The notes below the pieces were generated by a model. That model was not told the origin of the DNA. It ran no database searches and saw only the letters and a program-made list of their open reading frames with translations. This document shows positions 1 to 64,000 of a DNA stretch of 64,000 nt, piece after piece (position 1 is the first letter of the stretch; each line of letters opens with the position of its first letter). The stretch is taken from positions 264,072 to 328,071 of the forward strand of contig NZ_OMPQ01000009.1 in assembly GCF_900313025.1 (NCBI RefSeq), written 5' to 3'. The translations under genes and the position numbers were made by a program. This stretch comes from Pseudophaeobacter sp. EL27. GTDB lineage: Bacteria; Pseudomonadota; Alphaproteobacteria; Rhodobacterales; Rhodobacteraceae.

Positions 1-69
1 TGTTGATTGAAATTGTTGCGCAGCTGCTGGATGGGCCGGGGGCTGCTGTTGTACCGACACTTGCACCCG

Positions 70-1227
70 ATGCGTAACCATCTGCAAGAAAGCGCCTGGT
101 GTGAAATCTCCCGCGCGCAGATCTCGCAAAACCTGCACCAGACGCTGAAACGGCTGCCGGCTCAGACCCGGCTCTGTGCCGTGATCAAGGCCGATGCCTA
201 TGGGCATGGCATACAAAACATGGTGCCACTTCTGATGGCGCAGGGCGTTAGCCATATTGGCATTTCCTCCAATGCAGAAGCGCGGGCGGTGCGTGATGCG
301 GGCTTTGCGGGCGCGGTTCTGCGTCTGCGTACAGCCACCCCCGAGGAGGTGGAGGGGGCTCTGAGCGAGGGGGTCGAGGAGTTGGTGGGCTCGGAGGCCG
401 GGCTGCGGGCGATCCAGGACAGATTGGCAGGGAGGGAGCTACCACCGCTGCATATCTCGTTGAATGCGGGGGGCATGTCGCGCGACGGGCTGGAACTCTC
501 GACGCCAGAGGGGCGGCAGGCCTGTCACAATATTCTGGAACTCGCGGCGGGGCGTATTGTCGGGCTGTGTACTCATTTTCCCTCCAATCACCCCGCTGAG
601 CTGGCGGAGAATGTCGCTCGGTTTCAACAGGATTTGGCCTGGGTCTTTGCCAATAGCCACCTGAGGCGCGAGGATGTTCTGACCCATGCCGGCAGCACAT
701 TGACCCTGGCGGCGGGGGGGGATCCTCAGGTGGATATGATGCGTTGCGGTGCCATTCTGTTTGGCATTGCAGGTCCCGGCCCAGAGTTCCATCCGGCCCT
801 GACCTTGAAGTCTCAGGTGATCAGCATTGGAGCGTATCCCAAAGGCAGCTCAATTGGCTATGACCGCACCACCGTTCTGCGCCGGGACAGGCTGCTGGCG
901 AGCATCGCCCTGGGCTACGCCAATGGCTATAGCCGTCAGCTGTCAAAAGGGGCTGAGGTGTTGATCCGCGGGCAAAAATGCTCGGTGATGGGGGCGATTT
1001 CGATGAATACCATTGTGGCGGATGTGACCGATGTGCCCGGTGTTGCCATCAGTGACGAAGTTGTTGCTTTTGGTCAGCAGGGCGATCAGGAGATCGACTC
1101 GCAAGCGATCGAGCAGCTGAGTGGCACCATCATGGCGGATCTCTTTTCCGATTGGGGGCAACGCAATCCGCGCATCATGTCAGATGCTCCCGAACCGATC
1201 GGCGCCAAAGCAGGGCATCGGGATTAG
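70..1227 (+). CDS. Alanine racemase family, broad-specificity (Bsr-like) amino-acid racemase
   Basis: PLP-dependent fold-type III racemase of 385 residues. The PLP lysine lies in VIKADAYGHG (about K40), and the GYDRT stretch matches the position of the second catalytic tyrosine in alanine racemases. The segments ISLNAGGMSRDGLEL, GYANGYSR, MGAISMNTIVADVTD and the end ADLFSDWGQRNPRIM resemble, from memory, the broad-spectrum racemases (BsrV type) more than housekeeping Alr, so the substrate may include Lys, Arg or other amino acids; this is inference. BsrV is periplasmic, but no convincing signal peptide is seen here. I chose ATG 70 because the family begins shortly before SAWCEI; ATG 28 and TTG 7 are in frame. 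Its TAG stop overlaps the stop of the convergent speD. Confidence 0.85.
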   Translation: MRNHLQESAWCEISRAQISQNLHQTLKRLPAQTRLCAVIKADAYGHGIQNMVPLLMAQGVSHIGISSNAEARAVRDAGFAGAVLRLRTATPEEVEGALSEGVEELVGSEAGLRAIQDRLAGRELPPLHISLNAGGMSRDGLELSTPEGRQACHNILELAAGRIVGLCTHFPSNHPAELAENVARFQQDLAWVFANSHLRREDVLTHAGSTLTLAAGGDPQVDMMRCGAILFGIAGPGPEFHPALTLKSQVISIGAYPKGSSIGYDRTTVLRRDRLLASIALGYANGYSRQLSKGAEVLIRGQKCSVMGAISMNTIVADVTDVPGVAISDEVVAFGQQGDQEIDSQAIEQLSGTIMADLFSDWGQRNPRIMSDAPEPIGAKAGHRD

Positions 1228-1727
1228 GGCGCTGCGCCCGACAATAGCTCCGCCCCGCGTAGCAATTCCCGCACTGCGATATCTTCGGTGTCAAAGGCCT
1301 GTTTGAAGACCTCAACGGCCTTCCAGGGGTCGCAGTCGCCACACATGAACACATCAAAAGCGCCATAGCCGATCTCTGGCCAGGTGTGCACCGTGATATG
1401 GCTTTCACCGAGCACCGCAACGCCAGAGACGCCCTGCGGTGAGAACCTATGGGTATGAATGTGAAGCAGGGTTGCACCACAGAGTTCCGCTGCTCGGCAG
1501 AAGGCATCCTGAATGCGTTTTTCGCAGTCCAGCCCGCTGCCTTCCATGACTTCGATGATCAGATGGGTGCCTGCAAAGACCCTGTTGTCGCGGCGAATGA
1601 AGTGATCGGTGCGATCCGCCTGCGCGAGCGCATCCAGCGTTGCGGCGGTTGCCTGTCGGGGGCGATTCAGCTGCAGGGTTTCTGGCCTTGCTCTCTGTGT
1701 GCTGGGAGTTTCTGTGGTGTCACTCAC
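1224..1727 (-). CDS. speD: S-adenosylmethionine decarboxylase proenzyme (SpeD)
   Basis: Pyruvoyl-dependent enzyme that makes decarboxylated SAM, the aminopropyl donor for spermidine. The proenzyme self-cleaves at the Glu-Ser bond in GVAVLGESHITVHTWPEIGY, where the serine becomes pyruvate. The histidine in TVHTW and the cysteine in DVFMCGDCDPWKA match the processing and catalytic residues of the Thermotoga-type enzyme. The 167-residue length fits the bacterial class, with about 40 extra N-terminal residues. The start is GTG 1727, preceded by GAGGG. No spermidine synthase lies nearby. Some SpeD homologues are known to have become arginine or ornithine decarboxylases, so the substrate is likely but not proven. 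Confidence 0.9.
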   Translation of the reverse strand: MSDTTETPSTQRARPETLQLNRPRQATAATLDALAQADRTDHFIRRDNRVFAGTHLIIEVMEGSGLDCEKRIQDAFCRAAELCGATLLHIHTHRFSPQGVSGVAVLGESHITVHTWPEIGYGAFDVFMCGDCDPWKAVEVFKQAFDTEDIAVRELLRGAELLSGAAP

Positions 1728-1865
1728 GGTTTTCCCTCGGCTTCCTTGGGGAGCAATCTAGTAAAGGCAACGGACCATTCTGGCCTGACGCGGCCTGGTT
1801 GCTGAGCAGGGTGGTCAAATCGTAAATTGGTCCAAAAATCTGTGGTTCTGCCTAGCATGGGCGGC

Positions 1866-1901
1866 GCGACAGCTGCAAGCCAGCCTGGGTGCAGCTGTCG
1901 C
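1866..1901. repeat. 11-bp perfect inverted repeat upstream of speD
   Basis: GCGACAGCTGC and GCAGCTGTCGC form perfect 11-bp arms around a 14-base spacer. The dyad lies about 140 bases upstream of the speD start, downstream of the DUF1127 terminator. No T-run follows on either strand, so it does not look like a terminator. It could be a protein-binding dyad or a stem-loop in a speD leader RNA. Confidence 0.6.
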
Positions 1902-1960
1902 AAAACAGGCAACAAGTAAGGATGCCAAAAGGTCAAAAAGCAGGGGCAAAAGGGCGACAT

Positions 1961-1987
1961 AAAAAAGGCCGGGGACAAGCCCCGGCC
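1961..1987 (-). terminator. Intrinsic terminator of the DUF1127 gene
   Basis: On the minus strand, GGCCGGGG and CCCCGGCC pair around a 5-base loop and are followed by six T residues. It lies about 27 bases after the DUF1127 stop and separates that gene from speD. Confidence 0.85.
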
Positions 1988-2013
1988 ATCAGTTGGTTCC
2001 GTTGCCCAGGGGA

Positions 2014-2247
2014 TCAAGGGCGCCAGAACGGAAGAGTTCCTTGATAATGAGCCTCTTGGCGAGAGATCCCAATGTCTTTTAGCTGCTCTGCGCTAAGATG
2101 GCGCAGCTCTTTTCGCGTGTTGTGGCGGGTGGACCATTTGGTGACCAGGACTGCAAAGGCAACCGCCGCCTGGGCCAACACTGGCAGGGCAGGGCGGCTG
2201 TTCAGGTAGGAAGTGTGCGATGGGCTGTGAGTTGCAGAGGTTGTCAT
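2014..2247 (-). CDS. DUF1127 domain small protein
   Basis: A 77-residue protein ending in a typical DUF1127 (YjiS-like) domain, LRHLSAEQLKDIGISRQEA, a short arginine-rich helical motif. A hydrophobic stretch of about 14 residues (VLAQAAVAFAVLV) precedes it. DUF1127 proteins are abundant in Alphaproteobacteria, and at least one Rhodobacter member acts on RNA; the role of this one is unknown. AAAGGACC precedes the ATG at 2247. It is transcribed divergently from the MocR regulator, 94 bases away, and is probably that regulator's target. Confidence 0.85.
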   Translation of the reverse strand: MTTSATHSPSHTSYLNSRPALPVLAQAAVAFAVLVTKWSTRHNTRKELRHLSAEQLKDIGISRQEAHYQGTLPFWRP

Positions 2248-2261
2248 GAACGTGGTCCTTT

Positions 2262-2352
2262 ATTGTGTTGATACAATCCCAATGTTTTGTTACAGTGTTC
2301 TGATACAATGTCTAAGTCTAACTGTCTAAGGATGGATTGTAATGGGTACAAT
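2262..2352. promoter_or_regulatory. Repeated operator-like motifs between DUF1127 and MocR
   Basis: The 9-base sequence TGATACAAT occurs twice in the same orientation at 2269-2277 and 2301-2309, spaced 32 bases start to start, about three helical turns. The first copy is part of the dyad ATTGT-N6-ACAAT (2262-2277). A third dyad, ATTGT-N7-ACAAT (2336-2352), spans the ATG of the MocR gene. MocR regulators such as GabR are known to bind spaced direct repeats, so this is a likely operator for both genes and for autoregulation. Confidence 0.6.
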
Positions 2353-3745
2353 TTGGGCGCCGGATCTCGATGGTAAGTCGGGACCAAAATACCAGCGGGT
2401 CGCGGATACCATTCGCTCGGCCGTTGATGATGGGGTATTACAGTGTGGTACAAAGCTGCCGCCGGTGCGCGAATTGGCCTATCAGCTCAAGATCACCCCG
2501 GGCACCGTGGCGCGTGCTTATACGGTGCTGACGGATGAGGGGTTGTTGCAGGCAGAAGTTGGCCGCGGCACCTTTGTTGCAGAGCGGCAAAACCGTGTGA
2601 TGGATGATGTCTGGTCGCGCGAGCTACACCTGCAAGAAGCCAAGGATCCGCATCATGTCAGTCTGTTTAGTCCACGTATGGTGGATGTTGGACAGGTTGC
2701 TGCCCTGCGGCAGGCGATGGAACAGGTCTCCAAGGGCGATCCCTTGTTGTTTTTGAATTACCCGACGCGGGATGCCTATCTGCCGGTGCGGCAGGCCGTG
2801 GTTCAGTGGCTGGAGGGCCAAGCGCTGGGGCCATTGGGGGAGGCCGATGTGGTGCTGACCCATGGTGGTCAAAACGGGATCCTGACCGTGTTGCAGACTC
2901 TGCTACGGGATCCGCAGCCGGTGATCCTGGTGGAGGATCTGTCCTATGCGGGATTCCGCCGTGCCGCGGAGCTGCTGCGAGCCAAAGTTGTCGGAGTGGC
3001 CATGGATGAACAGGGGATTGTACCAGGGTCACTGGAACTGGCGATTCGGAAATCCGGTGCGCAGGTGCTTTGTACCAGTCCAGAAGTGCACAATCCGACC
3101 GGCCTGTTCACCCCGCTGAAACGCCGCCAAGAGATCGTCGAAGTTGCGCGCCGCCATGGGGTGCAGATCGTCGAGGATGATTGCTACCGCATGGGAGAGG
3201 CCAAGGCGCCAAGCTATCGCGCATTAGCACCGGATATGACCTGGCATGTAGTTTCGATCTCCAAAAACCTGACCCCGGCGCTGCGGGTTGGATTTGCCCT
3301 GGCACCAACAGGGCGGTCGCAGGATCTGCGCCGGGCAGCGGAATATAGCTACTTTGGGCTGGCGCAGCCGCTGGCGGAGATCACCCGGATCCTGCTGTCA
3401 GATCCCCGCACCAAAGCGCTGGCCTTGGAGGTGCGCCGGGAAATGGCCAAATATGTCCGTGTTGCGGTGAACGCCCTGGGTGGGTTTGAGCTGGTCTGGA
3501 ACGATGAGGTGCCGTTTGTATGGCTGAAGCTGCCCGCAGGCTGGCGTTCTGCCGCCTTTACCCGTGCGGCTGAGGCCAAGGGGGTGCAGATCCGGTCGGC
3601 GGATGAATTTGCCCTGCGCGATGGGCGCGCGCCTAATGCCGTGCGCATCTGCGTCAACGGCCATGTCAGCCTCAAACGGTTTGAGGAGGCCATGCTGCGG
3701 CTGCGAGCCCTGCTGGATAATCCGCCAGAACAGATCAGCGTTTGA
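2342..3745 (+). CDS. MocR-family regulator (GntR winged helix fused to class I aminotransferase)
   Basis: A 467-residue regulator of the GabR/PdxR/TauR kind. Residues about 12-80 form a GntR winged helix (PPVRELAYQLKITPGTVARA, then GRGTFVAE). Residues about 110-460 form a fold-type I aminotransferase-like domain, with the PLP lysine at about 308 in VSISKNLTPALRVGF. Such proteins bind DNA as dimers and sense an amino compound through PLP; the effector cannot be read from the sequence. It faces the DUF1127 gene across a short region with repeated motifs and is convergent with the GH19-like gene. Confidence 0.9.
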   Translation: MGTIWAPDLDGKSGPKYQRVADTIRSAVDDGVLQCGTKLPPVRELAYQLKITPGTVARAYTVLTDEGLLQAEVGRGTFVAERQNRVMDDVWSRELHLQEAKDPHHVSLFSPRMVDVGQVAALRQAMEQVSKGDPLLFLNYPTRDAYLPVRQAVVQWLEGQALGPLGEADVVLTHGGQNGILTVLQTLLRDPQPVILVEDLSYAGFRRAAELLRAKVVGVAMDEQGIVPGSLELAIRKSGAQVLCTSPEVHNPTGLFTPLKRRQEIVEVARRHGVQIVEDDCYRMGEAKAPSYRALAPDMTWHVVSISKNLTPALRVGFALAPTGRSQDLRRAAEYSYFGLAQPLAEITRILLSDPRTKALALEVRREMAKYVRVAVNALGGFELVWNDEVPFVWLKLPAGWRSAAFTRAAEAKGVQIRSADEFALRDGRAPNAVRICVNGHVSLKRFEEAMLRLRALLDNPPEQISV

Positions 3746-3746
3746 G

Positions 3747-4493
3747 CTAGAGGTCGCTTTGGTACTGCTCGGCAATGGCGGCGATTTTGCCGGCCTTGTC
3801 GAGCCCATTGATGACCTTGCGCGCATTGAAGAAGTCGGTGCCCTTGCGATTGACGTATTGCTCCAGTGTGCGCTGGGTGAATGTGCCGGTCTTCATCCCA
3901 TGCGCCAGAACAAAAAGCGCCACATCCGGTCGCATGGCAAGATCCGGGTCCCCAAGCAGATCAAGGCTGAGAATGCCGCTGTACATCCTGTAGTTATTCT
4001 CCCAGGTCAGCTGTACATAGCCGCGCCCATAATAGGGGTAGTATCGCAGGTTTTTCTTGCGCCAGGATTCTGACAGCCAAAAGGCTTCGCGGACCGGTTC
4101 AAAGGTATGCGCCGTTTCCCATTGTGTCGTGGCAAGCCCATAGGCGATCTGCGTTGTCAGGGGTAGGCCTATGAATTTGAACATCGCGGAAATCTGTTCC
4201 TTCACATCCTCTTTGGTGGAGCTTGGGCTTGCCAGAATTGTGATCAGCTTTTTGTTGCGTGATTTCAGGTAACTCAGGATCTCTTCCGAAACCAGGGATG
4301 TGTGGCCATGTCCGGTATCGGAGACCAGTTCTGCAAATGCATTTCGGGTCTTCGGCCCATGCAGCCCATCCACATCCCCTACCGGGTAACCGCAGATCGC
4401 AAGACCGCGTTGTATAGCTGACAGCTTGGTTTTGTTCAGGTCGGAGAGTTGAGTTCCTGGATCAATTTTGTCCAGTGGCTTAAGGTCAAGCAT
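3747..4493 (-). CDS. GH19 chitinase/endolysin-like muramidase with N-terminal peptidoglycan-binding domain
   Basis: A 248-residue protein. Residues about 20-75 resemble a PG_binding_1 repeat (IQRGLAICGYPVGDVDGLHG). Residues about 95-248 resemble phage-type GH19 lysozymes: WETAHTFEPVREAFW carries the likely catalytic glutamate (E126), YYGRGYVQLTWENNY is the family signature, and the C-terminal DFFNARKVINGLDKAGKIA is typical. No signal peptide is seen, as in holin-dependent endolysins. It is not accompanied by other phage genes. The gene and its upstream region are visibly more A+T-rich than their neighbours, which suggests acquisition by transfer. The target polymer is inferred. Confidence 0.75.
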   Translation of the reverse strand: MLDLKPLDKIDPGTQLSDLNKTKLSAIQRGLAICGYPVGDVDGLHGPKTRNAFAELVSDTGHGHTSLVSEEILSYLKSRNKKLITILASPSSTKEDVKEQISAMFKFIGLPLTTQIAYGLATTQWETAHTFEPVREAFWLSESWRKKNLRYYPYYGRGYVQLTWENNYRMYSGILSLDLLGDPDLAMRPDVALFVLAHGMKTGTFTQRTLEQYVNRKGTDFFNARKVINGLDKAGKIAAIAEQYQSDL

Positions 4494-4662
4494 CCTAAAA
4501 TCCTCGTGTTTACTAATCCCGTATTATCTTTGCGTGCTTAATGGTGTCTTAGTATCGCATAGGTTGACTAATTCTCCAAATGTCCGAGAGAAAACTTTGG
4601 GGTATTATGATACCTAATTGATAAGTTATTGTTTTTGCATTATTTAAACTTGGTACTTGGTG

Positions 4663-4691
4663 TTGACCCAGGGCTTTCAACACCGTAGACC
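4663..4691 (+). promoter_or_regulatory. Candidate promoter for rplM-rpsI
   Basis: TTGACC (4663-4668) and TAGACC (4686-4691) are separated by 17 bases, about 65 bases before the rplM start. The -35 box is good and the -10 box weak. The rest of the 4494-4756 gap is A+T-rich and holds no gene that I can support. Confidence 0.4.
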
Positions 4692-4756
4692 CCTCACATC
4701 AAATCGGGCGCTGGACCTTTGTTCTGCGTCGTCACGACAAACAGGATTGACCTGCC

Positions 4757-5215
4757 ATGAAAACCTTCTCTGCTACACCGGCAGATATCGACAAGAAATG
4801 GATCATCATCGACGCCGAAGGCGTGGTGCTGGGCCGTCTCGCATCGATCATTGCCATGCGCCTGCGTGGTAAGCACAAAGCCACATTCACTCCGCATATG
4901 GACATGGGTGACAACGTCATCGTGATCAATGCTGAAAAAATCCAGATGACCGGCAAGAAGCGCGACGAGCACTTCTACTGGCACACCGGTCACCCCGGTG
5001 GCATCAAGTCCCGCACCAAGCAGGAAATCCTGGAAGGCAAGCACCCCGAGCGTGTTGTCTATCAGGCCGTCAAGCGCATGCTGCCAGGCAACCGCCTGTC
5101 GCGCCAGCAGATGACCAACCTGCGCATCTATGCTGGCACCGAGCACGGGCATGAAGCCCAGGCGCCCGAAGTTCTGGACGTGAAGTCCATGAACAAGAAA
5201 AACACGCGGAGCTGA
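4757..5215 (+). CDS. rplM: 50S ribosomal protein L13
   Basis: A 152-residue protein of the large ribosomal subunit. The family sequence is clear from start to end: [16 protein letters not shown] near the N-terminus, [17 protein letters not shown] in the middle and [14 protein letters not shown] near the end. It is about 10 residues longer than the E. coli protein, with a basic C-terminal extension. It forms the conserved rplM-rpsI operon; rpsI begins 5 bases downstream. Confidence 0.98.
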
Positions 5216-5220
5216 TATCG

Positions 5221-5706
5221 ATGTCTGATCAGATCAACACTCTCGAAGAGCTGAGCGCCGTTGCTGGCGTCGAAGTGATCGCCGAAGAAACCATTTCCCG
5301 TGAACCCGTTCGTGACGAACTGGGCCGCTCCTACGCCACAGGTAAGCGTAAAGATGCGGTTGCCCGCGTCTGGATCAAGCCTGGCTCCGGCAAGGTTGTG
5401 GTGAACGGTAAAGAAATGAAAGACTACTTTGCCCGTCCGGTGCTGCAGATGATCCTGCGTCAGCCGTTCACGGTTGCAGGTGTCGAAGACCAGTTTGACG
5501 TCTACGCGACAGTCAAAGGTGGCGGTCTTTCCGGTCAGGCCGGTGCGGTTAAGCACGGCGTTTCCAAAGCTCTGCAGCTTTATGATCCCGCCCTGCGCGG
5601 TGCTCTGAAAGCCGCTGGCTTCCTGACACGCGACAGCCGTGTTGTTGAACGTAAGAAGTTTGGCCGCCGCAAAGCGCGTCGTTCCTTCCAGTTCTCCAAG
5701 CGCTAA
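5221..5706 (+). CDS. rpsI: 30S ribosomal protein S9
   Basis: A 161-residue protein of the small subunit whose C-terminal tail reaches the P-site tRNA. The conserved core is [20 protein letters not shown], and the end is the family's basic tail [16 protein letters not shown]. An acidic N-terminal extension of about 35 residues precedes the core, as is common in Alphaproteobacteria. It is the second gene of the rplM operon and is followed by a strong terminator. Confidence 0.98.
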
Positions 5707-5728
5707 ATTACAAAGATCCTTCTGGATC

Positions 5729-5757
5729 AAAGGGCTCGCCAGTGGCGGGCCCTTTTC
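5729..5757 (+). terminator. Intrinsic terminator of rplM-rpsI
   Basis: AAGGGC-T-CGCC pairs with GGCG-G-GCCCTT around a 3-base loop, followed by TTTTC. It begins about 23 bases after the rpsI stop. Confidence 0.85.
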
Positions 5758-5809
5758 TTATGGGGGGATAGGGTTTCGCAGGAAATGCGGAAGCTGGGGC
5801 ACAGGGAGC

Positions 5810-6424
5810 CTAGTCCTGGCCGATCAGCCCCAGTCCGCGCAAATAGATGCCGATGCCGCTTTCCAACAGATCTTCGGGCGGAAAGGGCGAGGTGGCTCCG
5901 GGGGTGTTGCGGGCATAGAGCTCCACCACACCATGGCTCATCGCCAGAATATGGGCTGAAAACATCGAGGCAGGCGGGCGCCGATCTTCGGGGATCTGCT
6001 GGCTCAGATCATCGGCGGCACGTTCCAGGATATTGCGGGCACGATGTGCTGCATTGGCCAGTTCCGGCGAACGATTGCTGGAAATCCCGCTCTCAAACAT
6101 GGCGATATAGTGACCGGGATGTTTGCGGGCAAAGGCCAGATAGGCACGGCCTGTGGCCTCAAATGCCGCCAGGGGCGAGGGCTGATACTTGTCATAGGCA
6201 TGCTGCATCAGATCGGCAAACATCAAAAAGCCCTGGCGCGCGGCCTCGGCAATCAGATCTTCGCGGCCCTCAAAATGACGATAGACCGCGGCTGGGGTGA
6301 CCCCGGCCTGTTTGGCGGCCTCCGACAGGGTAAAGCCGGTCGGCCCTTTTGCTTCGATCAGGCGCAAAGCCGCCTCGACCAGAGCCTGCCGCAGATTGCC
6401 GTGATGATAGCCGCGCTTAGGCAT
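5810..6424 (-). CDS. TetR/AcrR-family regulator with WHG-type C-terminal domain
   Basis: A 204-residue regulator. The N-terminal helix-turn-helix is clear ([22 protein letters not shown]), and the C-terminal region, with an [11 protein letters not shown] segment, resembles the TetR_C WHG family. I chose the ATG at 6424 because the protein then starts [12 protein letters not shown], typical of this subfamily; an in-frame start at 6457 lies inside ppk2. Its start overlaps the end of ppk2 by 8 bases, so the two are probably co-transcribed. The ligand and targets are unknown. Confidence 0.85.
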
Positions 6425-7286
6425 CCCAGTTTTCCGGCCCGATGCAGATATTTTCATTCACGGCACCGATGGCTTTCTCGTCTTTGTTTTTATAGTCAAT
6501 GGCATGCAGAACAGTGCGAATGGCCGAGAGCCTGGCGCGCCGCTTGTCGTCGGAGCGGATCACTGTCCAGGGCGCATGGGCGCTATGGCTCTTGGTGAGG
6601 GTTTCGTTGATGGCGCTGGAATATTCATCCCATTTCTCCAGGCCTTTGACGTCGATGGGGCTCAGTTTCCATTGTTTCAACGGATCCCCCTCGCGGGCCA
6701 GAAAGCGACGCAGTTGTTCGGCGCGGCTGACATTCAGCCAGAATTTGAACAGAATGATCCCATCATCAACCAGGGCTTCCTCAAAGCCGCCAACCTGACG
6801 AAAGAACCTTTTGCGTTGCTCTGGCGTACAAAAGCCAAAGACATGTTCCACCACGCCGCGATTGTACCAGCTGCGGTCAAAAAAGGTGATCTCCCCACCA
6901 GAAGGCAGGTGATCAACGTAGCGCTGGAAATACCACTGGCTTTGCTCTGGTTCGCTGGGTTTGGAAAGAGCGACGACACGGGCGCCGCGCGGGTTGAGGT
7001 TCTCCCGAAACCGCTTGATGGTCCCGCCCTTGCCTGCCGCGTCCCGCCCCTCAAAGACAATGGCGATCCGTGCACCGCTGTCTTTGACCCAGGCCTGAAG
7101 CTTGACCAGCTCAACCTGCAAAGATTTGATTTCTTTCTCATAATCCTTGCGCCCCATGCGCTCGGCGTAGGGGAAGTTGGGCGCCAGGATGTCACTCTTG
7201 TCACTGCCCTTGATGCTTGTTGCCACCTCTTTTGGGGCTTTGCTTTTGAAATAGCTGCTGATGGCGCCGTCAAATGGCAGTGTCAT
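6417..7286 (-). CDS. ppk2: Polyphosphate kinase 2
   Basis: A one-domain PPK2 of 289 residues that transfers phosphate between polyphosphate and nucleotides, usually making NTP or NDP from polyphosphate. Walker A is [11 protein letters not shown] (about 78-88), Walker B is [10 protein letters not shown] (D at about 137), and the lid region [19 protein letters not shown] is typical of the family. The preferred nucleotide cannot be read from the sequence. It overlaps the downstream tetR gene, which may tie its expression to a small-molecule signal. Confidence 0.93.
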
Positions 7287-7436
7287 GGTTAAAACCCTTC
7301 TGTCCTCAGCCCTTTATAGGACAAAGAGGCAGGAAATGTGAATCGCTTTTACTCCAGCGCTTGCACCCCATCTGAGTAAAGAGACCAGATCAGATGTGGG
7401 AGGAGGGGCTAGCGCAGCGGCCTCCTCTTGCGCGGT

Positions 7437-8375
7437 TCAGGCGCGTAGATCCGTTTTATCGACCCCGATCCGCTCAATCTCGTAGGGGGTGGTCTCATAG
7501 ATCTCATTGATCCAGTTCCCGTAGAGAAGATGGGCGTGACTGCGCCAACGATTTTGTGGTTCCCGGCTGGGATCATCGTCCGGGTAGTAGTTTTGCGGAA
7601 CATTTATCTCGGTGCCGGCAGCGACATCTCGGTCATATTCCTGTTTCAGAGTGTCGCTGTCATATTCAAAGTGATTGAAGATATAGAGCGCCCGGTGGGC
7701 AGGATCTTCAATCAGGCAGGGACCGGATTCACTGCTGCCCAACAGGGTGCTCAGCCCGGGGCATCCATCTACCTCATCTTGGCGGATTTCAGTCCAGCGG
7801 GAGACCGGGATGACACAGTCATCCGAAAAGCCGCGCAGATAGGGAGAGGTCGGGGTTATGTTCTGATGACGGAAGCAGCCAAAGGCCTTGTGATCAAGCA
7901 TGTGCTTTCTCACGCCGTTGAAATAGTTGATCATCGCCATGCCACCCCAGCAGACGCCAAAGGTGGAATGCACATTGGTCTGGGTCCAGTCAAAGACCTC
8001 GCAGAGTTCCTGCCAATAGGTGACGTCTTCAAAGGGCAGATGCTCAATCGGGGCGCCGGTAATCAGCAGCCCGTCAAATTTCTGATCCTTGACCTCCTGG
8101 AAGGAGCGATAAAACTCCTCCATATGTTCAGCCGCCGTGTTGCGGGTCTGATGCTCGGTCATGCGGATCAGGGTGAGGTCGATCTGTAGCGGCGTAGCGC
8201 CAATCAGCCGGGCAAACTGATTTTCCGTCTGGATTTTTTTTGGCATCAGATTGAGCAAGCCGATGCGCAGGGGGCGAATGTCCTGACGGGCCGCCTGATC
8301 CGGCGACATGACCATGACGCCTTCGTTCGTCAGAACGTCATAGGCGGGCAGGTCAGAAGGGATCTTGATAGGCAT
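7437..8375 (-). CDS. metA: Homoserine O-acyltransferase MetA, predicted acetyl-CoA-specific
   Basis: A 312-residue enzyme that acylates homoserine as a step of methionine synthesis. The nucleophile is C142 in FGVCWGGMA, and H235 and E237 lie in FNHFEYD. Residue 111 is glutamate ([11 protein letters not shown]). In this family Glu111 is known to go with acetyl-CoA use and Gly111 with succinyl-CoA use, so O-acetylhomoserine is the predicted product despite the usual succinyltransferase name. No SAM-responsive riboswitch was recognised in the short upstream gap. The next upstream gene is a P-loop ATPase in the same direction. Confidence 0.93.
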
Positions 8376-8434
8376 GTCAGGTCCTCGGTTTTAGGCGCAG
8401 AATTGCGGAGTTCTGATAGATAGGCAGGTTTGGC

Positions 8435-9292
8435 TTAAGGCTCAAGTGTCCGGGCGATCAACTCATTGAAATCACCCTCGGTTTTAACCGCAGAGATTTG
8501 ATCCGCGGTAACAGTGACGCCCCAGTTTTTTGCCATCGCCGCGTAGCGCGGCTGGCGATGCGCCAGGGCCTGCGAATAGGTCCAGCGAATAAAGGCGTCA
8601 GGATCAACATCACCCTCTGATAGGCCCATTTGGTTGAGATAGTCTTCCCATGTCCTCTGCAGGAATTCCGGTTGATAGGACATCGGTTTGGGCGCGCGGT
8701 CAAAGCGGCGGATCAGCTCTTCGGTATGGGCGTCATCGCCTTTGATCCAAACCATAAGGCATTGTTTGGACAGCTCTTTCAGGATCTGATCATTGGGATC
8801 ATTGGCATCAACCCATTCGCAGATCGACCCGCCGGTGTCGCAGATGAAATTGGGGTAGTCATAAAGGCGGCTGGCGCGATCGGCAAAATGGGCCGTGTCG
8901 AGCAGCGCGTGCACCTCGGCCATGCGGAACTGGTCCTGACGGCGGCTGTATTCCTGCATCTCAAGCCCGCCCTTGGCAGGATCGCCTGGCTTGCCAAGGT
9001 AAGAAGAGACCGGGGTCAGGTTTTCAAAGGTAATATTGGAGCCGATATAGATCGAATCCGACAGCAAGAGGTCGCGCAGAAACGGGTTCTTCATCGCCTC
9101 GGCCTTGGCGTTGTCGGCGATGTATTCCCCCATGTAGCGGGTGCCGATGCGGTAATCGATCGAGTAGTGAAACCAGCTGCCCGCACTGCGCAGGATATTG
9201 CTGACATAGGTCTTGCCCAGACCAGACATCCCAAAAAACAAAACCCGTTTTTGCGGCGCATCGCGCCAGTCTTGTGCGGAAGAATAGAGCAT
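8435..9292 (-). CDS. P-loop NTPase of unknown function, metA-linked
   Basis: A 285-residue soluble protein with a Walker A motif GMSGLGKT at residues 21-28. An IDYRIG segment follows at about 45, as in small-molecule kinases of the shikimate-kinase type. A CDTGGSICEW segment near 150 may hold the second acidic motif. The fold therefore suggests a kinase-like P-loop enzyme, but I do not recognise a characterised family. It lies 59 bases upstream of metA in the same direction and may be co-transcribed with it; a metabolic link is only a guess. Confidence 0.7.
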   Translation of the reverse strand: MLYSSAQDWRDAPQKRVLFFGMSGLGKTYVSNILRSAGSWFHYSIDYRIGTRYMGEYIADNAKAEAMKNPFLRDLLLSDSIYIGSNITFENLTPVSSYLGKPGDPAKGGLEMQEYSRRQDQFRMAEVHALLDTAHFADRASRLYDYPNFICDTGGSICEWVDANDPNDQILKELSKQCLMVWIKGDDAHTEELIRRFDRAPKPMSYQPEFLQRTWEDYLNQMGLSEGDVDPDAFIRWTYSQALAHRQPRYAAMAKNWGVTVTADQISAVKTEGDFNELIARTLEP

Positions 9293-9475
9293 CGGCGTTC
9301 CAGATTATTTTGGTTTCATGCCTTGCTAGTGCTCTGGGCCGGCCTGGTCAATTCAAACTCGGAAAATGCAAGGCTTGCTTTGGTGAAAACGGGCTTGAGA
9401 TCCAAGTAAACAAGCCCCCGCCACAGGGACGAGAGCTCGTTGGTGTTTCTAGTCCGACACTGACCAAAGTCAGGT

Positions 9476-10600
9476 TCAGAAATAGTAGCCAACCTTGAAG
9501 CCAAAGCTCACGGCATCGCTACCGGTGAAGCCGGCGCGCGCCACATCTGGCGTTCCGGTTTCAGCAAAAGCGCTGCCAAGTTTGGTGTATCGTATTCCAC
9601 CAGAAATCTTGAGCTTGTCCTGGGTGTATTGCAGGCCAATGGCGACGCTCTGATAGCCGTTGGTTGGCGCGAGCGGGGAGACAAGATTGTCATCACTGGC
9701 TTCTTCAAGTTCAAATAAGATTGAACCGGACCAATTCTCGTTGAACCGACGCGCCACTCCAAGGCTGAAGGTTGTGGAATCTTCCAGATCAATAAGATCA
9801 ACTCCCGCAAGGGAAGGCCTCAATTTGGTCTCGCTATGATCTGCCCAGCGGATTCCACCCATCAACAGGGTATTGGGGGCGATACCGGTTTGGAAATCCA
9901 GGTTCACCGATTGGGGCGTCTTGGTTGTGGTTGTTGTATTGATCGCAGGATTGAGACTCTCAGTTGTTCTGAATTCATGTTCAATTTCAGAGTTATAGGT
10001 AAGAGCTACCCGCAGAGCGATATCCGGAATCTCATAGGCAGCACCTGCTACCCAGCCCAGAGCGCGGTCTCGCTCGATTTTGACAGAATAGCCAGACAAC
10101 GCACCATAGGCGGCGCCGTTCAGGGTAATGTTGCCCTCGACCTGTTGCCAGCGCAAACCACCATGCAGGCTGAAGCGGTCATTGAACTTGTAGCGCAGCA
10201 GGCCAGTGATGGCATCGGATTCCGCAAAGGCCTGGGTGCCGCCCAACAGGGCTGATCCTGGTGTCAGTGGGTTGGCATTTGCCGGTGCATAGCTGATGTC
10301 CGACCCCCAGGGTTGATCATAGATCATGGCAAAGGAAAGCCGGTCATTGATATCGAGCTTGAACCCGGCACCCGCCTGGTTAAAGGCCTGCGCCACATTC
10401 CCGCTGGGCGAGCGTGCTGGATTGAACAGGACCTCATCGCGACCGTTAAGGCTGGGGTCCGCGCGGCCAATTGAAAACTCGGCGTAATTTCCATTCTCAA
10501 AAAGTATGTCGATGGACTGGCCGGTTCGATCCAGCCCTCCCGCCTGGGCAGCACTAGAGAGTGCTGCCAATGCCAAAGGCACAGCAACGTAATGTTTCAT
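9476..10600 (-). CDS. OmpP1/FadL-family outer-membrane transport protein
   Basis: A 374-residue beta-barrel protein. A signal peptide of about 20 residues ends SAAQA. The mature part has alternating strands, a plug-like N-terminus (ILFENGNYAEFS, LFNPARSPSGN) and a C-terminal aromatic residue (FGFKVGYYF) for barrel insertion. FadL-family channels carry long-chain fatty acids or other hydrophobic compounds across the outer membrane. GGGAGG precedes the ATG. It stands alone, with about 180 bases of apparently non-coding DNA after it, so its substrate is not indicated by context. Confidence 0.85.
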   Translation of the reverse strand: MKHYVAVPLALAALSSAAQAGGLDRTGQSIDILFENGNYAEFSIGRADPSLNGRDEVLFNPARSPSGNVAQAFNQAGAGFKLDINDRLSFAMIYDQPWGSDISYAPANANPLTPGSALLGGTQAFAESDAITGLLRYKFNDRFSLHGGLRWQQVEGNITLNGAAYGALSGYSVKIERDRALGWVAGAAYEIPDIALRVALTYNSEIEHEFRTTESLNPAINTTTTTKTPQSVNLDFQTGIAPNTLLMGGIRWADHSETKLRPSLAGVDLIDLEDSTTFSLGVARRFNENWSGSILFELEEASDDNLVSPLAPTNGYQSVAIGLQYTQDKLKISGGIRYTKLGSAFAETGTPDVARAGFTGSDAVSFGFKVGYYF

Positions 10601-10704
10601 GTATTCCTCCCGATGAAAGGCTTTATGGCCTCTTTTCGAGAGGTTAGAAGTAAGGTGTATTTTGAATCAATGTTAACCAGACGGCAACTTTGTGCGTATT
10701 CAGC

Positions 10705-11586
10705 TCACGTTTTGGCGACTTTTCGTGAGTCAACAGCTCTCAAATTGAGCAGATTCGCGGCGCAAATGATGACAGCACCTACAAAAACCCACAGATCGAG
10801 TTGCTCACCATATATAAGCATTCCCAAAACTGCGATCAGGGGCAGACGGGCAAAATCGATCGGCACAACAGCCGTGGCAGGCGCGAGGGTGAGTGCGGTG
10901 GTGAGGCAGAAATGGGCTGTCAGCCCTGCAAGGCCAATCAGAATGATCCACGGCATAGTCCGACCATCCGGCAGGGTGATGTCTCCGTCCCAGCCGGCCA
11001 TAATCAGCCCCATCAGCAATTGCATCAGCGTAAGCCAGAACAGGATCGAGGCAATACCTTCGTGTCTGGTCAAGCGTTTGGTGAACATGGCCGTGAGGGC
11101 AAAAAAGATCGCACAGCTTGCAGCTGCCAAGACTCCGGCATTTAGGCTTTCTGGGGCCGGGCGGGCGACGATGAGAATGCCGATGAACCCCATCATGGCT
11201 GACAAGGCCCGCAGCTTTGTCAGTTTTTCTCCCAGGATCAGGGGTGCCAGAACAATGACCCAAAGCGGTGAGGTGAATTCCAATGCAAAAACCTGGGCCA
11301 GAGGGATCAGGGTGACGGCGTAAAACCAGAGGTTCTGGCCAGTGAAATGGGCCAGGTTTCGGACCAGGTGAAACCCCATTCGGTCGGTTTTCACACCGTT
11401 CCAGCTCCGGGTTGCGGTGATCAGTATTGTCACGATGATGACGCCAACCAGGCTGCGATAGGTCATGATCTCAAAGGTATCGAGGTCAAGACTGGCCTCG
11501 CGTCCCGCAATGGCCATGGCGGAAAACGAGCCAATCGCACCGAGCATCCACAGTGCTGCGCGCAAAACATTGTTATCGCTGGGCAT
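10705..11586 (-). CDS. EamA-family (DMT) transporter
   Basis: A 293-residue inner-membrane protein with about ten hydrophobic segments in two EamA repeats, each with the typical end of a conserved helix (FTSPLWVIVLAPLILGEKLTKLR and a matching C-terminal half). Such proteins export amino acids or other metabolites; the substrate is unknown. The start at 11586 was chosen because AAAGGA precedes it and the first membrane segment follows at once; longer in-frame versions add a charged, non-conserved tail. Confidence 0.82.
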   Translation of the reverse strand: MPSDNNVLRAALWMLGAIGSFSAMAIAGREASLDLDTFEIMTYRSLVGVIIVTILITATRSWNGVKTDRMGFHLVRNLAHFTGQNLWFYAVTLIPLAQVFALEFTSPLWVIVLAPLILGEKLTKLRALSAMMGFIGILIVARPAPESLNAGVLAAASCAIFFALTAMFTKRLTRHEGIASILFWLTLMQLLMGLIMAGWDGDITLPDGRTMPWIILIGLAGLTAHFCLTTALTLAPATAVVPIDFARLPLIAVLGMLIYGEQLDLWVFVGAVIICAANLLNLRAVDSRKVAKT

Positions 11587-11675
11587 CTGGAAGTCCTTTA
11601 CTGGCCTGGGCTCTGGTCGCAACAGGAACGCCATTTGGGGCTTTGGGTCAATGGGCGAAGCGGGGTGATGGCGCA

Positions 11676-11703
11676 AAACAAAGCCCCGGCACTTGGCCGG
11701 GGC
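11676..11703 (-). terminator. Intrinsic terminator of guaA
   Basis: On the minus strand, GCCCCGGC and GCCGGGGC pair around a 5-base loop, followed by TTTGTTTT. It begins about 28 bases after the guaA stop. Confidence 0.88.
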
Positions 11704-11730
11704 GAATGAGAGCTTCAGGGAGAGTGGAGG

Positions 11731-13299
11731 TTATTCCCACTCGATAGTACCCGGAGGCTTGGAGGTGATGTCATAGGTGCAGCGGTTGATACCCTTTACC
11801 TCGTTGATGATCCGGGTGGCGGTTTCGCCCAGGAATTCATGGGTGAAGGGGTAGTAATCTGCCGTCATGCCATCCACCGAGGTCACCGCGCGCAGAGCGC
11901 AGGCAAAATCATAGGTGCGGCCGTCGCCCATCACCCCAACAGTACGCACTGGAAGGATGGCGACAAAGGCCTGCCAGATCTCATCATAAAGACCATGTTT
12001 GCGGATCTGATCGATATAAACGGCATCCGCCTCGCGCAGGATATCCAGTTTCTCGCGGGTGATCTCGCCGGGGCAACGGATTGCCAGGCCAGGCCCGGGG
12101 AAAGGATGACGACCAATGAAGCTGGCCGGCAGGCCGAGCTCACGGCCCAGAGCCCGGACCTCATCCTTGAACAGTTCGCGCAGCGGCTCAACCAGTTTCA
12201 GACCCATTTTTTCGGGCAGTCCACCAACATTATGATGGCTTTTGATGGTGACAGATGGTCCGCCAGAGAAGCTCACCGATTCAATCACATCCGGGTAAAG
12301 CGTGCCCTGCGCCAGGAATTCTGCGCCCTCAATAGAGTTGGCATGTTTCTGGAACACATCAATGAACAGCTTGCCGATGATCTTGCGCTTGGTCTCGGGG
12401 TCGGATTGACCCTCCAGCTCGCCCAGGAACAGATCCTGCTCATCGGCGTGGATGAATTGCATATTGTAGTTGTCACGGAACATGGTGACGACCTCTTCGG
12501 CCTCACCTTTGCGCAGCAAGCCGTGGTCAACAAAGACACAAGTGAGCTGATCGCCAATGGCTTCGTGCAGCAAGACTGCGGTGACCGAGCTATCGACGCC
12601 GCCCGAAAGGCCGCAGATGACCTTTTTGTCGCCGACCTGTTCGCGGATGGCTTCAATGGCCTGTTCGCGGTACAGACCCATGGTCCAGTCGCCGCTGAAA
12701 CCAGCCAGGCGCACAAAATTCTCATAGAGCTTGGCGCCATTGGGGGTGTGGTGCACCTCGGGGTGGAACTGCACGGCGTAGAAATTGCGCGCAGCATCTG
12801 CGGTGATGGCATAGGGCGCATTGGGGGAGGTGCCGTAGACCTCAAAACCCGGAGCGATCTTGCTGACGTGGTCGCCGTGCGACATCCAGACCTGTTCGCG
12901 GTCTTCGTCATCCTGGAACCAGCCCTCCAGCAGTGGCAGGGAAGCGACAGCTGGTTTTACATAGGCGCGACCAAACTCGGCGGTGCCATGGCCGCTTTCG
13001 ACCATACCGCCCAGCTGGTGCATCATCACCTGCTGACCGTAGCATATGCCAAGAATTGGCACGCCGTAGTCAAAAATCTCTTGCGGCACGCGGGGGCTGC
13101 CCTCGCGGGTCACGCTGTCTGGGCCACCGGAAAAGATCACGGCCTTGGGCGCCATCTGGCGCACAAAATCCATCGTGACGTTCTGGTAGGGGTGAATTTC
13201 GCAATAGACATTCAGCTCACGCAGGCGGCGCGCAATCAGCTGCGTCACCTGGCTGCCAAAGTCTATGATAAGAAGGCGGTCATGGGATGTCTGGCTCAT
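11731..13299 (-). CDS. guaA: GMP synthase (glutamine-hydrolysing)
   Basis: Converts XMP to GMP with ATP and glutamine in purine synthesis. Residues 1-200 are a class I glutamine amidotransferase with C86 (GICYGQQ), H179 and E181 (FHPEV). Residues about 205-400 are the ATP-pyrophosphatase domain with the PP-loop SGGVDSS at 232-238. The C-terminal dimerisation domain ends in the typical TIEWE. The 522-residue length is normal. ATG 13299 ([17 protein letters not shown]) was chosen over an upstream extension with no family similarity. Confidence 0.97.
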
Positions 13300-13552
13300 G
13301 TTTGGCTCATAGGCCCTGCGCTGCGCTCTGGCAAGAGGACAGTTGTGCCACAGGGGGGACTGGGCGCAAAACTTTGCCAATCTTGTGCTTATGGGGGGCA
13401 AGGCCTGGGCCTTGGCCGGAAGAAGCTCCGGTTTGCGTCAAAAATACAGTGAGGATGTCGCTTTCCAACCGGATAGGCCGTTATCCTTCGGCGAAGGCCT
13501 CAGGCGGCGGGCTAAATATCGTCCAACGAAATTCCTTCAAAGAGGGCTGACC

Positions 13553-15097
13553 ATGGCTGAAGAAGCACCACGTCGTCGGAGCCGAGGTGGCGGCGGCGCC
13601 GCCCGTCGCGCAGAACGTACCAGCATCAAGATCGAGACCGCAAAGTACATTCAGCGCAACATCCCCAACTTCGAGGTCCTGTCCGATGAGGCATTGGAGA
13701 CCATCGAAAATAACGCTGACATCATCCTCGAAGAGGTCGGCGTCAATTTTGTGGACAACCCGGCGGCCCTGCAGCGCTGGCGTGATGCGGGTGCAGATGT
13801 TCAGGGCGAACGTGTCCGTATCCCACGTGGTCTGGCGCGCGAGCTGTGCAAGACGGCCCCTTCTGAATTCACTCAGCATGCCCGCAACCCGGAAAAATCG
13901 GTGGTTGTTGGTGGCAAGAACATGGTGCTGGCACCTGTTTACGGCCCTCCCTTTGTGCGGGATGCCAAAGGTGGCCGCCGTTATGCCACCATGGAAGATT
14001 TCAACAAGTTCGTAAAACTGGCCTATATGTCCAAATGGCTGCACCACTCAGGCGGGACAGTCTGCGAGCCTACGGATATTCCGGTAAACAAACGTCACCT
14101 GGATATGCTGCTGGCCCATATGACCCTGTCGGACAAGCCCTTCATGGGCTCGGTGACAGAGCCAAGCCGGGCACAGGATTCGATTGAGATGTGCGAAATC
14201 CTGTTTGGTAAGGAGTTCGTACAGAACAACACCGTGATGACATCGCTGACCAATATCAACTCGCCAATGACTTTTGACGATGTGATGATGGGGTCCTTGG
14301 AGATCTATGCGGCCAACAACCAGGCCTGCATCATCTCGCCCTTTATTGTGGGCGGTGCCATGGCGCCTGTTTCGGTTGCTGGTACCCTGACCCAGGTTCT
14401 GGCCGAGGTCATGGCGGGTGTTGCCTATAGCCAGTTGGTGCGCCCTGGCGCCCCTGCGATCTTTGGGGCAATGGTGACCTCCATCGACATGAATTCTGGC
14501 GCGCCGACCTTTGGTACTCCGGAAGCCTCGCTTATCACCTATGGCGCGGGCCAGTTGGCGCGGCGCATGAACCTGCCGTTCCGCTCATCCGGGTCTTTTT
14601 GTGGCTCCAAGATCCCGGATGCGCAGGCGGCCTATGAAACCGCAAACTCGCTGAACATGGGGCTGATGTCCGGCGTGAACTTCATGCTGCACTCCTGTGG
14701 CTGGCTCGAAGGTGGTCTGGTGGCTGACTTTGAAAAATTCGTCATGGACGCCGATCAGCTGGGCGTGCTGCACGGATTGGCCAAGGGTGTCGATATGGAT
14801 GAAGAGGCACAGGCGCTGGATGCGATCCGCGAAGTTGGTCCTGGCGGTCATTACCTTGGCTGCGCCCATACACAGGCAAACTTTAAGACGGCCTTTTGGA
14901 AATCCGAATTGCTCGACTACAAACCTTTTGAAACCTGGGAAGAAGAGGGCGCACGCGATACCTATACGCTGGCGACCAACCGGGTGGACTATCTGTTGTC
15001 GAACTATCAGGCACCTGCGCTGGATCCGGCAATCAGGGAGGCCCTGGAAGCCTATGTCGCTGAGAAAAAGGCGGCGTCGCCAGATACTTTCATGTAG
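13553..15097 (+). CDS. MttB-family (non-pyrrolysine) trimethylamine methyltransferase homologue
   Basis: A 514-residue member of the MttB superfamily, corrinoid-dependent methyltransferases acting on quaternary or tertiary amines. Family features include NINSPMTFDDVMM, GTPEASLITYGAGQLARR and GSFCGSKIPDAQAAYE. The last segment corresponds to the region that carries pyrrolysine in archaeal MttB; here the frame has no amber codon, so it belongs with the non-pyrrolysine branch such as glycine betaine methyltransferase MtgB. The N-terminus is rich in Arg and Gly. No corrinoid protein or reductive activator lies nearby. The start at 13553 follows AAAGAGGG; the longer frame is unlikely. Confidence 0.85.
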   Translation: MAEEAPRRRSRGGGGAARRAERTSIKIETAKYIQRNIPNFEVLSDEALETIENNADIILEEVGVNFVDNPAALQRWRDAGADVQGERVRIPRGLARELCKTAPSEFTQHARNPEKSVVVGGKNMVLAPVYGPPFVRDAKGGRRYATMEDFNKFVKLAYMSKWLHHSGGTVCEPTDIPVNKRHLDMLLAHMTLSDKPFMGSVTEPSRAQDSIEMCEILFGKEFVQNNTVMTSLTNINSPMTFDDVMMGSLEIYAANNQACIISPFIVGGAMAPVSVAGTLTQVLAEVMAGVAYSQLVRPGAPAIFGAMVTSIDMNSGAPTFGTPEASLITYGAGQLARRMNLPFRSSGSFCGSKIPDAQAAYETANSLNMGLMSGVNFMLHSCGWLEGGLVADFEKFVMDADQLGVLHGLAKGVDMDEEAQALDAIREVGPGGHYLGCAHTQANFKTAFWKSELLDYKPFETWEEEGARDTYTLATNRVDYLLSNYQAPALDPAIREALEAYVAEKKAASPDTFM

Positions 15098-15147
15098 TTT
15101 TAATGCTGTCTTGATTGGGTGATTTACTCCCGTTTAAGGCGAGAATG

Positions 15148-15184
15148 ACGGGCGGTGGCTGTGAGAGCTACCGCCCGTTTTAGT
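15148..15184 (+). terminator. Intrinsic terminator of the MttB-family gene
   Basis: ACGGGCGGTGGCT pairs with AGCTACCGCCCGT with one mismatch around a short loop, followed by TTTTA. It overlaps the stop codon of the convergent DUF6477 gene. Confidence 0.85.
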
Positions 15185-15518
15185 TGGGAAATGAATTGCC
15201 ACTTTGCGCTGGTGTTTCTTGGGATATCTCGTGCCGGGTTGGGGCGGCCAAGTATTCCGCTTCCCCGACCAGGGCAATCAGGATGTCGACATGGCGCGTG
15301 ATGACATAGCCTGCATCACCGTTGAGGCGCTGTTGGTTCACCTCATGTTCATAGTCCAATAGTCGCAAGATGGCGGCGGCGGGTCTTGGTGGTTTTCCAT
15401 ACCCGAGAATTCTGCACAGATCCCGGTCACGGCTATAGGAGCTGGCGCCAATTCGAGCGGTTCTCACCAGAAGTCTGGGCCGGTGAAGGTTCTTTAGACG
15501 GCTTAGGAGATCCTGCAT
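15180..15518 (-). CDS. DUF6477-family protein
   Basis: A 112-residue protein recognised from its core RPRLLVRTARIGASSYSRDR and HVDILIALVGEA; I recall this family as a conserved hypothetical in Rhodobacterales. It has no signal peptide or membrane segment and is mostly helical by composition. The start at 15518 gives the family's usual MQDLLSRLKNLHRPRLL beginning and has an AAGG sequence ahead. It is divergent from the DUF6456 gene, about 240 bases away. Function unknown. Confidence 0.78.
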   Translation of the reverse strand: MQDLLSRLKNLHRPRLLVRTARIGASSYSRDRDLCRILGYGKPPRPAAAILRLLDYEHEVNQQRLNGDAGYVITRHVDILIALVGEAEYLAAPTRHEISQETPAQSGNSFPN

Positions 15519-15756
15519 TGAACTGTCCCTTCTGCTGTACGTGTGGTTTTTGCCATAACACAACTCTAGCGGGTGTTGCCGAGACGGCATGTTCGCCGCA
15601 CGGTCTATTGTTTGTTGATTGATCTATTTTTGGAAACAATGATGGATAATTCAAAGTTCTGTTCAAAATCAGGTGGGTAAACTCTCTGTCCTTGTGGGAA
15701 ACCTTGGGGGCGGAATGTGGACTGTTTGCCTGGCTGACGACGGGAGATCAGCATTC

Positions 15757-16827
15757 ATGCAAAGACAATCGGCACAAACACTCCCGGAATGGGTTCCTCC
15801 AGAGGTGCAGAGATATCTGGATCACACCGAAGGCGGTTGCTCGATCCGGCAATTGGCAAGAGATTTGAAATGCCATCCTTCGACAGTCTTGCGACAAATA
15901 CGGCGTGTCGAAAATCGCCGAGATGATCCCCTGGTCGACTGCGCCATATGCGAATTGGCGGTGGCGCATTTTGACGGGCAGACCGCGCCCAAATACCGTC
16001 AGTTCACCGATGCGGTAATGCTAAAAGCCGCCGCGCTGGAGGTCCTGGCCCGGCTTTGTCAAAGTGGGGCAGTTCTGGCTGTTGTGGAGGGGATGGAAAA
16101 GGCGGTTGTCGTCAGAGAAGGCGAGGCCATGATGAGTAAATTTGCGGTCGAACAGGGCTTGGCCGGCAATTTGGCGCTTTTGGGCTGGATCGGCTGTACC
16201 AGGCCAGGCCGCCTGCGGCGCTATCACATCACGCCAATGGGGCGAACATTTTATAGTCGTTTGATGGCGGAGCGAGAGAACCAAGCCCGCGCTAAGCTGG
16301 AGCAGGGATTCAGCGAGGCTCAGAGCGGGTTTCTTCCCAAGCAGGGCGACAAGGTCAAGGACCGCCGCACACGCTACGGTCTGGGGGAAACCCCGTTGGA
16401 TATGCTGGCGCGATTGCATGACAAAAGCGGCGAGCCCTTTCTGGCGCGGGCCTTGGTGGATGCGGGAAAGCGTCTGCGTGAGGGTTTTGAACTGGCCCAG
16501 ATCGGTGATCACCTGGCGCAGGGCAGGGCTTACTTTGCGACGTCGGAGAGCTGTGGGCGTGCCCTGCCACCAAAGCAGAGCGCAGCCTCGGCCGCTGCGA
16601 AGAAGCGGGCAGCAGAGGCGATGGCGGCCCTGGGGCCTGGCCTCAACGATATTGCCCTTCGGTGTTGCTGCCATCTCGAAGGCCTGGAGGTCGCCGAACG
16701 TCAGCTCGGGTGGTCAGCGCGCTCGGGCAAAATTGTTCTGCGGATCGCGCTAGGTCAGTTGAAAGCCTTTTATGATGAGATGGATGAGCGCCTTGGGGAG
16801 GCGCGCAGTAACCAGCTGATCGGCTAG
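15757..16827 (+). CDS. DUF6456-domain helix-turn-helix protein
   Basis: A 356-residue putative DNA-binding protein. Near the N-terminus CSIRQLARDLKCHPSTVLRQIRR looks like a helix-turn-helix. The C-terminal half (RYGLGETPLDMLARL ... LGWSARSGKIVLRIALGQL) matches the DUF6456 region as I remember it. I chose ATG 15757, which begins MQRQSAQTLPEWVPPEVQRY as in relatives; ATG 15715 and GTG 15673 are in frame. It is divergent from DUF6477, a pairing that suggests a shared promoter region. The regulatory target is unknown. Confidence 0.78.
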   Translation: MQRQSAQTLPEWVPPEVQRYLDHTEGGCSIRQLARDLKCHPSTVLRQIRRVENRRDDPLVDCAICELAVAHFDGQTAPKYRQFTDAVMLKAAALEVLARLCQSGAVLAVVEGMEKAVVVREGEAMMSKFAVEQGLAGNLALLGWIGCTRPGRLRRYHITPMGRTFYSRLMAERENQARAKLEQGFSEAQSGFLPKQGDKVKDRRTRYGLGETPLDMLARLHDKSGEPFLARALVDAGKRLREGFELAQIGDHLAQGRAYFATSESCGRALPPKQSAASAAAKKRAAEAMAALGPGLNDIALRCCCHLEGLEVAERQLGWSARSGKIVLRIALGQLKAFYDEMDERLGEARSNQLIG

Positions 16828-16912
16828 CCTGCCAGCAAAAAGAAAACCCTCCATCCGCTTCCATGCTATAGTCGGATCTTGTGGCTACTGGTGGATTTGA
16901 TAAGTATCAGCT

Positions 16913-17869
16913 ATGAACTTTACACTGCGACAGCTTGGATATTTTAAGGCGCTTTGCGAGCATCGCAATTTTGGTCGTGCAGCTCAGGCCTGTCATGTCT
17001 CGCAGCCGGCGCTTTCAGTGCAGATCAAGGCACTGGAAGACCTGATGGGGGGCATTCTGGTGGAGCGGCGGGCGCGGGATGTGATCTTGACCCCCTTTGG
17101 ACGCGAAGTATTGGCCCAAGCAGAAGAAATCCTATTGGCCGCAGGGCGGTTGGGCCGTTTGGCGCGGGATCAAAGCAGCGGACAGCGCAGCCTGTCATTG
17201 GGGGTTATCCCGACAATCGCGCCCTATTTGTTACCGGGATTGCTGGCGGATCTGCGATCGCATGATCTGCAACTCAATATCCAGGTGCGCGAAGCCAGAA
17301 CCGAACGCCTGTTGGAGGCACTGCAAAGTGGCGCTCTGGATGTGGCCATTATGGCGCTGCCCAGCGGTGGGCCTGGGCTGGTGGAAGAAGAGCTGTTTGA
17401 AGATCACTTTTTGCTGGCAGGGTCGGCCAATCGACTGGCGCAGGTCAATGCCGGCCATCCTAAGGTTGAACCCTCGGATCTGGAGGCAAATCAGCTGATG
17501 CTGTTGGAGGACGGCCATTGTCTGACAGATCAGGCGCTGGAGGTCTGTGGTGTGGCGCGCACGGCTTCGGGGATCAACATGGGGGCAGGGTCGCTGGCGA
17601 CGCTGTCGCGGCTGGTCGCGGCTGGCTTTGGCCTCACCCTGATGCCTGAGCTGGCCCTGGCAGCAGAATGCACCGCGGCGCAGGGACTTTGTGTGCAACG
17701 CTTTGCTGCCCCACAGCCAAGGCGCCGGATTGGTTTGATACGGCGCGCCAGCACTGCTGAGGCCGATTGGTTCCAGGAACTGGCCAAGGTGGCACGGCAA
17801 ACCGGACAGGGTATTCTTGCCGAGGCCCAAAAAGACTACGGGCCCGCCGATGACGAGCCCGTGTCCTAA
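16913..17869 (+). CDS. oxyR: Hydrogen-peroxide-sensing LysR regulator OxyR
   Basis: A 318-residue LysR-type activator. The N-terminal helix-turn-helix is RNFGRAAQACHVSQPALSVQ. The regulatory domain has the redox pair C203 and C212 in LLEDGHCLTDQALEVC, nine residues apart as in E. coli C199/C208, and ends its core with LVAAGFGLTLMPE. Peroxide oxidises the pair to a disulfide and switches on defence genes. It is convergent with a peroxiredoxin gene 24 bases away, a plausible target. No catalase gene is adjacent. Confidence 0.92.
   Translation: MNFTLRQLGYFKALCEHRNFGRAAQACHVSQPALSVQIKALEDLMGGILVERRARDVILTPFGREVLAQAEEILLAAGRLGRLARDQSSGQRSLSLGVIPTIAPYLLPGLLADLRSHDLQLNIQVREARTERLLEALQSGALDVAIMALPSGGPGLVEEELFEDHFLLAGSANRLAQVNAGHPKVEPSDLEANQLMLLEDGHCLTDQALEVCGVARTASGINMGAGSLATLSRLVAAGFGLTLMPELALAAECTAAQGLCVQRFAAPQPRRRIGLIRRASTAEADWFQELAKVARQTGQGILAEAQKDYGPADDEPVS
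17833..17862 (-). terminator. Candidate terminator of the peroxiredoxin gene, inside the oxyR 3' end
   Basis: On the minus strand, ACGGGC and GCCCGT pair around a 13-base loop and are followed by AGTCTTTTT. It would end the convergent peroxiredoxin transcript within the last codons of oxyR. Confidence 0.45.
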
Positions 17870-17893
17870 GAGTATTCTGCAAAACTGCTGGGC

Positions 17894-18442
17894 TTAGGCC
17901 GCTTCAGTTTCTTTTGCCGCCTGCAGGTGCTTCATCACATTCTCTGGGGAGGACACGCCATAGGGGTCTTCACCGTGGTTGTCGCACAGGCCAGGTTCTT
18001 CGAACCAGGCCTCAACAACACCATCCTTGACGATGGCAGCATAGCGCCAGGAGCGCGCGCCAAAGCCCAGGTTGTCCTTGGCGACCAGCATGCCCATTTT
18101 GCGGGTGAACTCGCCGGAACCATCAGGGATTACGCTAACGTTTTCCAGGTTCTGCGATTCGGCCCATTTGTTCATCACAAAGCTGTCGTTCACGGACATG
18201 CAGTAGATGCCATCGATGCCTTCGGCCTGGAAATCGGCAAAGCCTTTTTCAAAGCCGGGCAGCTGGTAGGTGGAGCAGGTGGGGGTGAAGGCGCCGGGCA
18301 GCGAGAACAGCACAACGCGCTTGCCTGCAAAGTAATCTGCAGTGGTTTTGTCTTCCCAGCGGAACGGATTGGGGCCGCCCACAGCTTCGTCGCGTACGCG
18401 GGTTTTAAAGGTCACGTCGGGCAGTTTTACGCCAGCTTTCAT
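17894..18442 (-). CDS. Prx5-type peroxiredoxin
   Basis: A 182-residue peroxiredoxin of the AhpC/TSA superfamily, Prx5 branch. The peroxidatic cysteine is C56 in LPGAFTPTCSTYQLPGF; other cysteines are C81 (GIYCMSVND) and C153 (GLCDNHGEDP). It reduces hydrogen and organic peroxides with glutathione, glutaredoxin or thioredoxin as donor. It is cytoplasmic, with no signal peptide. It is convergent with oxyR, which may activate it. The upstream region has no clear OxyR site that I can defend. Confidence 0.9.
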   Translation of the reverse strand: MKAGVKLPDVTFKTRVRDEAVGGPNPFRWEDKTTADYFAGKRVVLFSLPGAFTPTCSTYQLPGFEKGFADFQAEGIDGIYCMSVNDSFVMNKWAESQNLENVSVIPDGSGEFTRKMGMLVAKDNLGFGARSWRYAAIVKDGVVEAWFEEPGLCDNHGEDPYGVSSPENVMKHLQAAKETEAA

Positions 18443-18760
18443 CTTACAACTCCATGGATGATGAACCAGTTTGGCAGCCGTTTATAATAGTTCTAAATCA
18501 TGCGCAACCTCCGCAAGGGCCAGTTATAAAACTGTCGTGAAATGGGGGGAGAAAGAATTGAAAATACGTACAAATTTTCCCATCTTGCGTCTGAATTAGG
18601 AGCAAATAGAGGCGCTCAAAGAAGCAATGATTTCTGAACCAAATGCGGCTAGAACCGAGTGCTATGCGTCACCTGCATTGCCGGTATCTCAATGTCGCGG
18701 TGACGCCAAGGAATGAACGTGCTAAGTCAGCAATGAACACAGGCCAGAAGCGGACCCACC
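18443..18760. other. 318-base intergenic region between peroxiredoxin and lipA
   Basis: Divergent promoter region with no gene that I can support. It holds a spaced inverted repeat, GCGTCACC (18666-18673) and GGTGACGC (18699-18706), on the lipA side. An 11-codon frame at 18733-18768 overlaps the lipA start but has no ribosome-binding site. Confidence 0.5.
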
Positions 18761-19714
18761 ATGCGTGATCTCAAGATTCCCGAGCAACGGCACCCCGAAA
18801 AGGCAAATCGCCCGGACAATGCCCAGCCAAAGAAACCCAGCTGGATTCGGGTGAAGGCCCCCGGCGGCAAGGGCTATGCGGAAACCCACAAGATCATGCG
18901 CGACAACAAGTTGACGACGGTCTGCGAGGAAGCGGGATGTCCCAATGTTGGCGAATGTTGGAGCCAGGGACACGCCACCATGATGATCATGGGGGAGGTC
19001 TGCACCCGAGCCTGCACCTTCTGCAACATTGCCACCGGCAAACCACCAGAGGATCTGGACGCATTTGAACCGGGCCGCGTTGCCCATGCGGTTCAGAAGC
19101 TGGGGTTGAACCACGTTGTGATTACCTCGGTCGACCGTGATGATATTTCAGATGGCGGCGCCGAGCATTTTGCCCAGACCATTCGCGCCGTGCGCCATCG
19201 CAGCCCCTCAACCACCATTGAGATCCTGACGCCGGATTTTATCAAATGTGACATGGCAGTAATCGAACAGATCATCGAGGCCCGCCCTGATGTGTTTAAC
19301 CACAATCTGGAAACTGTGCCGGGTCTGTACCCCGAGGTGCGCCCCGGTGCGCGCTATTTCCACTCCCTGCGTCTTTTGCAGCGGGTGAAAGAGCTGGATC
19401 CGTCGATGTTCACCAAATCCGGCATCATGGTTGGTCTGGGCGAGGACGAGCAAGCCGTGCGTCAGGTGATGGACGATATGCGCGCTGCGGATATCGATTT
19501 CCTCACCATTGGTCAGTACCTGCAGCCGACGCCAAAACACCACGCTGTTGACCGCTTTGTGACGCCCGATGAATTCAAATCTTACGAGAAGGCCGCCTAT
19601 GGCAAGGGTTTCCATATGGTTTCCGCCACGCCGCTGACGCGCTCTTCTTACCATGCTGGCGATGATTTTGCCCGCCTGCGCGAAGCCCGCAATGCCAAGC
19701 TGGGCCTTGCCTAA
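18761..19714 (+). CDS. lipA: Lipoyl synthase
   Basis: Radical SAM enzyme that inserts two sulfurs into octanoyl groups on lipoyl domains. The auxiliary cluster cysteines are C55, C60 and C66 ([13 protein letters not shown]), and the radical SAM cluster cysteines are C81, C85 and C88 (CTRACTFC). The C-terminal [10 protein letters not shown] carries the conserved Arg-Ser-Ser-Tyr motif. The 317-residue length is normal. A RatA/COQ10-like gene lies about 1.1 kb downstream, a neighbourhood common in Alphaproteobacteria. The Shine-Dalgarno sequence ahead of the ATG is weak. Confidence 0.97.
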
Positions 19715-19782
19715 CATTTCTAGACCTGCGACGGGCACCCTGTTTTGTGGAGTATCTCCAAGGTAGGGGGCCCTGTCGTTTT

Positions 19783-20163
19783 CTAACCCGCATTGTCCCG
19801 GTCGCGTGTAAATTGCCGCAGGCCCGCGAATGCGGGCAGCCAGGCTTCGCGACGACTGCACCAGAGCTCATAGCTGGGGATCAGCCGGTCGGGTTGCTCC
19901 AATATGCCCAGATGCAGCTCGACCTCGCCCGGGCTGCAGGAAAAGACGGATGAGCCGCACCGGGGGCAGAAGTGACGCCCCTTATAACTGTGGGTGTCAC
20001 CCTGCACAGTCACCGCCTGCTCGGGGAAGATGGCAGAGGCATGAAACAGCGCACCATGGTGTTTGCGACAGTCTCGACAGTGGCACAGACCAACACGAAG
20101 TGGCTCTCCCTGTGCCGAGAGGGTGACAGCACCACAAAGGCAGCTTCCTGAATGATCTGTCAT
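19783..20163 (-). CDS. GFA-domain (CENP-V/GFA) zinc protein
   Basis: A 126-residue protein of the glutathione-dependent formaldehyde-activating enzyme-like family. The zinc ligands are visible as CLCGAV near the N-terminus, CHCRDCRKHHG at about 27-37 and CPRCGS at about 67-72. Most members have no proven activity; a role in thiol or aldehyde chemistry is only suggested by the family name. It lies between lipA and hpt on the opposite strand to lipA, and may be transcribed after hpt. Confidence 0.85.
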   Translation of the reverse strand: MTDHSGSCLCGAVTLSAQGEPLRVGLCHCRDCRKHHGALFHASAIFPEQAVTVQGDTHSYKGRHFCPRCGSSVFSCSPGEVELHLGILEQPDRLIPSYELWCSRREAWLPAFAGLRQFTRDRDNAG

Positions 20164-20204
20164 CGGGCTTTCTCCGGTTCTGGTGCGGGCCGATGCGGCA
20201 GGCC

Positions 20205-20750
20205 TTAGCCCTCGTCGGTAAAGCGCACTTTGCCGATGTGGGGCAGGTTGCGGTTCCGCTGGGCAAAATCGATACCATAGCCCACAACAAATTCATCCGG
20301 GATCTCAAACCCGATCCAGTCAGAGCGGAAATCCACCTCGCGCCGCGAAGGTTTGTCCAGCAGGGCGATGGATTTGAGCCGTGCTGGGTTACGGCTCTCC
20401 AGCAGTTTTGTCACATGGTTCAAGGTGTGGCCGGTATCAACGATATCTTCCACCACCAGCACATCACGCCCTTCAATTGCGCCGCGCAAGTCTTTGAGAA
20501 TGCGGACTTCGCGGCTGCTTTCCATGCCGTCACCATAAGAGGAAGCCTCGAGGAAATCGACCTCGATCGGCAGGTCCAATTCGCGCACTAGATCGGCAAT
20601 AAAGACAAAACTGCCCCGCAGCAGGCCGACAACAACCAGCTTGTCCGTGTCGCCAAATTCCTGTGCGATTTCGTCGCAAAGCTCTTCGATACGCGCTGCA
20701 ATGGTCTTGGCTGAAATCATCACATCGATGACATATGGACGCTGTGGCAT
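20205..20750 (-). CDS. hpt: Hypoxanthine phosphoribosyltransferase
   Basis: Salvages hypoxanthine (and often guanine) to IMP or GMP with PRPP. The PRPP-binding signature is [14 protein letters not shown] at about residues 96-109, an early [16 protein letters not shown] segment forms the first active-site loop, and [20 protein letters not shown] is the purine-binding region. The 181-residue length is normal. It is followed closely by the GFA-domain gene in the same direction and faces the RatA-like gene. Confidence 0.93.
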
Positions 20751-20826
20751 GGCTGACCCCTTGAATTTCCCGCGCGTTCATAGGACATGACGCGGCACGA
20801 TCATAGCAAGAAAATTGATGCCGCCC

Positions 20827-21273
20827 ATGCCAGTTCATTCAGAAAACCGCCAGATGCCCTATACCGCGCAGCAGATGTACGGGCTTGTGGCCGATGTGGC
20901 GCAGTATCCCAAGTTCCTGCCCTGGTGCGCCGCCGCGCGTATTCGCAGCCGCAGCCAGCAGGGCACGGCCGAGGTGATGGAGGCGGATCTGGTGATTTCC
21001 TTCAAGGTGTTTCGCGAACGTTTTGGCAGCCGGGTGACGCTTTATGCGGATGAGATGAAGATCGATACGGAATATCTGGACGGCCCTTTTCGCCACATGA
21101 AATCGAACTGGAGCTTTTCCCCGCGCGCGGATGGCACCTGTGACGTCAAATTCCATGTGGATTTTGAGTTCAAAAATGCGGTGTTGCAGGGCATCATCGG
21201 GGTTGTCTTCAACGAGGCGATGCAGCGTATTGTAAAAGCATTCGAGCGCCGCGCAGCTGAGCTTTATGGCTAG
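20827..21273 (+). CDS. RatA/COQ10-like START-domain protein
   Basis: A 148-residue polyketide-cyclase/START-fold protein. Typical features are the start MPVHSENRQMPYTAQQMYGLV, then VAQYPKFLPWC, and the C-terminal helix FNEAMQRIVKAFERRAAELYG. Databases call members either the RatA toxin or a COQ10-like ubiquinone-binding protein; in Alphaproteobacteria a role in ubiquinone handling seems the better guess. The ATG at 20827 was chosen from family similarity; ATG 20818 is also in frame. It is followed 28 bases later by the MmgE/PrpD gene. Confidence 0.85.
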   Translation: MPVHSENRQMPYTAQQMYGLVADVAQYPKFLPWCAAARIRSRSQQGTAEVMEADLVISFKVFRERFGSRVTLYADEMKIDTEYLDGPFRHMKSNWSFSPRADGTCDVKFHVDFEFKNAVLQGIIGVVFNEAMQRIVKAFERRAAELYG

Positions 21274-21301
21274 GCTGCCCTGAACACAGGAAGCCTGAAC
21301 G

Positions 21302-22594
21302 ATGAGCACTACTTTCACGGGCCAGCTGGCCGCTTTTGCCACATCTGAGATCGAGCCCAGCAGCTTGGCCCGGCAAATGGCACGATTATCGGCCCTGGAT
21401 TGGCTGGCTTGTGGCATTGCCGGGGGCGAGGAATCTGTCGCTCAGATCCTGCGGGGGCAAGCGCTGTCGGAGGCCGGTGCGGCGCAAGCAACGCTGTTTG
21501 GCGGCACCGCTGTTCCGGCGCGTATGGCGGCGCTGGCCAATGGCACCATCTCGCATGCGCTGGACTATGACGACACTCATTTTGCCCATATCGGCCATCC
21601 TTCTGTGGCGGTGTTTTCTGCGGCTTTTGCCATCGGCGAGGCCCGTCACCTGGGCCTGCACCAGGTGATCGAAGCCGCCCTCTTTGGCATGGAGCTGTCC
21701 ATTCGGGTTGGTCTTTGGCTGGGGCGGCAACATTACCAAAGCGGCTATCATCAAACGGCAACGGCGGGCGCCTTTGGCGCCACGGCAGCTGCGGGGCGTT
21801 TGCTGGGGCTCTCTGCCGCTGAGATGGAAATGGCGCTGGGGCTTTGTGCCACCCGTGCGGCGGGGCTCAAGGCGCAGTTCGGCACTATGGGCAAACCCTA
21901 TAATGCGGGGCTGGCCGCCAGCGCTGGGGTCGAGGTGGCCCAGCTGGTCAAGGCCGGGTTTGAAGCAAACCCGCAGGCCCTGGAGGGCGCGCTGGGATTT
22001 GGCGGCGCCCATCATGGCGCGGGCGATGTTGAGGCGGCGATAGAGGCTTTGGGGGAGGTCTGGCTGTTTGAGAGCATCAGCCACAAGTTCCATGCCTGTT
22101 GTCACGGGCTGCATGCCGCGCTGGAGGCCGCCCGCAGCCTGGATCTGGCGGCGCCTGAGATTGCCAGCCTGACCGTGCGCACGCATCCGCGTTGGATGAC
22201 CGTGTGCAACCAGATCGCGCCAGAGACCGGGCTGGGGGCAAAATTTTCTTATCGGACGGTCCTGGCGCTGCAGGCGCTTGGCAAAGATACGGCGCGGCTG
22301 GACAGTTATAGCGATGCGCTTTGCCTTGATCCGCGTCTAATTGCCTTGCGTGAATTGATCCATGTGCAGGCGGACGAAGCCCTGACGGAGACGCAGGCAC
22401 ATGTGGCGCTGGTGCGCCGGGACGGCAAACGTCTGGAGGCCAGCCATGACCTGCAGGCCCCCGTGGCCTATGAGACCCGCGAGGCGCGGCTCTTTGCCAA
22501 AGCGCAGGCTCTGTTGGGAGCGGATCGCTGTGCCGAGCTGTGGTCGGTGCTTCAGGGGGCTGGGTCAGCAGGGGATCTTGCCGCGTACCTGTGA
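21302..22594 (+). CDS. MmgE/PrpD-family protein
   Basis: A 430-residue member of the family that includes 2-methylcitrate dehydratase and cis-aconitate decarboxylase. The helical domain has ALDYDDTHFAHIGHPSVAVFSAAFA (with the conserved Asp-Asp and His residues), and GYHQTATAGAFGATAAAGRLLGLS and SHKFHACCHGLHAALEA follow. No propionate-catabolism genes are nearby, so the substrate cannot be assigned; methylcitrate dehydration is one option. It follows the RatA-like gene by 28 bases and may share its transcript. Confidence 0.85.
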   Translation: MSTTFTGQLAAFATSEIEPSSLARQMARLSALDWLACGIAGGEESVAQILRGQALSEAGAAQATLFGGTAVPARMAALANGTISHALDYDDTHFAHIGHPSVAVFSAAFAIGEARHLGLHQVIEAALFGMELSIRVGLWLGRQHYQSGYHQTATAGAFGATAAAGRLLGLSAAEMEMALGLCATRAAGLKAQFGTMGKPYNAGLAASAGVEVAQLVKAGFEANPQALEGALGFGGAHHGAGDVEAAIEALGEVWLFESISHKFHACCHGLHAALEAARSLDLAAPEIASLTVRTHPRWMTVCNQIAPETGLGAKFSYRTVLALQALGKDTARLDSYSDALCLDPRLIALRELIHVQADEALTETQAHVALVRRDGKRLEASHDLQAPVAYETREARLFAKAQALLGADRCAELWSVLQGAGSAGDLAAYL

Positions 22595-22622
22595 ACTTGT
22601 CTGGGATGGTGAGGACAAAGAT

Positions 22623-22651
22623 ACGGGCTCCCCATAATATGGGAAGCCCGT
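22623..22651. terminator. Hairpin between convergent MmgE/PrpD and amt genes
   Basis: ACGGGCT-C-CCCAT pairs with ATGGG-A-AGCCCGT around a 3-base loop, a 12-bp stem with one mismatch. The T-tract is poor on both strands. A second hairpin at 22699-22729 (CGCCCCC with GGGGGCG) lies closer to the amt stop. Together they probably separate the convergent transcripts. Confidence 0.5.
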
Positions 22652-22733
22652 CGATGCGTCGTCCTGCATCTATGCCTGGTGAGTGGTGGCATCTGGGTGG
22701 TGCGCCCCCGTCACAAGGGGGGCGACACCTGAA

Positions 22734-23915
22734 TTAGCTGGTCATGTCGTAGGCACGTTCGCCATGGACTGAGATATCGAGACCATTGGTCTCTGTTTCA
22801 AGATCAACTCGCAGCGATGTGAAGGCACCGACGATCTTGATCAGGGCGATGGTGACAACGGAGGTAAAGACCCCCACCACAGCCAGAGCGCCCAGCTGGG
22901 CAATCCAGGTGCCTTCGCCAAAGACTGCGATCATCACGGTGCCAAAGATGCCGCCAACGCCGTGTACGGCAAAGACATCCAGGGTGTCGTCGATGCGCAG
23001 CTTGTTGCGCACCAGATTGACCAGCTCCTGACACAGGATCCCGGCGATGGCGCCAATGATCAGCGCTTCAACGGGGCCGACAAAGCCGCTGGCCGGGGTG
23101 ATCGAGGCCAGACCGGCAATGGTGCCGGTGACCAGACCCACAACCGAGGCCTTGCCGTATTTGATCTTTTCCCACAGGGCCCAGGTCAGCGAGGCCGCGG
23201 CGGCCGACAGATGGGTAACCGTGATCGCCATTGCAGCACCGCCATCGGCGGCCAGCTGCGAGCCGCCATTAAAGCCAAACCAGCCAACCCAAAGCATCGC
23301 GGCGCCAATGACCACATAGCCGGGGTTGTGGGGCGGTGTTGTGCGGTTCTTGCGTGGACCAAGGAAGATCGCGAGGATCAGCGCCGCCAGGCCTGCGGTC
23401 TCATGTACGACGATGCCACCGGCAAAATCCTTGACGCCGGTGGCGCCAAAGATGCCGCCATCCGCCATCATGCCGCCGCCCCAGATCCAATGTACCACCG
23501 GTGCATAGCAGAGTAGCATCCACAGGCCAGAGAAGGTCAGCACAAAGGCAAAGCCAACGCGCTCGACATAGGCGCCCACGATCAGCGCTGGGGTAATGAT
23601 GGCAAAGGTCATCTGAAAGGCAAAGAACAAAACCTCGGGCAGGGTGCCGCTGAGGCTCTCTGCGGTGACGCCATTGAGGAACATCTTGTCGAGCCCACCC
23701 CAGTAGCCACTCTCACCGGGACCAAAGGCGATGGTGTAGCCAAAGACGAACCACAGAATGCTCATCAAACAGGCAATTGCGTAGCACTGCATAAAGACGC
23801 TGAGCACATTTCGTGCCCGCACCAAGCCACCGTAAAACAGGGCAAGCCCCGGCAAAGTCATAAACAGCACCAGGGCCGTTGCTACAAGGATCCAAGCTGT
23901 ATCAGCTCCATTCAT
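22734..23915 (-). CDS. amt: Ammonium transporter
   Basis: An inner-membrane ammonium channel of 393 residues with about 11 hydrophobic segments. The twin histidines that line the pore appear as H171 (GIVVHETAGLAALI) and H318 (DVFAVHGVGGIFGT). No glnK gene accompanies it, unlike the usual glnK-amtB pair, though the GlnK partner may lie elsewhere. NtrBC, encoded 4 kb away, would be the expected regulator. The leader region holds competing hairpins. Confidence 0.93.
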   Translation of the reverse strand: MNGADTAWILVATALVLFMTLPGLALFYGGLVRARNVLSVFMQCYAIACLMSILWFVFGYTIAFGPGESGYWGGLDKMFLNGVTAESLSGTLPEVLFFAFQMTFAIITPALIVGAYVERVGFAFVLTFSGLWMLLCYAPVVHWIWGGGMMADGGIFGATGVKDFAGGIVVHETAGLAALILAIFLGPRKNRTTPPHNPGYVVIGAAMLWVGWFGFNGGSQLAADGGAAMAITVTHLSAAAASLTWALWEKIKYGKASVVGLVTGTIAGLASITPASGFVGPVEALIIGAIAGILCQELVNLVRNKLRIDDTLDVFAVHGVGGIFGTVMIAVFGEGTWIAQLGALAVVGVFTSVVTIALIKIVGAFTSLRVDLETETNGLDISVHGERAYDMTS

Positions 23916-23976
23916 GGGGTCGTCCTTCCATCCCGCTTGCGTGGTTGGAGGATCACAGAGCTGATCTGGAGTGAGG

Positions 23977-24024
23977 AAAAAAGCGCCAGATGGCGCAAAA
24001 GCGCCAAAAACATGGGCTTTTGCG
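23977..24024 (-). terminator. Terminator with overlapping alternative hairpins between cinA and amt
   Basis: On the minus strand GCGCC-ATCT-GGCGC is followed by six T residues, a standard intrinsic terminator after the ispDF-pgpA-cinA operon. Two other stems share its bases: GGCGC-TTTT-GCGCC (24005-23992) and a 9-bp perfect stem CGCAAAAGC/GCTTTTGCG (24024-23994). The three cannot all form, so this may be an attenuator in the path towards amt. Confidence 0.65.
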
Positions 24025-24049
24025 AAATTGATTAAAAAAGAGGCGCTCC

Positions 24050-24586
24050 TTACGGGGCTTTGCCTAATCCGCGTTCAATTTGAGAAAGGGCTGTGTGCAG
24101 CAGCAAAAGCGCATGGTTCAGGCTGGCGGCACGGACATTGTCGCGCCCCAACGCACCGAACTCCAGGGTTTCCACTAGGCTGTCCTGCCCCTCTCGGGCC
24201 AGGCCAAAGCAGACGCGCCCTTCGGGTTTGTGTTCTGAGCCTCCGGGGCCTGCAATGCCGGTGATCGACACTGCCAGGTCAACTCCCGCTTGGTGCAACG
24301 CACCCTCGCACATCTCGCGGGCCACTTCTTCGCTGACCGCGCCAAAGGCGGCCAGGGTTGCTTCACTGACGCCCAGCATCTCCTGCTTGGCGCGGTTTGA
24401 ATAGGTGACAAACCCACGGTCCAGCACGGCGGAGGAGCCGGGGATATCCGTCAGCGCGGCGGCGACCATGCCCCCCGTGCAGCTCTCTGCAGTTGCGATG
24501 TTCAGCCCCAGCCGGGTGGCCTGGGCAATGAGTGCGGCAACATCCGGGTGCGCGTCACTGGTGTTCTGAGGGGAGGATTCGTTCAT
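24050..24586 (-). CDS. CinA-family nicotinamide-nucleotide amidohydrolase (PncC-like)
   Basis: A 178-residue stand-alone CinA C-terminal domain, the kind that deamidates nicotinamide mononucleotide in NAD recycling. TAESCTGGMVAAALTDIPGSS near residues 31-50 and VDLAVSITGIAGPGG near 102-116 are the family's conserved stretches. The N-terminal CinA domain is absent. It is the third gene of an ispDF-pgpA-cinA operon; its start overlaps the pgpA stop by 4 bases, so translation is coupled. Confidence 0.9.
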   Translation of the reverse strand: MNESSPQNTSDAHPDVAALIAQATRLGLNIATAESCTGGMVAAALTDIPGSSAVLDRGFVTYSNRAKQEMLGVSEATLAAFGAVSEEVAREMCEGALHQAGVDLAVSITGIAGPGGSEHKPEGRVCFGLAREGQDSLVETLEFGALGRDNVRAASLNHALLLLHTALSQIERGLGKAP

Positions 24587-25080
24587 AACCCCAATACTCC
24601 GTGGCTGAACCCGGCGAGGGCGATGACGCCTAGCGCCGCCAGGAACCCGGCAATGACATCATCCATCATCACCCCGACAGGGCCTTCCTTGCGATCGGCC
24701 CAGCCCACGGGGCCTGGTTTCCAAATATCAAAGAGGCGAAACAGCACAAAGGCCGCAATCCAGCCGGGCCAGAGCGCGGTGATCTCGATCCCCTTGGACC
24801 AGGCCGGATAGGAAATAGCCCAGATCGCCAGCCATTGTCCGGCAACCTCGTCGATCACAATCTCCGAGGGGTCGTGATTGGCCTTGCCTCTGGTCATCTC
24901 TGCGGTGGCCCAGATGCCAAGAACAGTGCAGATCACGGTGGCAATGGCCAGCAGGGGGAAGCCCCCGAGCTGGTGCAACCCGTACGCAAGCGGCAGGGCT
25001 GCCAGCGAGCCCCAGGTGCCTGGGGCAGGGCGCAGATAGCCAGTGCCACCCACAGTGGCAATCATTGAGGCCAGAGTCAT
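24583..25080 (-). CDS. pgpA: Phosphatidylglycerophosphatase A
   Basis: A 165-residue membrane enzyme that dephosphorylates phosphatidylglycerol phosphate in phospholipid synthesis. The motif [12 protein letters not shown] (about 73-84) and the C-terminal [15 protein letters not shown] are typical, as is the start [19 protein letters not shown]. It has about four hydrophobic segments. It overlaps its neighbours by 4 bases at both ends, within the ispDF-pgpA-cinA operon. Confidence 0.93.
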
Positions 25081-26249
25081 GGTTTCACCAGCGCAGCCGT
25101 GGCCAGTGAGGCGATGCCCTCACTGCGCCCGGTAAAGCCCAGCCGCTCAGACGTAGTGGCCTTGATGGAGACCCGCGTAGCGTCAATTTGCAGAATGCGG
25201 GCCATTTCTGCCTGCATTGTCTCGGCATGGGGGCCGACCTTTGGGTATTCGCAGACCAGGGTGCAATCCACGTTTGTGATATGAAACCCCATCTCACGCG
25301 CCAGATTGGCGGCATGGGCCAGGAAGATCTCACTTGCGGCCCCTTTCCATTGCGGATCAGAGGGCGGGAAATGCCGACCGATATCGCCCTGCGCCAGGGC
25401 GCCATAGATCGCATCTGTCACCGCATGCATGCCAACATCGGCATCCGAATGCCCCTGAAGGGAGCGATCATGTGGGATCTCGACCCCGCAGAGGATGACG
25501 CTGTCACCGGGGCCAAAGCGATGCACATCATAGCCATTGCCCAGTCTGATATCCGGTCTGATATCCATCTTGTCTTCCGTTTCCAAAATTCTGGCGGCGC
25601 GGGCAAAATCCTCGGGCCGGGTGATTTTTATATTGTCCGGGTCTCCGGCTATGATTGCAACCTCAAGCCCGGCGTCACGGGCCACTTCGACATCATCCGC
25701 CGCGCCACCGGGATGATGGGCATGGGCCTTGAGGATGGCCTCTAGCCGGAACCCCTGCGGTGTCTGCGCGGCAAATAGGCCAGTGCGATCCTGAGTGCCA
25801 GTGACCTGTCCTTCAGCCCCGGTCCAAAGAGCATCTGTCACCGCCAGAGCCGGGGCCGCGGCAGGGCCATGATCCAGGGCGTCTACAACGGATGTGATCA
25901 GGGTCTGGCTGGTGCAGGGGCGGGCAGCATCATGGATGAGCACCTTTGTGATCGGACACGCCAAGGGCAGATTGAGATCTTGCAGAGCCTGCAGCCCGTT
26001 TTGCACCGATTGCGCGCGTTCTGCTCCGCCAGCGGTCAGAACAACGTCGCTTTGTGACGCAAAACTGTCCCAGGCGTCGCGATCCTCAGGCGAGAGCACC
26101 ACGACGATGGTCTTGATGCCCGCATCGTGAAAGGCTTGCAGCGTCCAGTCGATGACCCGTTTGCCTTTGAGCGGGCGCCACTGTTTGGGCACACCGCCGC
26201 CTGCGCGGGTGCCGCGCCCGGCCGCAACGATCAAAGCAGCAGTACTCAT
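25077..26249 (-). CDS. ispDF: Bifunctional IspD/IspF enzyme of the MEP isoprenoid pathway
   Basis: A 390-residue fusion of CDP-ME synthase (IspD) and MEcPP synthase (IspF). The IspD half (about 1-225) has the CTP-binding loop [18 protein letters not shown] and HDAARPCTS. The IspF half (about 232-390) has YDVHRF and [18 protein letters not shown] with the metal-binding Asp and His residues, and [11 protein letters not shown] near the end. Fusion of these two is common in Alphaproteobacteria. It is the first gene of the operon with pgpA and cinA. Confidence 0.96.
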
Positions 26250-26454
26250 GGATGCCTCTCAAATCTGGCGTTTCTCGTGCCAAGTTTAACCTAGTGAGTT
26301 GTTTAGTTTCTGCCAGTTCAAGAGGCAATCACCCCAGGTAAGCTGCCTAAAATTTAGGCAATTGCATGCGGATGTGCCCTTGCCGGGTGCGGTTTCATTG
26401 TTCAATACCGAGGGCTTCGGCTACAAAATACTCACACGCACAAGGATTAGGCAG

Positions 26455-27441
26455 TTGTCCTTCACCCTCGGAACCACCTCTTTGACACCCCCCATCGCGC
26501 TGGCCCCCATGGCTGGAATCACCGATCGCCCGTTTCGCGATCTGGTGCGCTCTTTTGGAGTGGGGCTGATGGTCAGCGAAATGGTCGCCAGCCAGGAGAT
26601 GGTGCAATCCAAACCAGGGGTACGCGAACGCGCCGAGCTAAGTGCAGATGTGGAGAATACCTCGGTGCAGCTGGCCGGGCGTGAGGCGAGCTGGATGGCT
26701 GAAGCGGCGCGGCAGGTGGCGGATCGTGGCGCGCGCGTGATTGACATCAACATGGGCTGCCCTGCCAAGAAGGTGACCAGCGGCTATTCGGGCTCGGCCT
26801 TGTTGAAAACACCGGATCACGCGCTCTCCCTGATCGAGGCGGTGGTGGAGGCGGTGGATATTCCCGTCACGCTAAAAACCCGTCTGGGCTGGGATGACAC
26901 TTGCCTGAACGCGGCCTCGGTCGCGGCACGTGCCGAAGCGGCTGGCATTCAAATGGTCACCATCCACGGGCGCACCCGCTGCCAGTTTTATAAAGGGCGC
27001 GCCGACTGGGCGGCAATCCGGGAGATCAAAGAGGCGGTGAACCTGCCGGTTCTGGCCAACGGCGATATTGTTGACACTCAGACCGCGCGTGACGCCCTAA
27101 CACAGTCTGGCGCTGACGGGGTGATGATCGGGCGCGGCATTCAGGGCAAGCCGTGGCTTTTGGCTGAGGTCGCCAGCGACCTGTGGGGCAGTCCGGCGCC
27201 GCAAGTGCCCAGCGGCAACGATCTTCTCGACATGGTTTCAAGACACTACGAGGCAATGCTGATCTTTTATGGTGCAGATTTAGGCCTGCGCGTCGCGCGC
27301 AAACATCTGGGCTGGTACATGGATGAAGCCCAGACAGCGGCGCCCCTGCGGCGGGCGGTTTTGACCGAGAAAAACCCGACCAATGTCCTGCATCTGTTGC
27401 CGGATGCCCTGTCCCATTCTCAGCAAGAGGGAGCGGCATGA
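26455..27441 (+). CDS. dusB: tRNA-dihydrouridine synthase
   Basis: A 328-residue FMN enzyme that reduces uridines in tRNA. APMAGITDRPFRDLVRSFG starts the barrel, the catalytic cysteine is C102 in INMGCPAKKV, and TIHGRTRCQFYKG is typical. I chose the TTG at 26455 because AGGATTAGG lies just ahead and the protein then begins SFTLGTTSL, as in DusB relatives; the only ATG choices either add 52 unrelated residues or lose the first strand. It precedes ntrB with a 4-base overlap, the usual alphaproteobacterial arrangement. Confidence 0.93.
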   Translation: MSFTLGTTSLTPPIALAPMAGITDRPFRDLVRSFGVGLMVSEMVASQEMVQSKPGVRERAELSADVENTSVQLAGREASWMAEAARQVADRGARVIDINMGCPAKKVTSGYSGSALLKTPDHALSLIEAVVEAVDIPVTLKTRLGWDDTCLNAASVAARAEAAGIQMVTIHGRTRCQFYKGRADWAAIREIKEAVNLPVLANGDIVDTQTARDALTQSGADGVMIGRGIQGKPWLLAEVASDLWGSPAPQVPSGNDLLDMVSRHYEAMLIFYGADLGLRVARKHLGWYMDEAQTAAPLRRAVLTEKNPTNVLHLLPDALSHSQQEGAA

Positions 27442-28517
27442 TTTCGGACGCAGCACTTTGGGCCTCATTGCCGGTTCCTGCCTTTTTGATCGGGGCAGAC
27501 AATCGCATTGTCGATGCCAATTCCGCAGCCGAGGGGTTTTTGAACACCTCACGCCGGGGATTGCTGAATCAGCCAGTCTGGGAACAGATTGCCATTGATG
27601 CCCCGATTGAGACCGCGTTTGAGCGCGCCCGGACCCAGGGAACACCGCTGTTCGTCAACGATATCGACGTCGGCTCGCGCAGCCGTGCGCCATTGCAATG
27701 CGGGGTACAAATCGCACCGATTCAGGGTCAGGAAGGGCAGATGCTCTTGATGCTCTCGCCGCGGGAACTGGCCGCGCGGATGACACAGAACCATTCGGCA
27801 AAATCTGCGGCGCAATCTGCCATTGGCATGGCTGAAATGCTGGCTCATGAAATCAAGAACCCGCTTGCCGGCATCACCGGCGCCGCCCAGTTGCTGAGCA
27901 TGAACCTCTCTGGGGAAGATGTTGAATTAACGGACTTAATCGTCAGCGAGAGCCGCCGCATCGTGAAGCTGCTGGATCAGGTGGAGCAGTTCGGAAATCT
28001 GAGCGCGCCGCAGTTCAAGCCGGTCAACCTTCATGATGTGCTGGACCGGGCACGACGCTCAGCCTTGCTGGGCTTTGGCGCCCATATGACTATCACGGAA
28101 GACTATGATCCCTCTCTGCCGCTGGCCTGGGGGGATGCGGACCAGCTGCTGCAAGTGATGTTGAACCTGCTCAAAAATGCTTCGGAGGCGGCAGGCCCTG
28201 CCGGGGGCACCATTCGCATTCGCAGCTACTATGAGCATTCCTTCAGAATGCGGCGCAGTGACGGTACCGGCAAACTGTTGCCTTTGCAGATCGAAATTAT
28301 TGACGATGGTCCTGGCCTGCCAGAGGCGATCCGAGAGGATGTTTTTGACCCCTTTGTATCGGGGCGTGAAAACGGAACCGGGCTTGGGCTCGCCCTAGTG
28401 AGCAAAATCATCGCTGAACACAATGGCTGGATCTCAGTTGACTCGGTGCCGGGACGCACCGTGTTCCGGCTTTCCTTGTCCCGCATGCCAAAAGACGCAG
28501 AACCGCAGGAGACTTAA
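27438..28517 (+). CDS. ntrB: Nitrogen regulation sensor histidine kinase NtrB
   Basis: A 359-residue cytoplasmic kinase that phosphorylates or dephosphorylates NtrC depending on PII. Residues about 1-110 form a PAS-like domain. The phosphorylated histidine is H137 in LAHEIKNPLAGITGAAQLL. The ATPase domain has LLKNASEAA (N box), IIDDGPGLP (G1) and GTGLGLALVSKI (G2). No membrane segment is seen. Its ATG overlaps the dusB stop, and ntrC begins 3 bases after its stop, so dusB-ntrB-ntrC form one operon. Confidence 0.95.
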   Translation: MISDAALWASLPVPAFLIGADNRIVDANSAAEGFLNTSRRGLLNQPVWEQIAIDAPIETAFERARTQGTPLFVNDIDVGSRSRAPLQCGVQIAPIQGQEGQMLLMLSPRELAARMTQNHSAKSAAQSAIGMAEMLAHEIKNPLAGITGAAQLLSMNLSGEDVELTDLIVSESRRIVKLLDQVEQFGNLSAPQFKPVNLHDVLDRARRSALLGFGAHMTITEDYDPSLPLAWGDADQLLQVMLNLLKNASEAAGPAGGTIRIRSYYEHSFRMRRSDGTGKLLPLQIEIIDDGPGLPEAIREDVFDPFVSGRENGTGLGLALVSKIIAEHNGWISVDSVPGRTVFRLSLSRMPKDAEPQET

Positions 28518-28520
28518 CTC

Positions 28521-29888
28521 ATGGACGGCACCGTTCTTGTTGCAGATGACGATCGCACTATTCGCACGGTGCTGACGCAGGCGCTGACCCGGGCGGGTTG
28601 CCGGGTCCATGCGACCTCTTCCCTGACAACCTTGATGCGCTGGGTATCGGAGGGAAAAGGCGATGTGGTGATTTCAGATGTGGTCATGCCGGATGGCAAC
28701 GGTTTGGAAATGCTACCAAAAATTGCCCAGGATCGCCCGGGTTTGCCGGTTATTGTGATTTCAGCACAAAACACCATCATGACCGCAATCAAGGCAGCCG
28801 AGGCAGAGGCCTATGACTATTTGCCCAAACCCTTTGACCTGCCGGAGCTGATGAAGCGTACCGCCAAGGCCTTGTCTGAAAAACAAAAATCCCCAAGCAG
28901 CAGCCCGGTTGCCGAGCAAGACCGCCCAGAAGATCTGCCCCTGGTGGGGCGGACCGAGGTCATGCAGGCACTGTACCGGCTCATCGCGCGGGTGATGAAC
29001 ACCGATATGCCTTTGATGATCACCGGCGAAAGCGGCACCGGGAAATCGCTGATTGCCCGTGCTGTGCATGATTTTTCTGATCGCAGAACCCTGCCGTTTG
29101 TCATCGCCTCTGAGACAGATCTTATGGCGCTTGAGGGGCCTGCGCGGCTGTTGTCCGAGGTCAAAGGGGGCACCTTACTGATTGATGAGTTGGTTGATTT
29201 GCCGGATGAGGCGCAGGCACGGCTGGTGCGGATGATGGATTCGCCCGGCTCCCACGCGCCGCGGATCATGGCGACAAGTCAAAAGGATGCGGCTGCTGCG
29301 ATGGAGAGTGGTGGGCTGCGGCAGGACCTGTATTACCGGATTTCAGGTACCGAGCTGCGCGTGCCGAGCCTACGTGAAAGGGTGGAAGACATTGCGCTCT
29401 TGTCGGCGCATTTCTTGATCAAAGCGGAAAACGACGGCGCGCCGCACCGTCGCTTCAGCGATGAAGCAAGCGAGATGATGCGCCATTGCGCCTGGCCGGG
29501 GAATGTCCGCCAGTTGGAGAATCTGGTCCGGCGGCTGGCGTTGACGGCGCGCAGCGAGGAGATATCGCGCTCCGAGGTGGCGGCGGCTTTGGGGCCACAG
29601 ACAGAAGCCGGGCCAATCATCGGCGGTGCGGTCAATGAAAAGCTGGCCGATTCGGTTGCCCGCCATTTGCAGCGCTATTTTGATCTGCATGGAGATATTC
29701 TGCCGCCTCCGGGGCTTTATGCCCGCATTTTGCGTGAAGTCGAGGCGCCCTTGATCGAGATTGCCCTGACCGCAACGGCCGGAAATCAGGCCAAATGCGC
29801 CGAACTTTTGGGGATCAACCGCAATACGTTGCGAAAGAAGATCACCGATCTGGATATTGAGGTGACACGCCGTCGCAAACTGATGTAA
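28521..29888 (+). CDS. ntrC: Nitrogen regulation response regulator NtrC, sigma-54-independent type
   Basis: A 455-residue response regulator. The receiver has the phosphorylated D53 ([11 protein letters not shown]). The AAA+ domain has Walker A GESGTGKS (about 169-176) and the Walker B-like stretch [14 protein letters not shown]. The segment that normally carries ELFGHEKGAFTGA is absent: the sequence goes from [13 protein letters not shown] directly to [14 protein letters not shown]. Rhodobacter capsulatus NtrC has the same loss and is known to activate the housekeeping RNA polymerase rather than the RpoN form. A Fis-type helix-turn-helix ([17 protein letters not shown]) ends the protein. 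Confidence 0.95.
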
Positions 29889-29987
29889 TATCGCCACAGA
29901 ACTGTGGTAGCCCCTGCTTTGCGCTGGTGGCAACCGCGATATATGGCGGTTGGCTGGATTGGCCACACATCAGAATGAGGGTGTTGC

Positions 29988-32270
29988 GTGGCTCAAAAGT
30001 CACAACTTTGGATGGGGCGTGGCCGGTTTATGGCCATGGACCGTTGGCGTAAAACACGCCAGGCCCGTAATATCGGCACGCTGGGCATGGTGCTTCTGGG
30101 CCCGCTTCTGGCGCTGCTGACCTTCCTTATTTTTGGCCCGCTGGGCCATGGCGCCTCCTCCCGGCCGCTACGTCTGATTCTGCTGGCGGACATGGTCTAT
30201 ATCATGGCGATCGCAGCTTTGGTTTTGACTCAGATCGTGCGGTTGTTTGCGGCGCGGCGCTCTAAGTCGGCGGGATCTCGCCTACACCTGCGCCTGATCG
30301 GGGCCTTTGGGTTTCTGGCGCTTGGACCAACCGTGATCGTTGCTGTTTTTGCGGTGCTGACGGTGAATGTTGGGCTGGAGGGCTGGTTCTCGCAACGGGT
30401 TCGGCAGGTGATTGGCAGTTCGCTCGCAGCGGCTGAGGCCTATCAGGAAGAGCAGCGCCGCGACATAACCACCGATGCGCAGGCCCTGTCCCGGTTCCTG
30501 GATCAAAGCCGCAGCCGTAGCTACTTTATCAATGATGCCGAGCTGCGGCAGGTTCTCACCCAGGGGCAATTGCAGGTCCAACGCGGATTACGTGAGGCCT
30601 ATGTCATTGACGGCACTGGCCGCATTCGTGCCCGAGGAGAGCGGTCCTACGAGTTCGATTTTGAACGCCCCAGCGCTGAGGATATATCCAGGGCCAGTGC
30701 TGAGGGGATGAGTATTATTCAGGACTGGGACAACAATGAGTTTCGTGCGCTGGTGCGGCTCAACGCTTTTGTCGACCGGTTTTTGTACATCAGCCGCGAT
30801 GTTGATGGCACCTTGCTGAACCTGCTGGATGAAACCAAAGAAACCGCGCGGTTATATCAGCAGTTGGAGAATGAACGCGGCAGGGTGCTGTTTGAGTTTG
30901 GCCTTTTATACATCGGCTTTGCACTGATCTTGGTTCTGGCTGCCATGTGGTTGGGGATTTGGTTTGCCGAACGGCTATCTCGGCCGGTGGGTCGGCTGAC
31001 TGTTGCGGCCCAGAGAGTTGGTGGTGGGGACTTGAACGCTCGGGTACCCGAAGAAGACGGTGGCGATGAGATTTCCCAACTGGGGCATTACTTCAACCAA
31101 ATGACCCACGAGCTGCGGGCGCAGCGTGCTACTTTGCTGGAAAACACCAGTCAGATTGAACGCCGACGTCGGCTGTTTGACTCGGTGCTTTCTTCGGTCA
31201 CCTCAGGCGTTGTAGGGCTGGATGACGAAGGAAAGATCACCTTTGTGAACCGTTCGGCTGAGCGGTTGTTGGATTGGCATGAAGACCAGCAAACGCTGGC
31301 GCTTGCGGTTGCAATTCCGGAATTCGGCCCGCTGTTTGAAACGCTGCTGGAGGGCGGTGGCGAGGCTGAACAGGGTGAAGTCAAAGTGACACGCCAGGGG
31401 CAGCTGGAAAACCTGCTGGTACGGATGTCACGGCGGCGCGGCGATGATGGCAAGCTCGAAGGCTATGTGGTGGCCTTTGATGATGTGACCGATCTGGTCA
31501 GCGCTCAACGAATGGCGGCCTGGGGGGATGTGGCGCAGCGGATTGCCCATGAGATTAAAAACCCGCTAACCCCGATTCAACTGAGTGCGGAGCGGATCAA
31601 GCGCAAGTTTGCCCCGATGCTCGGTGAGGAAAACAGCGACAAGCTGCAATCCATGACCGATGTGATTGTTCGTCAAACCAATGACCTGCGTCGGATCGTC
31701 AATGAGTTCTCCAAATTTGCGCGCATGCCTGAGCCGGAGCGTCACGAAGAAGATCTGGTCACCCTGGTGCGGGATGCGGTGACGCTGCAACAGACCGGTC
31801 AGCCGGGGGTTGCCATTTCTGCGAAGCTCCCTGAGGGGCCGCTTTGGGCGGATCTGGACTCCACTATGATTGGGCAGGCGCTGACCAATCTGATTAAAAA
31901 TGCCGGTGAAGCGATTGAAACGCTGACCCAAAAACAACCCGACACAGCGGTTCAGCCGCAGATCCATATCTCACTCCATGTGGCGCAGACAGGAGGCTAT
32001 GAGATCACCATTGCCGACAATGGCATTGGTCTGCCGGAGGATCGCGCGCGGCTGTTTGAGCCCTATGTGACCACCCGAAACGAGGGCACGGGTCTCGGGC
32101 TCCCAATTGTGAAGAAGATTATCGAAGAACATGGCGGCGCTCTTACGCTTGAAGATGCGCCAGTTTTTGAAGGGCACCAGCATTGTGGTGCCATGGCAGT
32201 TATTCGTCTGCCCGCAGCTGCCAGCGCGGAGCAGAAGAACCGGAATACAGTGAAAGCAGGTCTGACATGA
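29988..32270 (+). CDS. ntrY: Membrane sensor histidine kinase NtrY
   Basis: A 760-residue kinase paired with NtrX in nitrogen and redox control. The N-terminal part has three hydrophobic segments, an extracytoplasmic region follows, and another membrane segment lies near 303-325. HAMP (about 326-380), PAS (about 395-500) and kinase domains come next. The phosphorylated histidine is about H521 in IAHEIKNPLTPIQLSAER, and GTGLGLPIVKKI is the G2 box. The start is GTG 29988 after GAGGG. The stop overlaps the ntrX start in an ATGA. It follows ntrC by about 100 bases. Confidence 0.94.
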   Translation: MAQKSQLWMGRGRFMAMDRWRKTRQARNIGTLGMVLLGPLLALLTFLIFGPLGHGASSRPLRLILLADMVYIMAIAALVLTQIVRLFAARRSKSAGSRLHLRLIGAFGFLALGPTVIVAVFAVLTVNVGLEGWFSQRVRQVIGSSLAAAEAYQEEQRRDITTDAQALSRFLDQSRSRSYFINDAELRQVLTQGQLQVQRGLREAYVIDGTGRIRARGERSYEFDFERPSAEDISRASAEGMSIIQDWDNNEFRALVRLNAFVDRFLYISRDVDGTLLNLLDETKETARLYQQLENERGRVLFEFGLLYIGFALILVLAAMWLGIWFAERLSRPVGRLTVAAQRVGGGDLNARVPEEDGGDEISQLGHYFNQMTHELRAQRATLLENTSQIERRRRLFDSVLSSVTSGVVGLDDEGKITFVNRSAERLLDWHEDQQTLALAVAIPEFGPLFETLLEGGGEAEQGEVKVTRQGQLENLLVRMSRRRGDDGKLEGYVVAFDDVTDLVSAQRMAAWGDVAQRIAHEIKNPLTPIQLSAERIKRKFAPMLGEENSDKLQSMTDVIVRQTNDLRRIVNEFSKFARMPEPERHEEDLVTLVRDAVTLQQTGQPGVAISAKLPEGPLWADLDSTMIGQALTNLIKNAGEAIETLTQKQPDTAVQPQIHISLHVAQTGGYEITIADNGIGLPEDRARLFEPYVTTRNEGTGLGLPIVKKIIEEHGGALTLEDAPVFEGHQHCGAMAVIRLPAAASAEQKNRNTVKAGLT

Positions 32271-33676
32271 GTGACATTTTAATTGTTGACGATGAACGTG
32301 ACATTCGCGAGTTGATATCTGACATCCTGGAGGATGAAGGATACGCGACACGAAAGGCCGGCAATTCAGAGGATTGTATGGCGCAGCTCAATCAGGAACT
32401 GCCCTCTCTGCTTATTCTGGATATCTGGCTCAAGGACAGCCAGATGGATGGAATTGACATCCTCAAGACGGTGAAACGCGACAACCCCGAGGTGCCGGTG
32501 GTGATCATTTCGGGCCATGGCAACATTGAAATTGCCGTGGCCGCGATCAAACAGGGCGCATATGACTTCATTGAAAAGCCCTTCAATATTGATCAGCTGA
32601 TGGTGGTCATTCGCCGCGCCATGGAGGCCTCGCAGCTGCGGCGCGAAAACACCGATCTGCGGCGCAAGGAAACGGGCGGCTCGGAAATGGTTGGTTCTTC
32701 GGCCTCCTTCCGTGGCCTTGTTGGCCAGCTGGACAAAGTCACAAAATCCAATGGCCGGGTGATGCTCAGCGGTCCGGCAGGCAGCGGCAAGGAGATTGCT
32801 GCCCGCTACATTCACCTGAATTCTGCCCGGGCCTCGGCCCCCTTTATCACGGTGAGTTGTGCCGGGATCGAGCCGGATCGGATGGAGGAGGTCCTGTTTG
32901 GCCGTGAGAGCTCTGAACGCGGGGTGGAGCCAGGTCTGTTGGAGCAGGCCCATGGCGGCGTGATCTTCTTTGATGAGGTGGCGGATATGCCGCTGGGGAC
33001 GCAGTCAAAGATCCTGCGTGTTTTGGTGGATCAGCAATTCCAGCGTGTCGGTGGCAATGACAAGGTGCGGGTTGATCTGCGGGTTATCTCGGCGACCAAT
33101 AAGGACCTTGAGGCTGAAATCAATGCCGACCGTTTCCGCCAAGAGCTGTATCACCGCCTGAATGTGGTGCCGATCAATGTGCCCTCACTGGCAGATCGGC
33201 GGGAAGATATTCCGCAACTGGCGGAGTATTTCATTGCGCAGTTCAATGAAAGCCAGGGCTTGCCCCTGCGTGAGCTGGCAGATGAAGCCGTTGCCCTGAT
33301 GCAGACGATGACCTGGCCTGGCAACGTGCGTCAGTTGAAGAACATGGTTGAGCGGGTACTGATCCTGGGCGATGGCACCGGGCCGATTGAGGCAAAAGAC
33401 CTGCCGCGCGAAGAGGAAAAAGTCGCGGATGAAGGGCGGGTGGTGCTGTCCGGTGCCTTGGCAACCCTGCCACTGCGCGAAGCCCGTGAGGCCTTTGAAC
33501 GGGAATACCTGCTGACGCAGATCAACCGCTTTGGCGGCAATATCAGCCGTACGGCCTCGTTTGTGGGGATGGAACGTTCCGCCCTGCACCGGAAGTTGAA
33601 GTCTCTGGGAGTTGTCACCTCGAACAAGACCGGGGCGCGTATCGCCCATGTGGAAAAAGAAGATGATATGGTTTGA
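32267..33676 (+). CDS. ntrX: Response regulator NtrX
   Basis: A 469-residue partner of NtrY. The receiver has the phosphorylated aspartate at about 52 (LLILDIWLKDSQMDG). The AAA+ domain has GPAGSGKE as Walker A and GGVIFFDEVADMP as Walker B, but the sigma-54 loop is replaced by FGRESSERGVEPGLLEQ, with no GAFTGA. This loss is known in alphaproteobacterial NtrX and means it probably acts without RpoN. A Fis-type helix-turn-helix ends the protein (ISRTASFVGMERSALHRKL). The ATG at 32267 lies within the ntrY stop; the longer frame is not supported. Confidence 0.94.
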   Translation: MSDILIVDDERDIRELISDILEDEGYATRKAGNSEDCMAQLNQELPSLLILDIWLKDSQMDGIDILKTVKRDNPEVPVVIISGHGNIEIAVAAIKQGAYDFIEKPFNIDQLMVVIRRAMEASQLRRENTDLRRKETGGSEMVGSSASFRGLVGQLDKVTKSNGRVMLSGPAGSGKEIAARYIHLNSARASAPFITVSCAGIEPDRMEEVLFGRESSERGVEPGLLEQAHGGVIFFDEVADMPLGTQSKILRVLVDQQFQRVGGNDKVRVDLRVISATNKDLEAEINADRFRQELYHRLNVVPINVPSLADRREDIPQLAEYFIAQFNESQGLPLRELADEAVALMQTMTWPGNVRQLKNMVERVLILGDGTGPIEAKDLPREEEKVADEGRVVLSGALATLPLREAREAFEREYLLTQINRFGGNISRTASFVGMERSALHRKLKSLGVVTSNKTGARIAHVEKEDDMV

Positions 33677-33805
33677 GGCTGGTTGCCTTAAACCATCATT
33701 ACTGGGCGTTGATGCCGGACGTAGTGGCCAAGCCTCGCATAATGGCCCAATCCGGGGCCATCGCTCTAACGGCTAGTTGTAAGAATTGCGGCCTAAGTGG
33801 GGGCC

Positions 33806-34288
33806 CTATAGCGGTGGCAGAATAATCGTGTTGCCGTTGCTTTGCTGGACGGCGCAGGCGTTTTCAGGCAGTCCGGTTGCCCGCTGATTGCGCCCGGGAA
33901 GGGATTGCAGCGCGGCGATCTGCTCTTTGCTGCAGCGCGGCAGCTCCAGGCGACGATAGCCCTTTTGCGCCATGCAGCGTTGTTCCAACTGGCTGCGCAG
34001 CCCCAGGTTCACATCCACAGTGTAGGTTCCGCCGTCCACCCAATAGCCGGGGGTCGTCCAACAGTTGCCATTGTTGCAGTGCTGTCGTCCCGGATAATAG
34101 ACCGGGGGCCGGTGGCGGATCTGATTGGCCACGGGGGCATCTTTCAAGGCATTGACCTTGCAGGACAGCGTATCGCTATTGGTCCGTGTCTGGTCGCTGC
34201 CCGTGTTGTAATAGACCGGCAGCGGACCACAGGCGACAAGCCCAAGAAAGACAAAAGAAATTGCGCTGGTGCGTGGAAGTTTAAACAT
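33806..34288 (-). CDS. Small secreted lipoprotein, function unknown
   Basis: About 160 residues. The N-terminus MFKLPRTSAISFVFLGLVAC is a lipoprotein signal peptide with the lipobox LVAC, so the mature protein is anchored in the cell envelope. It contains several cysteines (SCKV, HCNNGNCW, RCMAQKGYRRLELPRC) and tyrosine/glycine-rich segments, and I do not recognise a domain. Longer in-frame starts exist at 34306 and 34354. It is inserted on the opposite strand between ntrX and trkA. Confidence 0.7.
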   Translation of the reverse strand: MFKLPRTSAISFVFLGLVACGPLPVYYNTGSDQTRTNSDTLSCKVNALKDAPVANQIRHRPPVYYPGRQHCNNGNCWTTPGYWVDGGTYTVDVNLGLRSQLEQRCMAQKGYRRLELPRCSKEQIAALQSLPGRNQRATGLPENACAVQQSNGNTIILPPL

Positions 34289-34390
34289 GAGATCAGAATG
34301 CTGCATCCTGGCGGGAGTTACAATTGATTTGACCCCCCTGATGGCTTCTGGCATTCAAATCTGGCGAAATGGCGCCCAAGGGACAGTGGC

Positions 34391-35767
34391 ATGAAAGTTA
34401 TTATCTGTGGTGCAGGCCAGGTGGGCTGGCAGATTGCCCGTCACCTCTCTGCGGAGCAAAACGATGTCACCGTCGTCGACAATAACCCTGAGCTGGTGCG
34501 CCGCGCCACGGATACGCTGGATGTGCAGGGGGTTGTCGGGTTTGCCTCCTATCCGGATATATTGGACCGGGCAGGGGCCCGTGATGCGGATATGATCATC
34601 GCAGCCACCCATTCGGATGAGGTCAATATGGTCACCTGTCAGGTGGCGCATTCGGTGTTTTCGGTCCAGCGCAAGATTGCGCGGCTCAGGGCACGCAGCT
34701 ATTTGACCGCGATCTATTCGGATCTTTATCGGCGCGAACATTTGCCCATTGATGTGGTGATCAGCCCGGAACGTGAAGTGGCCGCGGCAGCGATGCAGCG
34801 GCTTTCGGCCCCGGCGGCCTTTGATACCGAGATTTTCATGGAGGGCGGCGCCCAGCTGCTGGGCATTCAGATCGATGAAGACTGCCCGGTGGTGAATACC
34901 CCGTTGCGCCAGCTCACCGATTTGTTTTCGACCCTGCGCGCCATTGTTGTCGGTGTGCGCCGCGATGGAACGCTGTTTGCACCAGAGCCGGGGGATCAGC
35001 TGTTTATTGGCGACAGTTGCTATGTCTTTGCCCATGTCGATGATGTGGACCGCACCATCGAAGTCTTTGGCAAGGTGGAAAAACGCCAGGACCGGGTGGT
35101 GATTGTTGGCGGCGGCAATGTTGGCCTGGAAGTGGCCAAGGCACTGGAAGGCGGCGCCAGCCGTATCCGCGCCAAGATGATCGAGAAAAGCCGCAAATGT
35201 GCGGAACATGCGGCTGAGGCGCTGGAACGCACCATTGTGCTCAACGGCGATGGCCTGGATCGCTCGTTGATGATCGAGGCGGGCATTGACCGGGCCGACG
35301 CGATGCTGGCGGTCACCGATGACGATAAGACAAACATGCTGGCAGCGGTGCGGGCCAAAGCAGAGGGCTGCCCCTTTGTGATCGCCTTGATCAACGACCC
35401 AACCCTGCTGCCACTGTTGTCACCACTGGGCATTGACGCTTTCATCAATCCGCGCGCTACCACTGTGAGCTCGATCCTGCGCCATATTCGATATGGCCGG
35501 GTGCGTCAGGTCTATAGCATTGGGGATGCCGAGGCCGAGGTGATCGAGGCAGAGGTGATGAGCACCTCACCCATGGCTGGTAAAGCAATCCGCGATATCG
35601 ACTTTCCCGAAGGCGTTTTGGTCGGCGCGGTACGCAAAGGCGACGAGGTGCTGCGCCCGACCGGTGGGCTGAAGATCGAGACCGGCGATGTGATCGCCCT
35701 CTTTGCCATGGCAGATGACGTGCCCGAAGTGGAGCGTCTGATGCAGGTTTCAATCGACTACTTCTAG
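34391..35767 (+). CDS. trkA: Trk potassium uptake regulatory subunit TrkA
   Basis: A 458-residue cytoplasmic protein that gates the TrkH channel. It has two RCK repeats: the first nucleotide-binding motif is CGAGQVGWQIARHLS near residue 5, and the second is VGGGNVGLEVAKALE near residue 240, each followed by an RCK_C-type domain. NAD(H) or ATP binding regulates uptake. trkH begins 1 base after its stop, so the pair is co-transcribed. The ntrYX-trkAH order is typical of Alphaproteobacteria. Confidence 0.96.
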   Translation: MKVIICGAGQVGWQIARHLSAEQNDVTVVDNNPELVRRATDTLDVQGVVGFASYPDILDRAGARDADMIIAATHSDEVNMVTCQVAHSVFSVQRKIARLRARSYLTAIYSDLYRREHLPIDVVISPEREVAAAAMQRLSAPAAFDTEIFMEGGAQLLGIQIDEDCPVVNTPLRQLTDLFSTLRAIVVGVRRDGTLFAPEPGDQLFIGDSCYVFAHVDDVDRTIEVFGKVEKRQDRVVIVGGGNVGLEVAKALEGGASRIRAKMIEKSRKCAEHAAEALERTIVLNGDGLDRSLMIEAGIDRADAMLAVTDDDKTNMLAAVRAKAEGCPFVIALINDPTLLPLLSPLGIDAFINPRATTVSSILRHIRYGRVRQVYSIGDAEAEVIEAEVMSTSPMAGKAIRDIDFPEGVLVGAVRKGDEVLRPTGGLKIETGDVIALFAMADDVPEVERLMQVSIDYF

Positions 35768-35768
35768 G

Positions 35769-37304
35769 ATGGGGCGCCGCAACAAGACACCCAACCGGCT
35801 TTTGCGATTGCCACTGTTTCTATTGATCTGGAGCATTGCGTCGCTGGCCATGTGGATCCCGGCGGTCCATGCCTTGGCTTTGGATGACCACCCGACCTCC
35901 AGGGCGTTTTTCTACACCGGCGTCCTGGGTTTGTTTCTGGTTACACTTGCAGGCTTGTCGCTGGGCAACAGGGTGCCGCGATATGGTATGCCGGGGCAAT
36001 TGCTGTCACTGCTTGCCACCTTTGTGATTCTGCCACTGTTTCTGGCGGTGCCGGTGCAGGACGCGCTGCGCAACACAAGTTTTTTGAACGCTTACTTTGA
36101 CATGGTGAGCGCGGTGACCACCACAGGGACCGACATCTATGCTGATCCCGATAGGCTGCCGCCCAGCGTCCATCTGTGGCGCGCTATGGTGGCCTGGCTG
36201 GGTGGGTTGTTGATGTGGATCTCTGCCTCAGCCGTTTTGGCGCCCTTGTCACTGGGGGGCTTTGAGGTGACGGCGCGTGGTGAACCCGGCGGTGGCACTG
36301 CCGCGCCCTCCCAGATCCAGGATGCCGACCCAAAGCAACGTCTGATCGAAATCAGCCGCACCCTGGGGCCGGTCTATGGCGGGCTGACACTGGTGTTGTG
36401 GATCTTGTTGATGATCACCGGCGAGACGCCTCTGGTTGGTTTGAGCCATGCCATGTCTGTCTTGTCGACCTCTGGCATTTCAGCAGTTGGCGGCGTTGAA
36501 AACGGCAGCGGTGGCATCGGCGGCGAAATGGTGATGTTCCTCTTCATGTTCTTTGCCCTGTCCCGGCTGACCTTCTCCAACGACACTGTCACCGTTGGCT
36601 CTGGCAGATTGGATAAGGATCCTGAATTCCGCACCGGGCTACTGATTATTGTCGGGATGCCGCTTTTGCTGATCCTATGGCATTGGTTCAGAACCTTTGA
36701 CGTTGGCACTCATAACGATCCTGTGCAGGCGCTCAGATCTTTTTGGGGCGGTCTGTTCACTGTGATGTCCTTTTTGTCCACCACCGGCTTTGAAAGCGCC
36801 GATTGGGAGACCACGCGGGAATGGTCCGGGCTGCAAACGCCGGGGATGATCCTGCTGGGGCTTTCGGTGATTGGCGGCGGAGTGGCCACCACGGCAGGCG
36901 GCGTAAAACTGCTGCGGGTCTATGCGCTTTACCTCAATGGTATGCGCGAGATGGAGCGCCTGGTGCATCCTTCCTCGGTGAGCGGTGAGGGCAGCGGCAA
37001 CAAGCGACTTCAAAGCAATGGTGCCTTTGTTGCCTGGGTTTTCTTCATGCTTTTCGCCCTGTCGCTGGCGTTGATCTCGATTGCCCTCTCCGCAGTCGGA
37101 AGCGATTTTGAACACTCCCTGATCCTGGCCATCGCGTCGCTGTCGACCACGGGCCCCCTGACGGAAATTGCAGGCGATGCGCCAATCGTCCTCACCAGTC
37201 TCGCCCCTGTGGCCAAGCTGATCCTCTGCTTTGCCATGGTTCTGGGGCGGCTCGAGACCCTTGCGATTATCGCACTTTTGTCTCCAAATTTCTGGCGCAG
37301 CTAG
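35769..37304 (+). CDS. trkH: Trk potassium uptake transmembrane subunit TrkH
   Basis: A 511-residue inner-membrane protein of the K+-transporting superfamily. The four pore-loop filters can be seen as TTTGTDIY, STSGISAVGG, STTGFESADW and STTGPLTEIA, each within a helix-pore-helix unit, and about ten hydrophobic segments are present. It passes K+ under control of TrkA, the gene just upstream. The hfq gene follows after about 130 bases. Confidence 0.96.
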   Translation: MGRRNKTPNRLLRLPLFLLIWSIASLAMWIPAVHALALDDHPTSRAFFYTGVLGLFLVTLAGLSLGNRVPRYGMPGQLLSLLATFVILPLFLAVPVQDALRNTSFLNAYFDMVSAVTTTGTDIYADPDRLPPSVHLWRAMVAWLGGLLMWISASAVLAPLSLGGFEVTARGEPGGGTAAPSQIQDADPKQRLIEISRTLGPVYGGLTLVLWILLMITGETPLVGLSHAMSVLSTSGISAVGGVENGSGGIGGEMVMFLFMFFALSRLTFSNDTVTVGSGRLDKDPEFRTGLLIIVGMPLLLILWHWFRTFDVGTHNDPVQALRSFWGGLFTVMSFLSTTGFESADWETTREWSGLQTPGMILLGLSVIGGGVATTAGGVKLLRVYALYLNGMREMERLVHPSSVSGEGSGNKRLQSNGAFVAWVFFMLFALSLALISIALSAVGSDFEHSLILAIASLSTTGPLTEIAGDAPIVLTSLAPVAKLILCFAMVLGRLETLAIIALLSPNFWRS

Positions 37305-37390
37305 GCAAAGGTGGCTAACCTCTCTGTGTATGGGACGTTTTTCGGCTGGAAACTGCCAAAATCTGCGTCCATAGTCGTAAACAATAAGGC

Positions 37391-37407
37391 GCGCTGGTCC
37401 GCAGCGC
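37391..37407 (+). other. Hairpin in the hfq leader
   Basis: GCGCTG and CAGCGC pair around a 5-base loop about 30 bases before the hfq start. No T-run follows, so it is not a standard terminator for trkH. It would lie in the hfq 5' untranslated region. Confidence 0.4.
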
Positions 37408-37437
37408 ACTGCAAGAACAAAGGCGAAAGAAAACAAT

Positions 37438-37677
37438 ATGGCTTCGGACAGACAGAATTTGCAGGATGCATTCCTCAATCACGTTCGCAAAACCAAGGTT
37501 CCAGTAACAATCTTCCTGATTAACGGGGTCAAGCTGCAGGGTGTGATCACCTGGTTTGACAATTTCTGTGTGCTGTTGCGCCGCGATGGTCAGTCCCAAC
37601 TGGTTTATAAACACGCGATTTCCACCATCATGCCGGCCCAGCCGATCAGCCTATATGAAGGCGAAGACGCCTCTTGA
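37438..37677 (+). CDS. hfq: RNA chaperone Hfq
   Basis: A 79-residue Sm-like protein that forms hexamers and joins small RNAs to their targets. The Sm1 region is [20 protein letters not shown] and the Sm2 motif is [12 protein letters not shown]. The C-terminal tail is short, as in Alphaproteobacteria. It is followed by hflX, whose ATG overlaps the hfq stop by one base, so the two are translated from one message. Confidence 0.98.
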
Positions 37678-38948
37678 TGGAGCACGACAGGATCCGCACC
37701 CGTGCCTGGGTGTTACATCCGGATATTAAATCTGATCAGGGGCGACGCCCTGCTGAACCCGCTTTGGCGGAAGGTGTTGCCTTGGCCGAGGCGCTGCCTG
37801 ATCTTGACGTAGTTGGCTCGACCGTTGTGCGCCTGCCAAAGGCCCATGCGGGGATGTTGTTTGGCTCTGGGAAAATTGAAGAGCTGAAAGAGCTGTTGCA
37901 CAGCAACGAAGTTGATCTGGTGTTGATTGATGGACCGGTCTCGCCGGTGCAGCAACGTAATCTGGAAAAGGCGTGGAAAGTCAAAATCCTCGACCGTACC
38001 GGACTGATCCTCGAGATCTTCTCGGATCGGGCGCGCACCCGCGAGGGTGTGTTGCAAGTTGAGATGGCGGCGCTCAGTTATCAGCGCACCCGTTTGGTGC
38101 GCGCCTGGACCCACCTGGAGCGTCAGCGTGGTGGATTGGGATTTGTCGGCGGACCCGGCGAAACCCAGATCGAAGCGGACAGGCGGGCAATCGATGACCA
38201 ATTGGTCAACCTGCGACGCCAATTGGCCAAAGTTGTCAAAACCCGGACCCTGCACCGGGCTGCACGGGCCAAGATCCCATTCCCGATTGTCGCGCTGGTG
38301 GGCTATACCAACGCAGGTAAGTCGACCCTGTTCAATCGGTTGACCGGGGCAGAGGTGATGGCCAAGGATATGCTTTTTGCGACCCTTGATCCAACCATGC
38401 GCCGGGTCGAGATGCCAGACGGGCCAGAGATCATCCTCTCTGACACGGTTGGGTTTATCTCGGATCTGCCGACCGAACTGGTGGCGGCTTTCCGGGCCAC
38501 ACTGGAGGAGGTGCTGGCAGCGGATGTGATCCTGCATGTGCGCGATATCAGCCATGAGGACAGCCAGAACCAGGCCAATGATGTTGCGGCGATCCTCTCG
38601 ACCCTTGGGGTGGATGAAAACCGCGCCCAAATCGAGGTTTGGAACAAACTCGACCAGTTGCCTGATGATATTGCCGAGGCGCGCCGTGCCCGTGCCGCCC
38701 GCGAGGAAGGCATTCACGCGATCTCTGCCATCACGGGCGAGGGGATCGAGGCGCTGCTCGATGATGTTGCGATCAAGCTGGAAGGTGTGCGCCACGTCGA
38801 AGATTTCACGCTCACCTTTGCGCAGGGCAAAGAACGCGCCTGGCTGTTTCAGCAGGACGTAGTGATCAGCGAAGAGCAGGGCGAGGAAGGCTTTGAGCTG
38901 ACCGTGCGCTGGACCGAAAAGCAAAAGGCTCAGTTCAAAGCGCTGTAA
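37677..38948 (+). CDS. hflX: Ribosome-associated GTPase HflX
   Basis: A 423-residue GTPase that binds and splits stalled ribosomes. Residues about 1-195 are the HflX N-terminal domain (GSGKIEELKELL, then GGLGFVGGPGETQIEADRR). The G domain has G1 GYTNAGKSTLFNRLTG, G3 DTVGFISDLP and G4 NKLDQ. The ATG at 37677 overlaps the hfq stop; a TTG one codon earlier is unlikely. It ends the hfq-hflX operon before a clear terminator. Confidence 0.96.
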   Translation: MEHDRIRTRAWVLHPDIKSDQGRRPAEPALAEGVALAEALPDLDVVGSTVVRLPKAHAGMLFGSGKIEELKELLHSNEVDLVLIDGPVSPVQQRNLEKAWKVKILDRTGLILEIFSDRARTREGVLQVEMAALSYQRTRLVRAWTHLERQRGGLGFVGGPGETQIEADRRAIDDQLVNLRRQLAKVVKTRTLHRAARAKIPFPIVALVGYTNAGKSTLFNRLTGAEVMAKDMLFATLDPTMRRVEMPDGPEIILSDTVGFISDLPTELVAAFRATLEEVLAADVILHVRDISHEDSQNQANDVAAILSTLGVDENRAQIEVWNKLDQLPDDIAEARRARAAREEGIHAISAITGEGIEALLDDVAIKLEGVRHVEDFTLTFAQGKERAWLFQQDVVISEEQGEEGFELTVRWTEKQKAQFKAL

Positions 38949-38976
38949 GAGGCCTGGCAGAACGGGTTGCACACAA

Positions 38977-39004
38977 GAGCGCAGAGATCTCTCTGCGCTC
39001 TTTA
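38977..39004 (+). terminator. Intrinsic terminator of hfq-hflX
   Basis: GAGCGCAGAG and CTCTGCGCTC form a perfect 10-bp stem around a 4-base loop, followed by TTTAT. It begins 28 bases after the hflX stop, just before the end of the convergent antiporter gene. Confidence 0.88.
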
Positions 39005-39016
39005 TCATTTGCCGGA

Positions 39017-40192
39017 TCAGCTGGGGTTCTGGGTCTTTTGCCGAGCCAGAACAAAGGCGGTGACAAGTGGGCCAATCAGCTCAAACCCGGCGGTGGTTCC
39101 AATGGCCAGGGCGGTGATTTGGTCGCCATAGGCAGGGAATTGTTCGGAAGCAGCAAGCGCCATGCCGATGGCAACCCCTGCCTGTGGCAGCATGGCTGCG
39201 CCATAATAACGGCTCTCTAGCCGTGGCGCCCGCGCTGCAGTACCGCCGATCCAACCGCCAAGAATGCGCCCCAAAACACGCAGGATGGCAAAGGCAACCC
39301 CAGCACTACCTGCCAGGGCCAGGGCTTGGGGATCAAGAGAGGCGCCGGCCAGAACAAAGAAAACAATCAAAAAGGGCCATTCAATACTGCGCATCTCGGC
39401 AAAGGCGCGGCTGTGGTGGCGGGTATGATTGACGATGACGGCGCCAACGGTCATGCCGGCGATCAGATAAGAGAGGTCCAGCATCAGCGACAGGCCCGCT
39501 GTAAGGAACACCAGACCCAGCCCTTCGATCCTGAGGGGTTCACCATCGGAAAAGCGGCCGATGAGGATGGCGCCAGGCCAGCCGATAGCAATGCCCAGCG
39601 CGATAGAACCGCCAAGCTCATAGGCGGCGGTGAGAAGGGGGCTATCTGTGCCGCCGGTGTCGCCAAACAGGTTAAGAGCAAGCATCGTCAAGCTAAAGGC
39701 CAGGAGCCCCCAGGCATCATCAATGGCCACCAGGCCCTTGAGCCGTCTGGTAAAACCCGTGTCCTGACCGGATTGTTCGATGACATCATAGGTCGCTGCC
39801 GGGTCGGTTGCAGTAGCCAGAGCCCCCAACACCAACGCCAGGGCAAAGGGCAGGCCAAAGCCCCACAATCCGAGGGTTACCACCGCTTGGGTCACCAAAA
39901 CCACCGAGAGCGAGACAAAGATCACGATGCGCCCATGGCCGCGCAGATTGTCCAACGAGAGCGAGCTGCCCAGTAAAACCGCCACTGCGCTGAGAGCCAC
40001 AATTGCCACAACCGGGTAGAGATCGGTGATTGTGCTCGGCAGCAGATCAAAGCCGGCCTGGCCCACCACCAGGCCAAACCCCAGCAATAGCGTCACCCGC
40101 GGCAGGCGCAATTGTCGCCCGATGCGATCCGCCGCCAGCCCGACAAAGAACAGCAGGCCCAGAACAATGAGCGGCGTGGCAAGCTCTTGCAT
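39017..40192 (-). CDS. Cation:proton antiporter (CPA family)
   Basis: A 391-residue inner-membrane protein with about 12 hydrophobic segments of the Na+/H+ exchanger fold. ATATDPAATYDVI and LVAIDDAWGLLAFSL carry the acidic residues expected in the transport core. No TrkA-N domain follows, so it is shorter than KefB/KefC. The ion is not evident. It starts 6 bases after the stop of the penicillin-acylase-type gene, so the two are co-transcribed. Confidence 0.86.
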   Translation of the reverse strand: MQELATPLIVLGLLFFVGLAADRIGRQLRLPRVTLLLGFGLVVGQAGFDLLPSTITDLYPVVAIVALSAVAVLLGSSLSLDNLRGHGRIVIFVSLSVVLVTQAVVTLGLWGFGLPFALALVLGALATATDPAATYDVIEQSGQDTGFTRRLKGLVAIDDAWGLLAFSLTMLALNLFGDTGGTDSPLLTAAYELGGSIALGIAIGWPGAILIGRFSDGEPLRIEGLGLVFLTAGLSLMLDLSYLIAGMTVGAVIVNHTRHHSRAFAEMRSIEWPFLIVFFVLAGASLDPQALALAGSAGVAFAILRVLGRILGGWIGGTAARAPRLESRYYGAAMLPQAGVAIGMALAASEQFPAYGDQITALAIGTTAGFELIGPLVTAFVLARQKTQNPS

Positions 40193-40198
40193 AGCAGA

Positions 40199-42676
40199 TC
40201 AGTTCCTAGGGGTGATGGTGGTGATCCCAACGGCGGCCGCACGGGCGAGGTCTTCGTCCAGCGACATCGGAACATATTCGCCGCGCCGCCACAGCTGGGC
40301 CATGTCATCGTAGTTGCGTGACAGGAAATGCCCGGACTGGCCGGTGGCAAGGATAAACAAGGAACTGTCCGGATCGGCAAAATCATAGACGCCGCGATAG
40401 CCTGCCGCATGAATGTTGTGGAACGGATTTGGACCTTTTCCAGAAGTCAGCCCCCGTTGCAGGGTATTGTCGCCGCCACTGGTGGACTGACGGATGTTCA
40501 CAAAGAACTGCAAAATGGGAACGCTGCCGAGGGTCTCGTGATCCTGGGTGGCCTGGTGCGCATCGCCCCAGCGTAGCGATTCCAGAGCGGGGCCATAGCG
40601 CTCTTCGATCCAGATCAGGGCGTCATCCAGCGCCAGTCGCGCCATATCAGTGCAGCTTTCCTGTGGTGCGCTTTGGCGCACGTCACACCAGCTGCCGGCC
40701 CCGCCCACATCGCGGTAGACCCGTTCGATGAACAGGGGATCCACCTGGGTGAATTCATCTGCCAGCGGGCCCAGGTCATCGCCAATCAGGCGGGACTGAA
40801 GCGCCCGCAGCCAGGCGGCATAGAGTAGCGGTTCGGGCAGATGTTCGTTCATTTCGCCATTCCACTCGGACAGCAGCGACAAGGCGATCTGGCGCTGTCT
40901 TTCCCGGCTGCCTTCTTCGGCAGCACCGCCGGTGAACCACAGATCGGCCCCAATTAGCGGCAGCAGCGCGCGCGCGGTATAAGAAACGGTGTCAAGCTGT
41001 GCTTCCATAAAGCTGTCCCGGGTATGCACTTCGCGGCTTTGCATCAACAGGCGCCAGCGGTTGATGCGCTGTGTATCTCCCCAGGTGTAGGAAACATGGT
41101 TCGGGAAGGGGCGTTCCAGGATTTTGTTGTTGGTATTGCCCAGGATCCCGCCACGCGGACTGACAAATTCTGGGTTGGCGGCATAGGGCGCGCGCCCGAG
41201 CCAACGGTTCACCCTTTGCCAGCCCTGACTGGGCAGGCGGCCCATGCTGTGATGACGGGCGTCGCGTGCCGGAAAGGCGCCAACGGTTTTCTGGGCAATT
41301 GTCTGGCTATCCGCCAAGATCAGGTTCTGCGATGGCGCGATGAAGCCTTCGCCTGCGGCAATGGCTTCGCGCACATTTGAGCTGCGCATCAGCTCGATGG
41401 CCGCAGTGAGCGAGCTGTCTTGCGGGTTGAGCGCTGTCCAGCCCAGGCTAACCACATGGCCCGGCGGGGTGATTGTTGACAGCCCAAAGAGAGAGCCCGG
41501 CAGAACCGGCCCATTTTCGCTCCAACGCAAGGTAAGGGTCACCGGAGGGGCATCCTTGATCTTGATAATCGAGGGGCGACTGGTGAAGGTCTGATAGCCT
41601 TGGGGGCTCAGGTATTCCTCCGGGTTTTCCGGGTTCAGCTTTTCGATGAACAGGTCCTGATCATCCAGAAAAGAGGCGGTAATGCCCCAGCCCAGTTGCT
41701 CTGATCGACCGGTGAGGATTGCCGGGATGCCGGGGATCGTGCCGCCAATGACTCCACCAGTTGCCAACTCCATGCGCGCCAAATACCAGTTTCCCGGTGC
41801 CGAAAGCGCCATATGTGGATCGTTGGCCAGCAGGCTACCCCCCGCAGCAGAGCGATTGGGCGCGGCAGCCCAGGCGTTGGAGGCGCCGCCAAAGCCGCGT
41901 GGCGTTACCGGAAACAGGCTTGTCTTTGGGGGGTGCACAGCTGCGCTGGCATAGCGGGGCAGGTCGGGGAACAGGCTGGCGTATTCGGGCAGGGCCGTGA
42001 TGCCTTTGCCAGGGGCGTCTGGCAGAATATCCTGCAACCGCGCCGGATCGGCCAGCGCCAGCGAAGTCCGCGCCCGCAGCACCTCATCCTGCAGATGATT
42101 TGATGACCGCAGTGCCATCAGTTTCATCATGGCAATACTATCGGCAGGCTGCCAGGGGGCCATCGGCATGTTGAACAGGAACATTTCGGGTGCGCCACGC
42201 CCTAGAGCCTCTTCGTTGATTTCCAAGATGCGCGCGTTCACCCCAGCGGAATAGGCCTTGAGAGACTGTAGTGCTTCGGCGGATTGGGCAGAGACGGACT
42301 GCTGCGACAAACCATAAAGATCCAGACGGCGGACAAACAGATCGGTGTCGAGTGTGCGGCTGCCAAAGACCTCCGACAATCGTCCCTGGGCCGTGCGTCG
42401 CAGCACTGCCATCTGCCATAACCGGTCCTGAGCATGGGCGTAACCGAGGCCAAAGTACACGTCTTCATCGCTGGCCCCATAGCTGCCAAAAATATGCGGA
42501 ACATTGGCGTTATCACGGATGATGTTTACCGGCGCCGAAAGGCCTGGTAGCGAAATTTCCTTATCGTATTCAGGCAGAGACTGCGCCGCGAGGTAATAGG
42601 CAAGGCCACTGGCGATGACTGCCAGGAGAATCAGTGTCGCAGCCAGCCGCAAAAGCCAGCGAAAAAGACGTGCCAT
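40199..42676 (-). CDS. Penicillin-acylase-family Ntn hydrolase
   Basis: A large N-terminal-nucleophile amidase of 825 residues. An N-terminal signal or anchor (LFRWLLRLAATLILLAVIASG) sends it to the periplasm. The alpha part has PHIFGSYGASDEDVYFGLGYAHAQDRLWQM. Self-cleavage would occur before the serine of FGGASNAWA (about S266), which becomes the nucleophile of the beta chain. Substrates of the family include beta-lactams and acyl-homoserine lactones; which applies here is unknown. It is followed by the antiporter gene. Confidence 0.9.
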   Translation of the reverse strand: MARLFRWLLRLAATLILLAVIASGLAYYLAAQSLPEYDKEISLPGLSAPVNIIRDNANVPHIFGSYGASDEDVYFGLGYAHAQDRLWQMAVLRRTAQGRLSEVFGSRTLDTDLFVRRLDLYGLSQQSVSAQSAEALQSLKAYSAGVNARILEINEEALGRGAPEMFLFNMPMAPWQPADSIAMMKLMALRSSNHLQDEVLRARTSLALADPARLQDILPDAPGKGITALPEYASLFPDLPRYASAAVHPPKTSLFPVTPRGFGGASNAWAAAPNRSAAGGSLLANDPHMALSAPGNWYLARMELATGGVIGGTIPGIPAILTGRSEQLGWGITASFLDDQDLFIEKLNPENPEEYLSPQGYQTFTSRPSIIKIKDAPPVTLTLRWSENGPVLPGSLFGLSTITPPGHVVSLGWTALNPQDSSLTAAIELMRSSNVREAIAAGEGFIAPSQNLILADSQTIAQKTVGAFPARDARHHSMGRLPSQGWQRVNRWLGRAPYAANPEFVSPRGGILGNTNNKILERPFPNHVSYTWGDTQRINRWRLLMQSREVHTRDSFMEAQLDTVSYTARALLPLIGADLWFTGGAAEEGSRERQRQIALSLLSEWNGEMNEHLPEPLLYAAWLRALQSRLIGDDLGPLADEFTQVDPLFIERVYRDVGGAGSWCDVRQSAPQESCTDMARLALDDALIWIEERYGPALESLRWGDAHQATQDHETLGSVPILQFFVNIRQSTSGGDNTLQRGLTSGKGPNPFHNIHAAGYRGVYDFADPDSSLFILATGQSGHFLSRNYDDMAQLWRRGEYVPMSLDEDLARAAAVGITTITPRN

Positions 42677-42790
42677 CAAGTGCCTGTTTCCTATTTTTTA
42701 TGGCTTTGGCGCCTTGCGTGCGATTGCACCTCGCCGGACCGGTGTTAGGGTGTCGCCAACATAAGCCAGTTCAGAACAGGGGAAAAGCAA

Positions 42791-43663
42791 ATGGCAAAAA
42801 TCGCGTTTTTGGGGCTGGGGGTCATGGGCTTCCCGATGGCTGGGCATTTGCAATCGGCAGGCCATGACGTCACCGTTTACAACCGCACAAGTGCCAAGGC
42901 CCAAGCCTGGGCTCAGACCCAGGGCGGCAGTTTTGCTGCAACCCCGCGTGAAGCGGTTGAAGGCGCAGAATTTGTGATGTCTTGTGTCGGTAATGATGAC
43001 GACCTGCGTTCGGTCTGTCTGGGGCCTGATGGGGCCTTTGGCGGCATGACTGCTGGCAGCGTCTTTGTCGATCACACAACCGTTTCCGCCAAGGTAACAC
43101 GCGAGCTTTCCGCCCTGGCGGCGGAAACCGAGATTGCATTTGTTGATGCGCCGATCTCTGGCGGGCAGGCCGGCGCGGAAAACGGCGTTTTGTCAGTAAT
43201 GTGTGGCGGTGATCTTGCGGCTTATGAGCGGGCCGAGCCAGTGATCGACGCCTATGCCCGTATTTGCCGTCGCATCGGCGATACTGGCGCGGGCCAGATG
43301 ACCAAAATGTGCAACCAGATTGCAATCGCCGGCCTGGTCCAGGGTCTCAGCGAAGCGCTGCATTTTGCCGAAAAGGCCGATCTGGATGGGCGCGCCGTTG
43401 TCGAGGTGATCAGCCAGGGCGCGGCAGGCAGCTGGCAGATGGCAAACCGCTATGAAACCATGCTGGATGACGAGTTCGAACATGGCTTTGCGGTGGACTG
43501 GATGCGCAAGGATCTAGGCATCTGCCTGGATGCAGCAAATGAAACCGGGGCCAGCCTGCCAGTAACAGCTCTGGTGGATCAGTTCTACAAAGAGGTGCAA
43601 AAGCTTGGTGGCGGGCGCTGGGACACCTCCTCTTTGGTCAAGCGTCTGCGGGCATTGGATTAA
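42791..43663 (+). CDS. NAD(P)-dependent beta-hydroxyacid dehydrogenase (3-hydroxyisobutyrate dehydrogenase family)
   Basis: A 290-residue soluble enzyme. The Rossmann motif is FLGLGVMGFPMAGHL, the substrate-binding signature is FVDAPISGGQAGAENGVLS, and the catalytic lysine lies in GAGQMTKMCNQI. Relatives act on 3-hydroxyisobutyrate, tartronate semialdehyde, glyoxylate or related acids; no catabolic neighbours fix the substrate. AGGGGAAAAGC precedes the ATG. It stands alone, divergent from the penicillin-acylase gene. Confidence 0.9.
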   Translation: MAKIAFLGLGVMGFPMAGHLQSAGHDVTVYNRTSAKAQAWAQTQGGSFAATPREAVEGAEFVMSCVGNDDDLRSVCLGPDGAFGGMTAGSVFVDHTTVSAKVTRELSALAAETEIAFVDAPISGGQAGAENGVLSVMCGGDLAAYERAEPVIDAYARICRRIGDTGAGQMTKMCNQIAIAGLVQGLSEALHFAEKADLDGRAVVEVISQGAAGSWQMANRYETMLDDEFEHGFAVDWMRKDLGICLDAANETGASLPVTALVDQFYKEVQKLGGGRWDTSSLVKRLRALD

Positions 43664-43710
43664 TCAGGTAAATACGCATAGAGCTCCAATTGGTCTGGAG
43701 CACCTGAACA

Positions 43711-43741
43711 AAAATGGCCGTGCAAAGTGATTTGCACGGCC
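43711..43741 (-). terminator. Intrinsic terminator of the SYLF lipoprotein gene
   Basis: GGCCGTGCAAA and TTTGCACGGCC form a perfect 11-bp stem around GTGA. On the minus strand it is followed by ATTTTTG; on the plus strand the T-tract is weaker, but it may also end the dehydrogenase transcript. Confidence 0.82.
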
Positions 43742-43795
43742 TCTAACTTTCAATCCAAGTTTGATTGACACTCCTGCGGCGTCAGAAAAGCTGCC

Positions 43796-44371
43796 TTAGG
43801 GGATGATGCGGGTATATTTGGTGCCTTCCAAGGTCGCGCCGAGCCGCAACCCTGCCTGACCAAAGACCGCGGCAAGAATGGGCGAGGTCAGCGTGTTGGT
43901 ATCTGCTGTGATGGAATTCCCATCGTCGCGCACAACATATTCTAGATCCGCGCCAGCCGCCCAGCCCGAAGAGCGGCGGAACCCGCTGAGAGCATCCTGG
44001 GTCATAAAGAACAGAACATGGGCATATTGCTGGGCGCCGATTTGCAGCCCGGCATTGCCCTTTACAGTCGAGTAATAGTCCACAGTGGCGCCATTGATGA
44101 GCAGGGCGCCGCGGCCATAGGCACCGCCGACAATAAACCCGGCTTCGGTCACCAGCGGCATGACCAGCATGCCAGTAGATTTTGCGGCCAGGGTTTGGGT
44201 GTTGGGATAGAGGTTGTACATCTGATTCAGAGTTGAATCGACGCGGGCATCAATGGTGGCCCCGTTGTTGCTGCCAATACCATTACCACAGGCTGCGGTG
44301 ACGCCTGTTCCGGCCAAAAGGCTGAGGGTAAAGCCACGACGTGACATGCGGTCAAAAGATTTTCTGCTCAT
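43796..44371 (-). CDS. SYLF/YSC84-domain lipoprotein
   Basis: A 191-residue exported protein. The N-terminus has SRRGFTLSLLAGTGVTAAC, which combines a twin-arginine-like motif and a lipobox ending at the cysteine, so it is probably a lipoprotein. The rest (GMLVMPLVTEAGFIVGGAYGRG ... GLQIGAQQYAHVLFFM ... GLRLGATLEGTKYTRI) matches the SYLF domain, known in eukaryotes to bind phosphoinositides. The bacterial role is unknown. Confidence 0.88.
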   Translation of the reverse strand: MSRKSFDRMSRRGFTLSLLAGTGVTAACGNGIGSNNGATIDARVDSTLNQMYNLYPNTQTLAAKSTGMLVMPLVTEAGFIVGGAYGRGALLINGATVDYYSTVKGNAGLQIGAQQYAHVLFFMTQDALSGFRRSSGWAAGADLEYVVRDDGNSITADTNTLTSPILAAVFGQAGLRLGATLEGTKYTRIIP

Positions 44372-44498
44372 ATATCCAGTTGCCTGTCCTGGAGCTCGAA
44401 ACGGAGAGATAAGGGTGGTTTTCCTGCCCTCATATCGTCCCGAGCGGTGTCAAGTTAAAGGCCGGTTTTCCGGCTCTGACCGCATTTATAGGCATTTT

Positions 44499-44524
44499 CT
44501 GGCCAAGTGTCATCACTTGGCCAG
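44499..44524. repeat. 11-bp perfect inverted repeat
   Basis: CTGGCCAAGTG and CACTTGGCCAG pair around TCAT. No T-run follows on either strand. It lies between hemB and the SYLF gene, about 130 bases upstream of the latter, and may be an operator or an RNA stem. Confidence 0.55.
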
Positions 44525-44535
44525 CAGGAAGAACG

Positions 44536-44558
44536 AAAAATGGGCGACATATTGCCCT
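44536..44558 (-). terminator. Weak candidate terminator of hemB
   Basis: On the minus strand GGGC and GCCC pair around an 8-base loop and are followed by ATTTTT. The stem is only four base pairs, so confidence is low. Confidence 0.35.
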
Positions 44559-44601
44559 TTTGGATTCACCTTCTTGTGAGTTCACTAGCGAGGCTGGGCT
44601 G

Positions 44602-45600
44602 TTATCCGTTGAGGATCCGCGCCGTTTGTGGGGCAAAATAGCTTAGGATCCCGTCGCAGCCGGCGCGTTTAAAGGCCAGCAGGCTTTCCAGCATGACCTT
44701 TTCGCCATCGATCCAACCATTCTGGGCAGCCGCCTGGATCATCGCGTATTCCCCAGAGACCTGATAGGCAAAGGTGGGGGTGCCAAAGGTGGATTTCACC
44801 CGGTTACAAATGTCCAGATAAGCAATCCCCGGTTTGACCATCACCATATCTGCGCCTTCCTGCAGGTCGCGTTCGATCAGGCGCAGGGCCTCATCTGTAT
44901 TGCCAGGGTCCATCTGATAGGTCTTTTTGTCCCCCTGCAGCGCACCGGAGGCCCCAACAGCATCGCGAAACGGTCCGTAATAGCCAGAGGCGTATTTGGC
45001 GGAGTAAGACAGGATTGCGACATTGCGATGGCCAGCTGCTTCCAAAGCGCTGCGCATCGCCCCAATGCGCCCATCCATCATATCCGAGGGGCCAATGATG
45101 TCGGCGCCGGCCTCGGCCTGAGCCAGGGTCATCTTGACCAGGGCCTCAACGGTTTCGTCATTGAGGATCTCGCCATCTACCACATAGCCGTCATGGCCGT
45201 TGATATTATAGGGGTCCAGGGCAACATCGGTCATGACTGCGATATCAGGGGCCACCGCCTTGATGGCGCGGATGGCGCGGTTGCACAGGTTGTCCGGGTT
45301 CCAGGCCTCGGCGCAGTCTTCGGTCTTGAGCGCTGCATCTGTGTAGGGAAACAGGCAAATCGCTGGAATGCCCAGCGCCTGTGCTTCAAGCGCGGCCTCG
45401 GCGATTTTATCAACAGAGCGGCGCACCACCCCCGGCATAGAGCTCACCGGCTCCTCAATACCCTCGCCATCGCGCACAAAGACCGGCCAGATCAGATCAT
45501 CGGTGGTCAGGGTATTTTCGCGCACCAAACCCCGGATCGCGGGGCTGACCCGGGTGCGGCGCAAACGGGCGGCGGGAAAGGGGGCGACGGTCGGCTTCAT
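44602..45600 (-). CDS. hemB: Delta-aminolevulinic acid dehydratase (porphobilinogen synthase)
   Basis: Condenses two 5-aminolevulinates to porphobilinogen in heme and bacteriochlorophyll synthesis. The two active-site lysines are K202 (YSAKYASGYYGPFRDA) and K256 (MVKPGIAYLD). The start MKPTVAPFPAARLRRTRVSP is typical of the family, so I chose ATG 45600 over a longer frame. The region DVALDPYNINGHDGYV lacks the zinc-type triple cysteine, as in magnesium-dependent forms. The 332-residue length is normal. Confidence 0.95.
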   Translation of the reverse strand: MKPTVAPFPAARLRRTRVSPAIRGLVRENTLTTDDLIWPVFVRDGEGIEEPVSSMPGVVRRSVDKIAEAALEAQALGIPAICLFPYTDAALKTEDCAEAWNPDNLCNRAIRAIKAVAPDIAVMTDVALDPYNINGHDGYVVDGEILNDETVEALVKMTLAQAEAGADIIGPSDMMDGRIGAMRSALEAAGHRNVAILSYSAKYASGYYGPFRDAVGASGALQGDKKTYQMDPGNTDEALRLIERDLQEGADMVMVKPGIAYLDICNRVKSTFGTPTFAYQVSGEYAMIQAAAQNGWIDGEKVMLESLLAFKRAGCDGILSYFAPQTARILNG

Positions 45601-45837
45601 CTGGAACTCATCTGTTAGTGTTGTACGTCGCCTTGGATCGCATAGAGGCCCAACCCCTTGCAAGTGGCACAATCGCCGCGTTTTTAATTGCGGCGGGACA
45701 GGCGGCTATTGGGGGACTTGTTTAACCCCAACTGACAGAGGATATAGGGCCGGTGGAAAAGAGGCCGGTTTGCTGTGACCGGCTGTTGCCTTTTACCTGC
45801 AAAAGGGCCAGTTCGGTCGGCACTGTGATCGCGCGTG

Positions 45838-46383
45838 ATGAGAGGCATAGACGTTTTGAGCTTGTTTGAAACCCTGTCCGAGATGATTGATCTGCGGTCC
45901 TTTTCCAATCTCTGGTATTGGATCGCACTGGCTGTTCTGTGGTCGACCCTCAGCCACCGCATCCTTGGCGTACCGTTTGACATGGTCGCGCGTGCCCGAA
46001 AATATGGCGGGCAATCGGCGCAGGATCTGCATGATCTGGTACGCATCAATGTGAACAGGATGATGTTTGTGGTTCATTCCGCCGGTGTCTGGCTTCTGGG
46101 GCTGGCCTGCTTTGTGTTGTCCGTTCTGGCGACACTCGGCTTTGTGCTGGGGGTCGAGATTGCCCAGGCGGTGTTTTTGCTGGTGTTTCCGCTGTCTTTG
46201 GTTGTTCTGGTTAATCTCAGGACGGCGCAGAAGATCCTGCAAAACGAGGCGCAAGAGGAAGAACTCTACAAGGCAATCATCACCTGTCGGCTTGTTATCC
46301 AGCTCTTGGGCATGGTCTGCATCTTTGTCACGGCGCTTTGGGGCATGTATCAGAACCTGAATATCGGTCCGCTGGGCGGTTAG
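45838..46383 (+). CDS. Small integral membrane protein (annotated in relatives as SufBCD-associated)
   Basis: A 181-residue protein with about four hydrophobic segments (WYWIALAVLW, then two back-to-back segments around VWLLGLACFVLSVLATLGFVL, then LLGMVCIFVTALWGMY). I recall similar Rhodobacterales proteins being named as a SufBCD complex component, but nothing in the sequence shows iron-sulfur chemistry. It lies about 110 bases upstream of mfd in the same direction. ATG 45838 was chosen; GTG 45835 is one codon earlier. Confidence 0.7.
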   Translation: MRGIDVLSLFETLSEMIDLRSFSNLWYWIALAVLWSTLSHRILGVPFDMVARARKYGGQSAQDLHDLVRINVNRMMFVVHSAGVWLLGLACFVLSVLATLGFVLGVEIAQAVFLLVFPLSLVVLVNLRTAQKILQNEAQEEELYKAIITCRLVIQLLGMVCIFVTALWGMYQNLNIGPLGG

Positions 46384-46490
46384 GCACTGGCCGCATCCCC
46401 AGCGGTGCCCAACTTTGATCTCAGGGATCCGGAAAATAAGCCCGTCTCGGAAGTGATCCGAGAACAGATGTTTTAGAGGAGAGGCGCGAT

Positions 46491-49400
46491 ATGGCGCAAC
46501 GAGCGATTACCATGGGCGGCGCCCCCGAGGGGTTTGATGCCCGGCTGATCCTGAATGAGCTGGAGAAATCCGGTGAGCCCGTGCTGCATATCGCCCGCGA
46601 TGACAAGCGGATGGAGGCGATGCGCGCTGCGCTGGCCTTTTTTGCCCCTGAGATGCCGGTGATCGTTTTTCCCGGCTGGGACTGTCTGCCCTATGACCGG
46701 GTCTCACCCAATGCGGATGTTGCTGCGTCGCGCATGGCCTGTCTGGCGGCGCTGGTGCACCAGATGCCCAAACAATTCATCCTGCTGACCACCTTGAATG
46801 CGGCCAGCCAGCGGGTGCCGACGCGGGAAGTCCTGCGCCAGGCGGCCTTTTCCGCGCGGGTGGATCAGCGGGTGGATGAAAAATCCCTGCGCGAGTTCCT
46901 TGTCCGCATGGGCTTTGTCCAAAGCCCCACAGTAATGGAGCCCGGCGACTACGCCATCCGCGGCGGCATCATTGATATCTTTCCCCCTGGTGACAGCGGC
47001 CCGGTTCGCTTGGATTTCTTTGGCGATGTTCTGGATGGCATCCGCCGCTTTGACCCGGCCAGCCAGCGCACCACGGAAACGCTGGACCTGATTGAGCTGG
47101 CCCCGGTTTCTGAGGTGATCCTGGACGAGGCCGCCATCACCCGGTTCCGCCAGAATTACCGGATCGAATTTGGTGCCGCTGGCACCGATGATCCGCTGTA
47201 TGAAGCGGTGAGTGCCGGGCGCAAACACCAGGGCATTGAGCATTGGATGCCGTTTTTCCATGAGAAACTGGAAACGCTGTTTGACTACCTGCCAAAGGCG
47301 ACAGTGACGATAGATGATCAGGTCACCCCCGCGCGTCTGGCACGTTGGGACAGCATCGAAGACCAATATGAAACCCGCAAGATCGCCATGAGCCAGAAGG
47401 GGCGCATGGATACCGTCTACAAACCCACCCCGCCGGGGTTGCTCTATCTGGATGATGCCGCCTGGGAGGCCGCCGTTGCGCTGTTGCGCCGTATCCAGTT
47501 GCACCCCTTGGCGCAGGCCTCGGGGCCTGGTGTGGTGGATGCCGGTGGCCGAATAGGGCGCAATTTCTCACCCGAGCGCCAACAGGAAAGTGTCAGCCTT
47601 TTTGGGACTTTGGCGGACCATATTAAGGTACGCCTGCAGGAAGGGCCGGTGGTTGTTGCTTCTTATTCTGAGGGTGCACGCGAACGCCTGACCGGGCTGA
47701 TCGAGGACGAGGGACTGGCCGAGGTCATTGCGGTGATGGATGGCACACGGATTGGCAAATCCGGGCTGCATCTGGCCGTCTGGGCCTTGGAGCATGGGTT
47801 TCAGACCCCGAATATGACGGTGATCTCAGAGCAGGATGTTCTGGGGGATCGTCTGATCCGGGCGCCCAAGAAACGCCGCAAGGCCGAGAATTTCCTGACC
47901 GAGACGCAGTCGCTCAGCCCCGGTGATCTGGTGGTCCATGTGGACCACGGCATTGGTCGGTATCAGGGTATGGAGGTGGTCTCGGCCGCTGGAGCCGCTC
48001 ATGAATGCCTGCTGCTTGAATATGCCGAGCAATCCAAGCTCTACCTGCCGGTTGAGAACATCGAGCTTTTGTCGAAATACGGCCACGATGAAGGGCTGTT
48101 GGACCGACTTGGCGGCGGCGCCTGGCAGGCCAAAAAGGCCAAGCTCAAAGAACGTATCCGTGAGATGGCGGATAAGCTCATCCGGATTGCCGCAGAACGG
48201 GCGCTGCGCCGTGCCCCGGCGATGGATCCGCCGCCGCATGCCTGGGAGGAGTTTTCGGCCCGGTTCCCCTATCAGGAAACCGATGATCAGCTGCGCGCCA
48301 TTCAGGAAGTGATGGCGGATCTGACCTCGGGCCAGCCGATGGATCGCCTGATCTGTGGCGATGTGGGCTTTGGCAAAACCGAAGTGGCCATGCGCGCGGC
48401 CTTTGTGGCGGCCATGTCTGGCGTCCAGGTGGCCGTTGTGGCCCCAACCACGCTGCTTGCGCGCCAGCACGCGGCCTCCTTTGCAGAGCGATTTCGGGGT
48501 TTCCCGTTGGAAGTCAGGCAATTGTCGCGCTTTGTTTCGGCAAAAGATGCAGCCAAGACCCGCGAAGGCATGGCCAAGGGCACGATTGATATCGTCATCG
48601 GCACCCATGCACTGCTGGCCAAGAACATCCGTTTCAACAATCTCGGCCTGCTGATCATTGATGAGGAACAGCACTTTGGTGTTGGCCACAAGGAACGGCT
48701 GAAACAGCTGCGTTCGGATATCCACGTGCTGACGCTGACCGCAACACCGATCCCGCGGACCCTGCAGCTCAGCCTGACGGGCGTGCGCGATCTGTCGATC
48801 ATTGGCACCCCGCCAGTGGACCGTCTGGCGATCCGTACCTACGTCAGCGAATTTGACGCCGTCACCCTGCGTGAGGCGCTGTTGCGGGAACATTATCGCG
48901 GTGGTCAAAGCTTTTACGTGGTGCCGCGCATCTCGGACCTGCCCGAGATCGAGGCCTTCCTCAAGGAACAGCTGCCCGAGCTCACCTATGTTATGGCCCA
49001 TGGTCAGATGGCGCCGGGCGAGCTGGATGACCGGATGAATGCCTTTTACGATGGGAAATATGATGTGTTGCTTGCGACCACCATCGTGGAAAGCGGGCTG
49101 GATATCCCTACCGCCAATACCATGGTGGTGCACCGCGCCGATATGTTTGGCCTGTCGCAGCTCTATCAGATCCGGGGACGTGTCGGACGCTCCAAGACGC
49201 GCGCCTATGCCTATCTAACCACCAAGCCGCGCCAACGCCTAACCCCGGCGGCTGAAAAGCGTCTGCGGGTGTTGGGCTCACTGGACACGCTTGGGGCCGG
49301 CTTTACCCTCGCCAGCCAGGATCTGGATATTCGCGGCGCCGGCAATCTGCTGGGGGAGGAACAGTCAGGCCAGATGCGCGATGTCGGCTATGAGCTCTAT

Positions 49401-49946
49401 CAGTCGATGCTGGAGGAGGCGATTGCCAAGATCCGTTCCGGTGAGCTGGAGGGCCTGAGCGATGGCGACGCTCAATGGGCACCTCAGATCAACCTCGGAG
49501 TGCCGGTGCTGATCCCGGATGCCTATGTGCCGGATCTGGATGTGCGCCTTGGTCTTTACCGTCGCCTGTCCTCATTGACGACCAAGGTGGAACTGGAAGG
49601 GTTTGCTGCTGAGCTGATCGATCGGTTTGGGAAATTGCCCAAAGAGGTCAATACCTTGATGCTTGTTGTTCGCATCAAGGCGATGTGCAAACGCGCCGGG
49701 ATTGCCAAACTGGACGCCGGGCCAAAGGGCGCGACAATTCAGTTTCACAACGACAAATTTGCCTCGCCGCAGGGGCTGGTTGATTTCATCCAGGGACAGA
49801 ATGGGCTGGCCAAGGTCAAGGACAACAAAATCGTGGTGCGCCGTGACTGGAAGAAAGACAGCGACAAAATCAAAGGCGCCTTTGCCATTGCCCGCGATCT
49901 GGCCGAGCGTCTGATTGCCGAGCGGAAAAAAGCAAAAGCTAAGTAA
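46491..49946 (+). CDS. mfd: Transcription-repair coupling factor Mfd
   Basis: An 1151-residue DNA translocase that removes stalled RNA polymerase and recruits UvrA. Residues about 1-350 are the UvrB-like homology region. Residues about 480-580 are the polymerase-interaction domain (GDLVVHVDHGIGRYQGM). The motor has Walker A GDVGFGKTEVAMRA, the DEEQ box IIDEEQHFGVGHKE and motif VI RGRVGRSKTRAYAYL. A TRCF C-terminal domain follows. Length and domain order are standard. AGAGGAGAGG precedes the ATG. Confidence 0.97.
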   Translation: MAQRAITMGGAPEGFDARLILNELEKSGEPVLHIARDDKRMEAMRAALAFFAPEMPVIVFPGWDCLPYDRVSPNADVAASRMACLAALVHQMPKQFILLTTLNAASQRVPTREVLRQAAFSARVDQRVDEKSLREFLVRMGFVQSPTVMEPGDYAIRGGIIDIFPPGDSGPVRLDFFGDVLDGIRRFDPASQRTTETLDLIELAPVSEVILDEAAITRFRQNYRIEFGAAGTDDPLYEAVSAGRKHQGIEHWMPFFHEKLETLFDYLPKATVTIDDQVTPARLARWDSIEDQYETRKIAMSQKGRMDTVYKPTPPGLLYLDDAAWEAAVALLRRIQLHPLAQASGPGVVDAGGRIGRNFSPERQQESVSLFGTLADHIKVRLQEGPVVVASYSEGARERLTGLIEDEGLAEVIAVMDGTRIGKSGLHLAVWALEHGFQTPNMTVISEQDVLGDRLIRAPKKRRKAENFLTETQSLSPGDLVVHVDHGIGRYQGMEVVSAAGAAHECLLLEYAEQSKLYLPVENIELLSKYGHDEGLLDRLGGGAWQAKKAKLKERIREMADKLIRIAAERALRRAPAMDPPPHAWEEFSARFPYQETDDQLRAIQEVMADLTSGQPMDRLICGDVGFGKTEVAMRAAFVAAMSGVQVAVVAPTTLLARQHAASFAERFRGFPLEVRQLSRFVSAKDAAKTREGMAKGTIDIVIGTHALLAKNIRFNNLGLLIIDEEQHFGVGHKERLKQLRSDIHVLTLTATPIPRTLQLSLTGVRDLSIIGTPPVDRLAIRTYVSEFDAVTLREALLREHYRGGQSFYVVPRISDLPEIEAFLKEQLPELTYVMAHGQMAPGELDDRMNAFYDGKYDVLLATTIVESGLDIPTANTMVVHRADMFGLSQLYQIRGRVGRSKTRAYAYLTTKPRQRLTPAAEKRLRVLGSLDTLGAGFTLASQDLDIRGAGNLLGEEQSGQMRDVGYELYQSMLEEAIAKIRSGELEGLSDGDAQWAPQINLGVPVLIPDAYVPDLDVRLGLYRRLSSLTTKVELEGFAAELIDRFGKLPKEVNTLMLVVRIKAMCKRAGIAKLDAGPKGATIQFHNDKFASPQGLVDFIQGQNGLAKVKDNKIVVRRDWKKDSDKIKGAFAIARDLAERLIAERKKAKAK

Positions 49947-49987
49947 ACATTGATGAAGAGCCCGGTCAGGTTGATCGGGCTTCGGGG

Positions 49988-51661
49988 CTAGCTGCCACAG
50001 CAGCTCTGCGGTTGCATGGCAACCTGGGCGCAGCCACAAGAGGCAAAGACCCCATACGAGCGCGCCTGTGCAAGGTCGAGCTTTTGTTTGATGTGCTGGA
50101 TCTCGACAGTCTCGCCACGTGCATCGAGACAATCGTACAAGCCTTTGAGGCTCCATACATTATCCGGATGGACAGAGGCGCGGGACAGGGTGTCATCCAG
50201 CCCAAGATCAGCGCGGTAAACCGCTTCTGCTTCCGTGTTATGACCCTGTTCCAACAAAAGCGCCCCAAGCGCATGGCGGGTGGGCTGCATCCAGCCCCAG
50301 GGTTCATCATAGGGCAGGTTGTCATCCAGATCGACCGAGCGGCGCAGGTGTTCATAGGCCAGCGCATAGTTTTCTTTGCGGTATTCAATCTCGCCACGTA
50401 GCATCTCGCGGGCGATTTCCAACAGATCCACCACGCGGTTGTTATGCATCAGACGGCTCTCTGGCACCCGGGCCTTGGCGGTTAGAAAGCGCTGCTCCTC
50501 CGCCTCGGCCTCTGCCACTTGGCCAGTGGCGGCATAGCCAATGGCGCGAGCATAGTGGGTGGTTGCGGTCAGGGTGCAATAAAGGCTCGGGTCCTCTGGC
50601 AGTTGCAAATCGATGCAGTCCTGCCAGCGGCCAAAGCGGATCAGGATATGGGGGTGCATCGCCATATAGGACTCAAAGTAATCCGCCATCGGCGGGCTCT
50701 CAATACGCAGCATTTCCTCTGGCGTGGTTTCCCACAAGCCAGCATTGGCCCGCAGCGCTGGTTCCATTTGTCCAAGGAACAGAGCGCCATAGATCACGAA
50801 GTGATAGTCGTGCTGGCGGTAGCCTGTGTAGATGTTATAGGCGCCTTCGCGGGCGTAATACTTCAGATCCGCCTTGATCGCCTCTTCGTTCCACAACACC
50901 ACATCGTGGTAATTGCCACAAAGCACATCGATATGGGTGGGCATATGCACCAGATGCCCCGCATCCGGTACCAGGCGGCGCAGCACATCGGCGGCCGTGA
51001 GGGCCTTTTCCGGGGTGGGAGACATCTCCATTAGATGCACATAGAGGTGCAGCAGGCCGGGATGGGTCATGGCACCGGGGGCAGTTTCCATCGCCGCCTC
51101 TAGCACCTGCTGGGCCTCTAGTGTGGCCGCGCCTTTTGCGGGGGCGCCGGTTTTGAGATCCCACATTTTCCAGGGCGTCAGATTGAGCAAGCTTTCGACG
51201 TAGACGGTGCGCAGGTCAAGATGTGTGTCGCATCGGGCAAAGGCCTGACGCATGGCATCAGCAAAATCAAAATCCCAGCTATGCATGTCCTCGACCAGCT
51301 CGCGCTGCGGATAGCGCGCTTGCAGGGCTTTGATCAGCAGGGTTTCGGGCTCAGAACAGCCCTCAATATGGGCCAGTGCCTCCTGGCTGGCATCATAGGC
51401 TATGGCCAGGGCCTCAGCCCGGCCTGGCTGGTCATGCAGCTCCCAGGGCATGTTGTAGTTGGGACCAGAGGCATAAGCGAGCCCCCAATGGGCCATGGCG
51501 CAGTTTGGGTCATGGGTGAGCGCCTGTTTGAAGCAGGCGACGGCCTCTTGATGGTTATAGCCGTAGGTCCAGATCAACCCGCGATCAAACCACAGCTGCG
51601 CCTGCGGAGAGGCAGTTGTTATCGGACAGGAATAACTGCCCAGATCATACGGATATTCCAT
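49988..51661 (-). CDS. Tetratricopeptide-repeat protein with cysteine-rich C-terminus
   Basis: A 557-residue protein made of helical TPR-like repeats: YNHQEAVACFKQALTHDPNCAMAHWGLAY at the start and ALGALLLEQGHNTEAEAVYRADL near the end are clear units. It ends with SCGCAQVAMQPQSCCGS, which could bind a metal or cofactor. No signal peptide is seen. GGGGAGG lies ahead of the ATG at 51661; a longer frame reaches 51760. I know similar proteins as conserved hypotheticals with no assigned role. Confidence 0.8.
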   Translation of the reverse strand: MEYPYDLGSYSCPITTASPQAQLWFDRGLIWTYGYNHQEAVACFKQALTHDPNCAMAHWGLAYASGPNYNMPWELHDQPGRAEALAIAYDASQEALAHIEGCSEPETLLIKALQARYPQRELVEDMHSWDFDFADAMRQAFARCDTHLDLRTVYVESLLNLTPWKMWDLKTGAPAKGAATLEAQQVLEAAMETAPGAMTHPGLLHLYVHLMEMSPTPEKALTAADVLRRLVPDAGHLVHMPTHIDVLCGNYHDVVLWNEEAIKADLKYYAREGAYNIYTGYRQHDYHFVIYGALFLGQMEPALRANAGLWETTPEEMLRIESPPMADYFESYMAMHPHILIRFGRWQDCIDLQLPEDPSLYCTLTATTHYARAIGYAATGQVAEAEAEEQRFLTAKARVPESRLMHNNRVVDLLEIAREMLRGEIEYRKENYALAYEHLRRSVDLDDNLPYDEPWGWMQPTRHALGALLLEQGHNTEAEAVYRADLGLDDTLSRASVHPDNVWSLKGLYDCLDARGETVEIQHIKQKLDLAQARSYGVFASCGCAQVAMQPQSCCGS

Positions 51662-51743
51662 GAAAAAACCTCCCCAAATATCTGGAGAGGTTAGGAGTTT
51701 TACAGACCAGCGACAAGCCGGTGATTGTAGGCCGCGCCTGACC

Positions 51744-52958
51744 TTATAACCGAGCTTCAACCCGGGCGATATGCAGCATCAGCAGGTAGCTGATACTGGA
51801 CATGACCAGAATACCCAGGGTGATTGGCAAGAGTGTTCCATCAAAGAACAACCCAATAGGGGCCGCGATGACGGCGGCAAACACGGTGGAAATTGCCCCA
51901 ATGACAGAGGCGGCCATGCCGGCAATATGCCCCATGGGCTCCATCGCCATGGCGTTGAGATTACCCAGGGTGGTGCCGGCCATGAAGAAGATGCTGGTTT
52001 GCCAGACGACAAACAGACCAAAGGCCACAGCACCAGGGAGGTTAAACCCTTCAAGGGTGAGCATGAGGCCAGAGAGGATGATCTGGCCGGCCAGGGACCA
52101 GGTCACGATGCGACGCATGCCGATGCGCACCACAACGGCGGCATTCAGCAGGCTGGCGCTGCCGGAGATCAAGGCCACAAGGCTGAACCAAAAGGGAAAG
52201 CTGTCGGCGCGATCAAAAATGATGTCATAGATCTGCTGCACCATAGTGATCATGGTAAAAAGCATCGCCAGACAAAAGGTCTGTACCACAATCGACAGGC
52301 GTACTGTCGGATGTTGGATCATTTCCTTGACCGCAGCCATCATCAACGGCAACCGAAAGGCACGTCTGTTTTCAATCGCCAGAGGTTCAGGCAGGCGCAG
52401 CATGGTCCACAGGGCAATGATCAGGGCAAACAGGGCAAAGGCCGCAAAAATTCCGCGCCAGCCAGCGATCAGGATGACAAACTGACCCAGCATTGGCGCA
52501 ATTGCCGGAACCAGCGTAAAGATCATCATCGCGATCGACATCATACGCGCCATTTCGCGGCCGGAATACAGGTCACGTACGATGGCGATGGCAACAACCC
52601 GTGGCCCGGCTGCCCCCAGCCCCATGACCACCCGCGCGATAAGAACCAGCTCCAGCGAAGAGGAGGCCCAGGCGACCCCGGCAGAGAGGATGTAAAGCGT
52701 CGCCCCGGCAATGATCACCGGTTTGCGACCAAAGGCATCCGAGAGCGGGCCAGTGAAAAAGGTGCCAATGCCCATACCAAGCACAAATGAGGTCAGGATC
52801 AGCTGGGCCCGGTTGACGTCGGTCGGGCTCAGCTGGGCGCCAATCTCCGGCAAGGCAGGCAGCATTGCGTCGATGGAAAAGGCAATCGTGGCCATCATCA
52901 TTGCAACCAGAGAAATGAATTCGGCCTTAGACATGGCCTGGGCGGGTTTGGTCGTCAT
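51744..52958 (-). CDS. Bcr/CflA-type multidrug efflux transporter (MFS)
   Basis: A 404-residue inner-membrane protein with about 12 hydrophobic segments. The Bcr/CflA signature region is IDAMLPALPEIG in the first helix, and FFTGPLSDAFGRKPVII is the MFS motif A between helices 2 and 3. Such pumps export drugs or small metabolites such as sulfonamides or bicyclomycin. The start at 52958 was chosen because GAGGATCCCA precedes it; in-frame starts at 52979 and 53066 add an unlikely tail. Confidence 0.88.
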   Translation of the reverse strand: MTTKPAQAMSKAEFISLVAMMMATIAFSIDAMLPALPEIGAQLSPTDVNRAQLILTSFVLGMGIGTFFTGPLSDAFGRKPVIIAGATLYILSAGVAWASSSLELVLIARVVMGLGAAGPRVVAIAIVRDLYSGREMARMMSIAMMIFTLVPAIAPMLGQFVILIAGWRGIFAAFALFALIIALWTMLRLPEPLAIENRRAFRLPLMMAAVKEMIQHPTVRLSIVVQTFCLAMLFTMITMVQQIYDIIFDRADSFPFWFSLVALISGSASLLNAAVVVRIGMRRIVTWSLAGQIILSGLMLTLEGFNLPGAVAFGLFVVWQTSIFFMAGTTLGNLNAMAMEPMGHIAGMAASVIGAISTVFAAVIAAPIGLFFDGTLLPITLGILVMSSISYLLMLHIARVEARL

Positions 52959-53121
52959 TGGGATCCTCACAAGAGACATCGGGGATCCTGAAATTGAATC
53001 CGGGCCGGGCCTCGTCACCACTCGGCTATCACGCCAGAGTGGTGCAGGCCATGGCTCAAAATGCACAGGGGTCTGTGCATTGTTGTTTTGTGAATTACTT
53101 CAACTGGGAACGTCGTGTCAG

Positions 53122-53532
53122 CTAGTCTTTCGCAGCTGAGCTCTGAGGGCTTGAGGGCAGCCCGCCCTGGGCAGATCCATGTGGCTGGTCATCTTTATTG
53201 GCCACTTTTTCTTCGTGACTCTCCTTGTGGTGACCCAGGCGCGCAAAGAGCCACTCATTGTGCTCTTGCCGCTTCAGCAGTTGGGTCTTGGCGAATTCAT
53301 GGATCGCCAGGGCAAAAACACCCAGACCACCAAAGATCAAAAAGGTCGTGGCCAGCTTGCCGGCGGCGGTGACGGGCACCAGATTCCCATAGCCGACGGT
53401 AGAGATCGTCACCACGGTGAAGAAATAGGAATCCAGCCAGCTCCAGCCTTCGACGATACGGAAAAACACCGTGCTGCCAGAGATGACAACCAGCAGTGCA
53501 ACAAAGATGGTGATGTTCCTCAGCTGGGTCAT
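53122..53532 (-). CDS. Two-TM potassium channel family protein
   Basis: A 136-residue ion channel subunit. An N-terminal helix (ITIFVALLVVISGSTVFF), a pore helix, the filter TISTVGYGNLVP and a second helix (LATTFLIFGGLGVFALAI) make a KcsA-like pore, presumably as a tetramer. The C-terminal tail of about 50 residues is hydrophilic, and no RCK domain is attached. Its start overlaps the stop of the frnE-like gene by 4 bases, so it is the last gene of a three-gene operon. Confidence 0.88.
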   Translation of the reverse strand: MTQLRNITIFVALLVVISGSTVFFRIVEGWSWLDSYFFTVVTISTVGYGNLVPVTAAGKLATTFLIFGGLGVFALAIHEFAKTQLLKRQEHNEWLFARLGHHKESHEEKVANKDDQPHGSAQGGLPSSPQSSAAKD

Positions 53533-54224
53533 GTATCCGCCTCAGGAGACTGAAGTTGCCGCACAATATCCGCGATGACCTGTTTCCACATCTCGGGCTG
53601 CTGCGCTCCGGGAACCGCATGCTGGTTGGCAATGATAAAGGTGGGAACCGAAGTCACCCCCATTTTGCGCGAATGGGCATCGCGGTTGCGAATATCCTCG
53701 GCATCATTGTCACCAGATAAAAGCTGACGGACCACGTCCGCCTCCATGCCGACCTTTGTGGCGATCTCGACCAGAACATCGGTATCGCCAATATCGCGGG
53801 CCTGGGCAAAATAGGCATCAAACAGCGCATCCACCATGGCGCCTTGTTTGCCCTCGATCCCGGCCCAATGGATCAGGCGATGGGCATCAATTGTATTGGG
53901 CGTGCGCTGCATGCCTTCAAAATCAATGCTCAGACCCGCATTTTCAGCATGTTCAACCACCGGCGCATAGGCACGTACTGCGCCTTCTTTGCCGCCAAAT
54001 TTGGCCTCCAGGTAGTCGCGCCGCCCCATGCCCTCGCGGGGCATATCGGGGTTCAGCTGAAAGGGGTGCCATTCAATCACGAAGGGATGATTGGGGATTT
54101 CGGCCAAGGCCTTATCCAGATGGGTCTTGCCGATATAGCACCAGGGGCAGATCGGGTCGGAGATGATGTCCAGCTTGACGCTTGGCAGGTCGGCAGTTTG
54201 ATCGGCGGTCAGGTCGGCGGTCAT
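53529..54224 (-). CDS. DsbA/FrnE-family thiol oxidoreductase
   Basis: A 231-residue thioredoxin-fold protein of the DsbA-like FrnE group. The active site is SDPICPWCYIGK, with the helical insert between, and GVTSVPTFIIANQHAVPGAQ carries the conserved cis-proline. No signal peptide is seen, so it is cytoplasmic. The first residues repeat TAD units (MTADLTADQTADLP), an uncommon low-complexity start. It lies 3 bases after the acyl-CoA ligase gene and overlaps the potassium channel gene. Confidence 0.88.
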   Translation of the reverse strand: MTADLTADQTADLPSVKLDIISDPICPWCYIGKTHLDKALAEIPNHPFVIEWHPFQLNPDMPREGMGRRDYLEAKFGGKEGAVRAYAPVVEHAENAGLSIDFEGMQRTPNTIDAHRLIHWAGIEGKQGAMVDALFDAYFAQARDIGDTDVLVEIATKVGMEADVVRQLLSGDNDAEDIRNRDAHSRKMGVTSVPTFIIANQHAVPGAQQPEMWKQVIADIVRQLQSPEADT

Positions 54225-54227
54225 GGG

Positions 54228-55742
54228 CTATCCTTTGAAATAGGCGGGCAGGGCGCGGCGCAGCAATTTGCCATTGGCACCACTTGGCAGAGTGTCCAGA
54301 TGAACATAGGCGCGCGGCTGTTTATAGCGGGCCAGATGCGTGGCGGCAAAAGCCTCCAGTTCGGAGGGATCCAATAGGGTTGGACCGGTGTAGAAAGCAA
54401 CGATTATGTGGCTGTCAGTTTTCACTTCAACCGTGGCAACGCCAACCTGAGTGATGCCGGGATGGGCTGACAGCTGGGTTTCTACCTCGATCGGGGAGAC
54501 GCGAAAACCGCCGGCATTCATCATATCGTCAGCCCGGCCAAGATAGCTGATCTGACCATCAACCGCCATGGCCCCCTGATCGCCGGTCAGGAACCAGCCA
54601 TCCTGCATGCGCGCCTCTGTTTCCTCCGGGGCGTTCAGGTATCCCAGCATCAAGCCGGGGTCGCTGCTGGCGATGGCGATGGTGCCCTCTTGCCCCTGGG
54701 GGACAGGGCCTTCGGGGCCGAGGATGGCGATCTTGCGCCCCTGCTGCGGTTGCCCCAACGCCTCGCCCCGTGCCGGATGCGCTGGGCTGGAGGAAATAAA
54801 GGTAGAGCATTCCGACATGCCATAGGCCTCAAAAAGCTCGGTGTTGGTGGCGGTGTTCCAGGCGCTGTGCAGATGCCCTGAGAGTTTTTCACCGGCGCAT
54901 AACCCATGGCGCAGAACCGGAAGCTCCATAGTGGCTCCGCCTTTGAGGATCTTGCGGTAAACACCTGGCGCGGCGGCAAAAATTGTCGCGTTATTGGCCT
55001 GCAACAGGGCGGGTAGATCGACAGGATCAGTGCCCGGTTCCGGGATCAGGGCCGTGGCGCCAATGGTCCAGGGATCCATCAACCCGGTGCCCAGCGTAAA
55101 GGTCCAGTTGAAGGCACCGGCATGCAGCAACCGATCGCTGGGTTTGAGATCATACCAGCCTGTGACCATCATCTGCCGGGCCCAGATCGCCCGATGGGCA
55201 TGGGCCACGGCACGGGCCTTGCCGCTGGTGCCGGAGGTATAGACCGCATAGGCCATGCGATCGGGATCGCCCAGATCATAGGCACAGGGGGTGAGCTGGC
55301 GCATCGCCTGTAACTCGGACAGCAGGATCTGTTTGTCATGAGGGGCAGAGGCAACCTGCGGATCCCGCAGCACTGCAGCAGGGCTGAGGTCGGTGATCAT
55401 CTTTGCCACCTCTTCCTCGGTGAGTTGCGACGAGGTTGGCACCGGCACCAGCCCCACGGCAATTGCCCCAAGATAGGCGATGGGAAAATCAACGGTATTT
55501 CCCAGCCGCATCAGCACGATCTGACCCGGCTCCAGCCCGGCCTGCAATAGCCCGGTGCCGGTGCCGCGCACGGCGGCTTCCAACTGGGCAAAACTCCAAA
55601 TCTGCGAGCCGGCAGCACCCACAACTTCCAGACCCGGCTTTTGGGCCAGATCAACCGCGTGACGCAGCACAAAGGCGGCCAGATTGAAGGGAGAGGGGCA
55701 GGGCGCAAAGGCGCCTTGATCAAAGATAGACAGCATTTCCAT
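54228..55742 (-). CDS. AMP-forming acyl/aryl-CoA ligase
   Basis: A 504-residue member of the adenylate-forming family, nearest by eye to benzoate-CoA ligases. Motifs include YAVYTSGTSGKARAVAHAHR (A3), FEAYGMSECSTF (A5), GWFLTGDQGAM (A7), YLGRADDMMNAGGFRVSPIEVE (A8) and SGANGKLLRR with the catalytic lysine (A10). It activates a carboxylic acid with ATP and CoA; the acid is not known. It heads an operon with frnE and the channel gene, and an XRE-cupin regulator faces it 58 bases away. Confidence 0.9.
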   Translation of the reverse strand: MEMLSIFDQGAFAPCPSPFNLAAFVLRHAVDLAQKPGLEVVGAAGSQIWSFAQLEAAVRGTGTGLLQAGLEPGQIVLMRLGNTVDFPIAYLGAIAVGLVPVPTSSQLTEEEVAKMITDLSPAAVLRDPQVASAPHDKQILLSELQAMRQLTPCAYDLGDPDRMAYAVYTSGTSGKARAVAHAHRAIWARQMMVTGWYDLKPSDRLLHAGAFNWTFTLGTGLMDPWTIGATALIPEPGTDPVDLPALLQANNATIFAAAPGVYRKILKGGATMELPVLRHGLCAGEKLSGHLHSAWNTATNTELFEAYGMSECSTFISSSPAHPARGEALGQPQQGRKIAILGPEGPVPQGQEGTIAIASSDPGLMLGYLNAPEETEARMQDGWFLTGDQGAMAVDGQISYLGRADDMMNAGGFRVSPIEVETQLSAHPGITQVGVATVEVKTDSHIIVAFYTGPTLLDPSELEAFAATHLARYKQPRAYVHLDTLPSGANGKLLRRALPAYFKG

Positions 55743-55800
55743 TGGCTAGCGCGACAAGTGCTGCGTTGCAAGCGCCCACCGGGCGTCATATAGAAGCTCT

Positions 55801-56424
55801 ATGACAGGACAAGACCCCAAATCGCTGATTACCATAGCCCGTGCCAATGGCGAAGAACGCGAGGCCGAGCCTCTGGACCTGGGCGTGCGTGTGCGTGAGC
55901 TGCGCAAGGCCCGCGACTGGACGCTGGAACATGCCGCCAATCAGGCTGGTTTGGCGCGTTCGACCCTATCAAAGATCGAAAACGGTCAGATGTCACCCAC
56001 CTATGAAGCTTTGAAAAAGCTTGCTGTTGGGCTGCAGATCTCGGTGCCGCAGCTGTTCACACCGCCTCAGCGCGATCAGGTCAATGGCCGTATGACCGTG
56101 ACCAAGTTCAACGACGGTTCTGCCCAGGCCACCGCGACCTATGAGCATGAGTTGCTGGCCGAGGGGCTGCGCAGAAAACAGATGTTGCCCTACCGGGCGC
56201 GGGTTCGAGCGCGCTCAATGGAGGAATTCGACGGGTGGGTACGGCATGACGGTGAAGAGTTTCTGTATGTGCTCACCGGAGTGGTGACGCTCTTTACCGA
56301 GTTTTATGAACCGGTTGAGATGCGTCGCGGTGACAGCGCCTATTATGACGCCGCGATGGGGCACAATGTGGTGTCACAAAGTCAAGAAGATGCGACCATT
56401 CTCTGGGTGACCTCGCTCAGCTAA
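55801..56424 (+). CDS. XRE-family regulator with C-terminal cupin sensor domain
   Basis: A 207-residue regulator. Residues about 28-85 are a Cro/C1-type helix-turn-helix (WTLEHAANQAGLARSTLSKIENGQ), and about 130-205 a cupin domain (DGEEFLYVLTGVVTLFTEF ... RRGDSAYYDAAMGHN) that may bind a small ligand. It is divergent from the acyl-CoA ligase operon with a short shared promoter region that contains CGCCC-ACC-GGGCG, so it probably controls that operon. Confidence 0.9.
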   Translation: MTGQDPKSLITIARANGEEREAEPLDLGVRVRELRKARDWTLEHAANQAGLARSTLSKIENGQMSPTYEALKKLAVGLQISVPQLFTPPQRDQVNGRMTVTKFNDGSAQATATYEHELLAEGLRRKQMLPYRARVRARSMEEFDGWVRHDGEEFLYVLTGVVTLFTEFYEPVEMRRGDSAYYDAAMGHNVVSQSQEDATILWVTSLS

Positions 56425-56516
56425 GCGCAGGCTCCTGGCACTCCGGATGCATAAATGCCGCTAAACTTCAGCTGCGGTTGGTCATTCATCGAACTATGGC
56501 CCATCTGTTCGTCGCC

Positions 56517-56747
56517 TTAGGCTTGGTCCGTTTCCAGCTCAGCATGCAGGCTTTCGGTAAAGAGGAAATCTTCGATTTCTTCGCGGGCCTCGCGTAGGGT
56601 GAGGTGATGGGTATTGGCAAGATGGCTCACAAAACCCTCACGATCCCGTTCAATACTGGGGATTGTTTCACGTTTTAGATGAGGAAACCGCTGTTTGGCC
56701 CGGGGGTACATTGCCTCCCAGCACAGCGGGGGAGGGCTGAGTATCAT
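56517..56747 (-). CDS. Small conserved-looking hypothetical protein
   Basis: About 76 residues, charged and probably helical (DREGFVSHLANTHHLTLREAREEIEDFLF). AGAGG lies ahead of the ATG at 56747; a longer frame reaches 56777. No domain is recognised. It sits alone between the XRE-cupin gene and the peptide-binding protein gene. Confidence 0.55.
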   Translation of the reverse strand: MILSPPPLCWEAMYPRAKQRFPHLKRETIPSIERDREGFVSHLANTHHLTLREAREEIEDFLFTESLHAELETDQA

Positions 56748-56907
56748 GATTGGTGCCTCTCTTGAAACAATTACCACTTACGCAGGGTCACTATATCAAA
56801 AAACGGCAAAAAAGGAACGTTGGAGATTCAGCCGCTGGGCCAAGACGGAACAGGCGGATCTCTAGAAGAGAGAGATCCGTCTGGAATGGGCGATTGTGAT
56901 CAGGGGG

Positions 56908-58725
56908 TTAGTTCTCCTCATGCCACCAGACATCCGGCATGAAACCGGTGCGATCACCATAGATTGGCAGCGTCTGGGGAAACTTCAGCTCACGCGCATG
57001 GGCAATGCGACCCTTGTCAAAGGACCAGATGGGAATCACATAGCGACCGGCTGTCAGAACCCGATCCAAGGCGCGGGTTGCTGCGACAAAATCCTCAGGC
57101 GCCTTGACGCTCAGCATGGTGTCGATCATCGCATCCACCGCTGGTGAGGCGACGCCCATGAGATTGCGGCTGCCGGGCTGTTCAGCCCCGGCAGAACCCC
57201 AATACAGCTTTTGTTCGTTGCCTGGGCTCAGCGAGAGTTCACGGCGGACCCGGGTGAGATCAAAATCAAAACTGTTCTGACGTCCCACATATTGCGCATT
57301 GTCGACGGCCTCAGGTGTCAGGGCAATGCCTAGGCGTTCAAGGGCCCGGGCATAGATCTCTACCACGGTCTTCATTTCGCTGTCGCCCTGGCGCAGCAAG
57401 ACGTTCAGGGCGATCTTGGTGCCCTTTGCATCGCGCAAAGCCCCATCCTGCACCGTCAGCCCGGCCTCCTCCAGCAGCGCCACTGCTTTTCGCAGGTTCT
57501 TGCGATTGCGTTTGGTCCCATCGCTTTGCGGCAATTCATACCCTTCGAGCGTGCCTGGCAGCAAATCATCAGCAAAGGGGGTGAGGTATTGCGCAACTTG
57601 ACCAGTGGCCGCACCGGGGCGCAATCCAAGATGTGAATTGGAGAAGTAAGAGCTGATACGCGGTTGAGCGCTGCCAGTTATGGTCTCGTTGATGAATTCA
57701 AAGTTGAAAGCCAGCAGCAGGGCTTCGCGCACACGCCAATCATCCAGCGGAGCACGGCGGGTATTGATTGCGAGCCCGGTCATCCCCGAGGGACGCTTGT
57801 GGGGGATCTCGCTTTTGACAATCCGCCCTTCTGTAACGGCGGAAAACCCATAGGCACTGGCCCATTTGTCAGCGTTGAATTCCCGGTAACTGCTCAGCTC
57901 ACCCGCCTTGAAGGCCTCGAACAGAACAGTTTGGTCGCCAAAGAAATCAATTCGCAGCTCATCAAAATTCTGCGTTCCAACGCGAAAGGGTAAATCCTTG
58001 CCCCAATAATCGGGATTGCGTTTTAGGGTAATCTGGCGTCCGGCCTCAAAATCCGCGACCACATAGGCGCCGGTTCCAATTGGCGCTTCTGTCAGACCAG
58101 AGGCGGCAAAATCTTTGCCCTGCCATTGTGATTTTTGCAAAATCGGTCGCAGGCCTGCAATCAGAGCGAGTTCTCGATCAGGGGTGTTGAACGTGATGCG
58201 CAGGCTCAAAGGGCCGGTCTGGCGGATCTCTGAAATTTTGTTCCAAAAGCCGCGATAGCGGAGATGTCCCTGGGTGCCGAGCATCTCGTAGGACCAGATC
58301 ACATCTTCAATGGTGACCGGGCTGCCATCGGAGAAACGCGCCTCGGGTCGGAGGCTGAATTCGACCCAGGATCGGTCCTCGGGCACTTCAACTGATTCGG
58401 CCAACAGCCCGTAAAGAGTGAAAGCTTCGTCCCAGGACCGCCCCATCAGGCTCTCATATCCCCAGAATCTGAGCTGCCACGGAGGGGTGCCTTTTTGGGC
58501 AAATGGATTAAGGGTATCAAAACCGCCGGTATTTCCTACCACCACTTTCCCACCCTTCGGAGCATTCGGGTTTACGTAGGGTAGGGATACAAAATCATGT
58601 GGTAGAGCGGGGTCACCATACATAGCTATGCCATGTGATGATTCTGCGACTGCAAGATCTGTGCTGCAAAACAGCAGGATTCCAGAGGTTGCAACTTTGA
58701 GTTTTTGGAAAAAATCTGGCGTCAC
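56908..58725 (-). CDS. Extracellular solute-binding protein, family 5 (peptide ABC transporter)
   Basis: A 605-residue periplasmic protein resembling YejA-type binding proteins for oligopeptides or microcin-like compounds. A signal peptide of about 27 residues ends LAVAES. The family 5 signature is visible as RSWVEFSLRPEARFSDGSPVTIEDVIWSYEML. The other parts (KRNPDYWGKDLPFRVG, DDWRVREALLLAFNFEFINE) are typical. No permease or ATPase genes are adjacent, so it is an orphan here. A hairpin of limited strength (CGGATCTCT with AGAGATCCG) lies 28-55 bases after the stop. Confidence 0.9.
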   Translation of the reverse strand: MTPDFFQKLKVATSGILLFCSTDLAVAESSHGIAMYGDPALPHDFVSLPYVNPNAPKGGKVVVGNTGGFDTLNPFAQKGTPPWQLRFWGYESLMGRSWDEAFTLYGLLAESVEVPEDRSWVEFSLRPEARFSDGSPVTIEDVIWSYEMLGTQGHLRYRGFWNKISEIRQTGPLSLRITFNTPDRELALIAGLRPILQKSQWQGKDFAASGLTEAPIGTGAYVVADFEAGRQITLKRNPDYWGKDLPFRVGTQNFDELRIDFFGDQTVLFEAFKAGELSSYREFNADKWASAYGFSAVTEGRIVKSEIPHKRPSGMTGLAINTRRAPLDDWRVREALLLAFNFEFINETITGSAQPRISSYFSNSHLGLRPGAATGQVAQYLTPFADDLLPGTLEGYELPQSDGTKRNRKNLRKAVALLEEAGLTVQDGALRDAKGTKIALNVLLRQGDSEMKTVVEIYARALERLGIALTPEAVDNAQYVGRQNSFDFDLTRVRRELSLSPGNEQKLYWGSAGAEQPGSRNLMGVASPAVDAMIDTMLSVKAPEDFVAATRALDRVLTAGRYVIPIWSFDKGRIAHARELKFPQTLPIYGDRTGFMPDVWWHEEN

Positions 58726-58805
58726 TTTGGCAACAATCCCCTACAGCCCTTATTTTCTTGGCTCTATACCCCAGTGACCCCACATCGTCATTTAAAACTT
58801 TTAGC

Positions 58806-58834
58806 TTGGATGAAACGGGGAAATTGCTTATAAA
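58806..58834 (+). promoter_or_regulatory. Promoter of the candidate small RNA
   Basis: TTGGAT (58806-58811) and TATAAA (58829-58834) are separated by exactly 17 bases, a good match to housekeeping promoters. It would start transcription near 58841. Confidence 0.6.
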
Positions 58835-58840
58835 GGAGTC

Positions 58841-58916
58841 ACTGCTCGATAGGTTTCTTGCCTGTATGAAACCTGCCTCAATAACTTTACGCCCGCTTCG
58901 TGCGGGCGTTTTTTTT
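58841..58916 (+). ncRNA. Candidate trans-acting small RNA
   Basis: A free-standing unit of about 76 bases between two protein genes. A promoter lies directly upstream. The predicted RNA has a 7-bp stem (AGGTTTC at 58851-58857 with GAAACCT at 58868-58874, 10-base loop), a single-stranded linker of about 14 bases and a strong terminator stem with eight T residues. This build, especially the long U tail, resembles Hfq-binding small RNAs. No known family was recognised, and no credible reading frame explains the terminator. It could instead be a premature stop in a long bdhA leader, whose gene starts 213 bases later. Confidence 0.55.
58889..58916 (+). terminator. Strong orphan intrinsic terminator
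   Basis: ACGCCCGC and GCGGGCGT form a perfect 8-bp stem around a 5-base loop, followed by eight T residues. No protein gene on the plus strand ends upstream of it. Confidence 0.88.
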
Positions 58917-59129
58917 GGGGCTGTCCAGTCTCCCCAAATTTCTGTTCTCGCAATTGCGCGGTTTTTGACGCTGCTTTGATCACGGTCCTTTTCGTTGGCG
59001 CAGGATACGGCCAGTTTTGCGGCCAGGGCATCAGGGGAATAGGCTACGTAGTCCTACGCGTTTCTTTTGCCTCACTGGCATGGCAAGAAGGGGGCAAAAT
59101 CTTCTCAGGATCCAAGGAAGGAACAACAG

Positions 59130-59903
59130 ATGACGCTCCAGGGAAAAACCGCTGTGATCACCGGATCAAACTCGGGCATTGGTCTTGGCATTGCGCGCGA
59201 ATTGGCGCGCGCTGGTGCGGATGTGGTGTTGAATTCCTTTACCAACCGCGACGAGGATCACGCGCTGGCTGCGCAGGTCGCAGCGGAGTTCGGGGTCACT
59301 GCCCGGTATATCCAGGCCGATATGTCCAAAGGTGCGGCCTGCCGTGGGTTGATCCAAGAGGCCGGGCGCTGTGATATCCTGGTGAACAATGCCGGCATCC
59401 AGCATGTAGCCCCGGTTGATGAATTCCCGGCAGAGACCTGGGATGCGATCCTGGCCATCAACCTCAGCTCTGCCTTTCATACCACGGCTGTGGCGCTGCC
59501 GATGATGCGGGCGGCAGGTTGGGGGCGGGTGGTGAATATCGCCTCTGCCCATGGGCTCACCGCGTCACCGTTCAAATCGGCCTATGTCGCGGCCAAGCAC
59601 GGGGTTGTTGGTCTGACAAAAACTGTTGCTCTGGAAACGGCAGAAGAACCGATCACCTGCAACGCCATCTGCCCCGGGTATGTGCTGACGCCACTGGTCG
59701 AGGCGCAGATTCCGGATACGATGGCAAAGTACAACATGTCGCGCGATGAGGTGATCAAGCAGGTGATGCTGGAGCGCCAGCCCTCGCGGGAGTTTGCCAC
59801 AGTTGAGCAGCTGGGCGGATCGACCGTCTTTTTCTGCTCAGATGCGGCAGCGCAGATCACCGGCACCACCCTGAGCGTTGATGGTGGCTGGACCGCGCTT
59901 TAA
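59130..59903 (+). CDS. bdhA: D-3-hydroxybutyrate dehydrogenase (SDR family)
   Basis: A 257-residue short-chain dehydrogenase that interconverts 3-hydroxybutyrate and acetoacetate, in polyhydroxybutyrate or ketone-body use. The NAD motif is TGSNSGIGLGIAREL, NNAG follows, and the catalytic Ser, Tyr and Lys lie in IASAHGLTASPFKSAYVAAKHG. ERQPSREFATVEQLG and the end TTLSVDGGWTAL are typical of BdhA. ATG 59130 has AAGGAAGGA ahead; a longer frame from 59067 is unlikely. It stands alone. Confidence 0.92.
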   Translation: MTLQGKTAVITGSNSGIGLGIARELARAGADVVLNSFTNRDEDHALAAQVAAEFGVTARYIQADMSKGAACRGLIQEAGRCDILVNNAGIQHVAPVDEFPAETWDAILAINLSSAFHTTAVALPMMRAAGWGRVVNIASAHGLTASPFKSAYVAAKHGVVGLTKTVALETAEEPITCNAICPGYVLTPLVEAQIPDTMAKYNMSRDEVIKQVMLERQPSREFATVEQLGGSTVFFCSDAAAQITGTTLSVDGGWTAL

Positions 59904-59939
59904 GCAGCTCCTGCAAACCCATTGCAGCGAACCACAAAC

Positions 59940-59970
59940 AAAAAGGGAAGGCGCAGTGCCTTCCCTTTTT
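59940..59970. terminator. Bidirectional terminator between bdhA and the DUF502 gene
   Basis: GGGAAGGC and GCCTTCCC pair around a 5-base loop, with five A residues before and five T residues after, so it can end transcripts from both sides. Confidence 0.88.
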
Positions 59971-60014
59971 GTTTGCTTTGAAATGGCTGGTCGCCAGCCC
60001 GAAATCAGGGCTGC

Positions 60015-60710
60015 TCAGGAAGTCTTTTCTGGCTGCTCTGGAGAGCTGGGATCCTTGGCGTTGGGGTAGACCAGCCCGGCTGAGATCACCAGCTTTGCGG
60101 CGTCCTCTACGCTCATATCCAACTCGATCACATCGTCCTTAGGGACAAAGAGCAAAAAGCCCGAGGTCGGGTTGGGCGTGGTGGGCAGAAAAACACTCAT
60201 CAAGGGGCTGCCGGTATTGGTCTGTTCCGAGACTTCACCCTTGGCCGTGGTCGAGATAAAGCCGATCGCCCAGATGCCGCGGCGGGGGTATTGGATCAGG
60301 CAAGCCTTTTCAAAGCTGCGTTCGGACTGGGCAAAAACCGTTTCCGAGATCTGTTTGATACCGGAATAGATGGTGCGCACCACGGGCATACGTTCGACCA
60401 GGTTTTCGGCAAACCCGATCAGTGAGCGGCCAATGATGCCCTTGGCGATCCAGCCAATGACAATGGTAAAGAGCAAAAAGAAGATAAGCCCGATGCCACG
60501 TAGATTGATGCCGATGTATTTCTCTGGCGAAATGGTGTGGGGCACCAGGGGCAGAACCACGGAATCGACCCAGCCGACCACGGTCCAGAGCAACCAGATG
60601 GTCAGCCCAACCGGCGCAATCACCACAATCCCGGTGAAAAACGAGGAGCGCAGCCGCGCAAACAGGCCAGGTCGGTGGCGAATGGGGTCTTCGTCAAAGG
60701 GTGTGGTCAT
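60015..60710 (-). CDS. DUF502-family membrane protein
   Basis: A 231-residue protein with two hydrophobic segments (FFTGIVVIAPVGLTIWLLWTVVGW and GIGLIFFLLFTIVIGWIAKG) near the N-terminus and a soluble C-terminal domain of beta character (SVFLPTTPNPTSGFLLFVPKDDVIELDMSVEDAAKLVISAG). This is the typical DUF502 layout, known from the plant COV proteins; the bacterial function is unknown. Starts at 60710 and 60719 are both in frame; I prefer 60710, which gives MTTPFDEDP. Confidence 0.87.
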   Translation of the reverse strand: MTTPFDEDPIRHRPGLFARLRSSFFTGIVVIAPVGLTIWLLWTVVGWVDSVVLPLVPHTISPEKYIGINLRGIGLIFFLLFTIVIGWIAKGIIGRSLIGFAENLVERMPVVRTIYSGIKQISETVFAQSERSFEKACLIQYPRRGIWAIGFISTTAKGEVSEQTNTGSPLMSVFLPTTPNPTSGFLLFVPKDDVIELDMSVEDAAKLVISAGLVYPNAKDPSSPEQPEKTS

Positions 60711-60810
60711 CAGAAACAATCAGGTATGAGGAACAGTCACGTCCGTTGCGTTAGCCAGAACCTAGGTACTGATCCCGTCAGGAGCAATGCCCGAGTCAAA
60801 GGAAAGTCAC

Positions 60811-61725
60811 TCAGGCGTTAAGCGCGGCCATTTCTTTGGCGATTTCCGCCGCAAGCCGTGCATTGTTACGCACCAATGCAATATTTGCCGTCAGCGAGCG
60901 TCCCTCAGTCAGTTCAAAGATACGTTGCAACAGGAAGGGCGTTACGGCTTTGCCGGAAACCCCCTGCGCATCAGCTTCGCTTTGGGCTTGGGCGATCACC
61001 GGCGCGAGGACCTCAGCTGCGATTTCGGCCTCATGCGGGATCGGGTTGGCAATCAGCTGGCCACCGGGCAAGCCCATGGTGCTGCGGGTGATCTGCGCAC
61101 GGGCAATTTCAGCTGCGCTGTCCATACGCAGTGGCGCCATCAGATCAGACTGAGCCGACCAAAAGGCGGGAAAGCTGTCCTGGCCGTAGGAAATGACCGG
61201 AACCCCTTGGGTTTCAAGAATTTCCAGTGTTTTTGGAATGTCCAGAATGGCCTTGGCACCAGCGGCGACAACCGTAACTGGCGTCTGGGCCAGCTCCATC
61301 AGGTCCGCTGAGATGTCAAAACTGGTCTCGGCTCCCTTGTGGACGCCACCAATGCCGCCGGTGGCAAAGACCGTAATCCCGGCCAGGCGCGCTGCGATCA
61401 TGGTGGCGGCAACTGTGGTGGCCCCTGTTTTGCCCATGGCAATGCAGGCGGGCATATCCGCGCGCGATACCTTTGCCACACCTTTGGTCTGGCCCAGCGC
61501 CTGCAACTGAGCGGGTTCCAGCCCCACATGCAAAACCCCCGCCATCACTGCAATCGTGGCCGGGGTGGCGCCCGCATCGCGGATATCCTGCTCCACCTGT
61601 GCGGCCACTTCAACATTTTGTGGGTAGGGCATGCCATGGGTGATGATGGTGCTTTCCAGGGCCACAATGGCGCTGCCTGAGGCTTTTGCAGCGCGCACTT
61701 CGGTAGAGTATTGAATCTCGATCAC
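60811..61725 (-). CDS. psuG: Pseudouridine-5'-phosphate glycosidase
   Basis: A 304-residue enzyme that splits pseudouridine 5'-phosphate to uracil and ribose 5-phosphate. The family sequence is clear: ALESTIITHGMPYPQNVEVA, then MGKTGATTVAATM, FATGGIGGVHKGAE and the end ELTEGRSLTANIALVRNNARLAAEIA. Its start overlaps the psuK stop by 4 bases, so the kinase product is used directly by this glycosidase. No nucleoside transporter is next to it. Confidence 0.94.
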   Translation of the reverse strand: MIEIQYSTEVRAAKASGSAIVALESTIITHGMPYPQNVEVAAQVEQDIRDAGATPATIAVMAGVLHVGLEPAQLQALGQTKGVAKVSRADMPACIAMGKTGATTVAATMIAARLAGITVFATGGIGGVHKGAETSFDISADLMELAQTPVTVVAAGAKAILDIPKTLEILETQGVPVISYGQDSFPAFWSAQSDLMAPLRMDSAAEIARAQITRSTMGLPGGQLIANPIPHEAEIAAEVLAPVIAQAQSEADAQGVSGKAVTPFLLQRIFELTEGRSLTANIALVRNNARLAAEIAKEMAALNA

Positions 61726-62651
61726 AGTGGGGAATCTCCTGAAACATAGGTGGCGGCGGCCTGCAGTGCACTGGCAAGTGCCGCCTGTCTGTCTTCACCA
61801 CGGGCCTCGGCGGCGATATGTGCGGCCATAAAGGTGTCACCGGCGCCGGTGACACGGGCGACGCTCACGCGTGGTGGGTGTTGGGTTATCGCATCACCAG
61901 CAACGCTGGCCTCACTGGCCGAGGCGCCACCATCGGTGACCAGAACACGGGCTGCGCCCCGGGCGATCAGCGCCAAGGCGGCCTGCTCGCTGTTGGTGAA
62001 GGTCGTCTGGCACAGCAGCCCCGCCTCTTCGAGGTTCACATAGAGCGTGCCGCGGGTGGCGTTCAAAAAGGGGCGCAGCCGCTCTGCCTTGCCGGGTGAG
62101 GCTGGCGCCACATGCAGGTTGGCCTTGGAAAACGCGGGGTCGCTGGCAATTTCGGCGAGCAGAGAGAGGGTCAGATTGCCATCCAGCGCAATGGCGCCTT
62201 GATAGGGGGCCTCACGCGAGCCCAGGGTGCCATCCATCAACGGGCGCAGGATTTTGTCGCCTGCGGCCTCCAGGGAATGGGCATCTGCGATGGCCGCAAT
62301 CAGCCCATTGCCGCCTTCAACCGCCATATAGCGGTCGGTCGGCAAATCTTCGGAGCGATAGATATGGTCGGTACGGCAGCCCAGATGGGCGCAGGCGGCG
62401 ATCAGCTCATCGCCTTCGGGGTCGCGCCCCACTGCGCTCAACAAATTGGGCTTGAGCCCAAAGCGCGCCAAGGTCATGGCGATATTCATCGCCACACCAC
62501 CGGGCAGGCGGGTGATGCGTCCCGGCATATCAGAGCCCCGGCGCATTTCAGCCGGGCAGCGGCCTATGATGTCCCAAAGAACCGACCCGATGCAGAGCAC
62601 CTGCGCAGCGTCATCACGAGAGGCGAGAGATGTGGCGTTATCCTGTGTCAT
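61722..62651 (-). CDS. psuK: PfkB-family carbohydrate kinase, predicted pseudouridine kinase
   Basis: A 309-residue ribokinase-like enzyme. The N-terminal part has VLCIGSVLWDIIGRCP and RLPGGVAMNIAMTLARFG, and the catalytic signature near the end is RVTGAGDTFMAAHIA, with the aspartate as general base. Its overlap with psuG makes pseudouridine the most likely substrate. ATG 62651 (MTQDNATS) was chosen; the frame extends further but without family similarity. Confidence 0.9.
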   Translation of the reverse strand: MTQDNATSLASRDDAAQVLCIGSVLWDIIGRCPAEMRRGSDMPGRITRLPGGVAMNIAMTLARFGLKPNLLSAVGRDPEGDELIAACAHLGCRTDHIYRSEDLPTDRYMAVEGGNGLIAAIADAHSLEAAGDKILRPLMDGTLGSREAPYQGAIALDGNLTLSLLAEIASDPAFSKANLHVAPASPGKAERLRPFLNATRGTLYVNLEEAGLLCQTTFTNSEQAALALIARGAARVLVTDGGASASEASVAGDAITQHPPRVSVARVTGAGDTFMAAHIAAEARGEDRQAALASALQAAATYVSGDSPL

Positions 62652-62725
62652 GACAACTCTATTGCGCCTTTTGTCGCGCCTCGCAAGCGACAAGCGGAAA
62701 AAGACCGCAAGCCTTTGTGCCGGTG

Positions 62726-63559
62726 CTAGGGGATGGCAAAAACTAGGGAGGCCCAAAGCGTCTCCCAGACCGCCTCGGCCTCTCCCTCTAAGGGCCGCAA
62801 GACAACAGCATTCAGAAGGTAACGCTGCCCGGCCCGCACAGGGATCTGAACCACGCCGACCGCATTGGTTTGCAACAGGTGGCGTTGAACCGTGTTGTCG
62901 GGGGCGCGGTCAAACAGCTCCACCTGGGCCTGCGGTCTGGGGCTACCCTGATACAGCAGTTGCACGCCTATTTCTGCAGCACTTCCATCGGCTGGTAGCG
63001 AGAGAGTGTAGGGGTTTTGCAAAGCCACAAACTCAGTTTCCATGCCAAAGGCGCGATCCGTGCCTCTGCCATGATCGACAGCAACCAGAAGCTTGGTATG
63101 ACGGATGTAGTATTCGCCAAAACCGGCATCGGGCAGACCGCGGTCCTGATGCCGGGCCTCAATGTCATGAAACCCTTGGGCATTGGCAAATTCCGAGAAC
63201 TTTTCCCAGCTCTCATAGGTGATCAGATCGGGGGTGGTTTCATGGAGGGCGATCAGCAGGCCGGCTTCGAGGTCCTCAAGCACCAGCGCGGGCATATCCC
63301 CCATTCTGGCAGTATAGGGTGTTTGGGTTGTCCCTTGGATGGTTTCAAACCTGCGGATCCGGCTGGCAAAGTAGGGCAGGCGAGCGCCTTTGAACATTTG
63401 ACCATTTCTGAGCCCTGCTTTGACAGAGTCGTCGGATTTTACTTGATATTTTTCCGGCTCAATCCAAAACTCATGAGAAAGCGCCGGTTTTATGGGCGCC
63501 AATAGGGACGTCAGGCAGAAAGCCGACAGAAAAACAGAGCGGGACAGAGGATTGGGCAT
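62726..63559 (-). CDS. DUF4198-family exported protein
   Basis: A 277-residue periplasmic protein. The signal peptide (MPNPLSRSVFLSAFCLTSLL and on to PALS) is followed by HEFWIEPEKYQVKSDDSVKAG, as is usual for DUF4198, a family sometimes linked to nickel or cobalt uptake. The C-terminal part is beta-rich (VQIPVRAGQRYLLNAVVLRP). It is divergent from a HupE/UreJ-like exported protein, and a metal-related pair is a reasonable guess. Confidence 0.82.
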   Translation of the reverse strand: MPNPLSRSVFLSAFCLTSLLAPIKPALSHEFWIEPEKYQVKSDDSVKAGLRNGQMFKGARLPYFASRIRRFETIQGTTQTPYTARMGDMPALVLEDLEAGLLIALHETTPDLITYESWEKFSEFANAQGFHDIEARHQDRGLPDAGFGEYYIRHTKLLVAVDHGRGTDRAFGMETEFVALQNPYTLSLPADGSAAEIGVQLLYQGSPRPQAQVELFDRAPDNTVQRHLLQTNAVGVVQIPVRAGQRYLLNAVVLRPLEGEAEAVWETLWASLVFAIP

Positions 63560-63605
63560 TTATCGGACTTTGCAATTGGGTTGTCTCAAGGTGGTCATCC
63601 TCTTG

Positions 63606-64000
63606 ATGCTGTCAAGCCTGCTGTTTTTCCTGCCGTTGATAGGGCGCGCCCATGAGGTCACGCCGACAATTGCAGATTTTGAAACCTCCGAAGGTCAACT
63701 CACCTTGATGCTTCGACTGAATGTCGAGGCTTTTGTTGCCGGGATTGATCTGGACAATCGTAGCGACACAAATAGCAGTGATCGCTCTGACGATTACGAT
63801 TTGCTGCGCAACATGCAGCAAGACGAATTGGAACCCATGGTGCGCCTGTTTGTCGAGGACTGGATGCCTGAGCTGCAGGTCGAGGCCGGTGGTCCGGTGC
63901 TGTTGCAACTTGAGAAGGTCGCTATCCCTGAGGTGGGCGACGCCAGCCTGCCGCGCGCTACAGTGCTGGAACTGACGGGAGTGCTGCCGAGTTCGGCGCT
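63606..64000 (+). CDS. HupE/UreJ-like exported protein, N-terminal part, cut by the window end
   Basis: An open frame that runs off the window. It begins with a hydrophobic signal-like stretch (MLSSLLFFLPLIGRA) and then HEVTPTIADFETSEGQLTLM, an extracytoplasmic region with an acidic segment (DLDNRSDTNSSDRSDDYDLL). This resembles the N-terminal domain of HupE/UreJ-type proteins, whose membrane half would lie beyond the edge. The start is uncertain: AAGGTGG at 63588 favours ATG 63606 or TTG 63603, and GTG 63591 is also possible. Confidence 0.65.
   Translation, partial: MLSSLLFFLPLIGRAHEVTPTIADFETSEGQLTLMLRLNVEAFVAGIDLDNRSDTNSSDRSDDYDLLRNMQQDELEPMVRLFVEDWMPELQVEAGGPVLLQLEKVAIPEVGDASLPRATVLELTGVLPSSA

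Follow-up and report, generated by a model that had tools for sequence, protein, structure and literature searches.

A probable stsR gene in Pseudophaeobacter sp. EL27 and its predicted pairing sites in the dcw leader

Does the stretch between a solute-binding protein gene and bdhA in Pseudophaeobacter sp. EL27 form a gene of its own, and what would its RNA act on? The window analysed is the whole 64,000-nucleotide stretch of DNA, and positions are those of the window. An initial annotation, made from the letters, had proposed a free-standing small RNA (sRNA) of no known RNA family, with an attenuator in the bdhA leader as the alternative.

Promoter, terminator and predicted length

The locus and its neighbours are laid out as follows.

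About 37459-37647, plus strand: Hfq domain, within the same 64-kb window
56908-58725, minus strand: gene for a family-5 solute-binding protein, the upstream neighbour of the sRNA
58795-58834, plus strand: sRNA promoter, with the upstream element AAACTTTTAG, -35 CTTGGA and -10 TATAAA, in an RpoH-type layout
58842-58913, plus strand: sRNA, predicted 72 nt, with +1 at C58842 placed from the promoter spacing and the end in the U tract, possibly as far as 58916
58842-58848, plus strand: pairing region 1, CTGCTCG, the single-stranded 5' end, complement of CGAGCAG in the dcw leader
58851-58874, plus strand: stem-loop 1, 7 bp (8 with U58850-G58875) and a 10-nt loop
58860-58876, plus strand: pairing region 2, GCCTGTATGAAACCTGC, loop and 3' arm, complement of GCAGGTTTCATACAGGC in the dcw leader
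58889-58916, plus strand: intrinsic terminator, with an 8-bp stem, a TTCGT loop and a T tract
59130-59903, plus strand: bdhA (short-chain dehydrogenase), the downstream neighbour, with its start codon 213 nt past the T run

Several elements of the initial annotation can be read directly from the sequence: TTGGAT at 58806-58811, a 17-nt spacer and TATAAA at 58829-58834; a first stem formed by AGGTTTC (58851-58857) and GAAACCT (58868-58874) around the loop 58858-58867; and an upstream side where no plus-strand gene ends, the neighbour being the minus-strand solute-binding protein gene. That hfq lies in the window is borne out by the Hfq domain. The 8-bp terminator stem (58889-58896 with 58902-58909) is also present, but the eight T residues said to follow it do not all do so; the run 58909-58916 has eight T in total, of which T58909 closes the stem and seven lie beyond the hairpin.

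What kind of promoter is this? The position given for it stands, but the type appears to be RpoH-like rather than housekeeping. TTGGAT/TATAAA is absent from the sigma-70-like sites of the local consensus scan, and a sigma-70 reading was rejected, as that scan missed the site and the RpoH layout fits. Over 147 loci the TTG columns are conserved at 1.0/0.92/0.99 and the TAT columns at 0.99/1.0/0.99. With +1 at C58842, TTG (58806-58808) falls at -36 to -34 and an A at -12, and in a Rhodobacter sphaeroides study these positions are reported as important for RpoHI and RpoHII (PMC3441632). The RpoHI logo from the same source prefers T at -9, where the sRNA promoter has A. From the sequence, we infer transcription by an RpoH-type sigma factor. 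Just upstream of the -35, AAACTTTTAG (58795-58804) is strongly conserved in the 147 loci and is possibly an UP element or an activator site. The one exact occurrence in the genome of AAACTTTTAGCTTGGA, which combines this element with the -35, is at the sRNA locus.

Of 145 loci, 110 give a length of 72 nt from +1 to the fifth U (L019 and L110 were left out of this count). The 76-nt stretch from 58842 has a predicted folding energy of -25.4 kcal/mol (z = -4.63, equalled by none of 200 shuffles), and the 85-nt stretch from 58836 has z = -5.09, with none of 200 shuffles as good. The sRNA terminator ranks at the top of the local terminator scan. By itself this is weak evidence, because the number of terminator-like sites, 17 against a mean of 14.0 (sd 3.5) in shuffles, is near chance, and it is conservation that decides.

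Conservation and structure

A DNA search with a 146-base query, covering 36 genomes of the family and 24 of other families, found the element in all 36; in the other families there was no comparable match (best E 0.0035). "Family" here means the kinship group of the genome set, and the record titles among the matches listed are mostly Rhodobacteraceae. When 199 family genomes were drawn evenly, 197 gave one match each (E <= 1e-6), and nearly all genera sampled have the sRNA. Neither the DNA search nor the covariance model found the sRNA in G165 and G184, assemblies of 310 and 370 contigs. The dcw leader of G165 (G165:C250, L231) carries both sRNA pairing sites described below, site A with two edits, and an assembly gap is therefore the likely reason for the missing sRNA there.

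The 39-nt core, 58842-58880 (CTGCTCGATAGGTTTCTTGCCTGTATGAAACCTGCCTCA), is exact in 34 of the 36 first-search genomes and has one substitution in the other two. Loci L051-L167 were left out of this count because they had been fetched by an exact 43-mer match. Among the matches listed, Cereibacter flavus also has the exact core; NCBI today places Cereibacter in Paracoccaceae. Three weak family copies were examined: the core is exact in G094, with seven substitutions in G243 and six in G070. The G243 copy (L253) has its changes all at the 5' end, with loss of pairing region 1 and retention of region 2, and the G070 copy (L255) can be described as diverged. Also among the matches listed is a contig whose record title, Nocardioides marinus, names an actinobacterium (L104, genome G062); the dcw leader of this genome has both pairing sites, and the record is probably mislabelled or contaminated.

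A covariance model built from 25 sequences was applied to 241 class genomes; the match listing, which leaves out 213 genomes without a match, gives no count of the family genomes in the draw. There were eight matching genomes, and four belong to the family and score 104-106 bits. The remaining four, from outside the family, scored 24-29 bits and all are without the core; they have the look of chance matches.

Is the structure itself under selection? Covariation, proposed initially as a check, supports the terminator stem, where seven of the eight pairs have changed on both sides in 25 aligned sequences, but gives no support for the first stem: all seven of its pairs are invariant in the 25 sequences, and covariation is silent on it for this reason. 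The constancy of stem 1 points to sequence-specific contacts. In the whole-structure alignment 97.1% of cells are paired, against at most 50.4% in slid versions. Locus L240 (G035) was kept out of alignment A2. Rfam 15 has no family that reaches its gathering score anywhere in the window, and at a relaxed threshold the best match is a sub-threshold one of 25 bits.

Predicted pairing with the mraZ/dcw leader

In many relatives, the first DNA search showed a second place that matches a 16-18-nt piece of the core. The three such places that were read lie upstream of mraZ-rsmH, at the start of the dcw cluster, and there the mRNA strand of the leader carries the reverse complement of the sRNA. To what extent are these sites shared? 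A set of 41 leaders was assembled by anchoring on the MraZ motif, from 34 of the 36 first-search family genomes, six genomes behind named loci, and G165. G004, G033 and G184 (no MraZ match) and G066 (no usable leader) were left out. The leaders were fetched largely by similarity to the leader of this genome, which favours leaders that keep the sites, and the counts that follow are to be read with this in mind.

Site A (GCAGGTTTCATACAGGC, the complement of 58860-58876) occurs with at most two edits in 37 of the 41 leaders: 12 have none, 18 have one and seven have two, one of these last copies being cut at a contig end. G063 has three edits and G025 four. Site A was not found in two of the 41, the leader of G019 and that of G028, the latter cut to 87 nt. 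In 35 of the 41, site A is followed at 33-44 nt by site B (CGAGCAG, the complement of 58842-58848); the leaders of G012 and G015 have site A and no site B. A scan allowing substitutions only finds site A in 27 of the 41 leaders and, apart from the sRNA itself, nowhere in 1.94 million strand-bases of background, made up of the window and 117 sRNA-bearing loci rather than a whole genome.

The dcw leader of this genome is on another contig (G000:C2, about 435994-436263, L184) and has a perfect site B. Its site A is one base short, and thus the predicted duplex has one bulge. The same base is missing in 7 of the 11 leaders of the Pseudophaeobacter genus set, with the sRNA core unchanged. The Cereibacter flavus leader has both sites within two edits.

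Predicted duplex energies are lower than those of all 60 mononucleotide shuffles in 34 of the 41 leaders, including G012 and G019, where the best duplex is away from site A. In the other seven, that of this genome among them, the energy is not better than all 60. The complementarity, as read from sequence, is a stronger argument than the energies.

The initial annotation had singled out the loop 58858-58867 and the linker 58875-58888 for target prediction. The loop is part of the predicted pairing, but of the linker only the first two bases are included: pairing is predicted for 58860-58876 and, at the 5' end of the RNA, for 58842-58848. Just past pairing region 2, the constant CTCA at 58877-58880 does not pair with any fixed partner across the leader duplexes; its constancy suggests an Hfq contact or other shared targets. 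Other near-matches to the sRNA loop are present elsewhere in this genome.

How might the pairing work? A heat-shock or stress sigma factor of RpoH type would transcribe the 72-nt RNA, ending at its own terminator, and under such stress the RNA would base-pair to the dcw leader. If the findings in R. sphaeroides carry over, pairing would expose the leader to RNase E, dcw mRNA would fall, and division would slow in stress and stationary phase. For this RNA, transcription, Hfq binding, cleavage and the growth effect are steps that we infer.

A possible RNase E cut was placed by length, taking the 130-nt UpsM product as the 3' part. On C. flavus coordinates it comes 6 nt past site A; in the leader of this genome it lies between the two sites, 15 nt past site A. 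In predicted folds of 35 leaders, site A is on average 57% unpaired, and the 20 nt that follow it are 64% paired, largely to sequence upstream of site A. An exposed site A beside a paired flank agrees, in these models, with a hidden RNase E region. When both sites were blocked in nested folding, however, the flank did not open (fraction unpaired 0.36 free, 0.39 blocked and 0.38 in the control), and it was more open when blocked in 16 of the 35 leaders. The opening step is taken from the published work for this reason.

That the core is nearly constant (34 of 36 exact) would mean that partners read most of its bases, the leader twice and other shared targets as well. Our own reading of the duplex and leader-site data is a two-point clamp used throughout the family, where two sites separated by about 37 nt would be held by the 5' end and by the loop with its 3' arm, the RNase E target lying between or beside them. 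We would put the chances of this model as roughly even. If it is true, the whole family, marine roseobacters included, brakes division by one RNA.

Alternative readings and comparison with known RNAs

Could the element instead be an attenuator or leader of bdhA? In 115 of 148 loci a bdhA homologue does follow the sRNA on its own strand, and in the window the bdhA start codon comes 213 nt after the T run. A homologue of the solute-binding protein is found upstream in 139 of the 148. Where the sequence leaves room to look (117 loci), however, 17 loci keep the sRNA although no match to bdhA above 55% identity lies within 2.5 kb; it holds its place without depending on bdhA, which argues against an attenuator. 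Minimum-energy folds, not a thorough test, show no competing antiterminator, and the constant core spans both regions predicted to pair with the leader. The attenuator proposed as an alternative in the initial annotation is thus disfavoured, mainly on the loci where bdhA was not found, and we regard it as very improbable. Chance promoter-like and terminator-like matches without function would agree with the counts of such sites in the region, which are near shuffled expectation; conservation across the family and the covariation of the terminator stem leave this reading a negligible probability. The locus is very probably, as judged from its sequence and conservation, a free-standing gene that has a promoter and a terminator of its own and encodes a trans-acting sRNA.

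Which sRNA is it? In R. sphaeroides, published accounts describe StsR (RSs0827) as a 72-nt, RpoHI/HII-dependent RNA (PMC8307010). Its binding to UpsM and to the dcw 5' UTR is reported to promote cleavage by RNase E and to reduce dcw mRNAs (PMC8307010, PMC11354728); StsR also targets rpoE mRNA near the start codon (PMC8307010). UpsM (RSs0682) is described as the terminated dcw leader RNA, with a 130-nt product (PMC5089854). Size, promoter class, target and taxon agree with the RNA of this window, and from these it is very probably the ortholog of the published StsR, which is known here by description. We are confident that the feature is the stsR gene, whose 72-nt RNA, made under RpoH-type stress, would pair with the dcw leader, expose it to RNase E and slow division. 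A different, unnamed Hfq-type sRNA that shares the target and sigma factor of StsR and is not its ortholog is an unlikely alternative; it draws on the comparison having been made with a description of StsR rather than its sequence. It sits poorly with the finding of one such RNA per genome (197 of 199 at E <= 1e-6), with the exact core of Cereibacter flavus, a congener of R. sphaeroides, among the matches listed, and with the 72-nt length and the complementary sites in the UpsM leader, the target that gave StsR its name. The claim of a free-standing small RNA thus stands in kind, on sequence and conservation, but not as an unknown family; "no known RNA family" is right for Rfam and does not fit the published StsR, whose length, promoter type and target match.

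What is new is an annotated member and a family-wide picture with target sites, not a new kind of RNA. A hairpin that lacked annotation is now probably a regulator with a name and a specific target. The results also suggest that a stress-to-cell-division circuit studied in one purple bacterium is common to its family, marine roseobacters included. As Rfam 15 has no match at curated scores, a family entry could come from model R1, and target sites given base by base make compensatory-mutation testing straightforward.

A search on RSP_0826-0828 gave nothing useful for placing RSs0827, the available part of a Ruegeria pomeroyi sRNA paper has no mention of this RNA, and a search combining StsR, conservation, Rhodobacteraceae and sRNA returned no paper, the 2021 NAR paper on StsR itself falling outside it.

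Among known systems, RyhB, suhB/mmgR and other Rfam sRNAs are weakly alike in their hairpin-plus-terminator layout, at 25 bits or less and each under its gathering score. Intergenic 134 of Paracoccus denitrificans (PMC5107571) is 84 nt, similar in size to the sRNA, and its conservation is reported for R. sphaeroides, Ruegeria, Phaeobacter and Leisingera; the likeness is one of description, not of sequence. By its number it probably lies on chromosome 2, and the Paracoccus copies of the sRNA are here on plasmid-labelled records. There are four of these (L238 and hits H1-H4), of 1.46-2.24 Mb, and in the one record checked (L238) the sRNA lies between the same two neighbours. UpsM is a target partner rather than the sRNA; this genome has a matching mraZ leader, which contains a strong hairpin as well as both pairing sites, although its site A is without one base. 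With StsR the comparison, also by description and not letter by letter, extends to a length of about 72 nt, a promoter of RpoH-type layout, an intrinsic terminator and a single copy. The RNA of about 72 nt with its terminator is a prediction from sequence, and the pairing with UpsM and the dcw leader is seen as complementary sites, in 37 (A) and 35 (A and B) of 41 leaders. The two RNAs also have in common this complementarity to the dcw 5' leader/UpsM, and they come from bacteria of the same family in the broad sense.
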